A DNA stretch of 64,000 nucleotides from Umbilicaria muhlenbergii (taxonomy: Eukaryota; Ascomycota; Lecanoromycetes; Umbilicariales; Umbilicariaceae): positions 5,086,927-5,150,926 of the forward strand of contig KK106981.1 in NCBI GenBank assembly GCA_000611775.1. The letters run 5' to 3'. Position 1 is the stretch's first letter. Each line of letters begins with the position of its first letter. A program made the position numbers and the translations under genes. The notes beneath the pieces were generated by a model. It worked only from the letters and a program-made list of their open reading frames with translations, was not told the origin of the DNA and did not search any database. Positions 1 to 64,000 of this stretch are shown piece by piece.

Positions 1-1352
1 CTTGTTTTGCGGCCAACAACACACATAGTTCACAAATTCATACAGTCTCTCCAGAGCAGCAGTCATTCATAGCATATCATCATCTGCGGATATCTAGTGC
101 CTAAACAATAATAAATCATCCCACATACTACAAGTTTATCACAAGTTCGGGCTGACTAAATTCCTGAGCCACGCCAAATACAAGAGCAACCGTCGTGTGG
201 TATGGGTAGCAAATGGAGGTTAAACAGAGTGTACTCTTCCCCTCCAGGACGAGGCTGACGAACGAAGTACCACGATAACGGTACTGAAACAGAAGAGCCT
301 TTGCAAAGCGAAAACGGATTAAACGTATTCCTCCAGACGAGTAAATATGATCCAGAGCGCAAGGTAATATGGCTCATCAATCTCGTAGGGCCTGTAGAGC
401 GTTTGAGGCTAGTCTGAGCATTGCTGCTTGCCGTTTCCCTTGACTTGCTATACTGGATATCGGCACTGAAAAACTGGATAGAGGTTCTGTGAATCCTCCA
501 CGACCGGGGATTACTTTGCTATTTAATCAGCAATCCCACCATACTATAAACGAGCTCAAAGTTGCTTACAATAGACATCTTGGGTATTACGGATGGCAAT
601 ACATTGTCAATCAGCCTGTCTGAGAGTAGGTAGGATGAAGGCAGATCCATCATAAGGATTGCTGTGGGAAGTCGTGCGTAGCGCGTGTCGAATGCTTGGG
701 AATCAAGCGTGGAAGAAGCACAATGATTGTTATTAAACATCATTGATTATGTTGGTTTGAAATGCAGAGCCCAGGCGACTATGATCAGGGAGGCCCGCAA
801 GTAGTCTTATACCTAAAAGACCTATTGCCAAGTTAGTCACTCTCCTGGAAATAGTGCAGAGTTATGTAGCAGTAGTGCAACGGTGAATAGCTTGGGTCAG
901 ACTGTTGAGCTTGAATATTGTTTTGTTACTTCATGGATAATCAGATCTTATCGTTTAGAAGTTGTAGTCATCATATAGAGTCGGAAGTGAAAACTTCTGA
1001 GCAGAGACAAATTCCGATGAAAGTATCCCGTACCTCTTCTGCTGGTATCACCTGTGACAGCTTTGGGTCATCATCAGCTCGTACCCGTGCTCATGTGAAC
1101 AGCGCATCTTTGGTTGAGTATTGATGCACCAGTGGTAGGTTTACAAGTGTCCGAGGGATCATTGTTGCGTTGGCTGTTACGTTGTGGTGTGGCAAATGGA
1201 CCTGCTGGACGATTCATCTCTCGCTTACGAGGTCTTCTTAGCTCCTCCGGCAGTAGCACTTCTCCTCAGTCCCACTACACCGACATCGCCACTACGGGTC
1301 TCTCTATCTCCCACAGCAAGCCTTGACAGAGTCCAGCGGACCGTTATTCACC
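1..1352. other. Left-edge stretch without a supported gene
   Basis: Only short open frames with no recognisable motif are present. The last ~250 bases are the probable upstream region of the NTF2-like gene. No repeat structure was noticed. Confidence 0.4.
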
Positions 1353-2179
1353 ATGCCTGGTAAGCAGACACTTTCGCTCTTCCGTCTGGCAGTGTTGGAG
1401 TTTTCTTTAAGGCGCAGGCCGGACGGAGAGTCGCCACCTTTACGGCACATTGTACGACCTCAGCTAACTGATTGCACTCAGAATCCGAAGAATCCAAATT
1501 ACACGAGGTCGCTCGTAAGCTATCAAACCCTTTCGTCTGCCGCTACAAGACCTATCAGTATTGCCACCGCATCCGCACAGGGTTAACAGATAGATTAGTA
1601 GCCTTCACGAGAACCTACAATCAGACATTCGATGGGAATCGCGGGAACCTAGAATTGCTATACGTGGGTTCAGATCATGTCCAGCGGCTACTTTCGTGAA
1701 CTGATAAGAATCATGACTACGCAGGGAGACCACTCTGTTCTCACATTCGAGAGCGAGACTATACAAGGCAGGGCTGCCATTGCTGCCAAGCTTACGGTAG
1801 GCCCCTCTTAGTGTTGTTTTGGACCGATCTAATCTAAGCTGTGTAATGCTGACGCTCGTTTTTCATAGTCCCTCCCATTCCATAATGTTGCTCATGAAAT
1901 CATAACACTCAATGCGCAGCTTACAATGCTCAATGCGCAGCCCACAAATAACGACTTTGGAATATTAGTTGTGGTTACCGGATTGCTAAAGGTATGAGCA
2001 GAGAACTCGTTCGTGGAGAGGCGAGAGCCAATTGCTGACTCGTTTGGTACGCTCTGTAGTTCGATGAGGAGAAACGGGAGATGAATTACACGCAGGTCTT
2101 TCTGTTGCTGCCCAATGGCGGAGGCGGCTACTATGTGTCCAATGATGTTTTCAAACTTGTCTTTCCTCCTGAACGTTGA
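1353..2179 (+). CDS. NTF2-like nuclear transport factor
   Basis: NTF2 carries Ran-GDP into the nucleus as a small homodimeric cone-shaped protein. The call rests on a run of NTF2 signatures: YNQTFDGNR, LLYGDHSVLTFE, IQGRAAIAAKLTSLPF, GILVVVTGLL, MNYTQVFLLLPNGGGGYYV and NDVFKLVF, in the family order. My model joins 1353-1359, 1482-1514, 1581-1663, 1725-1796, 1869-1991 and 2060-2179. All intron phases close and the product is about 145 residues, close to the usual ~125. Two oddities: the first exon would be only 7 nt (ATG CCT G), and the sequence LNAQ occurs twice in tandem (LNAQLTMLNAQP), a six-residue in-frame duplication where family members have one copy. The core is well supported; the 5' mini-exon is inference. 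A divergent paralogue rather than the main NTF2 is possible. Confidence 0.75.
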
Positions 2180-2967
2180 TGATGCGATGACACCAGTTGG
2201 GCCATACGTCTGATGAGGTGGGGGGCATCTTGCGTGCAGAGGCGCTGGATTTTCTTGCTGGTACTGGAGGAGGCAACGAAAGCCGGACCATTAACAATAC
2301 CTTCCTGTATCAGCACACGAATACAACACGGGGCTAAGCCTGCAATTTGTCCTCCATAAATATATCCATCTTAAGGTATACTGTTAAGGGTGACGTGGTG
2401 TTGAGGTTGACGCATAGGCTCCACAGCAATGCTTTTGAAAGATGCATTACACGCAGGGTACAGCCTCTATCAGGCATGAGCAAGAGTTGTAGGCTAAAGG
2501 ACCATCGTGCAGAGGTATTTGTACAGAATCAACGTGACCTACACAGTTTCCAGCTTATGTATATTCAATGCTAGTCTGCCACGGTGGCACATGTCTGAGA
2601 CAGCCCTATGAACAAGCAGTCACTGCAGTTTGTCTGTGCGCCGATCGTAGACCTTGGCGCTAGTGTAGGCTGAAGCAGTGGTACCGGTAGCAGTCATTAT
2701 TGAAGCCCAGCTCCGCCAAACCCCAGAAGCACCCTTCAAAGAAAGGCCACTCATACACAACATCGATCATCTTTTGGCAGAACCCCTCTCTCAGCCCATC
2801 GTAACCATCATCAACACCAATCTCGTCGTACTTTTGGCTCAGGTTCTGTTGATATTCTTGGCTTCAAGCCTTACTGCGCAACAACAAATAGCTTCAGCTT
2901 GGGGAAGCTACAGCGTAGAATTCCAACGCATCAACAACGGGGAAAAGGATAGTCACATAGCGTCACA
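2180..2967. other. Intergenic gap between NTF2-like gene and TVP18
   Basis: About 790 bases with no supportable gene. A 97-codon frame at 2678-2971 has no recognisable motif and runs into the TVP18 start region, so I do not call it. The gap presumably holds the NTF2 3' end and the TVP18 promoter. Confidence 0.4.
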
Positions 2968-3836
2968 ATGACGCTAGCTGAGGAGTTCAGATCGCGCAAC
3001 TTCAGTGAGTTCGCGGTACATGTTTTCTAGCCTGCGAGAGCGCTGACGGCCTACTTCTTCCAGGTATTTATGGTCAATGGTCAGTACTTCCGTAGCTGAG
3101 TTCAGCATATCCCATTACACAGAGGTTGGAAAACTCTCCTGGGTATTCTGAATGACCGGTCCCGCGGCTTGTTACGCAACCATACTCATGAAAATGGTCG
3201 TGCTTGAGGTCTACGACTTCGAAGACGCAGATCCAGTACAAGTGTAGCAGTGCTCTGCGAGCTCCCGGGCAATACAAAAGTTCCTTGAATTTCGAATGCC
3301 GGAGAGCAGCACTGCGACTACCGGAGCTACACTGAATCTTGGCTAACCGCGCATCCTAAACAGGACCGGTGTACTCTGCATATTCCTCTGCCTCGCTCTC
3401 GGTATCGCCAATCTCTTCCACGTCAGCATCGTCATCCTCTTCAGCGTGTTATGCATGTATGTCTCGCACTCCCTCACCCAATACCTCCCTCCACCGCAAA
3501 ACCCACCCTCTAACGCCATGCCCTCCCCCCAACAGTATCAGCGCCCTCATCCTCATCTTCGTTGAAATCCCCCTTCTCCTCCGCATCTGCCCAACGTCCT
3601 CGAAATTCGACGCCCTGATCCGGCGCGTAACCACAAACTACATGCGCGCGGCCGTCTACGGCGTTATGAGTCTGATTCAATGGCTTAGTATAATTCCGAA
3701 GCCGACGAGTCTCGTGGCCGCTGCGGTGGTGCTGTTGATTGCGGCCTGTTTTTATGCATTGGCGGGGATCAAGGGACAAGGCTTTGTGGGGAGTAAGACG
3801 CTAGGGGGTCATGGGGTTGCGCAGATGATTGTGTAG
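2968..3836 (+). CDS. TVP18: Golgi apparatus membrane protein TVP18
   Basis: TVP18 is a small Golgi vesicle membrane protein with four predicted membrane helices. Spliced exons 2968-3004, 3064-3079, 3364-3456 and 3536-3836 give a 148-residue product, the normal length. Family signatures are MTLAEEFRSRNF at the start, IYGQWTGVLCIFLCLALG, LILIFVEIPLLLRICPTS, YALAGIKGQGFVGSKTLGG and the terminal GVAQMIV. The 284-bp second intron is long for this window and exon 2 is only 16 nt. One helix reads SIIPKPTSLVAAAVVLL, where homologues carry a hydrophobic stretch instead of PKP. The last exon is C-rich up to about 3650 and G/T-rich after it. Confidence 0.93.
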
Positions 3837-4520
3837 AATTGGAACGGAGACAATGAGTCACCATGGGAGGATGGGATCGGAGCAATTCCGCAATTATCGA
3901 CAGAGTCTTGAGTGGGTCGTGGCCTGTACATCGAATCCAAGGGGATGGAGAGGTTCCACGTGTAGTTTTATGGGGTTTCTATGCGGTCTGCTATATCGTT
4001 CATGCGAGCGTTTGCTGTCTAGGGCCGGGTTCCTTTCTGTCTTGACCACAGTGCATCTCTTTCGTTGGGAAACATCACAAGGGATTATCACGGGCTAGGA
4101 GGGAGAATCCTCTATTTCTTGGGTCAACAGCCTATAAAAAGCGTGGGCTATTGTCTGGCGCAATGGAATCTTTTCAACAGTCCTCACCATTTGCTTCCGA
4201 GACCCACATCCACCACAGCTTCTGTTCCGTTTTTGTCCTCCGACTAGACCATAGTATGATAACTACCAACTCTTTACTTCGGCTAGCGCGGACGGAGGGA
4301 GTAAGTGTACAAGGCCTCACTTTAGGGTGTCAAAGGATTGTGAAAGTCACTAGCCGGCCTGGAAGCTCTGTAGCGGATGAGGCTTGACAGAGTGAGTGGA
4401 CATGGGAACCAACTCAATACCGAACTGGCCGCCTCCCAACCGTGGCCATACCTCGAAGATCCCTTCTCCAGGATAAGGGGCAGATTTGTCAATCTTCGTC
4501 AATTGCCGGGGATGCATGTT
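3837..4520. other. Intergenic gap, convergent 3' ends
   Basis: About 680 bases between the plus-strand TVP18 stop and the minus-strand stop at 4521. Only short frames without motifs. It probably holds the 3' UTRs of both genes. Confidence 0.4.
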
Positions 4521-5793
4521 TCATCCTTTCCTCCTGAAGCCCAGAATCTCAGAAATCTTCACCTCGCCTCTTCCTCCCCAACCAGCAGCGCCGTTTTGGA
4601 CTTCCGGTCTGACCCGAACGTACCATGACCACGCCCTACGGTCTAGATCATCTTTGCTCAGGACATGAGCCCACGAACTGTATAGGAGATCAAGAGAGTG
4701 GAGCAGAAGGCCGAGGTTTCGCTCCTTTTCCGCAGCTGCTGATGCTGTGGACTTCTTTTTCGGCGGCGAACTCTCGGATTCGGCTGCTTGTGTTGGGGCA
4801 GTTGCGAAAGACTTGAGCAAGTACGATCTAGCTGATTGCGCAGTGTAGATGGGTAAGCCCGAGGTGTCTCTGCCTTGCGCGCCAGACGACAATGGTCCAT
4901 TCGAGGAACGAAGAGCTTCGAGGTCTAGGCCCCAGAGTGCTGGCTCGCTTTCGGACCGTCCCCGACCTTCCTGCGCAGTTTCAGTCTCTACACTTTGGAC
5001 TTGATCGCCTTTGATCGTGTCTTGACTCTCAGCGACATTCTCTTGTTCAGCTGCTTCTTCGCCTTTGATGGTACCTTGACTCTCATTGACATCTCCTTGC
5101 CTGGCCCTGGATCCTTCTTTCCAATCGTAGCCCCACCGCTTGAGTACCCTGATATCGCGCCCCATGATGCGCACTTTAGGCTGTCCCTGTCCCCATCCCT
5201 CCTCTTCCGCGCTGTTGCCCTTCTCTATGCCTAGGCTAACGGCCTTACTTCTGCTGTTGACGCTGACGACAGCCTGTGCCAAGCTCAATCGAGACGAAAG
5301 TGGCTGCTCTGGCATCGTGTACTTTAATAACGTAACAGCGAATGCTAAAACCAGAGGAGCTCGATTTGTATGCAAGACGGTCTGGGCGAATTCCTCGTCG
5401 CTGATAGTCACCTCGGGAAGTGCTAATGATTCCTCTATTGCTGCAGGCGTCATGGCGCCGTCGACCGTTACAACCTTTTTGCGTTTTGAAAGCGCTTCAG
5501 TAGCATCTGAAGAACTCCTCTTCTTGTTGACCCGCTTCGCTGCATTGAGGATTTGCTTTGCAAGCTTCTCGTCTGGAAAGACGGCAAGCATGCCCGGTAG
5601 GTCTGACTTTGCTATTGTGGTTGGACTGTACCAACCTATCAGCCAGGAACAGTGCTGTAGTCAGTGATGTCTGTCACCTAGCTAGATTAGCTATCTGAAG
5701 CTCCTTGACTTTGCTCATTGCTGTCGGCAGGGGCACTTTGGCATCTTGGGTAAGGAAGCGCAAGAGCGCCTGAATCTCTGCAGCAGTGCTCAT
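4521..5793 (-). CDS. Conserved fungal protein ('impact family' label in some annotations)
   Basis: Two exons, 5793-5678 and 5625-4521, with matching phase, encode about 406 residues. The N-terminus (STAAEIQALLRFLTQD, then DEKLAKQILNAAKRVNKKR) looks helical and is followed by a basic patch. The conserved core contains LVLAFAVTLLKYTMPEQP, SRLSLAQAVVSVNSRSKA and KVRIMGRDIRVLKRWGYDW. The C-terminal half has LWGLDLEALRSSNGPL, ERNLGLLLHSLDLLYSSW and DDLDRRAWSWYVRVRPEV. I recall ascomycete proteins with this architecture labelled 'impact family', but I cannot see the diagnostic IMPACT motif, so the function is open. The central segment (about residues 200-250) is Glu/Gln-rich and repetitive. It shares a 220-bp divergent promoter with the splicing-factor gene. 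Confidence 0.8.
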
Positions 5794-6014
5794 TTTGTAA
5801 TTGGCGATCTTTGTGGTCCTCAGTAAATCGTTGCGGTCGTTAATCTAAGTGAGGAGTCAGTATGACGCATGCGACGATTTCATGCTCGCTGTTGCCTGCA
5901 AGCCAGTAATTATTGGGGGGCGGATAGGGCTGGGCTAGCTGCTGCTTTGGGATACTTTATTTGAGCCTCAACTTTCCCCGAAGATTCCCAAAGGTGCGGC
6001 GCACGACTCTCGGC
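5794..6014. promoter_or_regulatory. Short divergent promoter region
   Basis: These 221 bases separate two divergent start codons (5793 on minus, 6015 on plus), so both promoters must overlap here. No clear TATA box was seen. Inference from layout only. Confidence 0.5.
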
Positions 6015-8528
6015 ATGGCTCAGGAGTCGAAGATCAAGGAATTCCCCGACATAGGGACAAAGCTCACAGCTCCTACCAAAAAGTCTCTCTTCGAACGTCA
6101 GAAGGCCGAAGCCGAAGCCAAACGGCAACGCGAGCAAGCAGAGACAGCAGCAGTTTACGAGGACTTTGTCAAATCTTTCGATGATGCAGATGGAACCTTA
6201 CCGTCTGCAGGAGCTGGGTCTCGGTCTGGAGGAGGATTTGGAGGACCAGGAGGTAGTGGTGGTTTTGGAGGACCTTCTAAACGACACTTTACCGGGCCAC
6301 CTACGGGCCCAGCTGCTGGGAGAGGAGGACTGGGCAGTACTCGGGGAAGCAGCGGACCGGGTAGCTTAGGGCCTCCGCCAGCATCGCTTTCGCGAAAGAG
6401 GGTTCATGATGGGTTACACGCTGCACCACGAGAATCCAGTCAAGGACTGTTTGCCTTCGAAGATTCGAATCCAGGTCCCTTAGATGCCAAATCTGCCTTT
6501 CAGAATTCAGATGACGAAGAGGAACTGGCTGGCCGCACGAAAGCCCAGGAGAGGTCTGCTCCTAAGCCCACGATTCACATGTCATCTTTACCACCTGGGA
6601 CATCGCCTGCGGTCATTAAATCAATCCTGCCTTCAAGCGTCGGGGTCGATGCGGTCCGCCTCTTACCGCCCTCCGGACCAGGCACAACCGAACGTAAATC
6701 ACTCTCCGCCATTGTCACTCTAGCTAAAGATACACCAGCGATAGATATCGATACGGCAGTGAGCGCTCTACAGAATAGATATCTTGGATGGGGCTTCTAT
6801 CTATCTCTATCACGGCATTTATCCTCGGCGGCCGTAGGAGCTGGTATGCCTATACCCGGGAGCTCTTCTGGATTATCTTCGCTTCCCTTCGGTGCTCGTC
6901 CCGTAGTAACAGGTTTGGGTAGGGCTCCACCACCAGGTTCACATCGTGGAGGTTTTGCCCCACCTTCATCATATGCACCTTCAGGTCCGGCCCAATTCGG
7001 CAGAGGAGCTCCGCTAGTTCATGTCAAGGTCAATCCACCGTCGGACCTCAAGGAGCTCAAGCTAATTCACAAAACACTTGAGGCTTTGCTCACACATGGA
7101 CCGGAGTTCGAGGCCCTTCTGATGAGTAGGTCAGATGTTCAGAGAGACGAGAAATGGGCATGGTTGTGGAATTCACGAAGCCCTGGTGGCGTTTGGTACC
7201 GTTGGCGGCTGTGGGACATTTTGACCGGAGCTCAAAAACGAAGTAAGAATAGAGCCAACGGGCAATCACAATTTGTTTTTGATGGAGGCGCAGCTTGGAC
7301 TGCTCCAGATGGAGGACTTGTTTTTGAGTACGTCACGGAACTTGAAGAATTTGTTTCGGACCCAGAGTACGATTCATCGGAAGATGATGAGTCTGGAGAT
7401 GAGGGACAGCGTCGTTCTTATCATCACCAGGGAGGCCCACCACCGCCAGATGCTCTTACTGGAACCGGGGACGGTGGTGGTAGAGCTTACTTAAACCCCT
7501 TGAAGAAGGCTAAGTTAACGCATTTGCTGGCCCGACTACCAACAACAAACGCAAGACTGCGAAGAGGCGACGTGGCCAGAGTCACCGCTTTTGCCATTCA
7601 GCATGCAGGCGAAGGCGGGGAAGAGGTAGTCGACATGATTACGTCCAATGTGCGAAATCCTTTAAACTTTACCAATGCAAATCCGGAGCGAAAGACCAGC
7701 GCTGAAGACGCAGTTATGAAAGATGACGAGGAAGCCAATGAGGAGGAAAAGAAGTCAGCAGAAAAGGAGGACACGTCATCTTCCAAGCTCATAGCACTTT
7801 ACATTATCTCTGACATTCTGTCATCATCCTCTACCAGCGGAGTCCGCCATGCCTGGCGCTATCGACAGCTTTTCGAAGCTGCACTCAAGCAAAAGAAGGT
7901 TTTCGAGGGCCTTGGACGTCTAGAGAAAGATATGCAATGGGGTCGTTTACGAGCTGAAAAGTGGAAACGTAGCGTCGGCAGCGTGTTGACACTGTGGGAA
8001 GGCTGGTGCGTTTTCCCTCAGTCGGCACAGGAGCATTTTGCAGCGGTGTTTGCAAATCCACCACTCACAGCTGCGGAAGAGGCGGCGAATGAAGCGGCAG
8101 AGAAAGCGTCTGAAGCTGCAATGGCTGCCAAATCTAAATGGAAGACTGTGGATGAGAAGGCACGCCAGGAGGATAGTCCTAGACCGGATCTCAGACAGCC
8201 AGCATCCGCCAAAGCGGACGATGCCATGGATATGGACCTAGATGGTGAGCCGATGGCTGATGATGGGGAAGATGATGATATCGATGGAGAGCCTCTGGAG
8301 GATGTCGATGGTGAGCCAATGGAAGAAGGCGAGGACAACGAGGCCGCAGATGGAGCCGATATTCAAGATGCTGTGCCCAACCACACTGAAACTGATCAAA
8401 CGCCCACGGTCGGTTTTCCAATGGGCACTGGACCCACCAAGAGCGCAGCCAAAGAGGCGACAACTCCGGCTAGTCGAAGGAGGCGGCCTAGGGCGGAAGA
8501 CATGTTTGCAGACTCAGATGAGGACTGA
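6015..8528 (+). CDS. U2SURP/SR140-like splicing factor (RRM-SURP-CID)
   Basis: Fungal relative of the U2 snRNP-associated SURP protein, expected in nuclear pre-mRNA splicing. I chose the ATG at 6015 (MAQESKIKEFPDIG); an upstream in-frame ATG at 5961 would add 18 residues. The product has about 837 residues. Parts in order: a start segment with FERQKAEAEAKRQREQAE; a Gly-rich region; an RRM-like segment at about 186-275 (HMSSLPPGTSPAVIKSILPS to YLGWGFYLSLSRH); a SURP module at about 345-404 (LKLIHKTLEALLTHGPEFE and EKWAWLWNSRSPGGVWYRW); an acidic linker; a CID-like domain at about 496-668 (SSKLIALYIISDILSS, HAWRYRQLFEAAL, VLTLWEGWCVFP); and an acidic Met/Asp-rich tail ending ADSDED. It has no intron, and its stop is 98 bp from the convergent HAD gene. 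Confidence 0.9.
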   Translation: MAQESKIKEFPDIGTKLTAPTKKSLFERQKAEAEAKRQREQAETAAVYEDFVKSFDDADGTLPSAGAGSRSGGGFGGPGGSGGFGGPSKRHFTGPPTGPAAGRGGLGSTRGSSGPGSLGPPPASLSRKRVHDGLHAAPRESSQGLFAFEDSNPGPLDAKSAFQNSDDEEELAGRTKAQERSAPKPTIHMSSLPPGTSPAVIKSILPSSVGVDAVRLLPPSGPGTTERKSLSAIVTLAKDTPAIDIDTAVSALQNRYLGWGFYLSLSRHLSSAAVGAGMPIPGSSSGLSSLPFGARPVVTGLGRAPPPGSHRGGFAPPSSYAPSGPAQFGRGAPLVHVKVNPPSDLKELKLIHKTLEALLTHGPEFEALLMSRSDVQRDEKWAWLWNSRSPGGVWYRWRLWDILTGAQKRSKNRANGQSQFVFDGGAAWTAPDGGLVFEYVTELEEFVSDPEYDSSEDDESGDEGQRRSYHHQGGPPPPDALTGTGDGGGRAYLNPLKKAKLTHLLARLPTTNARLRRGDVARVTAFAIQHAGEGGEEVVDMITSNVRNPLNFTNANPERKTSAEDAVMKDDEEANEEEKKSAEKEDTSSSKLIALYIISDILSSSSTSGVRHAWRYRQLFEAALKQKKVFEGLGRLEKDMQWGRLRAEKWKRSVGSVLTLWEGWCVFPQSAQEHFAAVFANPPLTAAEEAANEAAEKASEAAMAAKSKWKTVDEKARQEDSPRPDLRQPASAKADDAMDMDLDGEPMADDGEDDDIDGEPLEDVDGEPMEEGEDNEAADGADIQDAVPNHTETDQTPTVGFPMGTGPTKSAAKEATTPASRRRRPRAEDMFADSDED

Positions 8529-8626
8529 GAGCATTGAACGGATTCTAACGAAACTACCAGGAGCCCGTACTCGTGCTCCTCAGAGGAACACCAGGCAATC
8601 ACAACGAAGACTTTGACTGCAGCCAT

Positions 8627-9749
8627 TCATAGATCCAATAGCTTCTTCAAATCCTCCAGATCCCGAATTCTGTTGGCCGGCACGTCCACGCACTTCTCCT
8701 CTCGATCCAGCAAGAGACTTGCCCACCCCGCAGCTTTTGCTCCGTTTACATCTTTCTCCAGATCATCGCCTACGTGTAGAAATTCACAATCCTCACCTTT
8801 AACTTGTTTCATGAGATTTCTGACGGCGTGGAAGATTCGGCAATCAGGCTTCTCAAAACCAATGTCGTAGCTGAGTGCCACAAAATCGATATCTTCTGCC
8901 TCTCTGTCTGAGCCGTTGACATGGGTAGAGTCCCATTGCGTCCCGCCCAGTCTGAATGGTCGAACTGAGAGACCTAAGCTACTGAGGATGGAAGGGACGC
9001 GGTCATCGGAGTTGGTGATTATGCCGACGGTGGTACCAAACCCTGGAGCTGAGTCTTCTTGCTCCTTGCGCCGCCACTGCTGAAAGAAAGGAAGGACATC
9101 AGGGTAGAGGGTGTAGCCCTCAGACGAGGAGAACCGGTGAAGCAGCTGCGTCACCACCGACTCAGGAAAAGATTTGTGGGTCGGTACAAAGGGTATCAAT
9201 GTTGCACGGATGATCTAAAGAGCTCTTCAGAATACGGAACACCTGTCAGAGACTGCCACAGACAATTCGTGAACGAAGTCGTCATCACCGTAGACAATCT
9301 CCGAACCACCCAGGGGTAGGGATAAGATAAATGGCAATGCAAACATGACTAGGTTTTCCATCACTCGACTAACCTCGGTATTTGTGCTCCCATCAGGCAA
9401 AGAGTGCAATTCTACAAGATAGAAAGATCCCTTACATTTGCCCACCATTGCTCCGCCCCCATGCCCACCGCCCTGCCATTGTTCGGATGCTTTTTCGACT
9501 CATCTTTGTACGCTGCTCAAGAGACCCCTACTTAGTCCAAAGACACAACAATTCACTGGTAGACAGAGCGCGACACGCACCATCCTTGAACTTCCTACCT
9601 ATTTCATCGTCCGTAAATCCAGATAAGCCGTGCTCGCGTGCTACGGTGGCATACTGTGTGGCGATGGGTTGGCGGGGGTAGAAGAGCGTGCCGAAGGCGT
9701 CGAAGGTCAGGCAGAGTGATCTATGGCGGGGAAGAGGAGAAGGGAGCAT
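8627..9749 (-). CDS. HAD-like hydrolase, HDHD3 type
   Basis: A haloacid-dehalogenase-superfamily hydrolase; the substrate cannot be read from sequence. Exons 9749-9581, 9512-9436 and 9214-8627 splice in phase to about 277 residues, the usual length. Motifs: I, FDAFGTLF (nucleophile Asp; the second Asp of phosphatase-type DxD is absent, as in dehalogenase/HDHD3 members); the cap region with HPNNGRAVGMGAEQWW; II, IITNSDDR; III, FEKPDCRIF; IV, HVGDDLEKDVNGAKAAGW. The second intron (9215-9435, 221 bp) is long, so a further small exon could be hidden there. It converges on the splicing-factor gene. Confidence 0.88.
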
Positions 9750-10600
9750 GGTCGTCTAGATCGGCTGCTCATCGCACGATGGGAGGATGAAGAGGGCTAT
9801 GCTGGCATGTGGTTGGCTAGAAGGGTGGCGGTGGCGAGTGCCGACGAATCACCACAGGCGTTGATCTTCCGACGGCAAAGAAACGCAGGGCCCCGGACAG
9901 TGCCTCGAGTGTCCTGATCACCCTGCTCTAGATGTGGGCAGCCAGATTACAATCTCTACCTTGTCCTATCATCATCAAAATCCGTCGAGATTCCCTTCTA
10001 CGTATACTGAGCTTATCAACGGACCTCGCGGAAAAGCATGAAAAGCATGTTCGACTACCAGGCGAGCTCAGCAGGTAACAAAACAAGACTTTTGTTGGAG
10101 AGTGTCAGATGCTTGGTGGCACTGGTGGCTTCGGGATAGGTAAGGCATGTCGGTACTTCCAGGCTCCGAAGCGGGCCCCTCCACAGCCTAGGTAGATTGT
10201 ACCTGCATCCCTCGAGAAAGCCCCCAACCGAATTCAGGGTCTGATCTCCCCAAATTTCCCAAGTTTCGCCTTCCGCAACAGATCAGCGAATGTAATAATT
10301 GCCCCCTCCCACTGCGAGCCCCCCGTCTGCAGTACGTGTTTCGGAAGATTCATGCCTGTTCACCAAGGCTGATCGAAGGCGTACAGGCTTATCATTCCGA
10401 GAACTGTGTGTAACGCGGCCTTCATTGTCCATCTCATCTCTCGTCTCATCTCGTGCCTAGTTTTAATAAACTGAGCTTTTCTCACCGCGTTCCGCTTGTA
10501 CTACTCCCCCTTCCTCGCAACACTCGAGTACAGCAACTCTTTAGGCTCTCAACATCTTCGACCTATCTTTCAGAAGCATTCTCTAAACCACACACACACG
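9750..10600. promoter_or_regulatory. Divergent upstream region of HAD and HMG-CoA synthase genes
   Basis: These 850 bases lie between divergent starts. The part next to HMG-CoA synthase (about 10430-10600) is pyrimidine-rich with CACACACACG just before the ATG, as in many highly expressed fungal genes. A sterol-responsive element could be expected here, but I could not identify one with confidence. Confidence 0.45.
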
Positions 10601-12184
10601 ATGACGTCGCGACCACACAATATTGGCATTAAAGCCATTGAGATCTACTTTCCTAGTCAAGTAAGTATGGTCAAGCACTCGAACTCACCCCGATTGCTCA
10701 AACCGAGTTTGTGAACCCAATGCTTACATCCACTCGTCAGTGCGTTGATCAAGCCGAGCTCGAGAAGTTCGATGGTGTTAGCCAGGGGAAGTACACAATT
10801 GGTCTCGGCCAAACAAAGATGAGCTTCTGCGATGACAGAGAAGGTGAGTGGATCCAGGCTTACAGAAGGTGCAAAAGGTTCTAATTGAGGATTTGCATAG
10901 ACATCTACTCGATGTGCCTCACCACCGTCTCATCTCTTCTTCACAAGTACTCAATAGAGCCCAAGTCCATCGGCCGTCTCGAAGTTGGTACGGAAACAAT
11001 CCTCGACAAATCCAAGTCGGTCAAGTCCGTCCTTATGCAGCTTTTCTCTCCATCTGGTAACACCAGCATTGAGGGAGTTGACACCGTGAACGCCTGCTAC
11101 GGCGGGACCAACGCACTCTTCAACACAATCAATTGGGTCGAGTCATCCGCCTGGGATGGCCGTGACGCCATTGTCTGCGCTGGAGACATCGCGCTCTACA
11201 AGAAGGGCAATGCCCGTCCCACTGGCGGTGCCGGCTGTGTCGCCATGCTCATCGGCCCTGATGCACCCCTTACATTTGAGGCTGGGAAGCGAGGCAGCTA
11301 CATGCAACACACGTACGACTTCTACAAACCCGACTTGACCTCGGAGTATCCGATTGTCGACGGTCAGTTCTCCGTCCGATGCTACACCGAAGCCGTCGAT
11401 GCCTGTTACAAGGCGTACAATGCCCGCGAAGACGCTCTGAACAAAGCACACGCCAATGGCGTCGACCACTCCCCCGAGGGCTCCACTCCGCTAGATCGTT
11501 TCGACTACCTCCTTTTCCACGCTCCCACCTGCAAGCTCGTCTCCAAATCCTACGCTCGCATGCTCTACAACGACTATCTCGATTCGCCCTCCCACCCAGC
11601 CTTCGAGTCCGTCCCAGCCGAAGTAAAAGATCTGAGCTACGATAAATCGCTGACGGACAAGACCGTTGAGAAGACCTTCATGGCCCTGAGCAAGAAGCGA
11701 TTCCAGCAACGAGTGCAACCGGGTATCGAGGTGCCGACCATGTGCGGGAATATGTACTGCGCCAGTCTGTACGGCGGGCTGGTCAGTCTACTAAGCAATG
11801 TTCGTGGCGAGGACATCAAGGGAAAGAGAGTCGCTTTCTTCAGCTACGGCAGCGGGCTGGCGAGTTCGCTATTCAGTGCCAAGATTGTAGGTGATGTCAG
11901 TGGGATGGTGGAGAAATTGAATCTGCATGAAAGGTTAGACGCGCGGAGAACAGTGGCGCCGGAGGTGTACGATGAGGTATGTGCTTCGAGACCCTTACTT
12001 AATAAGACAAAGCAAACGGGCATTAAAGCTGACTTGGTGCTTTTAGATGTGCATGTTAAGGGAGAAGGCGCATTTGCAGAAGAGCTATGGGCCCGAGGGT
12101 AGCGCCGACACGATCACAAAGGGCACCTACTACCTCACCGAGATCGACGACATGTTCAGGAGAAAATACAAGATCAAGGCTTAA
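10601..12184 (+). CDS. ERG13: Hydroxymethylglutaryl-CoA synthase
   Basis: Condenses acetyl-CoA with acetoacetyl-CoA to HMG-CoA in the cytosol, the step before HMG-CoA reductase in the mevalonate/ergosterol pathway. Exons 10601-10660, 10741-10843, 10901-11976 and 12047-12184 close in phase and give 458 residues, a normal length. Diagnostic residues: the N-terminal [42 protein letters not shown] with the catalytic Glu; [16 protein letters not shown] with the acyl-accepting Cys; [16 protein letters not shown] with the catalytic His; and [17 protein letters not shown] near the C-terminus (read as [14 protein letters not shown]). The C-terminal part switches from C-rich to G-rich codons after about 11700. 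No mitochondrial leader is seen, which fits the cytosolic enzyme. Confidence 0.97.
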
Positions 12185-12954
12185 ACGGGGTGAAGATACT
12201 AAGTTGCTATTCAACGTAGAGGTGTGGGAATTGGGGAAATATTGACATCTAGAGCTGGGCGCAAAGCAGATGCTTGCTTGTTCATAGTTGCACTTCTCTA
12301 TCATCGTGTATATACATCATCACCCGGTCAGCCGTATTACGTCGGTCGTGGTGTCGTAGTACTTTTACTAGAGCGGGACTAGAGTGTCTTCTTCAGTCAT
12401 TCAGTCGAGAATACCATGTAGAAATCATGGCCGTGATCGCTATTGCATGAACCCATGTATGGGCCCGGAGCTCGACGAAGGGGCGTTTGGGGCTGTCACA
12501 GCCTGAGAGCGAGCGGAGCCGCGGATGGATAAAACTGCGTTTATCCGGTAAAGTCCCAACCCTCAGAGACGACCAAGCACGGTCATATTTATCCAGACAT
12601 CTTGAAAGAAGCAAATGCCACTTGCTTGCAAGTCTCGACATCGCCGCTCGGACATCGCTCGAATCGAACTCACCCACAAACAAAAAAAGAGCTCCCATAA
12701 CACCACGGAGAAAAAAACGCCCGCACCCAATAAAAAACCAAAAAAAACCAGTCCGTATACTCCCTGCATCAAAAAGAAAGCCCATTTATTCCGAACTAGA
12801 ACTCGCACCCCCTTCCACGAAGAAACGCCAGGCCCCAGAGCAGAACAAGTCCCTTTGCAATCCCACATATACCCGCACGCAGAATTCATAATCCGTAATT
12901 TTGGTTCAAGCCAACTCGCGCTCCCTCCCACTGCCGTACGGAGTTTCTGCAAAC
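12185..12954. other. Convergent 3' region with A-rich tract
   Basis: Between the HMG-CoA synthase stop and the minus-strand stop at 12955. It contains A-rich runs at about 12680-12780 and no supportable gene. The short overlapping frames on both strands have no motif. Confidence 0.45.
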
Positions 12955-15258
12955 TCACTCGCTAACCCATTCGCAATAGCAGCTACTCGCGAACGGTATC
13001 TGTCTCTTCCTCTCCCGTTGTCCCCAGAGCCAGCTCCTGCGTTTACTCGCGTGCCCCGGAATCGCATTTTCCGGCGTCGGTTCCGACTCGGTCAGATTGA
13101 CGATGACGGGGTTGCGGTTCGAATCCGATACGGGGGCGGGGACCATGGAGTTGAGGATCTGCATTTGCTGGCAGTACGGTTGCACGTTGTTGACCGAGTT
13201 GCGGCGTTCTTCGATCTTGACGACTTTTGGGTAAGGGAGGACGCTGGGGGTGGATTGGTCGCGTTTCTGCTCTCGTGGGATGATTGATGGGATGGAAGAG
13301 GCAACGTAGGCAGATGCTGATGCTATGATGGCGGATGCGATTTGCGGCTCGGAATGGACAGACATTGATGCAGGAGCAGACGACGACGATGGGGCAGACG
13401 TGAGGCTGGTGTTGGCCGCGGTGGTGTTCTGCCCGATGTAGATAAAGCCTTCCAGCACAGTGTTGTTCCAAACGCAGTACCAGGGTTTGTCCCCTGCGTT
13501 GATGACGTTTTCGCGAGCCCATCCACGTTCTTCGACTCGAGCCCAGTCCTCGTAATATTCGTCTTCATCAAGCCAACGCTTGGAATTTTTGGGGCTGAAG
13601 ACGCTCTCCTCCACAATCACAATCTTATCGTATTGCTGCTCGAAAAAGTAGGCGGGCCCTCTCCCCAAATCGGATTTGTCCCACATGAGTAACAGGCTGC
13701 AAGGAGAATTCAATCCGGGAGGTTGAGGGCCATAGTGAATAGGGGCACTCGGGCCAACTGTAGAAGTGAGTGACACCTGGTTAGGACCATCCGTATCAAT
13801 AGAGACGTCAATACCAAGATAGCCTAGGGGCACACAGCTCCAAGCGCTATTCTGAGAAGCGTTCGTAAGACAAGCATTCGACGACTCGGTCGGCACACTT
13901 AGGGGTACACCAAAGGTACCTATTGGTAGGGGTGGGAGGTTTGGAGGAATAGAAGAAAGAGGGGTGGCGTCAACCACCGCTGTCGTAGTAACGGTGGCAA
14001 TGACCGTAGATGACCTGGCTAATGCGTCAGCCACTTATGTACCTGCATTATCGGGTATGACTTACGCTGCTACTCCAGGTACAGGCTCTGGCTGTATGGT
14101 CTGCGGTACTTGACCTTTGTGCCCTCCATGTCTGTGATCAAGCATACCCCCAACGATACCTCCTAAGAGGACTATAAAAATCACAACAATCACAAGCAAG
14201 ACCCACATCGGTACCTTTCCGTTGCAAAAACGCTTCTTGCCTTTCTCTGACCAACGCTCCTTGAAGCTGCCACTTCCGTCAGATTGGCCTGCTGGGATCA
14301 GAGGTGGCCTGCCGTCATCAGAGTCAAGGGTTGGCGTCGCAGAGAGTCTGGATTGACTGTTGTTCAAAGTGGTTTGTGACGTCTCAGGCTGGCTTTGTAG
14401 CATTGCCCCTGCCCTAGCAGCTCCTGGAGCGTTATGCTTTGGTAAGAAGGCATCCGGATAGCGAGTGTATGGGGGGAGTTGCTCCGTATGACCGTCTGGA
14501 CCAATCATATCATCTGCTTCCTCCCCCTCAGGCCCGAATCGCCTCCGATAATCTTGACCTAACCCTGGAAAGCCGACGGGTATAGGAGGTGCCTGTTCCG
14601 TTACGGGACTCACCACACCCTCTGGTACTGTGTTCTGTGGATACATGCCATATGGATGTGTCGGACCGTTGGGGCCTGCATACATTCGATCTGGCGCCCT
14701 TGTTGTGGAATGGGTAGCTGCACTCGATGTGCGGGTCAAGCCAATATCTTGGGGATACATGCCATACGGGTGACTAGGTCCCATCGCACCCTGATACGGA
14801 CTTTGTGTGCGAGGAATCGTGAAAGTCGAACCTGTACTCAGGGTCCTTTGCGGTAGACTGGAGGTATCCGAGACGGAGGCCATACTTGGCTCGCGATGAG
14901 AATTTCGTGCATCATGCCGTAATGCAAAAGAAGTCCCACGTCCGAATGGTTGTGATTGCGACCCTTTGCTTCTTCTAACTATCTCCGAAGGGGTTTCTGC
15001 TGGTAGTTGAAGACTTCTTGTTTGTCGCTCTGAACGGTTGGGCTGTGACGCCGGTGCGGAAGGCGTGGCATCTCCATCTGGAGGAAGAGGGCGAAATCTA
15101 TCTGCAACCTCCAAGGGTTCTAAGGCGAATTCATCGCTGAAAATATCGGGATTTGAGTAGCGAACAGAATTCCGGCGCTCGTCTGCAAGAATTGATGCAG
15201 TGGTTCGGGATGAAGATGTGGACGTGGACGATTGTCGGTTGGGCCGTCGCTCAGCCAT
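12955..15258 (-). CDS. Single-pass membrane glycoprotein, DUF7820 type
   Basis: Two exons, 15258-14066 and 14014-12955, joined by a 51-bp intron whose phase closes at CCAG|GTCATC, encode about 750 residues. Start chosen at MAERRPNRQSS; an in-frame ATG lies 11 codons upstream. The N-terminal 340 residues are Ser/Pro/Arg-rich and probably cytosolic, with two near-identical segments containing HPYGMYPQ (about residues 170 and 210). One strong membrane helix lies at about 350-372 (MWVLLVIVVIFIVLLGGIVG). The C-terminal ectodomain has conserved Cys/Trp positions (SSNACLTNASQNSAWSC, NSPCSLLLMWDKSDLGRG, GDKPWYCVWNNTVLEGFIYI) and several N-glycosylation sequons, followed by a Ser-rich tail. I recall this arrangement as fungal DUF7820; the biochemical role is unknown. 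Confidence 0.85.
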
Positions 15259-17182
15259 GCTGTCAATCCCTTTCGGACTACCCTCCACCACCGCACTCCT
15301 GTCGTTTGCGATTCCTCAAGAACGCTTGTTCGTATCGCAAAAACTTGTCGGCAGTACCAAGTAGCATATCACCATGCGTAGCAGAGCAGATGCTGATTGA
15401 TCTTGTGCGGCTGGCTGAAGAGCAGAGGTCGGAAGAAGGTGTGAGACGAGAGAGGCACAGAGGCACACAGGGCGGCCTGCCAAGGAACGAGAGCAGCGGT
15501 TCTCTTGGTGTGGAGCAATTCTGCGACATGACCCCCCCGACCAAAGGCACCGGCTTTTCGTCAAATCCAGCTCAACTGCATCGTTTTCGAATTCAATTTG
15601 GTTTTATTCTATCCCTTGTTATGGTCCCCGATTTTCCACACTGTTTCCAGTGTCGCCGGGCCACACGCAGTCTATGGTCGTGGATGATGGTGTTGCCATT
15701 ACGATGATTACCCTGCAGTGCGTTCGGTCCAGTGAGTATCTTACTCCATCCTCCGTACCCTGTACGAGTGCTGACACTCGCCGGATATTCGCCCGGCTGG
15801 CGGGATCATTAGAGAAGGGGAGATCCGGGAAGGACTTGATTGGCGGCTATTCAGAGCACTTCAACTTCCGGAGAGATCAGCAACCTTATGTTGCTGGCTG
15901 CTTGCCTGCTACGGTCTTAGTACCTACTGTCCCAATTTCCCTGCTCATACCGTGTACGTTTGCAGTAAAGCTTGACACCTCTATCTTCCGATACTCCGAG
16001 AGTCAGTCAGCATTGCTATCATCCTTCTCTACCGCACATATCTCCAAGAAAGTTCACCCTTTGGCACACTTATATTCCAAGTCTCTTTACTTAATCGTCG
16101 CTGTCGTTAGGACGGTCTGCACGTACATGTTCTCTTTTACTGGGATCTGACAGGAGGTCCTGATACACCAGCGATACAATACGTCGAGTCTCATATGACT
16201 TTGCTGCTGCGATCAGGATATATCTCAACCAGGCGTTAATGCATTGGCAGTCCCAGGCTTGAAGAGTTGAGCCTTTGCATGAGCTTCCCATTGCATGATC
16301 GCAGCTCCTTGACGAGTACCTTGAAACATCTAGAGTGTTGCTAAACAGTGACGGTCTCAGAGACAAAATGGAGAGTGTGTCCCTATCTAGGTCCAGTACG
16401 AAAGCAGGGGGATGCCTTGACTGACCCAAGTCAGGGTGGTACAAGTGGTAACCTAGTAGGATGTATCGGATCCGAGACAGGGATATAGCTTTATTGCAGT
16501 GGCCGGACAATACAGAGCCAGCTGTCAAGTGAGTGTCCGATGACTGTGGGAACGAGTCCTGTAGAAGTATCATGGACGACGTACATGGAGGACAAGAGCA
16601 AGATGTCTGTTACGGTGCAGCTGTTCCAAAGGGCTCCTCAGGCCTTGTCGAGTCCCAAGGAGGTTAGCGCTCTGCCTGGACGGGCTGACCCGAGGGTGTT
16701 CGGTAAGGCAGAGCACTCAGGCAGGCAGTCACGCCGGACGGCCAGCTTGGGCGAGAGTCCAGAGGAGCTCGAAGACACGTCACGGGCAACACGCACAACA
16801 ACAACAATAGAGCGATCTCGTGTGCTGGACACCAGTTCCTTTGGCCTTCATATGGCTGAATAGAACGCATCAGCTGGTCCAGTCACTCGTCTGCTTCACC
16901 CCACGTAGTCAAGTGTACAAGATTCCATTCGGAAGGCGGTGGCAGCAAGGCTCGGCCACTTCTGTCGTCTTCAATTTGCATGCTCTTTGAGAAGCTGGAG
17001 TCTGTTCCTAACAGACGTTCTGCACCTATCGGGCCGAGTGTTAGCAGATTATACTGCTCTCTTGCATCTACTCTAGCTGGGAACGTTACAATCTTGCCAC
17101 GTGCGCCGTCACCGCCCCCGCCCAATCTCCCATCAACGAAATATTCCCACGCCGCTGCACCCCGCCAGACTGTTGTTGAATT
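15259..17182. other. Long divergent intergenic region
   Basis: About 1.9 kb between divergent starts. Open frames of 100-180 codons occur (for example 15153-15707 plus and 16091-16573 minus) but none shows a motif, conserved pattern or splice structure I could support. It presumably holds the two promoters. Confidence 0.4.
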
Positions 17183-19176
17183 ATGCCTTGCTTCAAAGGT
17201 TTGGCGGTCAGCATCCACACGCCAGATGGGCCTCTTCCAGAGTATTCTATACAGAAGCAATCCAGATTCTCCCGGATCACCTCTTACATCCCTGTGCCAC
17301 CAGCAAAGGTACCTGCCGATTCTTTGACCAACAAACCAGAGCAATCAACGTTTGCTATATCTATCACTCTTTTAACACCAGGCCTTAATATACCCTACTC
17401 ACAACCAAAACCTACGGCAGACGATCCATTTCCAAGACCCAGAGTCGTGGGCGGCCTACCTGGTATATCGGGCGAACGTGGCAATTACAGCAGCGTCGTG
17501 GGACCATACATACCTCTCACGACCTCACCTAACGAGACAATCGCAGCCTACATATACTTCGATGGACGGCAGAAAGAGGAGGTGGCAACACTGCTGCGAA
17601 GGGGAGAGGAAACCTGGGTGAACTCGAGATGGGTTGGAGTTCCAGAATCTGAAGGTGGGGGGCTTGCTGAAAGGGAGTTTCTTTTCCGCGAAGTAGGCTT
17701 GGAGAGATGGCTCAACGGCTTAGACCTTGAGGGAAAGGATGCGGCCGCGAAGATCGAACGGAGGCGACAGAAGATGGAGAAGAAGCGGCGGAAAAGGAAA
17801 GAGACGAAGGGAAGTGATGATGAGGATTCTCCAAACTGGGCAAAGAAACCGCAATCCGAGAAAGGCATCCTCAGATATGGCGCAGATGAGCATTCGCCTT
17901 TGGAGAAGCTCTCTGACGAGGACGAGATGTTCTCGTCAGACTCCGACTCCGATGACGATCCCGTGCCGGAAGCCACAGGACAGATCAAGGTCGCGTTGTT
18001 CAGAGTCCTTGCATCAGGAGAAATCAAGAGGGGAGAGTACTCTCCGCAATTCGATGCACACGACGATGATGAAGACTCTGGGAAGGGACAAGGAACTGGA
18101 GACAAAACCAATGGAGACAACGCTGGAGAAGCAGACATTGATCACACTACCAGCTTTGCTAAACCCAAATCGCTGGACCCTAAATCCATCAGTACACAGA
18201 CAGTGACGGGGATTGATGGGCCCGATCGACCTTATGCTGTCTTCACCTTCCTCTACAGAGGAGAGAGTAGGTTCCCCACATATTAACGCATGTTTACGAA
18301 ACGCTAACGTCACCCAGAGCAATTACAGAAGATGGGGATCCTAGCGTCACCCAAACCTCAAGAGAAACCCGCAATAACAACAGCAAAGCGACGATCCGTA
18401 CAGATGGACTTTGCGAACCTCAAACCCCTAAAGCCCGGCGGTGCACTGGGATTCTCTACCTTCCGTGACAACGAATCGCGGTCCACATCTTACGGCAACG
18501 GTAAGAACAAGGACAGCAAGAAGCTCAGTGGCGACGCCATGGACAGCGACGAGGACGAAGACGACGAAGTCGCCGGCAAACTCGAAGACGTCGACTCCAA
18601 CGATTTCTCCAACAGCACTCTCTCCCCCGACGACGCCAGGCGCCAAGGCGAGCTGGCCGAAGGCGTCAAGAAAATAAAGGTACGTACATCGATTACCGTC
18701 CTCACCTCTTGCTCTACGTCCCCCTCTCTCCGGCTCCCCGCAAAATAATAGTAGCGTAAGAGATCTGACCCCCCAAACAGCTGAAACGCCAACACTCCAC
18801 CGACAACTTCACTGCCGCCTCATCCGCCATGCGCCGCTCCCCCGCCTCCAACACCCCCACCGCCGGCTCCGACACCCCACCTAGTAGTACCGCAAACCTC
18901 TCCACCACTCCCCCCGCGCTGTTGACCAGTGCGGCTTACGACAAGGCGCCGGAGAACGGCGCGGACGATTTTGTTGTTGGCAGTCCGCTTAAGAGGCAGA
19001 GGGCGAGTTTACCGGGTTTGGATGACGAGGCGATGCGGAAAAGATTTGGGTTGGGGGTTTTGGGGGGGGTGGGGGAGGGGCTGGGGCTTGGGTCGGGGAC
19101 GGGTGGTCAGGGCCAGGGGGTGGGGGAGGGGAAAGGGGAGGTGAAGGTTGAGGAAGAGGAAGAGGAGGAGCTGTAG
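17183..19176 (+). CDS. DUF7918-type protein, Asp/Glu/Lys-rich
   Basis: Exons 17183-18266, 18318-18679 and 18781-19176 close in phase and give 613 residues. The N-terminal domain (about 1-185) has a beta-rich look: KGLAVSIHTPDGPLPEYS, RITSYIPVPPAKVPADS, TFAISITLLTPGLNIPY, ETIAAYIYFDGRQKEEVATL and REFLFREVGLERWL. This order matches fungal DUF7918. Next come a highly basic segment (ERRRQKMEKKRRKRK, a likely nuclear signal), acidic Ser/Asp runs, a second domain stretch ending YAVFTFLYRGE, and a low-complexity tail with SPLKRQRASLPGLDDE and a terminal Glu run. Nuclear location is inferred from the basic patches. Exon 3 changes abruptly from C-rich to G-rich near 18930. Function unknown. Confidence 0.75.
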
Positions 19177-20091
19177 GATTGAAGACTCGTTGCGGACGAC
19201 TTGTCTGGGTACTTGCCTAGGTAGTTGAGGAGAGAGACAGGTCGTGATGGAGAGATGGAGTGGGGAGTACGATGCCTGCATGTCGACAGAGTCCGGTTGG
19301 GAAAAGATTTGAATTTTTTTCTTCTCTCTGTCTTCCTCGTCTGCGCGAGGGGGTGTTTTGGTATGATTGGTAGACGTTGGTTGCATAGATGGCGGGCAGG
19401 AGGGCGGGCGAGGGGGAATGTGCCTGTGGATGTATTATACCCAATTAAGATACATATATGGTTATGAATTACTGCGGGGAGTGCTGGCGGGTCTGTTGTT
19501 GATGCGAACAGTGATCTGTCTGTAAGGTAGTTTGATTAAGAAATGCAACGAACGCCATCCACTGAACGCCGTTCACCGAAAGCCATCCACCGGTCCCTTG
19601 CCTACCGTTCTCTAGCCTAACGCCTACATCAATCATCCAAGTGTCTAGTCCCCACTCTCACCTACGCTCCCTTGCATTTGTGGTTGTCTAGTGCGTTCGC
19701 CATGAAAAAGCTCTTCCCGCAAGTTCCTTACTCAGGTCTGAAGTCGTCCCGCCTAGCCGTGCTTGGCTCTTTCATGCTGATCTCGAATGACCTTCCTTGA
19801 ATAGTCCTTCCGACAAGGTGGGTGCCTGCAGGAAAACCGTACATGGTTGTGTTTGTCGTCCCTGTGCTTGTGGTAATTACTGACTGACTTAAAGTCACGA
19901 TTGCACACTTAGCAATAGGTTTTCCGGTTTACGGACGCAGGTACCGGTGATGTGAGTGTACTTGATTTAGGTGTTGGTGTAGTTAGGGCTGTTTGAGTGG
20001 AAGCTGCAGAAGCGTAGAGCTGTTCAGGTGAAGAGGGTGTGCTACACATATCAGTTGTCATGTCATGTGTGATGTGTAGACTCTGCTATCC
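19177..20091. other. Gap at the left border of the accessory block
   Basis: About 900 bases without a gene. Around 19545-19605 there is a short degenerate tandem pattern (variants of GAACGCCATCCACT, about 14-15 bp, three to four copies). Left of here the genes are conserved housekeeping types, right of here mostly lineage-restricted. Confidence 0.4.
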
Positions 20092-22958
20092 TTACTGGTC
20101 TGTGCCTAATGATTGACTTCCCGATGACCTCCCGGCAGCTTCAGAAGAAAGCGGAGAATCAACCCGAGGCGCTTGTATGGGTGCTGAGTAAGAATCACCA
20201 TGTGAAACTTCCTTAGTTTCTTGACCAGCACCACGTGCGTCTGCATTCAGCATGTCGGAGCAAGTCCGTGGTCGATCAACGTCTGGGACAATTCGCGTAG
20301 AGCCACTGAAGCCTAGAAATCTCTCAAGAATGTGATAGCGTTCTTGAAGCGCGTAAGTTGATTCCCAGAGGGCCCATGCTTTGAGAAAGTACTGTTGAAT
20401 TCGATTCGCCTCCGGCAGGTCGACAGGTAGGCGCTGTATTCCTATGTCAGCTAACTAAACATCAATGCAGTCGCGCGAACGCACCTCTGCGAATTCTTTA
20501 TTCACAGCAAAGGAAGCTAGAGCTGCGTAATTGGCAACATGACCCCTCCGTATAGCATCGACTATGAAAGCCTTGATCGCTTTAACAACCACTTCCCCAA
20601 GGCTAATCCAAGTCTTCACGGCTGAAAGAAGATGGCGGAGCGCAGCTTCAAGTTGAGCAACACCAAATACAGTGTTGAACTCAGCTAGCGGCGAAAGAGC
20701 CATATTACTTTGCAGCCCTGCTCAAGAAGTTTAGCGTACCTAGCTTGACAACGGAATGCTCTAATAGATTGGAAAACATACAAAGAAGAAACATGATAAA
20801 GATCATAAAGATTGCTCCAGCCATCAAAAGATCCACAATAGATTGCTGTGATGAGCTGCCCTGATCACTGCACATTGAATCTTTCAACAGCTTATGACGG
20901 TAATTTTGACTTCCTTTCATGGTCATGTTGGGACCGGCAGAGCCAGGTAAGCCAGAGGCATCAAATGCCTCTTCACTGTTGGGAGTCTCAAGTGTTTGTG
21001 GCTGGTCGGGATCATCTTGCTGCCGATGAGACGCTTCTGTGTTGCGATCCAGCCGCCATTGTGCTTGACTTGATAGGAGTGAAGATCCTTCAAGAGCTGC
21101 AAGGTCAAAATAATGGGCGGCACAGTCCATTAGACTTCTGGCCAGACCTTGAAAATACAAGAGAGCCTCCGGGTCAGGATTCTGTGCACGGTCAGAATTC
21201 CGAAGATCTACATCCCAGATGCTTGCCACAGCGCGTTGAAAGTTCACCAAGGTGCAGTCTGGTCTGCATCTGAAGGTACTTTGCCGTATAAAGAGACTTT
21301 GCCAACGGCCCAAATCCTTCATGAACTCAGCTTCTAGGATTGGACCATGTTGATCATCCATTACAACAGCCATGGCCTGTGTAAGGCAAAGGAACAGTAT
21401 TGTGTCTTTCACACAAGAAGGTGGTTTGCCTTGGCATAAATCACGCATGACGCCAATACCTACATCCCATGCTGTAGAGTAATCTTCGCAGAAGCCCACT
21501 CCCCAGGGTATGCACGTTTGAAGTCTAGGCGGCAACCATTTCGGGAGGCTGTCGCTGAGATCTCTGTAGCATGCACAAGTTGTTCGTGCAGACGGTGCTT
21601 GAGCGCATAATGTAACCTTTGCGAAGTTATTCCGAAATTCCCGGTAAAGGCGATGGATTTTACGGGTCGCTGCTAATACTTGTTTCCGATGCAATCCTTC
21701 CAATAGTGTGCTCGGATCAAACCCCTGGTATGAACGTGACTGCGCGAGCCGCAATCGCTCGGGTTCCGGGAGATACGACGACGGGATGGGAGCCGCTCCC
21801 CCATCTAAGAGCAACTTAATAATCTGGCTCCGGCCAGCGCGAACAGCTTCTAGCAACGGCAACTGATCCTGGCTCCGGCACTTGCCCTCAACAGCTCTGT
21901 TGACATTGGCTCCACGTGCTATAAGCATTCGGACGATGCTGATATGCCCATGCCAGATGGCTTCAATCAGCGGCGGAGCCACACCCATCCCTGGCAAGTC
22001 TAAGTTTGGATTCATTTTTTCATCCAAAAGACGTCTTACTTCTGCTTCATTTCCTTTACGAGCTGCCAGGCTGAGGTTCCGTCCAACGGCAGAGTAAATG
22101 GGGTTGTGCGGCTGGGACAATTTCTCAGTGTTTCCATGGTTATTTTCCAGCTGTTGTGCGTTGGACGAACTTTCCGCTTTATCGATGGCGTGAAATGCTG
22201 TTTTGAGGCGGGCAATGTGGCAAAAGACTCTGGAGATCTGGAACGCACTGCGCCGTGAATCATCTAACCTCTGGAGGCCGGAGGTTCTGAAGTTGAGTCG
22301 ATGAGAGTAGTCTAGACCTAGATAGTTGATGAATCGAAGAGAGCGAACCTGACCTTGAAAGACCTGCTCGTCGGTTAGGAAGCCAAAGCAAAGAAGATAA
22401 AACTCTACTCTAAGTTGTCGAACATCCATGTCGTGAGACATGATTTCTTTAAGTCTTAGCCACTTAAGAGAATAGTTGAGATGATCGAGATGTTGGAGAA
22501 GTACATGACCATTCACCAGCTTACTGCCACCCCTTACAGACCATTCGCCTCTACTGATGAGGATAGGCTGCAACCACGACCAGAGCGTCTTGGACTCAAT
22601 TTTGACTTGAATTCTCTCGGCAGTTTTGTAAGCGGTGAAGACAGCATGCTTCTCTAATTGAGTGGCCAGAAGTCGGCAAGCACATTGGGCTGAGCAATCT
22701 CGTTTTGCAGATGTACTAGCATCGGTGTATGCACGGCCTCCAAAGGAATCTCCAACATATACCGTGAGACTGCCATCAAAGTTAGTGTGGTTTCTTAGAA
22801 TGTGATTTGAATATTCCTTACTCGCTGAATTCTTGAATGAAACGAAACATTGGAGGGAGCGTTTGAATGGTGTTGTGATCTTGGCCGCGATAATATGGGC
22901 ACCCCAACTCAAATTGAGGGGCATGATCCTCAGTGGAGATATCATTATCGGAGGACAT
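20092..22958 (-). CDS. Ankyrin-repeat protein with a C-terminal membrane helix
   Basis: I read one gene of four exons: 22958-22822, 22769-20740, 20684-20485 and 20433-20092, all phases closing, about 902 residues. The 55-bp intron 20739-20685 joins two open frames that otherwise look like separate genes (a stop at 20705 and an ATG at 20703). Visible parts: an N-terminal segment FELGCPYYRGQDHN that could be a zinc-knuckle-like start; ankyrin repeats at about 300-385 (NLSLAARKGNEAEVRRLLDE, PPLIEAIWHGHISIVRMLIA, LPLLEAVRAGRSQIIKLLLD); and one hydrophobic helix (AGAIFMIFIMFLLCMF) near residue 715. The tail is helical and then Ser/Arg-rich. I do not recognise the rest. Ankyrin proteins of this sort are common in fungal accessory regions. 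Alternative: two genes, if the last introns are wrong. Confidence 0.65.
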
Positions 22959-23324
22959 GATTGCGCAAGTTGTGAGTGATGCTAATACTTTATTAATGGA
23001 ATGGCTATCAACAAGAGTAAGGGGGTTAGTACAGGTGATGATTTTAAGGCTTGTGACAACTATTTCCTAAATTGATGTAGTGGAGGCAACGACGATTCCT
23101 TGATTGGCGACAGGGCAGGGCGGCTACAGAGAAGTTGTGAAGTGTCAACAACAGCCTGAAGGAATTAGAGCAGCTGCAATTCCGCCATTCTGAAGCAGAA
23201 TGCTCAAGGGATAGCAAGAGATCTCAAGTCGAGTTATCATAAGAGCGTTCTGCTACTTTTGTACGTCACAGGGTTAAGGGAGCCTGCCGCAGCCTCGAAG
23301 GATTGGAGTGTTTGCTTTGTTTGC

Positions 23325-24040
23325 CTGATTCCTACTGGTGGCGAGTACATCGTACACGTGATTGTAGTAGAACGAGGCGCCCTTGGCGTCCAATGGCGAA
23401 GAGGTTTGCACGCTTATTTCGCTGGAATCTACAACACGTTTCTTAATGCGCAAGGTAACCTTGCAGCGATTCCTACAAATCAGTTGCCGTCTAAGGCGAA
23501 CGCTACTATCTGTAGGAATGACACACGCTATTGATGCAGGAACGGACGCAATGGCCTTCTTTACTTCAATACTCACCCTCCTACGAGTACTCGCGGTGCT
23601 TCGACGCCCTTCAGTATTCGTATTCCTACGGAATATCGCCGTATTTGGCTTGCTGCAGCGGCTATGTCTGTGAGTGAGCTTTGGCTGCTGCCTCTCCATC
23701 CAGGAGCACCCCTTATCCGGGGTTACCTCGCAGCCTACGAGGTGGGGATGCGTTCCACAACACAGTTTCGTCGCAACCCATATCATTCCTACATCTGATT
23801 CCTACATGTTGCATCATAATCACAATTACTGCGTGGAAATGGTCGCTTCGCTATGGGCAGTCATGTCCTCCTCGAATTTATGATTCCTAAAACTCTCTCT
23901 CACTGAGATAATGACTAGAGAGCGATTCCTACATTTGTTGCGTGGAAATGGTCACTTTACTATGGCCTGTCATGTCCTCCTCGTTCTCTCGATTCCTAAA
24001 TCTATCACAGAGATGATGTCTAGAGAGCGATTCCTACAGT
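23325..24040. repeat. Clustered GATTCCTA(C/A) nonamers
   Basis: The nonamer or a one-base variant occurs about ten times in 700 bp, near 23327, 23467, 23513 (inverted), 23623, 23786, 23798, 23881, 23920, 23990 and 24029. Some copies belong to the tandem units below, but the left-hand ones are dispersed. It could be a binding-site array or the remains of an older satellite. Confidence 0.6.
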
Positions 24041-24055
24041 CACTGCGACAAAATG
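23798..24055. repeat. Imperfect tandem repeat, units of about 105-109 bp
   Basis: Two full units and the start of a third can be aligned. The landmark GCGTGGAAATGGTC lies at 23831 and 23940 (109 bp apart), with a degenerate third copy at 24045. Each unit also carries GTCATGTCCTCCTCG, GATTCCTAAA and CTAGAGAGCGATTCCTAC in that order. Confidence 0.75.
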
Positions 24056-24251
24056 ATCGCTTGACTTGTATTGTATAACAACCAGAGAGTACTCGCAAGA
24101 GAATGAGATATCTACACCCCCCAGAGCTACGCGTTGAAAGATCATTCGTGTTGATTCAAGTGTTTCACTCTCCTTGTACATTTATACCAACTTCCAACTT
24201 CCAGAGATATCATATAGAGGAAGAGAGACAACCAACACATCCAACACCCTC

Positions 24252-25002
24252 ATGTCTACAGGTACACGCACAATGGCAAGCGTCAAAGAAGACTCGAAGG
24301 GAGATCGTCAGGTCGCCCAGATGACGGGGACCAGCAACACAGAGCCTAGCGTCATTCCGATCCGTGTCGCTTTCTCCAGAGGACAGAAAGAAACGGTCCT
24401 GTACGTCGTGGCAGTAGGTTCCACCGACACCGGAGAGGAAGTGATGAAGAAGCTAGGAGCCCAGAACCAGGAGCATCTCTCCAAGTTCTCCGTGGTCTTT
24501 GAACCCCTCATGCGGGCATTGATCATGCAGCGCATAGCGGTCCAGGTAGTCACTGTATCTCCTGTAAGTATTCTAGTCGCTCCATAGCCTCGATCAAAAA
24601 GGCAAGATGGCTGACGTAGGGTCTCAGTTCGATGTCGAGCGACAGACATGTCCTCAGCGAGTACTCATCGAAGCCAAAGAGTACAGCGCGGTCCTTACGG
24701 ACGCATACTGTCACCCGCATGTCCTTCGGTCTGCGACTGGTTTCGCCAATTCCCACCTTCAGTACGCTATTGGTACTGTACCCCTTAAGACCATGGAGCT
24801 GAGGAAGGCCCTATTTATCGGCTATATGTATGACCGAAAGATTGCATGCATCTGGGGCGGAACAGCACTTCTCTTGTCGGTGGTCAATGGGGTTGTTACT
24901 GGAGTTGTGGCTAGTAATCTGACCTTGGCTCTTGCTCGTGGTATAGCGTTGTCAGTAGCGCTCTCCACGATTCAGGGGCTCATCATCTGGTTAGTGAGCT
25001 AG
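24252..25002 (+). CDS. Small protein with two C-terminal membrane helices, unknown function
   Basis: Exons 24252-24563 and 24607-25002 join at phase 0 through a 43-bp intron and give 235 residues. The N-terminal 150 residues are soluble-looking (VIPIRVAFSRGQKETVLYVV, LSKFSVVFEPLMRALIMQ). Two hydrophobic helices follow at about 185-207 (IWGGTALLLSVVNGVVTGVV) and 212-234 (ARGIALSVALSTIQGLIIWL), leaving almost no cytosolic tail. I do not recognise the family. The repeat array lies just upstream. An alternative start 11 codons downstream at MASVKEDSK is possible. Confidence 0.65.
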
Positions 25003-25507
25003 TTGTATGAGTTGTTGTTCGCATTCCAGATAATACATTGCAACGTATAGCCTAGCTCACTCCTCCAATGCTCTCGCGGTAGATGTTATACTAAATTCAA
25101 CTCCATTACTGATCGTTGGATTGGTAGTCCCTACACTTCGGACGAGAGCATTCCTCCTTAGGTCATGAAAATACAGCTCCTTGACCCAAGTTAGGTGTGC
25201 TGACTGCTAAATCTGCAACGTAGCGACGTGGAGGGTAAGGTGGTTTGCACACTGGCTCCAAATTTTCAGCTTCGAATGCTCCTTACTTTATACTAGTACC
25301 ACGGGTAATCCAACAGCTATAGTATTCATCTCAACACGCAAATATATGGCAATGACAAATTCGTAAGAGATAGATGCAACACCACACTAAGAACAGATTA
25401 TATAGGAAACGTGGGGACCCTTAGAACGATATATAAAGAAAGGAAAGAAAGGACACGGTATCCCGTATCGCACTGGAAGCCAACAGGATCAGACTAATAG
25501 GGCCTTT
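25003..25507. other. Convergent gap, AT-richer than neighbours
   Basis: About 500 bases between converging genes; probably two 3' UTRs. No structure noticed. Confidence 0.4.
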
Positions 25508-27727
25508 TCAACAGATTATAACCGTGTAGCCGAATCTTCGACATGTTTCCAGGCAACAGGACAGACAAGCGTTTCCACGCACGACGGCGAGGAAGAAGCC
25601 GGAGCTTAGCGCGAACATTCGGAGACTACTACTTCCAGCTACAGCCACCACTTTTTCACGAACAATATCATCCTTCGCCACGTCATTGGTAGAGGGTACC
25701 AGAGGTCCGAAATACTCGCAGGACGGATCCGGTCGAGGCAAGGCCACGTTTGGGTCGTGAAGACAAGAGTCCATCATTATTGCCACTGACATGTTGCGCA
25801 GTATCGTGAGAGCTGATGTACTGACGAAAGAAAAATTGGTGTCTGGACTGTCGAGGCCGAGCTCGATTTTCAGATATGCGTCTTTTGGAGTGACACGCCA
25901 TACTGTCTTCAACGACGGCATCAGATTGGTGGGCTTAGTGACTTCTTTGGGCATGCCTACGAGTGGAAGAGTCTTCGTGGATGGGTAGATTTTACCGTAT
26001 AGCCCACGAGTATAAACGCTGCCATCATGAAATAAGAGACCCGGAGCCCATGACAAGGTGAGAAAACCTCTTTTCTTGAGGACCTGAGTTTCGTAGAGTT
26101 TGGGGAAGACAGCTTGCCCTCGAAAAGAGGAAATCACCCAGCCGGCTTTGGACCAGTCTTCATGGACCTCGTGGCCAATCAGACTAAGAGTCCAATCAAG
26201 AAGAGATTGTATAGTCGTCGCCGAAAACCTGCCCCAGCGGAGAACCAATGAGATACTCTCTGTGAATAGGTCTACAGAGGATTGAGCAGACCGTTCGTGG
26301 TTCATGTAAACCAAGAGAGATTGCGAATCATCGAACAAGGACAAGGCGATAATATCTGCAATGAGAGATGCCAGACTGCTGAAGAAATCTGTTACCAAGC
26401 AATGCCCGAAACCATTAATGTTGGAGGGAGAATCAGTACACTTCGGACATGAGCATTGCCCTTTGAGTTCACCAAGGTACAGCTCAACAAGCGGTAAGCT
26501 ATCGATTAGGAGGCCTTCACGTAAAGACTGAAGGGGAAGCGGCTGCTCTACGCCCAAAAATCTCGCTAGCATATCGGAGATAAGGGTATCCGGCGCGTAA
26601 AAACTTGTCCTCAGTTTCTGTAGATCCGGCTCAATCAGCTGGTCGACACCAAATCTGGGCGACCACGATGGCGATGGCCGAGACATCTCCTCTCCAAACG
26701 CTAGACCAAACTTCACTCCGGCATGAGTAACGGCTTGTTTTAAGGCGTACGGAAGAGCTTGCTGAACGGCCTTGAAACCGGCGTCGGAAGCCAGCTCGTA
26801 TTCTCGGAGCAGCCAGCGCCCATAATTTTCGATAGTGATCATGCCAGTATAGGGCTCCGATCCTTCACCGGCTCTAATCAGCTCCGCGGGAGTACCAACT
26901 TCTCGATGGACTGCTATGTCAATTCCTGAATGGTCGCTAATGTTTCTGGAGACAATGACTGTGACTCCCACCGCTGACTGCTCAAGCAAAGGGTCGCCGT
27001 CTTCAAAGTAAATCGACGGCGGGTGACCGAGACACCATTTCGTGAATGCAACGATCCATGGAGCACAGGCGGTTGTCTTGATGGTAATTTGCTGAGCGTC
27101 CCCAATGCGACTTAATTGTCGAAAGGCGTCTACAAGCAACGCAAGCCCCTCTGGCTCCGGATGTAGAGCACTACCCTTCCAAAGATTGTGAGACTGGGTT
27201 CCAGACAAAGCTTGAGAGTTCGTGAGAAAAATGTGAAAGCCCAAAACTGAGTCCGCGAACCCAGATCTCACACATCTATGCTCAAGACTCGCCAAGAGAT
27301 CCCTCAGTTGTCTGGCGGTAGGTAACAGCGTCTTGTCGGCCGCTGTATTGACCAGCATAGCTTCGAGGGCATTGCCGCCCTGAAAAGAGCCTATAGTCGT
27401 CACGAGCGAAGCAGCAAGAGCAAGGAACTGAACGCCTGCTAAGCTCCGCACCAGCTCCGAGGCGCAGTCAGTTGGCGAGTAACCCACGACGGCGGAGAGA
27501 AAGCTAATGACTGCAGGCGGTTTGGTCTTAAGGACAAGGTCCTCCACTTTCCGGCATGTCTCGGGGCACATGGCAAGCGTAGCGCCAAATCGCTCACAAG
27601 CTAGAAGAGCCAGGGCTTGAATATTATCTTTTGTGGCAGCCTCAATGATGCCCCGCGCGACTGAGAGAGTGGAACCGGCTGTATGGTCCAATGACCATTG
27701 CAACTGCATCCCTGACCTTTGGGCCAT
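25508..27727 (-). CDS. Large fungal protein of unknown function
   Basis: An intronless frame of 739 residues starting at the ATG at 27727 (MAQRSGMQLQWSLDHTAG). I recognise similar long proteins of filamentous ascomycetes, usually left as hypothetical. Their recurrent segments are PTARQLRDLLASLEHRC, FADSVLGFHIFL, CAPWIVAFTKWCLGHPPSIY and NYGRWLLREYELASDAGF. There is no signal peptide and no clear catalytic motif. Around residue 430 there is CSCPKCTDSP, a possible metal-binding cluster. The C-terminal segment SCLETCRRFGYTVIIC is Cys-rich. The intact length with no internal stop suggests a functional gene. Its job is unknown. Confidence 0.7.
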   Translation of the reverse strand: MAQRSGMQLQWSLDHTAGSTLSVARGIIEAATKDNIQALALLACERFGATLAMCPETCRKVEDLVLKTKPPAVISFLSAVVGYSPTDCASELVRSLAGVQFLALAASLVTTIGSFQGGNALEAMLVNTAADKTLLPTARQLRDLLASLEHRCVRSGFADSVLGFHIFLTNSQALSGTQSHNLWKGSALHPEPEGLALLVDAFRQLSRIGDAQQITIKTTACAPWIVAFTKWCLGHPPSIYFEDGDPLLEQSAVGVTVIVSRNISDHSGIDIAVHREVGTPAELIRAGEGSEPYTGMITIENYGRWLLREYELASDAGFKAVQQALPYALKQAVTHAGVKFGLAFGEEMSRPSPSWSPRFGVDQLIEPDLQKLRTSFYAPDTLISDMLARFLGVEQPLPLQSLREGLLIDSLPLVELYLGELKGQCSCPKCTDSPSNINGFGHCLVTDFFSSLASLIADIIALSLFDDSQSLLVYMNHERSAQSSVDLFTESISLVLRWGRFSATTIQSLLDWTLSLIGHEVHEDWSKAGWVISSFRGQAVFPKLYETQVLKKRGFLTLSWAPGLLFHDGSVYTRGLYGKIYPSTKTLPLVGMPKEVTKPTNLMPSLKTVWRVTPKDAYLKIELGLDSPDTNFSFVSTSALTILRNMSVAIMMDSCLHDPNVALPRPDPSCEYFGPLVPSTNDVAKDDIVREKVVAVAGSSSLRMFALSSGFFLAVVRGNACLSCCLETCRRFGYTVIIC

Positions 27728-29321
27728 GGCTGCATGCAAGGAGTACTAGTAGCTTCAACGACGTCAAAGGTCTTCCTCACGGGGTAATGTTGGTCCAGTT
27801 GATGTCAATGCAGCAGCTCAGAGTGTTCGATTGTTGGAGTTGAAAGTACTCGGAAGGAAGGACGAAAACCGGTCCGCAGTAAGTAGCAGTACTGAGGCTT
27901 ATATACATTCAATGCAAAGGACGCTTTTGAATAAATCAGGGCAACAGACTCAGCAAGATTGAGAGTGATTGCGGTGCGCACTGGCACACACCCGCCCTGT
28001 TGTTGCCAGCCCTGCAGTCCCGTCTGAGATCGGCGCAGTCATTGGTGCAGGCAGTGGGATAGACGAGGTAGCACACGGCGCTTCGAACGTCATAGGCACA
28101 TCAGAAACGATATAGAAGGAACTGAAAGCTGTCATGACACGATTTTGCGCATGTAAACGCAATGGATGAGCTAGAGAAGCCCTCAATGTACCTCGACTGA
28201 GGGCATATCTCCCCGGGCTGGGTCTCGGAAGCTGTAACCCCATGTCGGAAGCAGCGTCATAACAAACGCATTTGTTACTGAGGTCCCCCTAATATCTCTT
28301 TGCTCAGAACCACTGGCATCTACTACGTCTGCAGATGGAGCAAACGAACGTGTGCATTGCCTTTCCGAGACGTAAACTGGTGGAACATTATATGGAAGCG
28401 GAAGGGTCTATGCAGAAAGGGGGCGGGTCTATCCAGGAGTTAGCCCAACAAAAGACATGCAACGCAGCTGCTGTATCGGAGCATGCGGACTCTGCCAGCG
28501 GAATAGTGAGGCGCCGCCAGTATGTGACTTTATCTTATTGAGGAGATTTAAACAGTGTTTCATCTATGTACGGGGGGAAAGAAGAAAGGTAGAGAAGCTA
28601 CTGAGACAACAAGTAGCTTGGCAAACAAGATGAACGGTAATTTTTGGCGGCACACCCTCTCTCTCGTTGTTGACTTCCGAGACTTCTGAGCGTAAAGTCC
28701 AAGATTGCAGTGCTCGGCTGTCCAACCTGCTGACCAGCTTTGACTTGGAGCATCACCAAGGGGAACTGGCAGTTCATTTGATAATGAGCCTGATCAAGCG
28801 ATTGTTCTTGTGCTCGATATATAAAGCCTTGCCTCAGCAGAACAAGCAGTAGGGCCAATGCGCGATCATCTCATACTTCATGACAACCTGCGTTGCACAG
28901 CTACCCAGACATCGTCACAACGACCAGAAGGTTAGAGTTTGCCAATTACTCCGGAAATAAGGGCATGAGAAATCAGCACTCCAGAGGATCATTAAAGTAC
29001 ATGTATTTGGCGCATATCGCATATCGGGCGGGCTTGAGTTGGGGGAACAGTACCGATTGGTTGCGCAGGCAGTCGTAATCATCACCTAGAGGTACGGAGT
29101 AGGAGTAATTAGAGCGAGCCAAAAGCGTTGCCGAAAGCTTGTATTGCTCTGTTTTCCAGAACCACTTTCCACCATGAGTTCACTCCATTCTTCACCCCAC
29201 TGCCAATTGCATCCACCACAACACCTTACTTGACAATCACCATCTCATAGTATCAGCTTCTCTGAGTGCCGCGCAAACAAGCATCAACGCAACCGTCGTC
29301 TGACACTTTCACGTTATCATC
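27728..29321. other. Gap of 1.6 kb without a supported gene
   Basis: Divergent region between the large unknown gene and the DUF7707 gene. Frames of 60-100 codons on both strands (for example 27950-28243 minus) show no motif. No repeats noticed. Confidence 0.4.
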
Positions 29322-29999
29322 ATGCATTCGATCATCACTGTTCTATTTACCTCCCTGCTCGCTGGCTTTGCCGCCGCGCAAAACAGCAGCACCCTCGACC
29401 CAAATTCGGTGCCACTATCTACGAGAAGTGAGCGGGCTTGCAGGCCTACACGATGACAGTATGTTCGCTGACAACTCTTTAGATGCGTGGTGTAATGCCG
29501 AACTGAACAACTGCCCCCTACTTTGCGGTGGTCTTTCCTTCACTGGGCCCAACACCTGTGACGGGGTAAGAGAGACAACTCCCAGATTCTCATTCTGGTC
29601 AAAGGAAATCGCTGACAAGATATCTACGTTCAGAGTACCTTGAAATATCAATGTACCTGCACCAACGGCTCTACTCCCGACCTCGGGGCCTATACCGACA
29701 CGCTCCCATACTACATCTGCACGCAGGATAAGATCAACTGCGTCGCTGCCCATCCCAACGACGCTACGGGGCAATCTGCATGCAACACCACCTATCAATG
29801 TGGTACCTTGGACGCGAAGAATGCACCGGCTGCGACCTCGGCCGCACCCTCTTCGACTTCAGCCAGCGCTACCGGGACTACTTCATCTACGGCTACGGCA
29901 AGCACAACTGCGAAGAGCATGGCATTGAGCCTTGGACAGAACTGTGGCGCTGGCATCCTCGCTGCTGGGCTGGTGGCGGCCCTGAGCATGTTGTTGTAG
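29322..29999 (+). CDS. DUF7707-type GPI-anchored secreted protein
   Basis: Exons 29322-29427, 29483-29565 and 29634-29999 close in phase and give 184 residues. An N-terminal signal peptide is visible (MHSIITVLFTSLLAGFAAA), then the Cys-rich DUF7707 domain: STLDPNSVPLSTRNAWC, NNCPLLCGG, NTCDGSTLKYQCTCTNGSTP, YTDTLPYYICTQDKINCV, AAHPNDATGQSACNTTYQCG. A Ser/Thr/Ala-rich linker follows, with a C-terminal hydrophobic tail (GILAAGLVAALSMLL) fitting a GPI-attachment signal. Expected at the cell wall or plasma membrane surface. The biological role of the domain is not established. Confidence 0.88.
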
Positions 30000-30550
30000 G
30001 AAAATGCTATGGGGGAGGCTTGTACATGGCAGCGGAAGTATGACAAAGGGATGCATGATGGTTGCATGATGGTTGCTACTTTGTCCTCGCTTTCGATTCT
30101 CATCAGGTTGCAATAGGTGGGCGCTTTCAGCGAGGGAGAATTGAAGGGGTCGTGTTTCAGTCATAGCCGGTTACTGCATGTTTTAGCGAACAAGCAAGCA
30201 CACATGCGACATCATTGGTAGAGCCTCCGCTTTTAATAGTAATAATGCATAGTCAGTCAATCGAGGACTTGTACGAGTACTCTTCCAAAGGCCTATGGGA
30301 CCATCTCCATCAAGGGCTGCTAAAGATAGTCTATCCTGCGTTCTAGACCGAAGTCCACCACGGATCCTGTGCCGAGGTTGGAAATGCAATGACATCTACG
30401 AGTAGAATCCTCCAACTAATGAATTCACTGCATGCGGCCCGAGCTGGACTCAGCACTTTTTTCCGATGGAACATCAGACTGGCACAATTCATCCCAGGCA
30501 TGTCTCTCTTTTCATCCCTCTAAGCTGTCACGACTTGTCTCGGAAAAATC
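30000..30550. other. Intergenic gap
   Basis: About 550 bases; 3' UTR of the DUF7707 gene and upstream region of the hydrolase. A 12-bp direct repeat (ATGATGGTTGCA) occurs twice at about 30055-30080. Confidence 0.4.
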
Positions 30551-31984
30551 ATGGACGCCTCCACTCTATCCTTCCTCCTCCCCAAACTTCCCTTCCTCCT
30601 CAAAACCGCCCTCTACCACTCCCTCTCCCTCTCCCCCACCGCTTCAAAATGGGATCTCCGCACCGAACTCACCATCAAACTCATCCGCGAATATGTCCGC
30701 CGTCCTAAACCCGCACCCATCTCCAAACAACAAGCGATGAGTCTGAAAGACCCCGGTATAAAGGGCAAGATGTGGATATCGAAAGTCACTCTTCCTCGCC
30801 CCGGAGAGGATGATGTGAGAGAAGTAGTGGTAGAGGCCATCGAGGCACTGAAGGAAGGAAACGAAACATACACAATCCCCGAGATCGCGTCGGTAGAAGC
30901 CGAGTGGACAGGTTGGAGGAAAGGCGTTAAGAATGACACGCCGCGGCCCGACCTGTCCGAGCCAGAGCACTATGAGCACCTAATGAAAGAAGTCTCAAAC
31001 GGCATAACGATCCTCTATTTCCACGGCGGAGCCTACTAGTCCGTCCCCACCCCCTCATTCCAGCCCTCGACTCTCCTCCCACTAACCCCCCCAAGCCTCA
31101 TGGACCCCTCCTCCCACCGCCCCACCACCGCCCTCCTCGCCAAACTAACCCACGGCCGCACCCTCTCCGTCCGCTACCGCCTCTCTCCCCAACACGCCTT
31201 CCCCTCCGCCCTCATCGACGCCCTCCTCGCCTACCTCACCCTCCTCTCCCCACCCCCAGGCTCCCTCCACGCCCCCGTCCCCTCCTCCCAAATCGTCCTA
31301 GCCGGCGACTCCGCAGGCGGCAACCTCTGCCTCTCCCTGCTGCAACTCCTCCTCCACCTGCACCGCACCCACCCTTCTTCCACCCCGACCATCCGTTTCC
31401 ACGGCAACGAAGTGCCCCTCCCCCTCCCCGCCGGCGTCGCCCTCAATTCCGCCTGGACGGACCAAACCAGCTGCATGCCCTCCATAACCCTCAACGCCCC
31501 CTACGACTACCTCCCGCCGCTCTCCCCCTCCCCCTTCTCAACCCCCGACTCCGCCTCCACCTCCACATCACACTTTCCCCCCTGCCCCCTCTGGCCTACC
31601 AACCCCCCGCGCGGCGCCCTCTACTGCACAACCAGCATGCTCTGCCACCCGCTCGTGTCCCCCCTCGCGGCGCCAGACTGGCGCAACGCCCCGCCGCTTT
31701 GGATGGTGTACGGGCAAGAGATGCTGGCAGACGAAGGGCGGGTAGTGGCGCGGCGGATGGACGCGCAGGGGGTGCGGGTCGAGTGGGTGGAGTTCGAGGC
31801 GATGCCGCATTGTTTCGCGTTGGTGTTGCAGGGGGGGTGGAATGTGCGGAGTCGGGTTTGTTTGGAGAAGTGGGCGGGGTTTTGTGGGAGGGCTGTGGAG
31901 GGGAGGATCGAGGGGAGTGGGGGGGTGTACGTGGAGGCAGGGGCGTTGAGGGAGAGGGAGGTGCCTGTTGGCGGGGGGGGATGA
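30551..31984 (+). CDS. Alpha/beta-hydrolase (HSL/GDXG esterase type)
   Basis: Exons 30551-31038 and 31096-31984 join in phase across a 57-bp intron with donor GTCCGT. The oxyanion HGGAYY spans the junction, GDSAGGN gives the nucleophile, LADEG the acid and MPHCFAL the His, so the whole catalytic machinery is present. Likely an intracellular esterase or lipase of unknown substrate, about 458 residues. Oddity: after a run of eight G (31973-31980) the frame ends at once. The +1 frame continues for 29 codons to a TGA near 32070 with a highly charged tail ending GEEGEAKIMPRL, which I recall as the family's conserved C-terminus. So either a one-base slip in the G run truncated the tail or the run is mis-sequenced. 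Composition flips from C-rich to G-rich near 31690. Confidence 0.85.
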
Positions 31985-34351
31985 CGAGGTGTGGGGGATG
32001 ATGCGGGAGGAGAGGGGGAGGAGGGAGAGGGGGGAGGAGGGGGAGGCGAAGATTATGCCGAGGTTGTGAGGGGGGCGGATTTGGTTGCGGATGTGCAGAT
32101 TTGTAGGAAGTATGTCGTAGAAGTATTTAGATACGGGTTTTGGTTAGAGGATAGATGCGTGTAAAGATTTTGTTAGACTTGTGAGCGGCATCGGTGTGCT
32201 ACTGATGTCTCGCATATGCTCATATGTAGGTGGAGGTTTTGAATATTGTATATTGACACATGTGATGTAGGTCTCCCTTTCGTTCACTTTCCACCGTAAT
32301 TTGCCTTTGCCCTTTAGGTGTCGCTACATCCGGAAGTAGAGGTCCTTTTTGCGGAAAGGCGCGCGTCGCCGCCCGGACTGGCACCCGTTTTCGCATATAA
32401 AGCTCGCACCTCCCGCTGTTTTAACCACTTTCCAAACCCTCCACTTTCAGCGGTCCCCCTCCTCGTCTCTTTCACCCCCACGCTCCACGCTCATCCTCAC
32501 CTTCGCCCTCGCCCCTCCTCCTCCTAATAACCAAGATCCCCCTCCAACCTCCAGTATCGACTCTTGTCATTCCAACCTCCGCTTCTCTTCTACCATCATT
32601 CCTCTCATTGCCGTCTCTGTCCTGCCGGTCTGATCGCACCTCTCGCTCATTTCAGCACTCTTCTACCACCTTCGCGATCCATCGAACGACTGCAGGCAGG
32701 CCCTGCTCCTGCTGTCGTCACGCTGTCCTGATTTGGCGATTCGACGAGCCTCTGACCTTCGTTCGATCGGCGATGAACCTCCCTCGTCTTACCTGCTCCT
32801 CGCCAGCTACCTCAGCTGCGGCCCAATGCCGTGACTGGACACTGCATTAGCCCTGTCTCATCTTTCGTCACAAGGCCCTCGGACATCGGCGACCCCGATG
32901 CATGAAGGTGGCGGTCGGGACAGGATGACCCAAAAAATGCCTTACCGAGCACGGATTTGGACACCCGGCCGCCGATGACGTGGAGGAGCGGGTGTGCTGC
33001 TCTTGGCGCGCTGCCTCCAGGGGCGACATGATCGGGTAGGAGAGTGCGGGAGACGGTGGGAGCGACCCTGACGAATGGCAAATATGCCGCGCAACATGGC
33101 CTGACAACGACGACGATAACGCCAGGACGCCCCTGTGCACACCGAAATAGGGAGGGGCTTCAGCCGTCTGCTTGATGACCCCTCCGTGCGACCAGGACGG
33201 AAGGCAGTGCTGTTGCGAGACGGAAGGGCGCGATGTGACCAACCGGAGACGAGATCGCCGTAACCGCCCTCTCCTATTCCACCCCCACCGACAGGCTACC
33301 TTCCCGATGAATGACGCTTCAAGCGGCTCGCATGTGATCCTTCAGGGCCAACGTGCAACCGCCCGGTCAAAGGATCCGCTTCAGGACCCTCGGCGCCGAG
33401 CGTTCCCTGCCGTTTTCGTGCGACGGCTCTCTACGGTGTGGACTGCGGATCCCAAACTGGCCACTCACATACATCGAGCTTGTTCCGGCGTTCAAAATCA
33501 GCCCACGGCTGCAGGGAGACTTGCACGGTGAGCTGGGAACCTTTGACACCGCATGTCTCGGAGTCACCGACGCTCCTCTCGCCCAGAGCGCTGCCACGGT
33601 GGAGACGGCATGCATGAATCTGTTGGTGATCAGCTTGCAGGATACGAGGCGGGGCCGCGGGTCCCCTCAACCTCATGTAGATGCCTGATGGCGTGAGGTG
33701 GGCGTGCGGCATTCTGGACGCATCACAAGGCAACTGCGGTTGGGGCATGGGCGACTAGGGCGTGGGCGGTTGGGGGCCTCGAATGTGACCAGGGGGGCAT
33801 CCGGATGCCACCTTTTGCTGGCGCACCAGGGATGTAGCTCCAGCGGAGGTTGCATTCGAATCGACAGAGGACCTGTTTCCCAGCACTGCCGCCATCCCGG
33901 AGTGGTTCATGTATCGGATCGAGTGGCATCAGACCTTGCGAACGGTTCCCCTGGACGAGAGACGAAGAAAATGCCTCACTCATATCGCTCAGGCAAGCCG
34001 GAGCGAAGTCCGATTCGACGGTGTGCGTGTGACTATGATGCATGCCGGGGGACCGAGAAGGACAAGGCAGGGGCGGTTCAGGCCGTTCAACAAGGGATGA
34101 GGACTCTTGGCTGTACGGTCAGCGACTGTGCCGAGAAGAGCCTGTGGAGAAGGGTTCCCACTCAGATTGGCAGCTACGAAAGTTGAACGGGAAGCCTTTT
34201 TCGCCAGGGAGTGAGAGTCGTCGCAAAGACCGTGCTCGGCCGTCTTCTAAAAGGCCTCCTGTCCCAGCTCTACAGTATCCGCCTTTCCCTCTCAACCTTT
34301 CGACCTGCACAGTGCTGTTAGAATCTCACGGCTAACCACCCGTCTTCTACA
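31985..34351. other. GC-rich 2.3-kb stretch without a supported gene
   Basis: After the out-of-frame hydrolase tail (to about 32070) there is a region with a TATA-like CATATAAAG at about 32393, followed by a strongly pyrimidine-rich tract (about 32440-32640), the usual look of a strong fungal promoter and leader. It is followed by 1.7 kb of GC-rich sequence with many short frames on both strands and no protein motif. A long spliced leader or a non-coding transcript is possible. Confidence 0.4.
32390..32640 (+). promoter_or_regulatory. Candidate strong promoter with TATA-like box and CT-rich tract
   Basis: GCATATAAAGCTCGC at about 32391 is followed by some 200 bases of mostly C and T with repeated CCTCC/TCTTC words. 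No good coding start follows within 1 kb, which is why it stands out. Confidence 0.4.
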
Positions 34352-36093
34352 ATGGATAACCCCCTGCAATACGATCCCAATGCTCCTGTCTCGCGGTTTT
34401 CCAGCCGTCTACAGTTTTGCCCATTCAACCCCGACGCCAAGTCCGCTGCGAAAGCCAACAAGAACGTCTCAGCGAGTACGAAAGCCAGACGGACCGCCAG
34501 CGTCTCTGAAATCGGTAAGGGAGAAGAGCTTTCGAGCCAAACGACCGCGGTTGAGGAAACTGCTTCTACCCCGCTTCAGATGCCGAAGATCGACCGTCCC
34601 GGTGTTAATGATCGTGCTAAAACTTCAGGTATGCTTGACATCCAGCGTCGTCATCTATGCAGCTGATCAAATACCTCAGCGATAATTATCGACGGCCATA
34701 GCGATCCATATGACGGCAGCAACGACCTCGACGATGGCGGTGATGAGAGCGACGGCACGATTCCTTGCGCAGCCTCTTCTCCCCCGTCGAGCTGGACGGG
34801 GACTCCTCAGAAACCGACTTGGGCGTCGACACTGAGCAGGATGGGCTTCACAAGCGACTCTCAGAAGATGCGGTCCCGGCCGCCGAGAGATCGAGGACAG
34901 GGGACAGCGCAGGTGAGTGTTCCATGTTCGTCAAATTCTCACGGGGTGAAGTCTTACGAGCTGCAGATATGCCGATTGTTGTGGACGGTGACGCGTCCGC
35001 CATGGACTCGAGCGACGTTGCTACTCCCCAGAGCCTAGAGCGTGAGCAGGAGCCACACCGGGGCTTCGATGAGAGGATCCCGCTCTCAATCTCGGATCTC
35101 AACCAAGGCGGCCGTGTCGAAAGTGACGACGGATCCGACGGCGACTCCATAACACGCTTCACGTTCCGGAAACGGAAGCTTGGTCTGGGGGTTGGTGGCC
35201 TCCTCTCGAATGTTCCACTCTCGTCTCACCCGCAAGAAGACAACCGTGTCACGAACAGAGAGAGCCAGCGTGTTGAGGGGGATAAGGGCAGACGCAAACG
35301 CCGCCGCCATAATGACCGTGATCGGGCCGTGGAACGAGATGACCACTCACTATCCGGCGTTCTCACTGGAGGCGACAGCGGCGATGCTGAGAGAACCCGG
35401 GGCGTCCGTCGACAGATGGGATTAACTCCTCGGCGCCGGAATACGAATGACACAAGTGACCTGGCCTCCAGGCGGAAGAGACGGCACCTTTCTGTTTCGT
35501 CGTCATCGTCATCGTCATCGTCGTCTTCGTCATCGTCGTCTGCGTCATCGTCGTCTACGCCATCGTCATCTGACGAATCGCAGCGGAACAGCGGGCTTGT
35601 TGCGTCTCAATCCGCCCGTCGTCGCCGACAGCGCGAACTCCATCTTTCGAGCACGCCGTCGGGAGATCTTACTTCGGATGGACAGGAAAGTTACGGTCAT
35701 GACGATCTTGCCGTTGCCGAGCAACTAAGCAGACCCGATCCAGGGACTCCGAGGTCCTCTGCGAAACTCCAAGAGACGGAAGGGATGGCCCGGTCGAATC
35801 CGAAGGGCGGCCACATCAGTGCGGACGACGGCGAGGACGGATCCCAAGATGAAACCGTGTGGGAACATGGACCTCTTCTGAATTACAAAGTCGTGAATGG
35901 GAAACCTCTCGTCCTGGTGCCTTGGTATGCTACCTGGGAACCGCCTGATGAGTACCCAGAGGAAGAAGTGGAGAGGGTCAAACAACAATACGAGTCGGGG
36001 GCACTGGGCAAGCGACGGGGAAGGCGGCCTTTGAGGGTGGTGGGTGGTAAATCTGGTGGCACTGCTTACGCATCTACAAGAGCCGTGTCTTGA
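34352..36093 (+). CDS. Ser/Arg-rich nuclear-type protein with chromo-like C-terminus
   Basis: My model joins 34352-34628, 34748-34912 and 34967-36093 with closing phases, about 522 residues. The 54-bp second intron is a multiple of three and may be retained without breaking the frame. The middle has basic clusters (KGRRKRRRHNDRDRAVER, ASRRKRRHLSVSSSSS) suggesting nuclear location, and a poly-Ser run of about 20 encoded by a TCG/TCA microsatellite. The C-terminal ~60 residues are the most protein-like: LLNYKVVNGKPLVLVPWYAT, then WEPPDEYPEEEVERVKQQY. This resembles a chromodomain hairpin and its W-E-P linker, but I do not assert membership. The TA-rich first intron boundary is the least certain part. 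Confidence 0.6.
35498..35575 (+). repeat. TCG/TCA trinucleotide microsatellite (poly-Ser)
   Basis: About 26 consecutive TCN-like triplets, mainly TCG, TCA and TCT with rare GCG, ACG and CCA, inside the coding frame. Expected to vary in length between strains. Confidence 0.85.
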
Positions 36094-36712
36094 AAGGGAG
36101 TTGTAAGGACGTATGTAATAGCACAAATTGAGATTATCCAATTCGCCTCACTAACCCCCTTCCCCTCCTCCAACACCCCCTATCCATGCCCACAGCACCT
36201 TCCTACCTAATCTGCCACCCTGTTTGGTCTCTCTGAACCCCCTTCCTCTGCACGCCCAATCTCTACCCTAGCGCGCTTCAGGGGTGCATATTCTTGAGAT
36301 GTGTAATGCCGCTATTGAAAGAATGCGTGTCTGTTTGACAACGGTGTTCTTGAATGATTCTTTGATCAACCTAACAGCGCAAGTGACGAACTGAGCAAGC
36401 CATGCGTGCAAGGGGGGTGTGTGAATGAGTGAGAAGGGAAAAGGCGCCAAGTGCCCGCTGCACATCACCAAAAATATCCAGGTGACCCTATTACTACGAA
36501 ATAGAGTGAGCATCTGGCACTCCAGGGGTTGAAGGCATCCGGTAGCGATCCCCTCTGGCTTGCTACAGTCCCTGAAGGCATTTGATTGTGGATTGTGGAT
36601 GGAGGGTGGATCGCTATTGATACACGACATTGGAAATCATAATAAATCACAGCCCTCACTTCTCGTACGCCCAAACTGAATGCTCTCCCTCCATTGTTGC
36701 CCTCTGTCCCTT
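36094..36712. other. Convergent intergenic gap
   Basis: About 620 bases between converging stops; C-rich at 36140-36260. Two 3' UTRs are expected. No gene supported. Confidence 0.4.
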
Positions 36713-39198
36713 CTAATCTCCCTTCACGTCTGGATCTCTCATTGCGTTCCGCAATATCCCTTTCATCTGAGAATAGAGCTTATGATCTTCCTGTTCCCGC
36801 CTCTCTCCATTTGGAAACACCTCTTTGCGCAATCTATTGACCCAAGAAACCAACGGTTGGTAGTACGGTGTGAAGTTCTCCTCTGTCGTCTTTATGAAAT
36901 CTCTTTCGTCATCAATTTCCCCCTTTTTAATCTTGGCCAGCTCCTCTGTATCGGCATAGTTCCACCGTTCGTAATTCGGGACCACTCTGCTCTCTCCATT
37001 CGGCCCGGTGTAATGGATGCAGATCCAGAAAAGAACCCAAAAAAAGGACTCCAGGTCATGCATGAAGGTTCGCTTCTCGCCGTACAGCGCTCCAATTGCC
37101 ATAAAAGCCCTCGTTCCTGTCTTATTCGGAGCTCCAGATGGATTCTCACGGTCCTCCTTAATTGCAAGGTCAAGGTCGATCAAGAATGCTGGCCAAGAAG
37201 GATTATCCTTCTCCTCATTTATCATTAGGTTCCCTATCGATATATCGCTCTGGAGTCTACCGGTAAGGTCACGTAGTGCCTCATGCCCTGTCACTGTCAG
37301 TCCTGAGTACGGCCATTCTCTGCTTGCATTTCTTACCTGTAATATGACCTTCCAACGCTGCAAGCATCGCGACCCGCGAGCTTGCCTTATGTATGCCTTT
37401 CCCGTAATCGCGCAGGACCACACGACGACGCACTCGATTCAGCTTTGTCTGGCTCCCTCCCTGCTTGTGTGGTGAACTCGAGCATGTGCGCTTGCTCGAC
37501 GGCAATGGTGCGTTAAGAGAACTCGACGATCGCTTCCGAGCTGTACTCCTACTTCTGCTCCTCTGCAAACTTCCAATCGATGTCCCAGACGTACTTGGGG
37601 GGAGCATCTTGCCCTCTGTCTTACTTGCCGAGGTGATTCGAAATGCATTGCTCGCTTTCGTGATGTCCAACCCTTTTCGAATATTTCCGTTGACGTCGTC
37701 CTCGCTGCCGCCCACATGTACCGTCTCATGGTGATAACATCTGGCCACGTTCACCACTCCCTTCTCTGTTGCCTCACGAAGCAACTCGCCTTCTTCTTCG
37801 CGTTCAGGGTACTGCCATGAATCCTTGACAACAAGGATCTGCTTGGACTTGTCTCCTTCGCGGTACGCCTTCCAGCAAGTTGTTGCTCGTCCAGCCACAG
37901 AGGAGTGTCGCTTCATTAGTCCGTCGATGACAAGTCGCTCGGGCTTTCCATTTCGCGTGATTGCCATGTAACGTCTGCCACCGTCTTCCGAAATTGTAGG
38001 GTCGAATCCGAGTTGTTCGTTGCTCATCCAAAGATAACCCAATATTGCCGAGACGAACTGTAGGCCTTCCGTGTTGATATCGAGCGGAGAAGAAGCGATA
38101 CCTCCCAGTCGGTCAAACTCCCACAACCGCATGGTAGATCCACAAAGAGTAAATCCAACAACGAAACGACGGGTATCTTGAGCGGTCAAAACCTCTCTTG
38201 CGTACCTCGCTAGGTCAAGCCATGTACTCTTGTGTCTATCAGCGTTCGGGTTGCTTTTCAGCTCTCCTGGAACAAGGATCTGTGACCAATCATAAAGAAT
38301 ACAGTCGGTACTCCTCGTGTCGTTCACAAAGCCAACATCAAGTTTGCGGTGAGTGGCAGACCCTAACAAAGACTGGCTTGGCTGAGCCAAAGGCCTCCGT
38401 CGAATGTTCGGGATTGGCTCACTTCCTTTCGCGAACTCCAGTAGTTTGTCAACCAGCTCTTTCAACCACTTCAGGACCTGTTCTTCCTTTGCGTCCTTGG
38501 GCCAGTCACGCCAGCCGCCTTCCTCAGCGTATAACGGATCTTTCCCTCCTTCACACTTTCTGAAGACAGCGTCTGTCACCGACGTGAGATTCGCGACATC
38601 ACCGAAGAAAGCATCGAAGAAGCCTGGAACATCAATGTAAAGAGACGAGTCGAGTTCATCCCTCAACGCGCCATCAAAGTGTTTCCTGTTCTCGGACGTA
38701 TTGACGAAGCTGCCCGTGTTGAAGGAGATTGGGGTTTGGTGAGGGTAGGGTAGTTGACGAGGCGGAGGTGTTGAGTCGGTGATGAGGTCGGACACAGCAT
38801 TTAAGATAGCTTCGTCGGACGCCCCCTTGTCGATCTCGTCCAGTATTGGGATGATGGATCTAACGTCGAAATCGTCTGAATCAACGACAGACGAGAATCT
38901 TCCAAGGTCGCCGAATAGGGTTCCGCGGCGGTTTGGCGAAGGAAGATGTCGAGCAACCGAAAGGTTCTGTAGGGCCGGGAACAGTGTGAACGCGAGGTTT
39001 TTAAGGACTGCGTACATTTAGCAGGATCTTGCTGTCGACGGTGCCACTCTCACCGTCATCATTCAGGTGCTGCGCTGCATCAGATGATTCATGGACACCC
39101 AGCTCCTTGCAAGCCGAGCCGAAATCCTTACGAAATGCATCGAGTCCCGTGCCAATGGGATACTGGTTGATTATCTCTGACTTGGAGAAGTCGGCCAT
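36713..39198 (-). CDS. FunK1 family protein kinase
   Basis: FunK1 kinases are a fungal-specific expansion of protein-kinase-like proteins with mostly unknown substrates. Exons 39198-39054, 39007-37337 and 37287-36713 close in phase and give 796 residues. The N-terminal half has family segments such as FFDAFFGDVANLTSVTDAVF, ILYDWSQILVPGELKSNP and RFVVGFTLCGSTMRLWEFD. The kinase core has ILVVKDSWQYPEREEEGELL (Lys and following Glu), VLRDYGKGIHKASSRV, LQSDISIGNLMIN as catalytic loop (Asp and Asn kept, HRD replaced by QSD, which I believe occurs in part of the family), FLIDLDLAIK for DFG, and KTGTRAFMAIGAL for the activation segment. A basic Ser/Arg insert (about 480-545) separates N- and C-lobe parts. 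The C-terminus ends in a Cys-poor helical tail. Confidence 0.93.
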
Positions 39199-40758
39199 GC
39201 GCAGCGTCTAAGGGAATCAACCGAGACAGACGACTCGATATCACGGTAGACGACAAAGGTTCAGGCAGTTTCAAATAATAATTGTCGCAATCACAGCTCA
39301 GAGTTGTGACATATTGGAAGTGTTGAGGCCATGTGTTGCAGAGGGAAGGTATTTGAATGCGCAACTGGCGTGTCGCTTTCGCGACCGCTCAAATGCTTGG
39401 CGCACAGAAACACTAAGCCTGAGCAGGAAAAGCGGTCCTGCATGTCTATCCAACCGAAAATCATCAGCATCCAACGCCACTACATTGATTCCGGTATAGC
39501 AATGGAAATCCCTTATGAATCCCTCTCGTTGTCAACGTTCTACCATGATGTGCTAACTTTATCATTTATAGGTACTCTTGTGACCTGAATTATTCAATGC
39601 TTTCTACGATGTGATGGAAGAATGAATCCTTTTCTGGAGCATACAAAGCCGATGGCGGAGAGTCCGAGTGAAGAAAAGCAGCCACCAAAAGATGAAGGGC
39701 AAATATATGACGCAAGATAGCTGTCTCTATGACATGCTACCTTTGCTTTTGTCCGGAGCGCTGTTATTGTCGGCTCAACCGGCAAAAGCCTCCGACCCTC
39801 CAGAGAGACTGCTTCTGCATCACCCTGGATATAGATCTCTGCAGGCTGCGCCATGAGCAAGACACTTAGGCAGCAGGGCGAGAGCGGTCGTGTATCGCTC
39901 CCTCGCTCCAATTGCATTACTAGCCGTACGTGGCCATTGGCCCGTGTCTCAATCGTGATTCACTTGCTGATGATCACCTCCACCCGCCGAGGATCCCCCT
40001 AGAGGAAGAGATGGGAGGCAGGACATCAAAGGTCTGGTGCATACCGATGGGCGAGTATCTCCATGACCTGTCAAGCCACCCCCCATGAAGGGGTGGGTTA
40101 CATGGAGAGCCTGAATGTTGGTGACGGAGCTAGTATTCTCCACTCAGTCCTTTCGGGGATTCCGCATACCGACCCATTCGAGAACCTAGTCCCTGCATTG
40201 AGAACTTGGACACTCTCCGTCATATGCCCCTTATCATTTGGCTCAGGCTGATTAAGGCGGGCTGGCACCGTGGCTTGGGGTTTATGCATGCAGTGAACGG
40301 TGCGACAAGGAACTTCCAAGGGCAAAAGCACAGGAAGGAGGAGCAAGGGCTGTCTCCTCATGATCCTTGATCAGCTGAAGGGAGGAGTTCTCAAGACGCA
40401 CTGCCCCTGAGAGTGTTGGCTCGCATCAACCCAACGCTAAGAATGGCGGCGTTTCGTCCGACATGCCAAACACTATTTGAGGCAGAAGTGTTCTCCCATA
40501 AGCCACGTTTCGATCATTCACACATACACTGAAGTCCGCAGCCTACTTCGAATCATTCTACCTCTGTCCACCATCGCTACAACAAGATTCTTCCGATGGC
40601 CCGCTTACGGCGGTCACCAAGAACGTCTCCAGATTGCGAACGATATTGCGAATCTCTACCTGTAGAGGAACCTGGTCCTTCGTCAGTTCTACTACCATCG
40701 ACTTCAAAGACGGTTGTTGATGATATGATCTACTGACTCAGCGAATTACACAGGCCGG
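39199..40758. other. Gap of 1.5 kb, no well-supported gene
   Basis: Upstream of the FunK1 gene. Short frames only. An ATG at 40596 opens a 46-codon basic frame (MARLRRSPRTSPDCE) that might be the first exon of the next candidate, but I found no donor with the right phase. Confidence 0.4.
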
Positions 40759-41285
40759 CTTCCGATTCTTTGCTCGGTTCAGATCTGCAGCGAGCGTCTT
40801 TCGCAGGAACTGAAATTGAACCGGAACATGTGCATGATGACCTTTTGGAGAAGCAACGCATAATGGAGTTGGGTAAAGGTGGGGATAAAACTATTCCGCC
40901 CTTCACTAAGACTGATTTTTTTTTAGGTGCCGGTACAAGACGTTCCAAACGCCTCAACCCTCCTGGAGGACCTCCAACACCGGCTCGTGTCACTAAGAGG
41001 CGAGGAACCATACTGAATGATAACGCTCGCAAGTCACAACCCGTGCGCAATGAAACCCCTCGGCGGCTTGTGCAATACTTCTTGAAGATTCAGCTGGACG
41101 TCGAGCTTGCTGTGAAGGCGCTCCAGGAATGTCACGTCACCGAAGCCGCCCAGCTTAAGCGGCTCAAGTCTGCTCTGAAGGCAATGAAGAAACACCTCCC
41201 GACTTTGCAGGATGAGATTGCGATGGATTATGGCCTGCCTGGAAAGGACGAACATGATAATCAAGGTAATACAACTTGTTTTTAG
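40759..41285 (+). CDS. Candidate small basic protein, partial model
   Basis: Two segments, about 40759-40872 and 40927-41285, are joined by a 54-bp intron with donor GTAAAG and a textbook T9-AG acceptor; the phase closes. The second segment reads as a basic patch (RRSKRLNPPGGPPTPARVTK) followed by a helical stretch of about 80 residues (QYFLKIQLDVELAVKALQEC, LKRLKSALKAMKKHLPTL) that could be a coiled coil or helical bundle. The 5' end is unresolved. It could be DNA-binding from charge alone; I do not recognise the family. Confidence 0.4.
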
Positions 41286-41419
41286 GTTTAGACTTAGTTG
41301 GAGATGATGTTCCCAGTATACACCATATAGATATTAACACACATTTGGGAAGCATGATCTCTATTACAATCTTCCACAATGGGCAAAGGCACAGAGTGGA
41401 GGGAGGATGCACGCGATTG

Positions 41420-41693
41420 GAATTTACTGTGATATTGTTCGTTATCCAATGGGCCTTGCCGCCACTGTCCCAATAATAGTACATCTCGTGCTCATCATTC
41501 CATTTCATCCCTTCAACCATCGATCAGTACCTCTGGTTGGGCTCGTAGTACCGGTAGACCGCCCGAATGGGTCACACAAAACATCATTGGGCTGAAGACG
41601 CCTCTTCACTCGTCCAGTTGAATTGTGTCGAAACATCTCGTTCTCTTTCCACCAAGAATCGAGCGGAGGATAGTTGGTCTGTACCAGCTTCAA
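41420..41693 (-). pseudogene. Decayed partial copy of the 43.5-kb PD-(D/E)XK-like gene
   Basis: The minus strand reads KLVQTNYPPLDSWWKENEMF, RHNSTGRVKRRLQPNDVLCD and MKWNDEHEMYYYWDSGG, matching the C-terminal ~110 residues of the gene at 43485-44819 in the same order (there KLVQTGYPQLDSWWREGEMF and so on). The N-terminal three quarters are absent and the reading frame is broken, so this is a remnant. It lies inverted relative to the intact gene, about 1.8 kb away from that gene's start. Confidence 0.8.
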
Positions 41694-41845
41694 GATGGGA
41701 TTAATCTATCAGAACTTCCTGCTCTTCCACTACCCTGGGTGGTGGGTTGGCGCTCGCTGCGACCTTTGTTTAGAAGATCGAAGAGCGCTCCACAGAGGCA
41801 TAGTGTTTGAATGAAAAGATGTACCTGTCTTTTGTCAGAATCGAT

Positions 41846-42981
41846 GAGAGGCACAGCCGTGAAAACTCACATAGAAAAGCGTATTCTTAGTGAAAGGATG
41901 CAGAACGCTCAGCGTCACCAGAGACGAGATTGCGTCAAGAAGGGCAAAAAGATAAAAAGCGCTCATCGTCAAGCAAACTCTCTTCACACCTTTCAGTCCA
42001 AGCCAGCCGTAGGCTAGAAGAAAGATCAAATCACCAAGCATGTGATTAGCGGCAACCGCGATTCGGATTTGAGGACGCAACCACCTTCCCGATATCAGCC
42101 GCAGATTCTCGTTCTCAAGACAGAAGGGATCAGTACATGAATGAGTACAAGACTTTCCAAATTAAGGAAGGCCAAGATACAACTTTCAAGATGGTAGCAA
42201 TCCGACCAGAGAAACCTTGGGCGAGGTGAACGAGGATGAACCACTATAAAGGTTGACGTCAGAAATCATGAGCGTCTTAAGAGAGTGGCCACGTTACCTC
42301 CGTGAAGTTGGTAATAATCTGAAGGACAGAAAGCACCACGCCAATTGCCCAGTTGGGGCATTCTAAAGAGGTAAGCACTTCATCCCCTAGGACATGACTG
42401 GCACTGGTCTACTTACTTCCCAAAGCTGCAAGTACAGTGCCTGCGGTAAACAGACCGCTGAGTACTGCTCGGAATGCAAAGAGTACGAGGAGAACCTGTA
42501 CCCGTATAGCGGGCTTCTTGAGTCGATAACTGACGGTGAGGACGGAGACTGCGAACAAATCGATCGAAGAAATGGTAGTGTCTGCCACCGTCCAACCATC
42601 CATGTTGGAAAGCGGTCCAAGGCAACAATGAAATGCAAGGCAACCAATGCTGCATGAGAAATGCACAGCATATATATGTCACTGCATCAACGTGGCGGGC
42701 GTCACCTTTGGAACTGAGAGAAGCCCAGGAAACTAGATTGCCCATAGAGGAATACCAATTCAGACTCTGAAGATCCAGGCAGTAAGTAATACTATGAACA
42801 AATATGGGATAGAAGCGGCCCTCTCAAGGACATCTCTGCCAATCATGGCGAGAAAGGCAAGAAGCTCCAAGGTTTCGCAAAATTTTGCAAAATTTTGCAT
42901 CTGAGAGTCTGTGAATCGGGCAACAAGGAGCGGCATGCCCCACTTTCCAGATGCTGTCAATAGCCACATGAGGCAACACAA
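41846..42981 (-). CDS. Possible multi-exon polytopic membrane protein
   Basis: Several hydrophobic frames on the minus strand are separated by plausible introns. Segments: CETLELLAFLAMIGRDVLER and ASIPYLFIVLLTAWIF (about 42980-42760); SIDLFAVSVLTVSYRLKKPA and VLLVLFAFRAVLSGLFTAG (42666-42420) ending at donor GTAAGT; CPNWAIGVVLSVLQIITNFT; WFILVHLAQGFSGRIATILK; and ANHMLGDLIFLLAYGWLGLK with SAFYLFALLDAISSLVTLSV (42080-41850). Together they suggest six or seven helices, as in fungal 7TM-type proteins. I could not close all introns or fix the ends, and the gene may be degenerate. Confidence 0.45.
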
Positions 42982-43484
42982 TAATGCATTGCCCTACACC
43001 GTGGACCACTAGCTATGCATCCGGCTACCATTGTGAATCGTTCAGGCGAGCGGCGAGCGATCAATTTACTGTGTTTCTGTACTCTAGTTAGTTCTCAGCC
43101 ATGCAGCTTAAAATATCCCTTCTCATCTCTCGATTGATCCCGTATGTAAGCCTGTCGCCGTACCTAGTACTAGCCTGTACACGCTGCTGTATATTAAGCC
43201 AGACAAGGATGTCAGGGGCGGTCGATGTGTTCATCTGCAAGTTGCAAGTCCGGTGTGAACTACAACTGAGTCTGAGCGCCATAGGCGTATCAATAAGTCG
43301 AGGCGGCCACAGTCTACAGCTGAGGAGCTACTCCTAGCGCACCACGATATGGCGCGTGGAACATGCAAGTGCAGGCAACGAAGGAGGTTTGGGCAGTCGG
43401 GTGCTTTCTTTGATCTCAGACTATATGTATTGCGTGCTACCCTAGTCCCTAACGTGGCAGAGTTTTCTCCTCATAGAGCCCAAC

Positions 43485-44819
43485 ATGGTCACGATTGAAG
43501 AGTATCTCGATCGAAAGAATCCGGATATCGACAACAGCAACACTTCTTCAGGGCCGAACACGGTCAGCACCAATTATTCCACCATCAGTGGGGTTAGTGA
43601 TTGGGAAGAATTCAATTACAAGACCCTCAAAAATTTGTACGGTGAGATATTGGATCAGACCATTTCCTCTCCGCCTTACCATCAAAACCCCACGGAGTTA
43701 GAGGCGGAAATTTGGGACGAACACCAATTTGAATTCCTTCTCTCGCAATACATCCTTGGCCCCGTACGGTTCACCCTTCGGCTGGCGTACAATTACTGCG
43801 AGAAGTCTTGGAAACAGAACCCTGAGGGTGAATATGTCTCCCCAATTGACCCGGGAGCTGGTGGTAGAGCCAAGCGCCCGAGCGACAGTGACGATCCACG
43901 CTTTCGGCCGGACTGGTCCTGCGTGAGGAAAAATCATATGACTTCAAGCACGCCGAGGTCCTACTTCAACTGTTGCCCCGGAGACACGAAGCTTGCTGTG
44001 AAGTGGAAACATGAGTGGCACCGAACGAACTATAAAGTATGGAAGAATCCAGCTGAACAGATTCAGACTTATTCCGGAGACCGCTGGAACGTCCGCTATG
44101 GTTGGATCATGACTGAGGATGGAGTCACCGTCTTCTTGATCACAAGATACGCCGTCGATTCCGGTCTTTCGACATCAAAGGCACCGCGGGTCCCCGCTGC
44201 TGCGGTACCTCCGAGTCATGCACGTGTCGCTTCTGGGGACACAGACATCAGTTCCACAATGGCTTCAATGTCGATTACGACGCAGAGCTACCAAGACGAT
44301 CATCCAAATGTGGAATATCAGCCAATCAAGGCCAAATTCATCCCATGGCGTGACGCCGGAAAGGGTCTGAACGTCAAGAAGGCCCTTTTCTTGCTATTTA
44401 TGCTTGCTGGGGCCCCCGGCGGGCCCAAGCTCGTTCAAACCGGCTACCCTCAACTCGATTCTTGGTGGCGTGAAGGGGAGATGTTTCGTCACAATTCGAC
44501 TGGGCGAGTAAAAAAGCGCCTTCAACCCGATGACGTTTTGTGTGACCCGTCAGGGCAGTCTGCCGACTCAACGGCCCTAATCCAACGACCTGACCAGACG
44601 GATACAGCGACGCCAGAAGACTCTCAGCTAGTTCGATCGATGGTCGAAGAGATGAAGTGGAGCGACGAGCACAAGATGTACTATTATTGGGGCGGTAGCG
44701 GTGGCAACAAGTGTCATTGGATAACCAACGGAGTCGTGATTCTTGACCAGAAGACCGGAAAGTATGGGGTGACAAGACCTGATACAACACTGATGAATTC
44801 AAACACTCACCTGAATTGA
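43485..44819 (+). CDS. Fungal protein with PD-(D/E)XK-like pattern
   Basis: An intronless frame of 444 residues. The N-terminal third has WDEHQFEFLLSQYILGPVRF, then RFRPDWSCVRKN and, 20 residues on, NCCPGDTKLAVKWKHEW. The spacing of Glu/Asp in the first helix, Asp in RPDW, and Asp-x-Lys in GDTK resembles the core of PD-(D/E)XK nuclease-fold proteins. I recall fungal accessory proteins with this RPDW...GDTK signature. The fold call is inference. The C-terminal part (LDSWWREGEMFRHNSTGRVK, EEMKWSDEHKMYYYWGGS) is the section duplicated at 41.4-41.7 kb. No membrane or secretion signal. Confidence 0.65.
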   Translation: MVTIEEYLDRKNPDIDNSNTSSGPNTVSTNYSTISGVSDWEEFNYKTLKNLYGEILDQTISSPPYHQNPTELEAEIWDEHQFEFLLSQYILGPVRFTLRLAYNYCEKSWKQNPEGEYVSPIDPGAGGRAKRPSDSDDPRFRPDWSCVRKNHMTSSTPRSYFNCCPGDTKLAVKWKHEWHRTNYKVWKNPAEQIQTYSGDRWNVRYGWIMTEDGVTVFLITRYAVDSGLSTSKAPRVPAAAVPPSHARVASGDTDISSTMASMSITTQSYQDDHPNVEYQPIKAKFIPWRDAGKGLNVKKALFLLFMLAGAPGGPKLVQTGYPQLDSWWREGEMFRHNSTGRVKKRLQPDDVLCDPSGQSADSTALIQRPDQTDTATPEDSQLVRSMVEEMKWSDEHKMYYYWGGSGGNKCHWITNGVVILDQKTGKYGVTRPDTTLMNSNTHLN

Positions 44820-46351
44820 AAGAGGCATTCCATGAGAGGTACTCAGATAAGCCGGCCGGGCCACTGATTACATCAACAACAAAGCAGAAAGGTAGATGAC
44901 CAGCTCATGAAGCTCACTAAACAGAGGGGAGGGTAGTGTCAGGTTTACACCTGAACATCAAACTGAACAATCTGAACGATCTGAACGTCGAACTGAACCA
45001 AATGACTAAACGGGTTAGCGGCGATTTAGACTAGCGAGCCTAGCGCGCACATCAAGGCTTTGATCTTCATGCTCTTTCTTCCTTTCACTCTTTAGATTAG
45101 AATTCTCATCTGTAGCTAAATGCCAGCCTGTCAAAACACATGCATCAATTCATAATCTGCATAGTCCTGACATCCTTGTATCTAAGCACACCCTCTAGTA
45201 GTTGTAGCAGACATCATGCGACATATGCTCAGACTACTCATGCTATAGTAGCTCGCTAAGGCTAGCGCCTTGTGTGTACGCTAACTGCGTACGCGAGGTT
45301 CTCAGCCCTAATGCACTAACCCTAATTGCCTAATTGAGTACAGTAGTAGACGCTCCATTCAACATTTATCAAATTTCCTGTTGGTCGTAGCCTGCAACAG
45401 TCGTAGGCTTGAGTCGGTTCAACCTCAGGATAAAGAGCTGACTCAACTGACGCTAGTACGTTGTCACCGTGCTGGTCTTCTTGATGGTATGTCTTCAGCA
45501 ACCAATGAAGAAAGTTTCTTAATCCGAGCGGTGACATATTCTGAGAGGGTCTAGGCAGAGGACAGAGCAGTACCTGAAGGACGTCAGACATTAATCACGC
45601 AGGTGACTCGATAAACTGGACTTACTCCTCAAAATAGACGCTTAATCCGATTGATATGATAAGTGGTGGTGTCTGCGTAGAGGGTCGTAGGACGGATTTC
45701 CGAGACCACTTCATCGAATTTCTTAAGAAACTCCCGAGTACAGAGATTGTTCGAGGATCGTCCTTGGTAAGAGCCTCAAGGTTGTAATTGGACTTCGCTG
45801 AGAGCCTTGCGACGGCCCATGGGTTATATGGATCGAGCAAGAGGCGGGGAAGATGAGAGGGGACAGCAGAACTGCACCAAAAGGCGGAGGACAGGACACA
45901 GGACGGCAATGAGAGGAGGCTTGGACGTTTGCTCGGAGAGAGGGTGAGAGCGAGGGAGGAGGGTCATGAACAAGTACCATTTTTAAGCCATGGAGAAGGG
46001 CCCATTTGAGTCCCTGGCTCCAGCGAGCCTATAAATAGGCGCCCACCCTCCTCTGCTGGCCGGCCAGGTGCTGGCGTTCGGAGGTGAAGAAAGAACGGGA
46101 GGCCGCATCGCGACCGCTGCAAAGCCTTTAAACTGGGAACCCAAGTGAACTCGGATGGGACTTTGACGTTAGAAGATGCAAGGAGAGTGACGTGGAAAGC
46201 GGGAAGTTGGTAGTTGCAGAGCGGCGAGGGGAGGGAGCCCAGGCACTCGAAAGAGCCTAGGCGATTCGGTTGCGAGTGGGTTCCACTCGCACCTTTACTA
46301 CACGTTATTTTTAGACGGTAAGAAAACCCGCGATTCCATATTCAGACTAGT
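44820..46351. other. Gap of 1.5 kb with small repeats and a hairpin
   Basis: No gene supported. It holds a short run of CTGAAC words at about 44960-45000 (five copies spaced 9-12 bp), a TATAAATAG box at about 46031 on the plus strand, and a near-perfect inverted repeat TGCGAGTGGGTTCCACTCGCA at about 46272-46292 (9-bp stem, 3-nt loop). Confidence 0.45.
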
Positions 46352-46608
46352 ATGTGCCGTTGGAGCCTCCCTCTTGCCCTGGCGACGGCGGGCGCTTATC
46401 TTGATCAAGTGGCGACCAGCTTTGCGGATTATCTTCGCTTGTACGAAGAATCCTGGCTGAGCTTCTTCAGTTCTGGGCATATTTCGATAATCAGGATCTC
46501 TGGTTCGAGCTTTTGCAATATGAGCCCTCGGACGCCTCGGGATGGTTTACCAAACTGATCGAGGACGAGCTCAGCTTTACCCAGGCGGTGAGAATACTGT
46601 GTAACTTG
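46352..46608 (+). pseudogene. Remnant of an NB-ARC/TPR (STAND) receptor gene
   Basis: Two pieces of a typical fungal NB-ARC-TPR protein lie close together in different frames: CRWSLPLALATAGAYLDQVA and SFADYLRLYEESWL (the GLPLALA motif region, 46352-46462), then FWAYFDNQDLWFELLQYEPS and GWFTKLIEDELSFTQAVRIL (46471-46605). In intact relatives these are separated by some 45 residues, missing here, and the P-loop half and TPR half are absent. The remnant ends where the 17-bp minisatellite begins. In fungi these proteins act in self/non-self recognition. Confidence 0.8.
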
Positions 46609-46634
46609 TGTTCATTCCTGGACAATTCTGGCAG

Positions 46635-46915
46635 CAAACAGTGGCTGACAGCAAACAATGGCTGGCAACAAGCAGTAGCTGGCAACAAGCACCGCCTGGC
46701 AACAAGCACCGCCTGGCAATAAGGACCGGCTGGCAGCAAACAATGGCTGGCAACAAGCACCGGCTGGCAATAAGGACCGGCTGGCAACAAACACCGGCTG
46801 GCAACAAGGACCGGCTGGCAACAAACACCGGCTGGCAACAAACACCGGCTGGCAACAAGCAGTAGCTGGCAACAAGCACCGGCTGGCAATAAGGACCGGC
46901 TAGCAGCAACCCATC
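46635..46915. repeat. 17-bp minisatellite (GGCTGGCAACAAGCACC type)
   Basis: About 16 tandem units of 17 bp, varying at a few positions (AACAAACACC, AACAAGGACC, AATAAGGACC, AACAAGCAGTA). Because 17 is not a multiple of 3 and the unit has few stops, long frames appear on both strands. I take them as artefacts. Confidence 0.93.
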
Positions 46916-47123
46916 ATATTAACCTGACTCATCATCTCGGGATTCTCGAGGGTAAATCTGACTCATTATCTCGGTGTTTCAAGATCAGATGGCCAGATAC
47001 TTGGAGCCCGTTGCGGCTCTCAGGACCCCAAATAATCCCCTTGTCAGATCCCTGCATAAGAGGGCGGTGCTGCGAGGAATGGGAGACGGCCCGAAAAGGC
47101 CTCTCTTGGCATTTTTCAGGGTC
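46916..47123. other. Spacer between minisatellite and next candidate gene
   Basis: Contains a 2-copy repeat (TGACTCATCATCTCGG / TGACTCATTATCTCGG) at about 46925-46975. Otherwise nothing noted. Confidence 0.4.
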
Positions 47124-47970
47124 TCATGGACGCCCACCGTCCTTCTTCCTACGAAGCATTTGACAAAGCTTTTTGCTGTCGGCCGCCCTGGAGATACTTT
47201 GGTGGGAGCACGTTTCGGCCGCCAGGAACCCCAAATAGCTGTCTTGTTTAGACTTTGCGATACTGTACCGTCTCTCATCCGCAGGACGGCCACCTGTACT
47301 CCTTTGGGACTTCCTGATGGCGCTCACGATATCTTTGGCAGACTCCCCGAAACCTCCTGCCACCTTGGTGGGCTTTGATTTGGGTCGTCGCCTTTTTGAG
47401 TATTTCAATTGTCGTAATCGGTTAATATAGCCATCTCTACTTTCTAGCGATAGTCCTTTCGATCTGTTCTCCTCGCTGGCGAGCTCTTGTAGGAATGCCG
47501 TCGTATTTTTTAAAGTATCTTCCCTTTTGTGCAACTCTTTCCGATATTCTTTTTTGTCAGGGTGCTTTTTTACTCTTTCGATACGGTTTCGCAGCATTTT
47601 CTCGCGGTGTTGGTATCGCATTAGCTTGTCTTCACTCATTCTTTCACGCGGAATAAAGAATGTTTTCTCTGATATCAACCGTTGATTGGTGACAGGAGTA
47701 GGAGAAGCGAGAGCTAGTGAAAGACCCTCCCTGCGACGAAGACCCTCCTCCTTGCGAAGAGGCCACTCCCTGCGATGAAGACCCTCCTCCTCCTCCTCCT
47801 TGCGAGGAGACCGTTCCCTGCGATGAAGACTCTCCCCCACCTCCTCCTCCTTGCGAGGATGTTCTCAAAGATGAGCTAGCGCTTGAACGTGAGCTTGAGT
47901 ATGCTATCGAAACAGAGCCAGCACATGAGCTAGCCGTTGAAGAGAACGGCTTATGCATTTCACGAGCCAC
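47124..47970 (-). CDS. Candidate gene: Ser/Gly-rich start and basic helical C-terminus
   Basis: The minus strand holds an ATG at 47970 or 47958, preceded at about 48014-48024 by a TATATAAAAG box. A Ser/Gly-rich frame (SSTASSCAGSVSIAYSSSRS, then repeats of SSQGGGGGG) runs through the repeat to about 47644. An overlapping second frame continues to 47124 with a basic helical protein (KLMRYQHREKMLRNRIERVK, LHKREDTLKNTTAFLQELAS, LRQLKYSKRRRPKSKPTK). I found no intron that joins them cleanly, so the gene may be two, mis-read, or broken. I do not recognise it. Confidence 0.4.
47717..47870. repeat. Low-complexity repeat around CCTCCTCCTTGCGA(A/G)GA
   Basis: Three to four copies of a block with CCTCCTCCTTGCGAGGA and CCCTGCGATGAAGAC alternate here. 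All three frames on one strand or the other stay open, giving Ser-Gly-Gly, Arg-Lys-Glu or Pro-Cys-Glu-Asp patterns. Confidence 0.75.
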
Positions 47971-48675
47971 GCACCTATTTCATGGAGAAATGTGGAAGGA
48001 TTGCAGGAAATGCCGGGCTTTTATATAGGCAGTTCCTGATGGATTGAGGTATTCTAGTCAGTTGCAGAAGGAAGTTGTCCTTATGTGATACTCCGATGGC
48101 TAAAATTAGCAATGTCTTCTGATCGAAATGGGCCAGGTGAGAGAGCCCAAATTGGCCACACGAGGGAGCCGGAATGGGAACCGGAATGTAAGCCAGAACC
48201 GGCATTCTTCTTCCAGTGGTACAGCAAGTTCCGTTCAACCTGAGTCCTGTTAGTCGCGGAGTAACACGGACAGATTGCAAGGAAAGGGACATACAGTAGG
48301 TTTGTCCTCTCCTAGACTGATCCACCTGACATCTTTCAGTACGATTCTCACAGGAACAGTTGATTGCCTCTCCCTGCCAGCTTATTCATCTTCTGTGTAG
48401 GCTGACAGCAACAGTCTTTGTCTACTTAAATATCAAACCCTGGAACCCGGCGCATGATTGTACTCGGCTTGGGGTCTATAGGCCCTTCATTATCCTGGCT
48501 TTAGGCATTTTAAGGAATTGATTTATTGATGTAGAACACAGCAGCGAAATTTGCTTTCCGTAAATTGCGACTCCTGTTTTAACCAACCCTACAACTCTTC
48601 GATTCTCTGATATTTCCATATTCTGCGCAATTTATTATCATCATTCCATACCAGTAGCTCTCCCTCCAAGTTTTC
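47971..48675. promoter_or_regulatory. Upstream region of the 47-kb candidate gene
   Basis: Contains TATATAAAAG (minus strand, about 48014-48024) some 55-65 bases before the first possible ATG of the minus-strand candidate. The remainder has no visible gene. Confidence 0.45.
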
Positions 48676-48714
48676 ATGCGTCTTTGTCTCCGAGGGTCAG
48701 GCCTAGGTGAGCCA

Positions 48715-49165
48715 ACCCACCAGCCCATCGAGCCCGAGCCAGCCCATCGAGCCAGCCCAGGCCTATCGAACCAGCCCAGGCTAATCGAGCCAGCCCAGGC
48801 CTATCGAACCAGCCCAGTCTTCCGTAGCTGTAGCCCAGGCCATCGAGCCAGCCCAGTCTTCCGTAGTAGCCCAGGCCATCGAGCCAGCCCAGTCTTCCGT
48901 AGCTGCTGTAGCCCAGTCTTCCGTAGCTGCTGTAGCCCAGTCTTCCGTAGCTGTAGCCCAGTCTTCCGTAGCTGTAGCCCAGTCTTCCGTAGCTGTAGCC
49001 CAGTCTTCCGTAGCAGTAGCCCAGGCCTATCGAGCCAGCCCAGTCTTCCGTAGCTGTAGCCCAGGCCTTTCCGTAGCTGGCCTATCGATCCCGAGCCAGC
49101 CGTTAGCTGTAGCCCACGTAACGAGCCAGCCCAGGCCCATCCGTAGCGGTAGGCCCGCTTATCGA
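48715..49165. repeat. Minisatellite of AGCCCAGTCTTCCGTAGCTG and GAGCCAGCCCAGGC units
   Basis: Two related unit types are interleaved: CATCGAGCCAGCCCAGGC (about 18 bp, dominant 48715-48815 and again at the right end) and AGCCCAGTCTTCCGTAGCTGT with 3-bp length variants (about 21-24 bp, about ten copies from 48805 to 49060). Unit lengths are mostly multiples of three, so a plus-strand Ser/Pro/Cys-rich frame stays open, but no flanking gene structure supports it. Confidence 0.88.
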
Positions 49166-49824
49166 GCCAGCCAAGGCGTAAGGAGCCCGGGCCATCAAAT
49201 TAGAGACTGGGCTATGAACGGGGAAAGGGAAAGATATGGAAATGGGCTATGATGACGTCCCATGGACAAACGATGGAAAATTGGCTTTCAAGCTCAGTTA
49301 TGACATAAACGAGAGCCAATTTTCAGAAATATATAGATTTATTTTATTGCAGGACCAGCTGCAGCTACTCAAGACAAAATATGACTCTTCATCTCCCCAC
49401 CATTGTCCACGTCAAAGATACACCAGTACAGGTTTCGTCGTCATCCGAATAGCAGGTGGACTCAGGCTTGCCCGACCACGTGAGCCGAGGTGAGGGATCC
49501 AACGCGTGGGTGAACTTCAGACCTGCTGGATTTGGCGGTCCCCCTTGGTTTTTGGCGTGACTGATCTTGCGGAGGCACAGGATCGTCAGAGCATGACTGG
49601 ACGACCGAGTACACCTCCAAAGTCGAGTCAACTCTGAGGTGGTCAAAATATCACGTGAAGGTTTTTGAAACTCCCAGCTACTCCTCGCGGTCTATTTTAA
49701 TCACAACTTTTTCGCGGCTTCCAAACATTGGCGAATCGGTGACGCCAATTGCATACCAGAACTAATTCTTACCAGCCCTCGAACGGACATAACCTCGTAT
49801 ACTGAACTCCTTTTGCGGACGAGG
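49166..49824. other. Gap before the DUF7587 gene
   Basis: About 660 bases; an 85-codon frame at 49236-49493 (MEMGYDDVPWTNDGK) has no motif I recognise and might be a small exon. Otherwise nothing noted. Confidence 0.4.
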
Positions 49825-50657
49825 ATGGCCCGCCGCGAAACCAGCTCTCTGCTTCGTAACCTCGCCGCACAAGGTCCTGAGACCGCAGCTTCTTCCCTCG
49901 ACCAAATTGGGCGCAATAACGCAAGCTCCATCAGCAATAGCTACAGTGAAGAGATGGAGAGTGCACGAGCAAGTTCTGCTGCAAAGCAGGAACTTGGAGT
50001 CCTGGAGACATATCGATGCAACACCGATTATCTCCGCATCAAGCGCCGCTTTTGGAGAGTCATACACGCCGAGTCTCAGGCGAAATCGAACAGTTGCGGC
50101 GACATTGTGGCCTCGAAAACGGCTGCGGACGTCCAGAGCCATCAAGACTTGGAGCAGGCCGTAGAGCACCATCTAGATTGGCGTTGCCGCATACCTAGCA
50201 GCTTCATATCTGTTTTTGATGACAAAAAGCATGCCATCAACTGGGCGATTAACGCGCGCAACCGGCAGGAGAAACGTCGCGAATACAGCCCTGTTTACGT
50301 TCAGGAAATCAATACGGCATACTTGAATGACGTCTGTGTTTTGGATCTCGGACGGATAGTACGAGAGCTCGATATCTCCTTCAAAAACGTCGAGCACGAG
50401 TATCTAATCCTCTACAACATTCCGAGACACGCTCTAGAAAGCAATAGCGATGTTGCCATACTGGAAGAACGAGGTGAGCGCCAACTGCACCCACTGACAA
50501 CGCGCCATACTGATTTGAAGGCACAGCGCTCGAAACACGTGAGCAGGAAGACCGATGGAAAGATCCAGGTTACCACTGGGTTGATGATCTACATGGATAC
50601 TACGACACGGACGAAGAGTGCGAAGAGCACAATATGAATGACGATTTGATAAAATGA
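49825..50657 (+). CDS. DUF7587-type protein, possibly ADP-ribosyltransferase-like fold
   Basis: Exons 49825-50473 and 50521-50657 join in phase through a 47-bp intron (donor GTGAGC) and give about 261 residues. This ending (EERGTALETREQEDRWKDPG, then an acidic tail) looks more natural than reading through the intron. The core matches the fungal DUF7587 pattern: HHLDWRCRIPSSFISVFDDK, HAINWAINARNRQEKR, VYVQEINTAYLNDVCVLDL, and VEHEYLILYNIPRHAL. The family's role is not established. The order of an early Arg, a central S-F-I-S and a late H-E-Y resembles the R-S-E layout of ADP-ribosyltransferases; that is my inference. The start ATG was preferred to an upstream TTG. It lies directly downstream of the DUF3435 gene's 3' end on the opposite strand. 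Confidence 0.7.
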
Positions 50658-50870
50658 TCGAGGGAGACTGGAATTAAGTTGGGGGCGACGCTTGATCTAC
50701 TGTCTTTTCCAATTGCTGGCTCTTAAGATGTTCGCGAAGATGACGCCATCTGCAATGTCACTCAAGAGCTGCGAAGCGGGCTCTGAGGCTTCGTCGCGGA
50801 CACGTCGCCCACGCCCGGCCGGTTCAACGATAGGACTAATCTTAACCCTGATGGAGAGTCAGACCTTACT

Positions 50871-51062
50871 ATGACTGTCCTGGAATTGATCCGCTCTGAC
50901 AACCCAAAGCTTAAAGCTTCCACTGAATTGCAGCTACGCCATAAGATCGGCATGAAATTGGATGTAGTTGAGACAAAATTGCGGAGATACGAAGAGACGA
51001 TCTCCGCACTCCGTAACAGGCTTGATGAGATGGAGACAACGGTTCTACATTTAACAGCGTAG
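50871..51062 (+). CDS. Candidate small coiled-coil protein or last exon
   Basis: A 63-codon frame from MTVLELIRSDNPKLKAS ends in a convincing heptad-like helix (LDVVETKLRRYEETISALRN, RLDEMETTVLHLTA). Upstream in the same frame FNDRTNLNPDGESDLT continues without a stop, so it may be the last exon of a longer gene whose start I could not find. Confidence 0.35.
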   Translation: MTVLELIRSDNPKLKASTELQLRHKIGMKLDVVETKLRRYEETISALRNRLDEMETTVLHLTA

Positions 51063-51650
51063 GATGCTGCGATATTTATGAGGGAATGAGAATGATTTAC
51101 AAGCCGTCTGCAAGGTCCCAACCCTCTGTGACTAGGTGAAGCGTAAAAGTAAATGCCTTTATCTGCCAGCCTGTACCGAGCAGCTTGATGTTCCGAAAAT
51201 AACTGAGGGCTACTTCCGGGACTGATCTATCATCTTTCTACACACATCGCGCTTTTGAAGTGTCCGTCCTCTGCAACATCGGCTAAGTAACAGCTCCGTT
51301 CAGGCTGAAGCCGTTGGAGTAGGAGACCATGGGGTTTTAAGTAAGATCTAAGTGGAACTTCTACAATCCTATAACAGCCCGTCCCCATAAGAAATAGATC
51401 CAGGCCTGGGCCAACTTGCAATACGCCTGTCCTCCAAACCGCACAACGTTAAGAGCAAACCCAACGCCACGATGCTGAAGATAGAATCAGGGAATCAATG
51501 GGAAGCAGAAGACACGGAAGAAGCCTGCCTCTTCGACATGTCCGCTTCAAGACATAGTGTGACCCAGAACGATGCATAGTCAGCATAACGAAAGACAAAC
51601 TCTTACCAAAGGCCAGGAAGATTCGAACGGAAAGACAACACCGCAACAGT
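51063..51650. other. Gap downstream of the DUF3435 gene
   Basis: About 590 bases, probably the 3' UTR of the minus-strand DUF3435 gene. No gene supported. Confidence 0.4.
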
Positions 51651-54476
51651 CTAGGGACGAAGCCTGATTATATGCATCTTTTGAGTGTGATTCTTGAAAT
51701 GAGGCACGCTCGACAGGATAAAAGTTGTTCCCCTAGCTTTGCAGATGGAACAGGCCTCCTTACCGCTCGCATACGCTGCAAGTTCATCACGGTGGAGACT
51801 CTCCACATGATTCCACATTTTGTTGACCGTGCTCAGCGGTTTGGTTCGTTCCTGATAGGGCTTGGACATGTTACAGATGCAGAAGGGGCACTGGGTCGGC
51901 TCGCATTTTTCGGGAACCGTCTTGATCTCTAAAGGTTCAGGCACGAGATGGTGCTTCGATGCAGACGCAAGCTTCCCTCGACGTTGGGTTTCCTGTCGGT
52001 CCTGCCACTTGATCCACAGTCTGATGCACTCCAGCCGTCGGGCATGCTCCTCCTCTACCGTCAAATCCGCTTTGGATCTGCAGATCAGTGGGACCAGTGC
52101 CGCACGCTCGCGAATCTGGTAGACGGGCGGAGTTAGACGTGGGGTTGGTTTCTGGGGCTCGGACGAACAGCCTGCAAATTGCTGATTGAGCATCATGGTG
52201 TCGCTACTCCGGAAATGCCTCTTCCTCGCCCTCCTCTTTAGCTTTTCTCGGAGACGCGTTCTTGCACGGTTCAAGTCGTTGTCCGCCTCGATTTTCCGAT
52301 CATATATCGCCGTAACCTCGGCATCTCGCACGAAACGATAGCCTCTCTCCTTGATCTTATCCGTGAGTCTCTGAGATCTTGCCACCAGACGCTTGATTCG
52401 AGGGTGATTCGGAATCCGAGCTTTCTGTTTGTCATTGAGGCCCGTCGGCGCCGTCATATCCGCCATTAGCGTGGTCATTCTAGCCTCTTTCTGCACGGCC
52501 TCGTTGGATGGACGTCCCAGGAACGCGGCAGCCGTGTCAAATTCAACGACTTCGTTGATGTAATATTTAACCGCGTTGGACTCGTGGTCGGCGATTTGAT
52601 CCCGGACTGATGAAGGCGCCTTGTCTGAAAAGTGCTTCGAGTTAGTCTTAGGGAGTCAGTTGAACTGGGCAGGAGGGCTCATACTGTTGATCGCGTTAAT
52701 GGTACCACGACGCAATACCTTCTGAGTCAGATTTTCCTCTAACCCTGCCTTGACCCCAAGCCGTTTGACATAGCGACTCCACGTCCTTGCCTTGAGAGGT
52801 TTATCATCTGAAGTCCGATACCCCTTCGCCGAGCGTTCCGGTTCACGGAAAATCGGCAAATCTAGCATGTCTCTTTTGATCTTCAACTGCATGCCCCTCT
52901 TGTAGTATGGGATTTCGGCTCGGTAGATATGTTCGATGTCTTTGTTGTCGGCATCAAAGATATCGGTATCAAAGATGTTATCGTGCATCGCCATGGCGAG
53001 GAGTTGCCCGAGAAGGTCGAATAGCGGGTTGTATTCATGTTCAATGACAAATCGCTTGCTATAGCATGACAGGTCAGTGCTTGAACATTACGATTAGAGA
53101 GACCGTACCTTACATTCGAGGTTTCCTGTCTTCACCCTTTGTGTGGAGCAGGGTGACGATCGCAAACAGGATATTGGGTCGCCCCGGAACCGGGCTGCGG
53201 AGGATGTAGAAAGCGATATGCCTCCAGAGAATGGTTCGTGTTTCCTCCTTGCCAGCAAGGTATCCATCATCGGTAACGCTGGAAGCATCCGATTCCAAAC
53301 CGAGATCGCTATCCGCGTCGGTTTCCGTATCGCTAACCCCATCGGAGTCCACTTCATCTGTGTCGCTGTCCTCTTCCGTCCCTATGTCTGTATCATGGTA
53401 TGCGTCGTCATCTGAATCGTTGGCCACATCATCGCTCAGGTCGTTGTGTTCCATGAAGCTCATCCGATCGGTGGACGTGTTGCGGCGATTGGCGAAATTG
53501 CCGTCGTCCAAGGTCCCATCGACCAGCGTATCCTCACTGTCGGTGAAGGATTCGCTGTCCAGATTGCCGGCCGTCAGATTATTATCGAAGTCCGTTAAGG
53601 TGTCACCATCCAAGTTGGCATGCCTACCCGCAGGCGGCTTTGCGTCGGCGATTTGAGCCTTGCCTCGGGTATCGAACAGCGAAACGGCCCTGCAGCCAGA
53701 TATGCTTGACATATTCAAGCCCGGAAAGATGTAGAATCGTTGCTGTTCGTCCTGAAACACCGCATCGCACCAGACCAGATTGACGACGAGAAAATAGCAG
53801 AGGTCGTCCACGACTGCTACAGGTTTTGGCTTCGGCAGCTTACGGAGGCCCATTCTCTCGCTGACGACTTTCTTGTACTGCGACACAAATACACACGGAA
53901 TTAGTTTCGCACCCTCCCTTCACCATGGATCCAACAGGGTCGTCTTCGTACATTAAGAATGTCCGTCCTCATGCTCTCATCCATACACCGTCCTGCTTCC
54001 TGAACGTACAGCCTCTTGAGAACCCGCCAGTATTCGCTGAGGCTGGAATCCGCCTTGATTGAACCCTTGAAATTATCCTCTATCCAATCGAAGTAGGCCT
54101 TGACATCCTCAGCCTTCAGATTTTGCAGGAGGGTCTTTGGATTCTCGTTGATCTTAGAGCAGAACCTAAATATTGGTGAGCGACCGCGGTGAAACATATC
54201 GTCCAGCCTTTGCCGCTGGTACATGGCTTACCTTTCCCACTTTCCCATAACCGAGCGGTCCAACTTCTTGGTGTTGTCGACAGCCTTGGCTGGTGTTCGA
54301 CCCGCTGCCGCATGCTGCTTCCGGCGTTCGTTGTAATCGCTCAACCCCCCAAGCTTTTGCGGATGTCCTGGTTTTTCCCTGCCTCTTCCATTTCTGACTT
54401 TCGGCTGTCCAGGCTGCCGACGCCGGCTTGATTGGGACCGCAACGGACGAGTGGAGGGTAGGTTGGTACGGGCCAT
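51651..54476 (-). CDS. DUF3435 tyrosine recombinase, Starship captain-like
   Basis: DUF3435 tyrosine recombinases mobilise Starship giant transposons of Pezizomycotina. Exons 54476-54232, 54165-53952, 53877-53114, 53058-52685 and 52624-51651 close in every phase and give 856 residues with no internal stop. Parts: a basic N-terminus; a DNA-binding-like helical region (ENPKTLLQNLKAEDVKAYFD, SEYWRVLKRLYVQEAGR); VVDDLCYFLVVNLVW; SISGCRAVSLFDTRGKAQ with the first catalytic Arg; an Asp/Ser-rich insert of about 150 residues; LWRHIAFYILRSPVPGRPN and LLHTKGEDRKPR; QKVLRRGTINAIN with the second Arg; then IADHESNAVKYYINEV with the likely His and nucleophile Tyr. The C-terminus has two C2H2-like fingers (CPFC...HVESLH and CSIC...HTQKMH). 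The gene looks intact. Catalytic assignments are from motif memory. Confidence 0.9.
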
Positions 54477-54998
54477 TCCTCACGAGGGGTCAAGATGGGG
54501 AGTCGAGAAGGAGAAGAGGCACCGCAAGAGGTACGGTGACAGCACAGGACTCGAGGTGTGGTGCGATGACTCGTGCTTTTGGGCTTGGAGGGTGGTGATT
54601 CGGAGGGAACATCTGCAGGTGTAGTTGTGGGAGAAGGGGAGTTTGGGAGGGGGAAGACTCGGTGGATGCCATGATGGTATTTATATCCTCTGCCAGTTGA
54701 CTTGGGCGGGGCGGCTTTGGTTGGGCCTCTTGGGAGGGGTGAGCAATTACGAGAGGGTGCGCGCGGTTGGCATTGGCGGGTACCTGAATTGACCTCCAGA
54801 AGTGGTGGTTCACGCACGGGCCAGCGTGAAAGCGGCAAGCCAAGACTTCCCCATTCGCGCACCTGGTCCGTGCTCCACGGTGTTGCGGCCTCCAAAAGCA
54901 GCTCCAAAACCCTCCAGATTCGGCGGTCGAAACACCTAAAGGTAGATTCTTTATGTAATCATGCAGAGACTCCTTCTTCGACCGAGTGACCTAGCCGC
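54477..54998. promoter_or_regulatory. Upstream region of the DUF3435 gene
   Basis: About 520 bases between two minus-strand genes. Frames on both strands are open but low-complexity (Pro/Ser-rich). A TATAAATACC box (minus strand, about 54673-54682) lies roughly 200 bases upstream of the recombinase ATG. Confidence 0.5.
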
Positions 54999-56000
54999 TT
55001 ATTCGGCCTCTGCCCTTTTTGAGTAGGCTGAAAGCTTCTCGCCATCTGAAAGCTTCCAGGTAAGGGCACCCCAAAGGCTCCTGGAAATGTTCTTCATCTT
55101 CTGTCGACATCCTGTCAGCTGGCGCGTTACCAGTTCTTCTAGTCGACGCTTTCGGTCCATGGCTTTTGCTTTCTCGGTCAGACGAAAGTCATCTTGGCTG
55201 TTCAGTTTCCAGAAATACTGATATTGGACATCCATAATCTTGGAGCGCATGTTATATCGAGGGTTATTCGCTGGATCTTGAAATAGCGGTTGTGTCGATG
55301 GGATGGCGGGATAGATATATGGAAGATGGGCTTTGTCTTCCAAGATCTTCTCGGCCAGCTCATTCCAGCGACCCTCCGATGCGAGGAGCAGTGCAAAGGG
55401 TCCACATTTTTCCTGTCGTTCTTTGAAGGATTCCACTTGCTTCAAGGCATAGGCAGTATCGATGCAGGCTTCGGACGAGACTGTCAAGGTCCTTGTCATT
55501 GCAAACATGCCTTTATCATCTCCTGACCTGCCATGGCACAATTTGGCCGAACTGTTGAATCCTTCAGGGTTCCGTAGATAGCGGCCGTACTGTCTTGCGG
55601 CATGAGTAGGCCAGCATTCGACCCCTAAGTCTTCGTGCGAGCATCCGTAGTCAATGTTCAAGCATCTGGCGAGGAAGTGCCGAAGGACTGTCATATCTTT
55701 ACTAATTATCATGGAGGTGCTGGGTGGCCGATAGAGGTACTCCCAGTGCTTGGTTATCTCATCATCTAGGTCTGAGAGGGTCTTGCTCATGGAACGAGGC
55801 TCGCGGTGTTGGAAGACAAGAGCGGCCTCACAGATCCTCTTGGCAGTTTCAATTCGCGCTCGAAGGCTCGGAGTGAGATTGTCCTGGCCGAGAAGATCGT
55901 CGTACCTAACAATCTGCTGTTGTGTGTTCTGAACTGAGTCCGCAGGCTGAATTAATCTCGCCTGCTGAGGGGCCGGTGTCGGAACCAATGCGGCGGGCAT
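54999..56000 (-). CDS. Unknown protein upstream of the DUF3435 gene
   Basis: An intronless frame of about 333 residues from the ATG at 56000 (MPAALVPTPAPQQARL); the upstream in-frame codon is TTG, not ATG. It reads as a soluble helical protein: ARIETAKRICEAALVFQHRE, SDLDDEITKHWEYLYRP, HEDLGVECWPTHAARQYGRY, QEKCGPFALLLASEGRWNEL, EKAKAMDRKRRLEELVTRQL, then a basic C-terminus. I do not recognise the family. It is co-oriented with and 520 bp upstream of the recombinase; a promoter-like TATAATATC lies at about 56065-56075. It could be part of the same mobile unit or just outside it. Confidence 0.6.
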   Translation of the reverse strand: MPAALVPTPAPQQARLIQPADSVQNTQQQIVRYDDLLGQDNLTPSLRARIETAKRICEAALVFQHREPRSMSKTLSDLDDEITKHWEYLYRPPSTSMIISKDMTVLRHFLARCLNIDYGCSHEDLGVECWPTHAARQYGRYLRNPEGFNSSAKLCHGRSGDDKGMFAMTRTLTVSSEACIDTAYALKQVESFKERQEKCGPFALLLASEGRWNELAEKILEDKAHLPYIYPAIPSTQPLFQDPANNPRYNMRSKIMDVQYQYFWKLNSQDDFRLTEKAKAMDRKRRLEELVTRQLTGCRQKMKNISRSLWGALTWKLSDGEKLSAYSKRAEAE

Positions 56001-56094
56001 GCCGGCAATTTGGGCTCGCAAAAGTGGCGAGGAGGATATCGTTTCTACTTAGAAATGAAATGTGATATTATAAAGGAGACAACTTGAATGACAA

Positions 56095-56529
56095 GTAACG
56101 TATCCCACTGGGCAACGCCGCACTATAGGCAACGCCGCACCTCCCACCCCCCCCCCGGGGGGGGAAAAATCAGAATTTCACCAATTGAGCTGTAAATTTC
56201 GATCTAAATAAGGAACTTTGAAGCTCTACATTGTAGTCTATAACAGAGCTGTAGGATTCTATGCATTTCAGCACCTCCAAGGCTGCTTTTGCTGTGACAA
56301 CTGCAGTCTTCGCAGTCTGCTTCTCCTCTTTATCCTGCAGCCTGTTTTGACTTCCTAGCCTGTGTCTCTAGCTGCTTTCTGGATTTGTAAGAGCGTTATT
56401 ATAGGCCTCAATGGCCTTCAGAATACCCACTTCTTTCTCCATTGAATGCATGCAATTATGGTGGAGAAATGGGTAATTTCAATAGTTGGGGGGGGGGGGG
56501 GTGCGGCGTTGCCCCGTGGACTACGTTAC
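56095..56529. mobile_element. MITE with 29-bp terminal inverted repeats, TA-flanked
   Basis: The left end GTAACGTATCCCACTGGGCA and the reverse complement of the right end GTAACGTAGTCCACGGGGCA match at most positions and both continue ACGCCGCAC. If the element starts at ACGTA, both sides are flanked by TA, as for Tc1/mariner-type insertions. There is no transposase, only about 430 bp, so it is non-autonomous. The left TIR is followed by a second copy of GGCAACGCCGCAC, then a run of about ten C and eight or nine G. The right TIR is preceded by about 14 G. Inner sequence is AT-rich. Confidence 0.88.
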
Positions 56530-57363
56530 ATTATGGGAGACCACTTCGCCAAAGAGTCTAAAGATTGACAGTCTTGATGGATCCTCGACAGTGAAAAAAG
56601 AAGGCAAATCCAGGCATCTGACCATGCGTCTTCGAGGCCAGTGCGCACTCATAATGTGCTCGGGCTCCTTGAAACTTATCATTATTGACACCTCTGTATC
56701 AGATCAATGTTTCTTGTGTGGAACATCGCAAGATCTTCAATAGGGGTTGGCATCCTGGCATCCGAGGAAGGAAGTATTAAGAATTTGGGGTCTGGAGGAA
56801 ATAAAGATGATTTGACTCCTTGCAAGAGAAGACGTCTTTCTCTACATCGAACATAGAACCGTATTGCTTTTCAAGACTCGATGAGCCTCAAGCAACTCGA
56901 GGTGGAAGTCAATTAACCAGCGTGTATATTCCGTACTTTCTTTTCCTACATCGTATTGGCTCAAGAGTAGTCAACGATGCCACATTCTGGGTATCACAGC
57001 AGCAGCCCATGTGCACAAGTTACTGCGGTACTTTCCTAGTGGATTGAGCTGGCAATCACTGATGTCTCTTGAATCCGAGAGCTCTGAAGAACAATGAAGT
57101 TCCATTGAGCATGTTCACGACATGTCGATGTTGCCTCATACGTCTCTCACTCTCTCGTCGCTAGCTGTATTGCCAAGCCGCGAAAATCCAACTACGTCAT
57201 GGTTCTCACGGTCCTCGAGCTACCTCATGCTTAGAGCTCCCTCCTCCCAATTACGACTATCTTAATTGCAATCGTTCCTTAACCTTAAGGATACTTAAGC
57301 CTGAGCTTTGATATTAGATTTACAACATATTACAGCAGGAATTGCATTCAACTCTCTTCAAAC
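56530..57363. other. Right border gap of the accessory block
   Basis: About 830 bases with no gene; short frames only. The last 150 bases look like a promoter and leader for the following gene (AT-rich with TTACAACATATTACAGC). Conserved genes resume to the right. Confidence 0.4.
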
Positions 57364-57975
57364 ATGCACCTTCTACGCGCGTCCCCAATTCTGAGATCAG
57401 TCGCAGCTCGATCTTCTCCGCGTCTCACCACCCGAACCACCATCCCCATACAACACCGCCTCTACGCGCAACAGTCATATGGCGGAGCTGATGACGACCC
57501 AAAGGGTGGGGACCCACAGAACCAAGGGTCAAATCCTTCAGCGGATCTGGAACATCCGGGACCCCCACCCCCCGATGTAGGAAAAGGTACCGGCGGTGGG
57601 CCTACTAAAGCAGACGGAGGGGGTCACAACACGCAACAAAACGAATCCAGCAGTGGGAGCGGGAGCGGCAGCGGCAGCGGGAGCAAGGAGGAGGTGAGCA
57701 GTGGAGGAAAAGCAAGCAATGGTGCGCAGCCCAAGATCCACAACAGTAAAGTGCCGGAGGAACACGAGGAGAGCGAGGATGTCAAGCAGCATAACAAGGA
57801 GATGGATAACCGACGACTGGGTGGTGCGCAGAATAAGCAAGACGACGGCGGCGAGCATGACGTCGGCAAGGGATTCTGGAGTGGTGAGTCTTGCTCAAGT
57901 CTTTACTCCGTATGGATATCGTGAAGCGCTGACTATGTGACTGCAGGCCAGGGTGGTGCGGATCGGGAACCATGA
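57364..57975 (+). CDS. Conserved small fungal protein, probably mitochondrial
   Basis: Exons 57364-57883 and 57947-57975 join in phase; the second exon codes only GQGGADREP. The product has about 182 residues. The N-terminus (HLLRASPILRSVAARSSPRL) is Arg/Ser-rich and free of acidic residues, like a mitochondrial presequence. The conserved part is YGGADDDPKGGDPQNQGS followed by SADLEHPGPPPPDVGKGT, which I recall from uncharacterised ascomycete proteins. Then come a Ser-Gly repeat and an acidic/Lys-rich tail (KVPEEHEESEDVKQHNKEMD, RLGGAQ). Disordered overall. Function unknown. Confidence 0.75.
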
Positions 57976-58765
57976 ATCTAACATTGCAAACGGCGATTAT
58001 TTCTACTCGTATTGCTTGGCTGTGATGATGGCTTTACTGGTGTGTAGAACATATGGCTGAGGAGCTTCGTCTTATAAGTCTGAGGTTGCGTGCATGCGGT
58101 GGTTGTCAACCTAGCTGTACAGGACCCTCAGTCTGATCACACATAGTCATACCATAACAGAGCCATCCGAAACGAGACGTAGAGCAGTTGTGACTGTGAA
58201 TAGTACTCGCATGCGAGGGGCGAGGGGCAATAATCGCACATGCTTCTCCGCAAGCCTTCCATTCCCCTGCCCGACTGTTACTCGGACGACACTGTGGCGC
58301 GAGCGGCGCTAGCGCGACAATGACGTTGTGCCACAACCGGTTGCCCCTAACTGCCCGCCCTGCTGCATCGCCGATTTGCCAGTACTAAAGGCCTGGCAGC
58401 GCCATACGGAGGTAATCTTCCCTTTGACAGACCTCAGACTGTGCCACACTCAACGCCAGAACACCTTAAGTCCTCCTTGTCATCAAACTCAGTCCAGACG
58501 AAAAGAAGCCTGTTCACGTGTGACATTGCTAGTGTACCAAGACCGCTTAAGGTAAGGAACAACAGATAACGTTACGTCACTCCTCAGTCCCACTTCCTTT
58601 CGCTTCTGTAGCTTGACGCCCGCTTGCTGGCATCAACACAATACCTCAGCTACCAGAGCTCCCCCGTATCCTCTTCACCTATCCCTATCACCTATCTCCA
58701 CAACCACCAACAAACACTGAGTCAACTTAGGGGATATCAGAGACTGATAGAACTTCTCGACAGAG
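57976..58765. other. Intergenic region before the Ish1-like gene
   Basis: About 790 bases without a gene; the Ish1 promoter is expected here. Stress elements (CCCCT/AGGGG) occur as single words (for example AGGGG near 58740 reads AGGGGATAT), too weak alone to call. Confidence 0.4.
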
Positions 58766-60792
58766 ATGAAGTTCGCGTGGTCCACCATCTTGGTGTTGGC
58801 CCTGGCCACTGAGGGCACCGTCGCAAGCACTTGGTTTGGAAAAGCTGGTTAGTACATCCTCATTTCATCATTTGGTGAGCCTCAAAGCCATGGTTATGCT
58901 CTCCTGGAGCTGCATCGATGTCGTTTCGAGAGCATCCCTCAGCTGCCGCCAACGAGATCTTGGACAGTTACTTGTCCAGGACAGCTTGCTCAACTGCCAA
59001 GCGCGGCTCTGAAAGGGGCTCCTCTCGACACTGAAGCTAGAACACTCTAAATCAGACCAGCTAACACATTGACCACGTAGCGTACAACAAATGGCACGAG
59101 ACCGAACTTGAGCGCTGGCTGTCTGACCACAACGTTCCTTACCCGACTCCCGCTGATCGCAAAGATCTTGAGAACCTCGTCAAGAGTAATTGGAATGCCA
59201 AAGTTGGCGAACCCTACAATGAATGGGATTCAGCTCAATTGCACTCTTACCTCAAGTCCAAAGGGTACGAGGTGAAGAAGGGCACCGAAGCCAACAAGGA
59301 GAGCCTGGTTAGCCAAGTGAAGCACTACTGGACTGACACCGCCGACACCGCTTCCGAATCGTACCACAATGTGAAGGACTGGGTTTTTGATAGGTGCTCC
59401 TCATTGTTTCGTTAACGACGATCCTTAACTGACAGAGGTTTACGTAGCTGGACCGACTCACAGCTCAAATTGTTCCTGGACAAGCATGGCATCCCAGCGC
59501 CCCAACCCCGCAAGCGTGACACAATGTTGGCAACCATTCGCGAGAACTACGAAACCATCGCAAAGAAGCTGGACGAGACCGTGCACTACCCGGGCAATTG
59601 GCTCTACGAGACCTGGACTGAATCCGACCTCAAGGAATTCCTTGACGAGCGTGGAGTACCTGTCCCGCAGCCAACCACTCGCGACAAGCTCATTGCTTCC
59701 GTTCGCCGCAACGCTCGTCTCGCTAGCTTGAACATGAAGGAAACTTCTGCTTCGGCATCAGCATCTGCCAACGCTGTGAAGGAGAGCTTGAGCGATGCCC
59801 TCTTCGAGTCTTGGAGCGATAGTGACATCAAGGCATGGGCAGACAAGAACGGTATCAAGGTTCCCCAAGGCTCCAAGCGTAATGAACTCCTAGCCCTCGC
59901 TCGCAAACACCGCAGCTCTCTCTACGGTGACAATGTTGCGTCTTCCGCATCAAGTGCTTTTGGCGCTGCAACCTCGAAAGCCGGCAATCAGTTCGCCGCA
60001 GCTACCGATGATGCGTCGCTGAAGGCTGAAGATCTCTTCAACTCCGCTATTGACACATGGAGTGAGAGCCGTCTCAAGGCTTTCCTCGATGCCCGTGGCG
60101 TTCCCGTACCTCAAGGTGGAAAGAAGGATGAGCTACTTGCGACTGTCAGACTTAATAAGCACAAGGCAACTACCGGATGGTCTGCATGGACGTTTGATAC
60201 CTGGACCACGGAAAACCTGAAGTAGGTGACGCTTTTACAAATTTTTATCAGCAGCACTAACGTGGCTTTTAGGAAATGGCTGGCCACACAGAACAACAAG
60301 GCTGCTGATAAGGCTGGCACTTCTCGTGATGAACTGCTTAAGCAAGCCCAAGACGCCTATGCCAGCGCCTCGAAGACCGGCGGCAGTTCCTACGCATCCG
60401 TAACATCCTATCTCGCTGCCGCCACCGACGCTGCCAAAGACACTACTTTCGACACCTGGTCCGACTCAGAATTGAAGTCATACCTCGACTCCTACGGCAT
60501 TCCCGTACCTCAGAACGGGAAGACGGATGAACTCAAGGCCATGGCCCGTCGCAATGCAAACTACTTCCGATACGGTACTAGTACGCCGCAAGGAACGATA
60601 TTCGCCAGATTACAGGCGAGCGCTCAATGGGTGCTCGATCAGTTGAAGATTGGAGCTGCGAGTGGACGCAAGGAGGCTAGCTACCAGGGGGAGAAGGCAG
60701 CCGATTACGTCAAGGAGGGCGTTACCGCCGCTACGAACCGCGCGGGCGAGCAGGCACAGAAGGCTGGTGACAAGATCAAAGAGGAGTTGTAA
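58766..60792 (+). CDS. ish1: Ish1/Msc1-like stress protein with HeH/LEM-like repeats
   Basis: Ish1 (fission yeast) and Msc1 (budding yeast) are ER/nuclear-envelope stress proteins. Exons 58766-58847, 59081-59393, 59448-60221 and 60273-60792 close in phase and give about 562 residues. A signal peptide is visible (MKFAWSTILVLALATEGTVA). At least six repeats of the Ish1 type follow, each with a W-[ST]-[DE]-x-[DQER]-[LI]-K core and G-[IV]-P-x-P-Q turn: WHETELERWLSDHNVPYPTP, WTDSQLKLFLDKHGIPAPQP, WTESDLKEFLDERGVPVPQP, WSDSDIKAWADKNGIKVPQG, WSESRLKAFLDARGVPVPQG and WSDSELKSYLDSYGIPVPQN. The C-terminus is a Lys/Ala-rich helix. One repeat core is split by an intron between 60221 and 60273. Confidence 0.95.
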
Positions 60793-61151
60793 GTGTGTCG
60801 CTGGATACTTTGAGAGCTGGTGATGGAGGGAGCCGGCGAGGAATGAAAAAGTTGGTAACAGTTGGCGAAACGGATTTTGTAAACTGTGCAAGAACTGATC
60901 AAAGTAGCGAGCGTCTTAGTATTTGTAACCTAGCTATGAAATGCATGCAATGGAAGGCTCGCTCTCCTGGACCGTTTATTCATTGCCTCAGAATATATAT
61001 CCCGTAACCGCATCTGCCAGGGCTGAAGAGGCTGAGGTCACCAATAACGCCGAACTTAGCTACGGCGACCTCCTTCGTACTGTAGCGTTACCCTTCCCTC
61101 AAATCGTCTTAATTGCTTAACCCTCCAATCATTGCTGTGGCACCCGGGGCT
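60793..61151. other. Short intergenic region
   Basis: About 360 bases holding the Ish1-like 3' UTR and the promoter of the SurE-TTL gene. Nothing else noted. Confidence 0.4.
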
Positions 61152-63824
61152 ATGCATATCCTTGTGTGTAATAATGGCTGACACTACATCAAGTGATGCC
61201 GCTAACAGTGACGGCTAGGTCACCAATGATGATGGCCCACCCTCGAATCAGTCGTCACCATATGTTCACTCCTTGATCAAGACCTTACAAGAAGCAGGCC
61301 ATACTGTATCTGTCATTCTGCCCCACGTCCAACGGTCTTGGATAGGCAAAGCACACTTCGTTGGGCAGGTCACCAAGCCGACATACTTTCGGCCTGGCAC
61401 CCTCCACGAAGATGACGGAACCACCCACTCTACGCCATTGCCCTCAGAGGCGGAGGGGGAGGAATGGGTCTTGGTGGACGGGACCCCGGCAACTTGTGCC
61501 CAACTAGGAATATATCATTTTTTCCAGGATCGTGGGCCAGTCGATATGGTACTCTCTGGGCCTAACTATGGCAGAAACTCTACGGCGCTCTTCAGCCTGT
61601 CGAGTGGTACTATCGGTGGTGCAATGGAAGCTGCTACAAACCGGAAAAAGGCCATAGCGTTGTCGTACGCATTCTACTCAAGAGACCATGACCCGAATAT
61701 AATTGCGGGAGCGTCAAGGCTCTCGGTGAAGCTTATAGAGCACCTTTACAAGAATTGGGGCGAGGATGTCGATCTCTATACTATTAACATGCCCTTGGTT
61801 GAGGGCGTTGAGCATAACAAGATAATGTATACAAACACACTGCAAAACTACTGGTCTTCGGGCAGCTCTTTCCAAGAGATCGAGCCGACAGAGAAGGGGA
61901 TCGATTCCGATGAAAGGGAGTTGGAAATTCGGAAGCAAGAGGAGACAAATTCCACAAGCGTTGCAGCGAATACCCACACTAGACATACACATAGGCATTT
62001 TAAGTGGGCGCCTAAATTCGCAGATATTGCCAAAAGCATCGACGAAAGTCCTCCAGGAAATGATGGCTGGGCCATCTCAAAGGGATACACCAGGTTAGCC
62101 TTTCCTGCCCAGTTGGCTTTTTCATTCGAATTAATGTTTTTAGTGTCACTCCGCTGAAGGTTAACTTTATGCACGCATTGCCAGGTTTGCAAGGGGAGCT
62201 GAAGCTGTGAGTGACTTGCCTGATGTATAGGGCATGAATAGATTATGTAAATCTGCCACATATTCAACGTGACATCCTGTTCATCTTCTCCCCCAGTCTC
62301 GACTACCTGTGCATTCTGACTACTGGCATCAATAGAGACTCGGATATAGCGCAGCCCCCTGCGGACGGCACTGCGGACCAAAACTCCACGAAGATATACG
62401 CATTGGTCAACTACGAAGACGCATATGTGCAGCCTCTTATCTTGAAGGCGCTACAATCCCAACTACCACCATCATCCTACTCTCTCATCAGCTCCATCGG
62501 CAGGCTTCCGCAACCTTCAAGCCCTCTCCTGCAGATTACCTCCTATGAATCGCTTGACTTTGACCACCTGCTCGCCCATCCCACGACCTCCCTTGCCAAC
62601 GCTTACATCATCCGCAAAGCTCTTATCCGAAAGCACTACCTCGCACATACCGTCTCGGCCTGGCTCACAAAGAATCCTGAAAGTATCCTGAAGCATCATG
62701 TCAAACCAGCTGTCGATTTCGAACTCGACTACGCGGAATTCCTCGACGAAGCTCTACTCGAAGCCTACGAACTCCACGAGAGCTTTGCCCGTAACGAAGA
62801 CAAGGACCCTGAGGAGAGAGAGTGGTGGATCCTCAAACCAAGCATGAGCGACTGCGGCCAAGGAATCCGGCTCTTCAGCACCGAAGACGAGCTCCGCGCC
62901 ATCTTCGAAGAATGGGAAGCAGAGCAATCCGAATCCGACTCCGACTCTGACTCCACACACGAACACGACCCATCTCCAGCAACCAGCGGCACCCCGTCCC
63001 TCGACCCCCCAGCCCTCACTGTCTCCGCCGCCACTCCGTCCAACCACGCCCCCTCCACCACCACCACCACCACCGCCAACACCAACATCATAACCTCCCA
63101 ACTCCGCCACTTCATCGCCCAACCCTACATCGACCCGCCCCTCCTCCTCCCCACGTACGGAAACCGCAAATTCCACATCCGCACCTACGTCCTCGCCGTC
63201 GGCGCCCTCCGCGTCTACGTCTACAAAGAAATGCTCGCCCTCTTCGCCCCGGTCCCTTACTCCCCGCCCGGCTCCTCCTCCTCCGCCGCGGCGCCCTGTC
63301 CCGACCTCCGCGCGCACCTCACGAACACCTGCCTCCAGTCTGGCTCCGACTCGTCCGCAGGCTCCGACTCCGACCCCCGTTCCAGCAGCGTCCACCTCCT
63401 CGCCTCCCTGCCCCCCACCATCCCCAGCGACCAGGATTGGAAATCCCGCACCGCCTCCCAAATCCACTCTCTCACTAGCGCCCTCTTCACCGCCGCCGCC
63501 CGCACCCAATCTATCCATTTCCAACCCCTCCCCAACGCCTTCGAGATCTTTGGCGTCGATTGGCTCGTCGATGCGCGGGGGGAGGTGTGGTTGTTGGAGG
63601 TGAATGCGTTTCCGGATTTTGCGCAGACGGGGGAGGGGTTGGGAGGGGTGGTTGTGGGGGGGTTGTGGGAGGGGGTTGTGGGGGTGGTGGTGAGGGGGTG
63701 GTTTGGGGTTGGGGGCATGGGGGAGGAGAAGGAGGGGAAGAAGGGGGAGGGGGAGAGGGAGAGGGAGGAGGAGGAGAGGTGGGGGATGAAGAGGGTGTTG
63801 GATTTGGATTTGGGGAGGCGGTGA
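61152..63824 (+). CDS. PBY1: PBY1-like fusion: SurE phosphatase plus tubulin-tyrosine ligase domain
   Basis: Exons 61152-61163, 61219-62093, 62144-62206 and 62297-63824 close in phase and give about 825 residues. The first exon is only 12 nt (MHIL); it restores the SurE signature MHILVTNDDGPPSNQSSPYV. The SurE domain (to about 315) has VDMVLSGPNYGRNSTALFSL, SSGTIGGAMEAA, and ends TSVTPLKVNFMHALPGLQ. The TTL domain follows: WWILKPSMSDCGQGIRLFS, HFIAQPYIDPPLLLP, RKFHIRTYVLAVGALRVYVY, FEIFGVDWLVDARGEVWLLE and VNAFPDF, so ATP-grasp residues are present. Yeast Pby1 has this fusion and associates with P-bodies. Two low-complexity inserts (Ser/Asp/Thr near 510; Ser/Pro/Ala near 640) interrupt the TTL part. 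The C-terminal 80 residues are Gly/Glu/Val-rich through an abrupt G-rich switch near 63570. Confidence 0.93.
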
Positions 63825-64000
63825 TTGGATGGGGGGAGGTTGTATGACCGGAATCTTTTTGATGAGAGGAAGGGATTAGTGGATGATGATAACAAAAGGA
63901 TGTATCTTGGGTTCTTCGCTCTACTTGTGGATGTCCTGTAGTTTCCTTTAACAGATGAGGACTTGAGTTCTCGAAAACCCTAGATATGAAATATCGTTAG
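63825..64000. other. Right-edge 3' region
   Basis: The 3' flank of the SurE-TTL gene; no gene seen before the window ends. Confidence 0.4.

Follow-up and report, generated by a model that had tools for sequence, protein, structure and literature searches.

A 64,000-nucleotide stretch of the genome of the lichen fungus Umbilicaria muehlenbergii (C1:5086927-5150926, here called the window) probably contains a single-copy Starship-type element of about 22.7 kb. Judged from the sequence, the element would lie on the minus strand and run from a TTAC at 54958 to a TTAC at about 32296, with its captain gene at 51651-54476. Starships transport large sets of genes inside a fungus and from one fungus to another. 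An earlier note on this DNA had suggested a Starship, or the remains of one, at 19-57 kb; the possibility of a Starship was strengthened by the captain and by a TTAC-core 5' end, but the proposed extent was not supported.

The captain gene model on the minus strand has five exons (54476-54232, 54165-53952, 53877-53114, 53058-52685 and 52624-51651) that join in phase, as the note had claimed, across four introns that are all GT..AG. It encodes an intact captain-like DUF3435 tyrosine recombinase of 856 aa. Introns 3 and 4 seem to have counterparts at matching positions in P0021 and P0171, two unspliced relatives that read through them. The sole strong Pfam match of the protein was DUF3435 (PF11917), with E=3e-50 and a score of 171.7 against a cut-off of 25.8 bits. 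Arg216, Lys400, Arg524/525, His546 and Tyr553/554 were present and are kept in most homologues covering them, which confirmed the Arg, second Arg, His and Tyr recombinase motifs noticed before. The two C2H2-like fingers said to end the protein were found as two CxxC...H zinc fingers, conserved in most homologues covering that part. The homologue P0001 has a YR-like fold; when P0001 was used as the query in a search of solved structures by sequence, only weak PCNA matches were obtained (E 0.02), and these were judged to be chance. The codon GC3 of the captain was 0.62, with 14 neighbouring ORFs spanning 0.45-0.84, and is uninformative on origin. We consider the gene to be real, and its reading as a Starship-type captain is well supported.

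The assembly searched for related genes comprised 34.79 Mb in 7 contigs. PF11917 matched 24 stretches genome-wide, which we grouped into 14 places including the focal one. Eleven of the 13 other places had stop codons in the matched stretches and a GC of 0.33-0.44. The places without stops in the matched stretches, at C2:2644591-2645539 and C1:10448531-10449236, together with the focal gene, had a GC of 0.51-0.57. These two carry DUF3435 of other, diverged lineages, and it is possible that they are intact captains or domesticated genes. A second DNA copy of the focal captain gene was not found in the genome. We fetched 16 DUF3435 regions that cover all 13 other places, their stretches totalling 151 kb, and the window had no DNA homology to any of them at E 1e-5. 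Among them, protein similarity to the captain peaked at about 24-33%, reached in parts of L044, L054, L055 and L057.

Two of the degraded captain loci, L054 (C5, 3401-8820) and L057 (C2, 3952-9370), have 5.4 kb in common at 91%. Their differences are C/T or G/A in 486 of 489 cases, and the two must thus have been nearly identical before they decayed, which points to a recent duplication. In other pairs, L052 differed from L053 and from L056 by C/T or G/A changes in 193/196 and 197/212 cases. Despite these near-pure transitions, classical CpA RIP was rejected for the degraded DUF3435 copies, as the dinucleotide indices do not fit. CpG was strongly depleted in the degraded copies (observed/expected 0.07-0.62) and was the dinucleotide most often changed per available site in all three pairs, though the counts of CpG were small. 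On this sequence evidence, a C-to-T mutation process that is directed at repeats and leans toward CpG seems to act in this lichen fungus. The focal captain was spared the decay that destroyed most other DUF3435 copies, probably because it was a single copy throughout. Degraded DUF3435 and DUF3723 genes also occur in clusters, at C4:1242702-1518638 and C2:6560951-6634549; in the C2 cluster a captain is followed some 70 kb downstream by DUF3723, resembling a large derelict Starship. DUF3723 pieces at C3:1205-2736 and C4:1323901-1325432, of which one is close to a contig end, have equal scores and stop counts and are probably recent duplicates.

The 5' edge was placed at the TTAC at 54955-54958 on the minus strand, the start of TTACATAAAGAAT, with an uncertainty of up to about 6 bp. 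This edge lies 482 bp upstream of the captain ATG, in a 522-bp gap to the next ORF. No gene was recognised in the 482 bp, which two stop-to-stop frames (166 and 205 aa) overlap. A Starship target TTACA(N5)AAT is published in PMC12153272, and at 54958 it has its sole occurrence on the captain strand of the window. The occurrence expected by chance is 0.006 in the 522-bp gap and 0.033 in the 2.8-kb zone, for a pattern that fitted after five target patterns had been tried.

Independent evidence for this edge, which the target pattern had already located, came from the degraded loci. The sequence shared by L054 and L057 starts with TAAC, two differing bases and then GTAGAAACTATTTTCAGG. Beyond this start, the two loci have unrelated flanks. 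The focal block at 54840-54958 (minus strand) is homologous to these mapped ends. Against the L054 end it showed identical spacing and a local score of 46 (shuffle maximum 34, 0/2000 as high), and against the L057 end a score of 43 (shuffle maximum 42, 0/2000 as high). When the L054 end was compared with both strands of the window, the best fit was at about 54950 with a score of 40, the next place reaching 32. The L055 end aligned strongly with that of L054 (72, shuffle maximum 37), but its score of 25 against the focal end was not beyond chance (98/2000 shuffles as high), and its best window matches lie away from the focal 5' end. A shared-terminus pattern was present upstream of each of the four captains and absent elsewhere in the 151 kb and the window on both strands; as the pattern was derived from those same four sequences, its evidence lies in spacing and position and not in the count. 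L054 (C5), L055 (C4) and L057 (C2) have the terminal motif and spacing upstream of DUF3435 as at the focal locus, with TAAC where the focal edge has TTAC. Their captains reach about 25-30% identity to the focal protein where the two align, and these loci carry heavy C-to-T mutation. The search for TTAC-like repeats at 54.5-57 kb that had been proposed thus yielded a TTAC-core end at 54958 that matches the mapped 5' ends of L054 and L057.

The proposed 3' end is a TTAC at 32296-32299 (minus strand) with an inverted repeat adjoining. Together with 54955-54958 it would form the direct repeats; a 4-bp sequence is frequent by itself (123 TTACs), and the second copy was picked via the inverted repeat. 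That repeat is the 11-bp subterminal CCTTTAGGTGT, with one arm at the captain end (54932-54942, minus strand) and the other at the far end (32311-32321, plus strand). Among the 123 TTACs left of the captain on the captain strand, 32299 ranked first by inverted run, with 11 against 8 for the next. Two of 19,908 random places reached a run of 10, which makes the expectation for 123 places about 0.012. CACCTAAAGGN{6,16}TTAC occurred once in the genome, at 32.3 kb, and its reversed control four times. In local alignments, 32299 again led the 123, whether 40, 60 or 80 inner bases were used, and 0.03-0.08% of random places scored as high, corresponding to 0.04-0.1 expected among 123. The 3' flank TTACGGTGGAAA fits TTAC(N7)A, which is worth about a factor of four.

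Other controls were less favourable. A direct-orientation control scored 34 versus 30 for the inverted match, in sequence rich in purines near 32.48 kb. In a first scan for a 16-nt ungapped inverted repeat, 32299 came third of 123, and 3.6% of random places were as high. The outermost 11-12 bp of both proposed ends did not match each other. The candidate terminal inverted repeat is a subterminal 11-bp run that ranks first of 123 with mixed controls. Terminal inverted repeats occurred in 18/20 Starships in PMC12153272, and are thus frequent and not universal. No inverted match to their own 5' end was found for L054 (C5) and L057 (C2) with up to 3 mismatches in 200 kb downstream. Taken together, the sequence comparisons make the TTAC at about 32296 a candidate 3' end that we rate, on balance, as somewhat likely to be the true one.

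Between these two ends (32296-54958, minus strand) the element would comprise 22,659 bp (32,300-54,958) and one TTAC copy. This falls inside the size range of high-confidence Starships in A. fumigatus, which span 16,357-443,866 bp in PMC12153272. The content is multi-genic, and the cargo is a candidate one: an ORF of 448 aa without a Pfam match (34747-36093, plus strand), a FunK1 fungal protein kinase in two frames (PF17667; 36713-39017, minus strand; E=3e-92 and 6e-34), an ORF of 457 aa without a Pfam match (43446-44819, plus strand) and a DUF7587 protein (49669-50637, plus strand; E=9e-16). FunK1 and DUF7587 were among the cargo-like neighbours said to fit a Starship, and both were present. 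The NB-ARC remnant named with them was not found, as PF00931 had no match in the window in a six-frame search at E<=1, and the window had no DUF3723 match at E<=0.01, which weakens the cargo argument. PLP, FRE and NACHT domains were absent from the subset of window ORFs scanned, and Rfam and tRNA scans found nothing. The tandem arrays at 46594-46950 and 48718-49182 inside the proposed element have units of 17 bp and 19-38 bp, and at 44770-45364 members of two dispersed families of short repeats, about 400 and 195 bp long and with many genome copies, adjoin each other. A transposon at the inverted arms 41459-41690 and 44427-44701 was considered and rejected, since the translations reveal a gene fragment and its diverged copy in inverted orientation.

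The flanks at the proposed ends read ...gtctctgcatga / ggtggaaagtgaac... and the genes in them are convergent, so an insertion between them would disrupt neither. The left flank gene (30524-31984, plus strand) is an alpha/beta hydrolase (Abhydrolase_3, E=5e-30 for 31040-31984), to which 30524-31039, without a Pfam match alone, was joined by eye. The right flank ORF (54999-56048, minus strand) has 349 aa without a Pfam match, and its sole match in the genome at E<=0.01 was itself. It lies between the captain and the Ish1 and SurE genes. The captain had been expected as the first gene at one edge and pointing inward. Its position 482 bp from the proposed edge agreed with this, but ORF 54999-56048 lies further right; that the captain adjoins the element edge and would be transcribed inward holds only if the 54958 edge is right. 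Outside the proposed element, 56095-56529 is MITE-like with inverted ends of about 29 bp and has 87 matching stretches including the window's own, that is dozens of copies, many of them 83-97% identical. The window stretches searched had no other copy in the genome except for this MITE and a single match of 56 bp; for 19-37 kb the 56-bp match was the only one. Further left, a host SURP-domain protein (5928-8528) shared 89% identity with Lasallia pustulata and up to 91% with sequences of the source lgn.

A first homologue search with the captain protein found 32 homologues, the best being an Aspergillus protein of about 51% identity over the full length, and a profile search found 107. Both searches scored roughly 8000 candidates with the most words in common. 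P0167, a partial JGI record of 299 aa, was 89% identical to the captain. When papers were checked for the locus tags of six homologues, no mention turned up. Of 108 rows, 102 stayed in a quick tree, and a careful tree was built from 54 chosen rows; both comprise database homologues only. In the careful tree the captain paired with P0167 (support 100/97), was joined next by P0021 (JGI) and P0176 (Pyrenula) (98/96) and nested in a clade of 21 rows that includes Aspergillus and Talaromyces (100/99). The six sequences from named Lecanoromycetes (two Xanthoria, Variospora, Lepraria and two Gyalolechia) fell in a separate 19-row clade (100/100). Constraining the captain pair into the Lecanoromycete clade was rejected (AU p 6e-6), the groups for this test having been named after the first tree was seen. 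As far as the trees go, the captain falls with Eurotiomycete and metagenome captains, apart from the named Lecanoromycete ones. This placement fits horizontal spread; deep paralogy with loss also fits, and Umbilicariales are poorly sampled. The Lecanoromycete clade had Glu at the position of captain His805 in 21/23 rows with a letter and Pro at that of Cys827 in 22/23, so its C-terminal fingers would be built differently. Seven DUF3435 proteins with the source marked lgn (P0168, P0170, P0175, P0178, P0180, P0190 and P0192) lay within the Aspergillus clade, and if lgn stands for lichen metagenomes they may derive from thallus-dwelling moulds.

Three other readings of the locus were weighed. An element with the true 5' end and captain but another 3' end, longer or shorter than 22.7 kb or derelict after losing its 3' part, is a lesser possibility that deserves attention. 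The 5' edge has independent support, and the 3' end is an 11-bp repeat and a TTAC with mixed controls; yet a 3' pattern that is unique in 34.8 Mb and correctly oriented lies 22.6 kb away. It is rather improbable that DUF3435 stands alone here as a captain relic or host gene without an element, the shared block being a conserved promoter and the 11-bp repeat a transcription-factor site. The 32.3-kb arm does lie directly upstream of a TATA-like stretch, but the block starts at the point where two duplicates with different flanks become homologous, and the core 10-mer of CCTTTAGGTGT shows no genome-wide enrichment (25 sites in 34.8 Mb versus 43 for the reversed control).

We give very little credence to the whole 19-57 kb being one Starship. 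The captain is close to the right edge of that block, and repeat pairs such as ACTAGG plus AGTACCGCA link 57.03 and 18.89 kb. However, shuffles were equally rich in such pairs (53 distinct versus a mean of 46.1, with 33/150 as many), an ORF lies beyond the 5' edge at 54.96 kb, and the left part contains ordinary domains (ankyrin, DUF7707, Abhydrolase_3) and is single copy. Among distinct direct and inverted repeat pairs linking the 5' zone to other parts of the window, the best pair was equalled in 23/150 shuffles. Three pairs end at 18.9-20.6 kb, with partners at 55-57.3 kb. The direct repeats sought at the far left end thus exist at shuffle level and give no evidence for 19-57 kb. An earlier generic repeat scan, run at five settings against 30 shuffles, was in range at three settings, equal to the highest shuffle (28) at one and above the shuffles at the fifth (28 versus 27), with overlapping hits counted separately. 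The best ends were those at 54958 and about 32296.

We therefore return to the single-copy element between these two ends, which may, from its sequence, be a small mobile element that still works in the lichen fungus. By analogy with published Starships, the captain would bind both element ends, and its active-site tyrosine would cut and exchange strands at the TTAC core. The element would then excise as one unit, taking FunK1, DUF7587 and the other cargo along, and reinsert at a TTAC-type site. A bolder version, in which an intact and potentially mobile 22.7-kb Starship arrived horizontally from a Eurotiomycete lineage and holds the lone captain of its kind that escaped the repeat-directed mutation, is unlikely but conceivable. 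According to the title of a reference in PMC9232553, Umbilicaria muehlenbergii is amenable to genetic manipulation, and the locus offers exact, checkable ends in such a species. If the Starship were indeed intact and mobile, a transformable lichen fungus could serve for watching Starship movement.

Cryptons are DNA transposons mobilised by a tyrosine recombinase. They have this in common with the focal locus, where the strong match is to DUF3435, and Crypton and Starship recombinases are very distantly related (PMC12134995). The Aspergillus DUF3435 proteins (P0001-P0018 and others), compared as proteins alone and from another class of fungi, have about 50% identity to the captain over most of their length and a like catalytic and finger layout, and most of them have Lys where the captain has Lys521. 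At this place, by our alignment, a Tyr is reported for HhpA and Sanctuary (PMC12506042). The DUF3723 and NB-ARC accessory families missing from the window are common in Starships and not defining. In Starships the captain is transcribed inward near an edge; the distance is about 350 bp in Sanctuary (PMC12506042), and the focal 482 bp is measured to a proposed edge. Starships with ends of the Nebuchadnezzar/Hephaestus type have a TTAC core and several genes inside, as in the focal candidate. Its TTACA(N5)AAT 5' end and TTAC(N7)A 3' flank match targets in PMC12153272, where TTAC is also part of a Phoenix-family target. A Starship in a lichen-forming Lecanoromycete was not found described in the parts of the open-access literature searched, a scope outside which two founding papers lie, and we make no claim of priority. 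Starships as a class are already known, and what is new here is a candidate Starship-type element in a lichen fungus.
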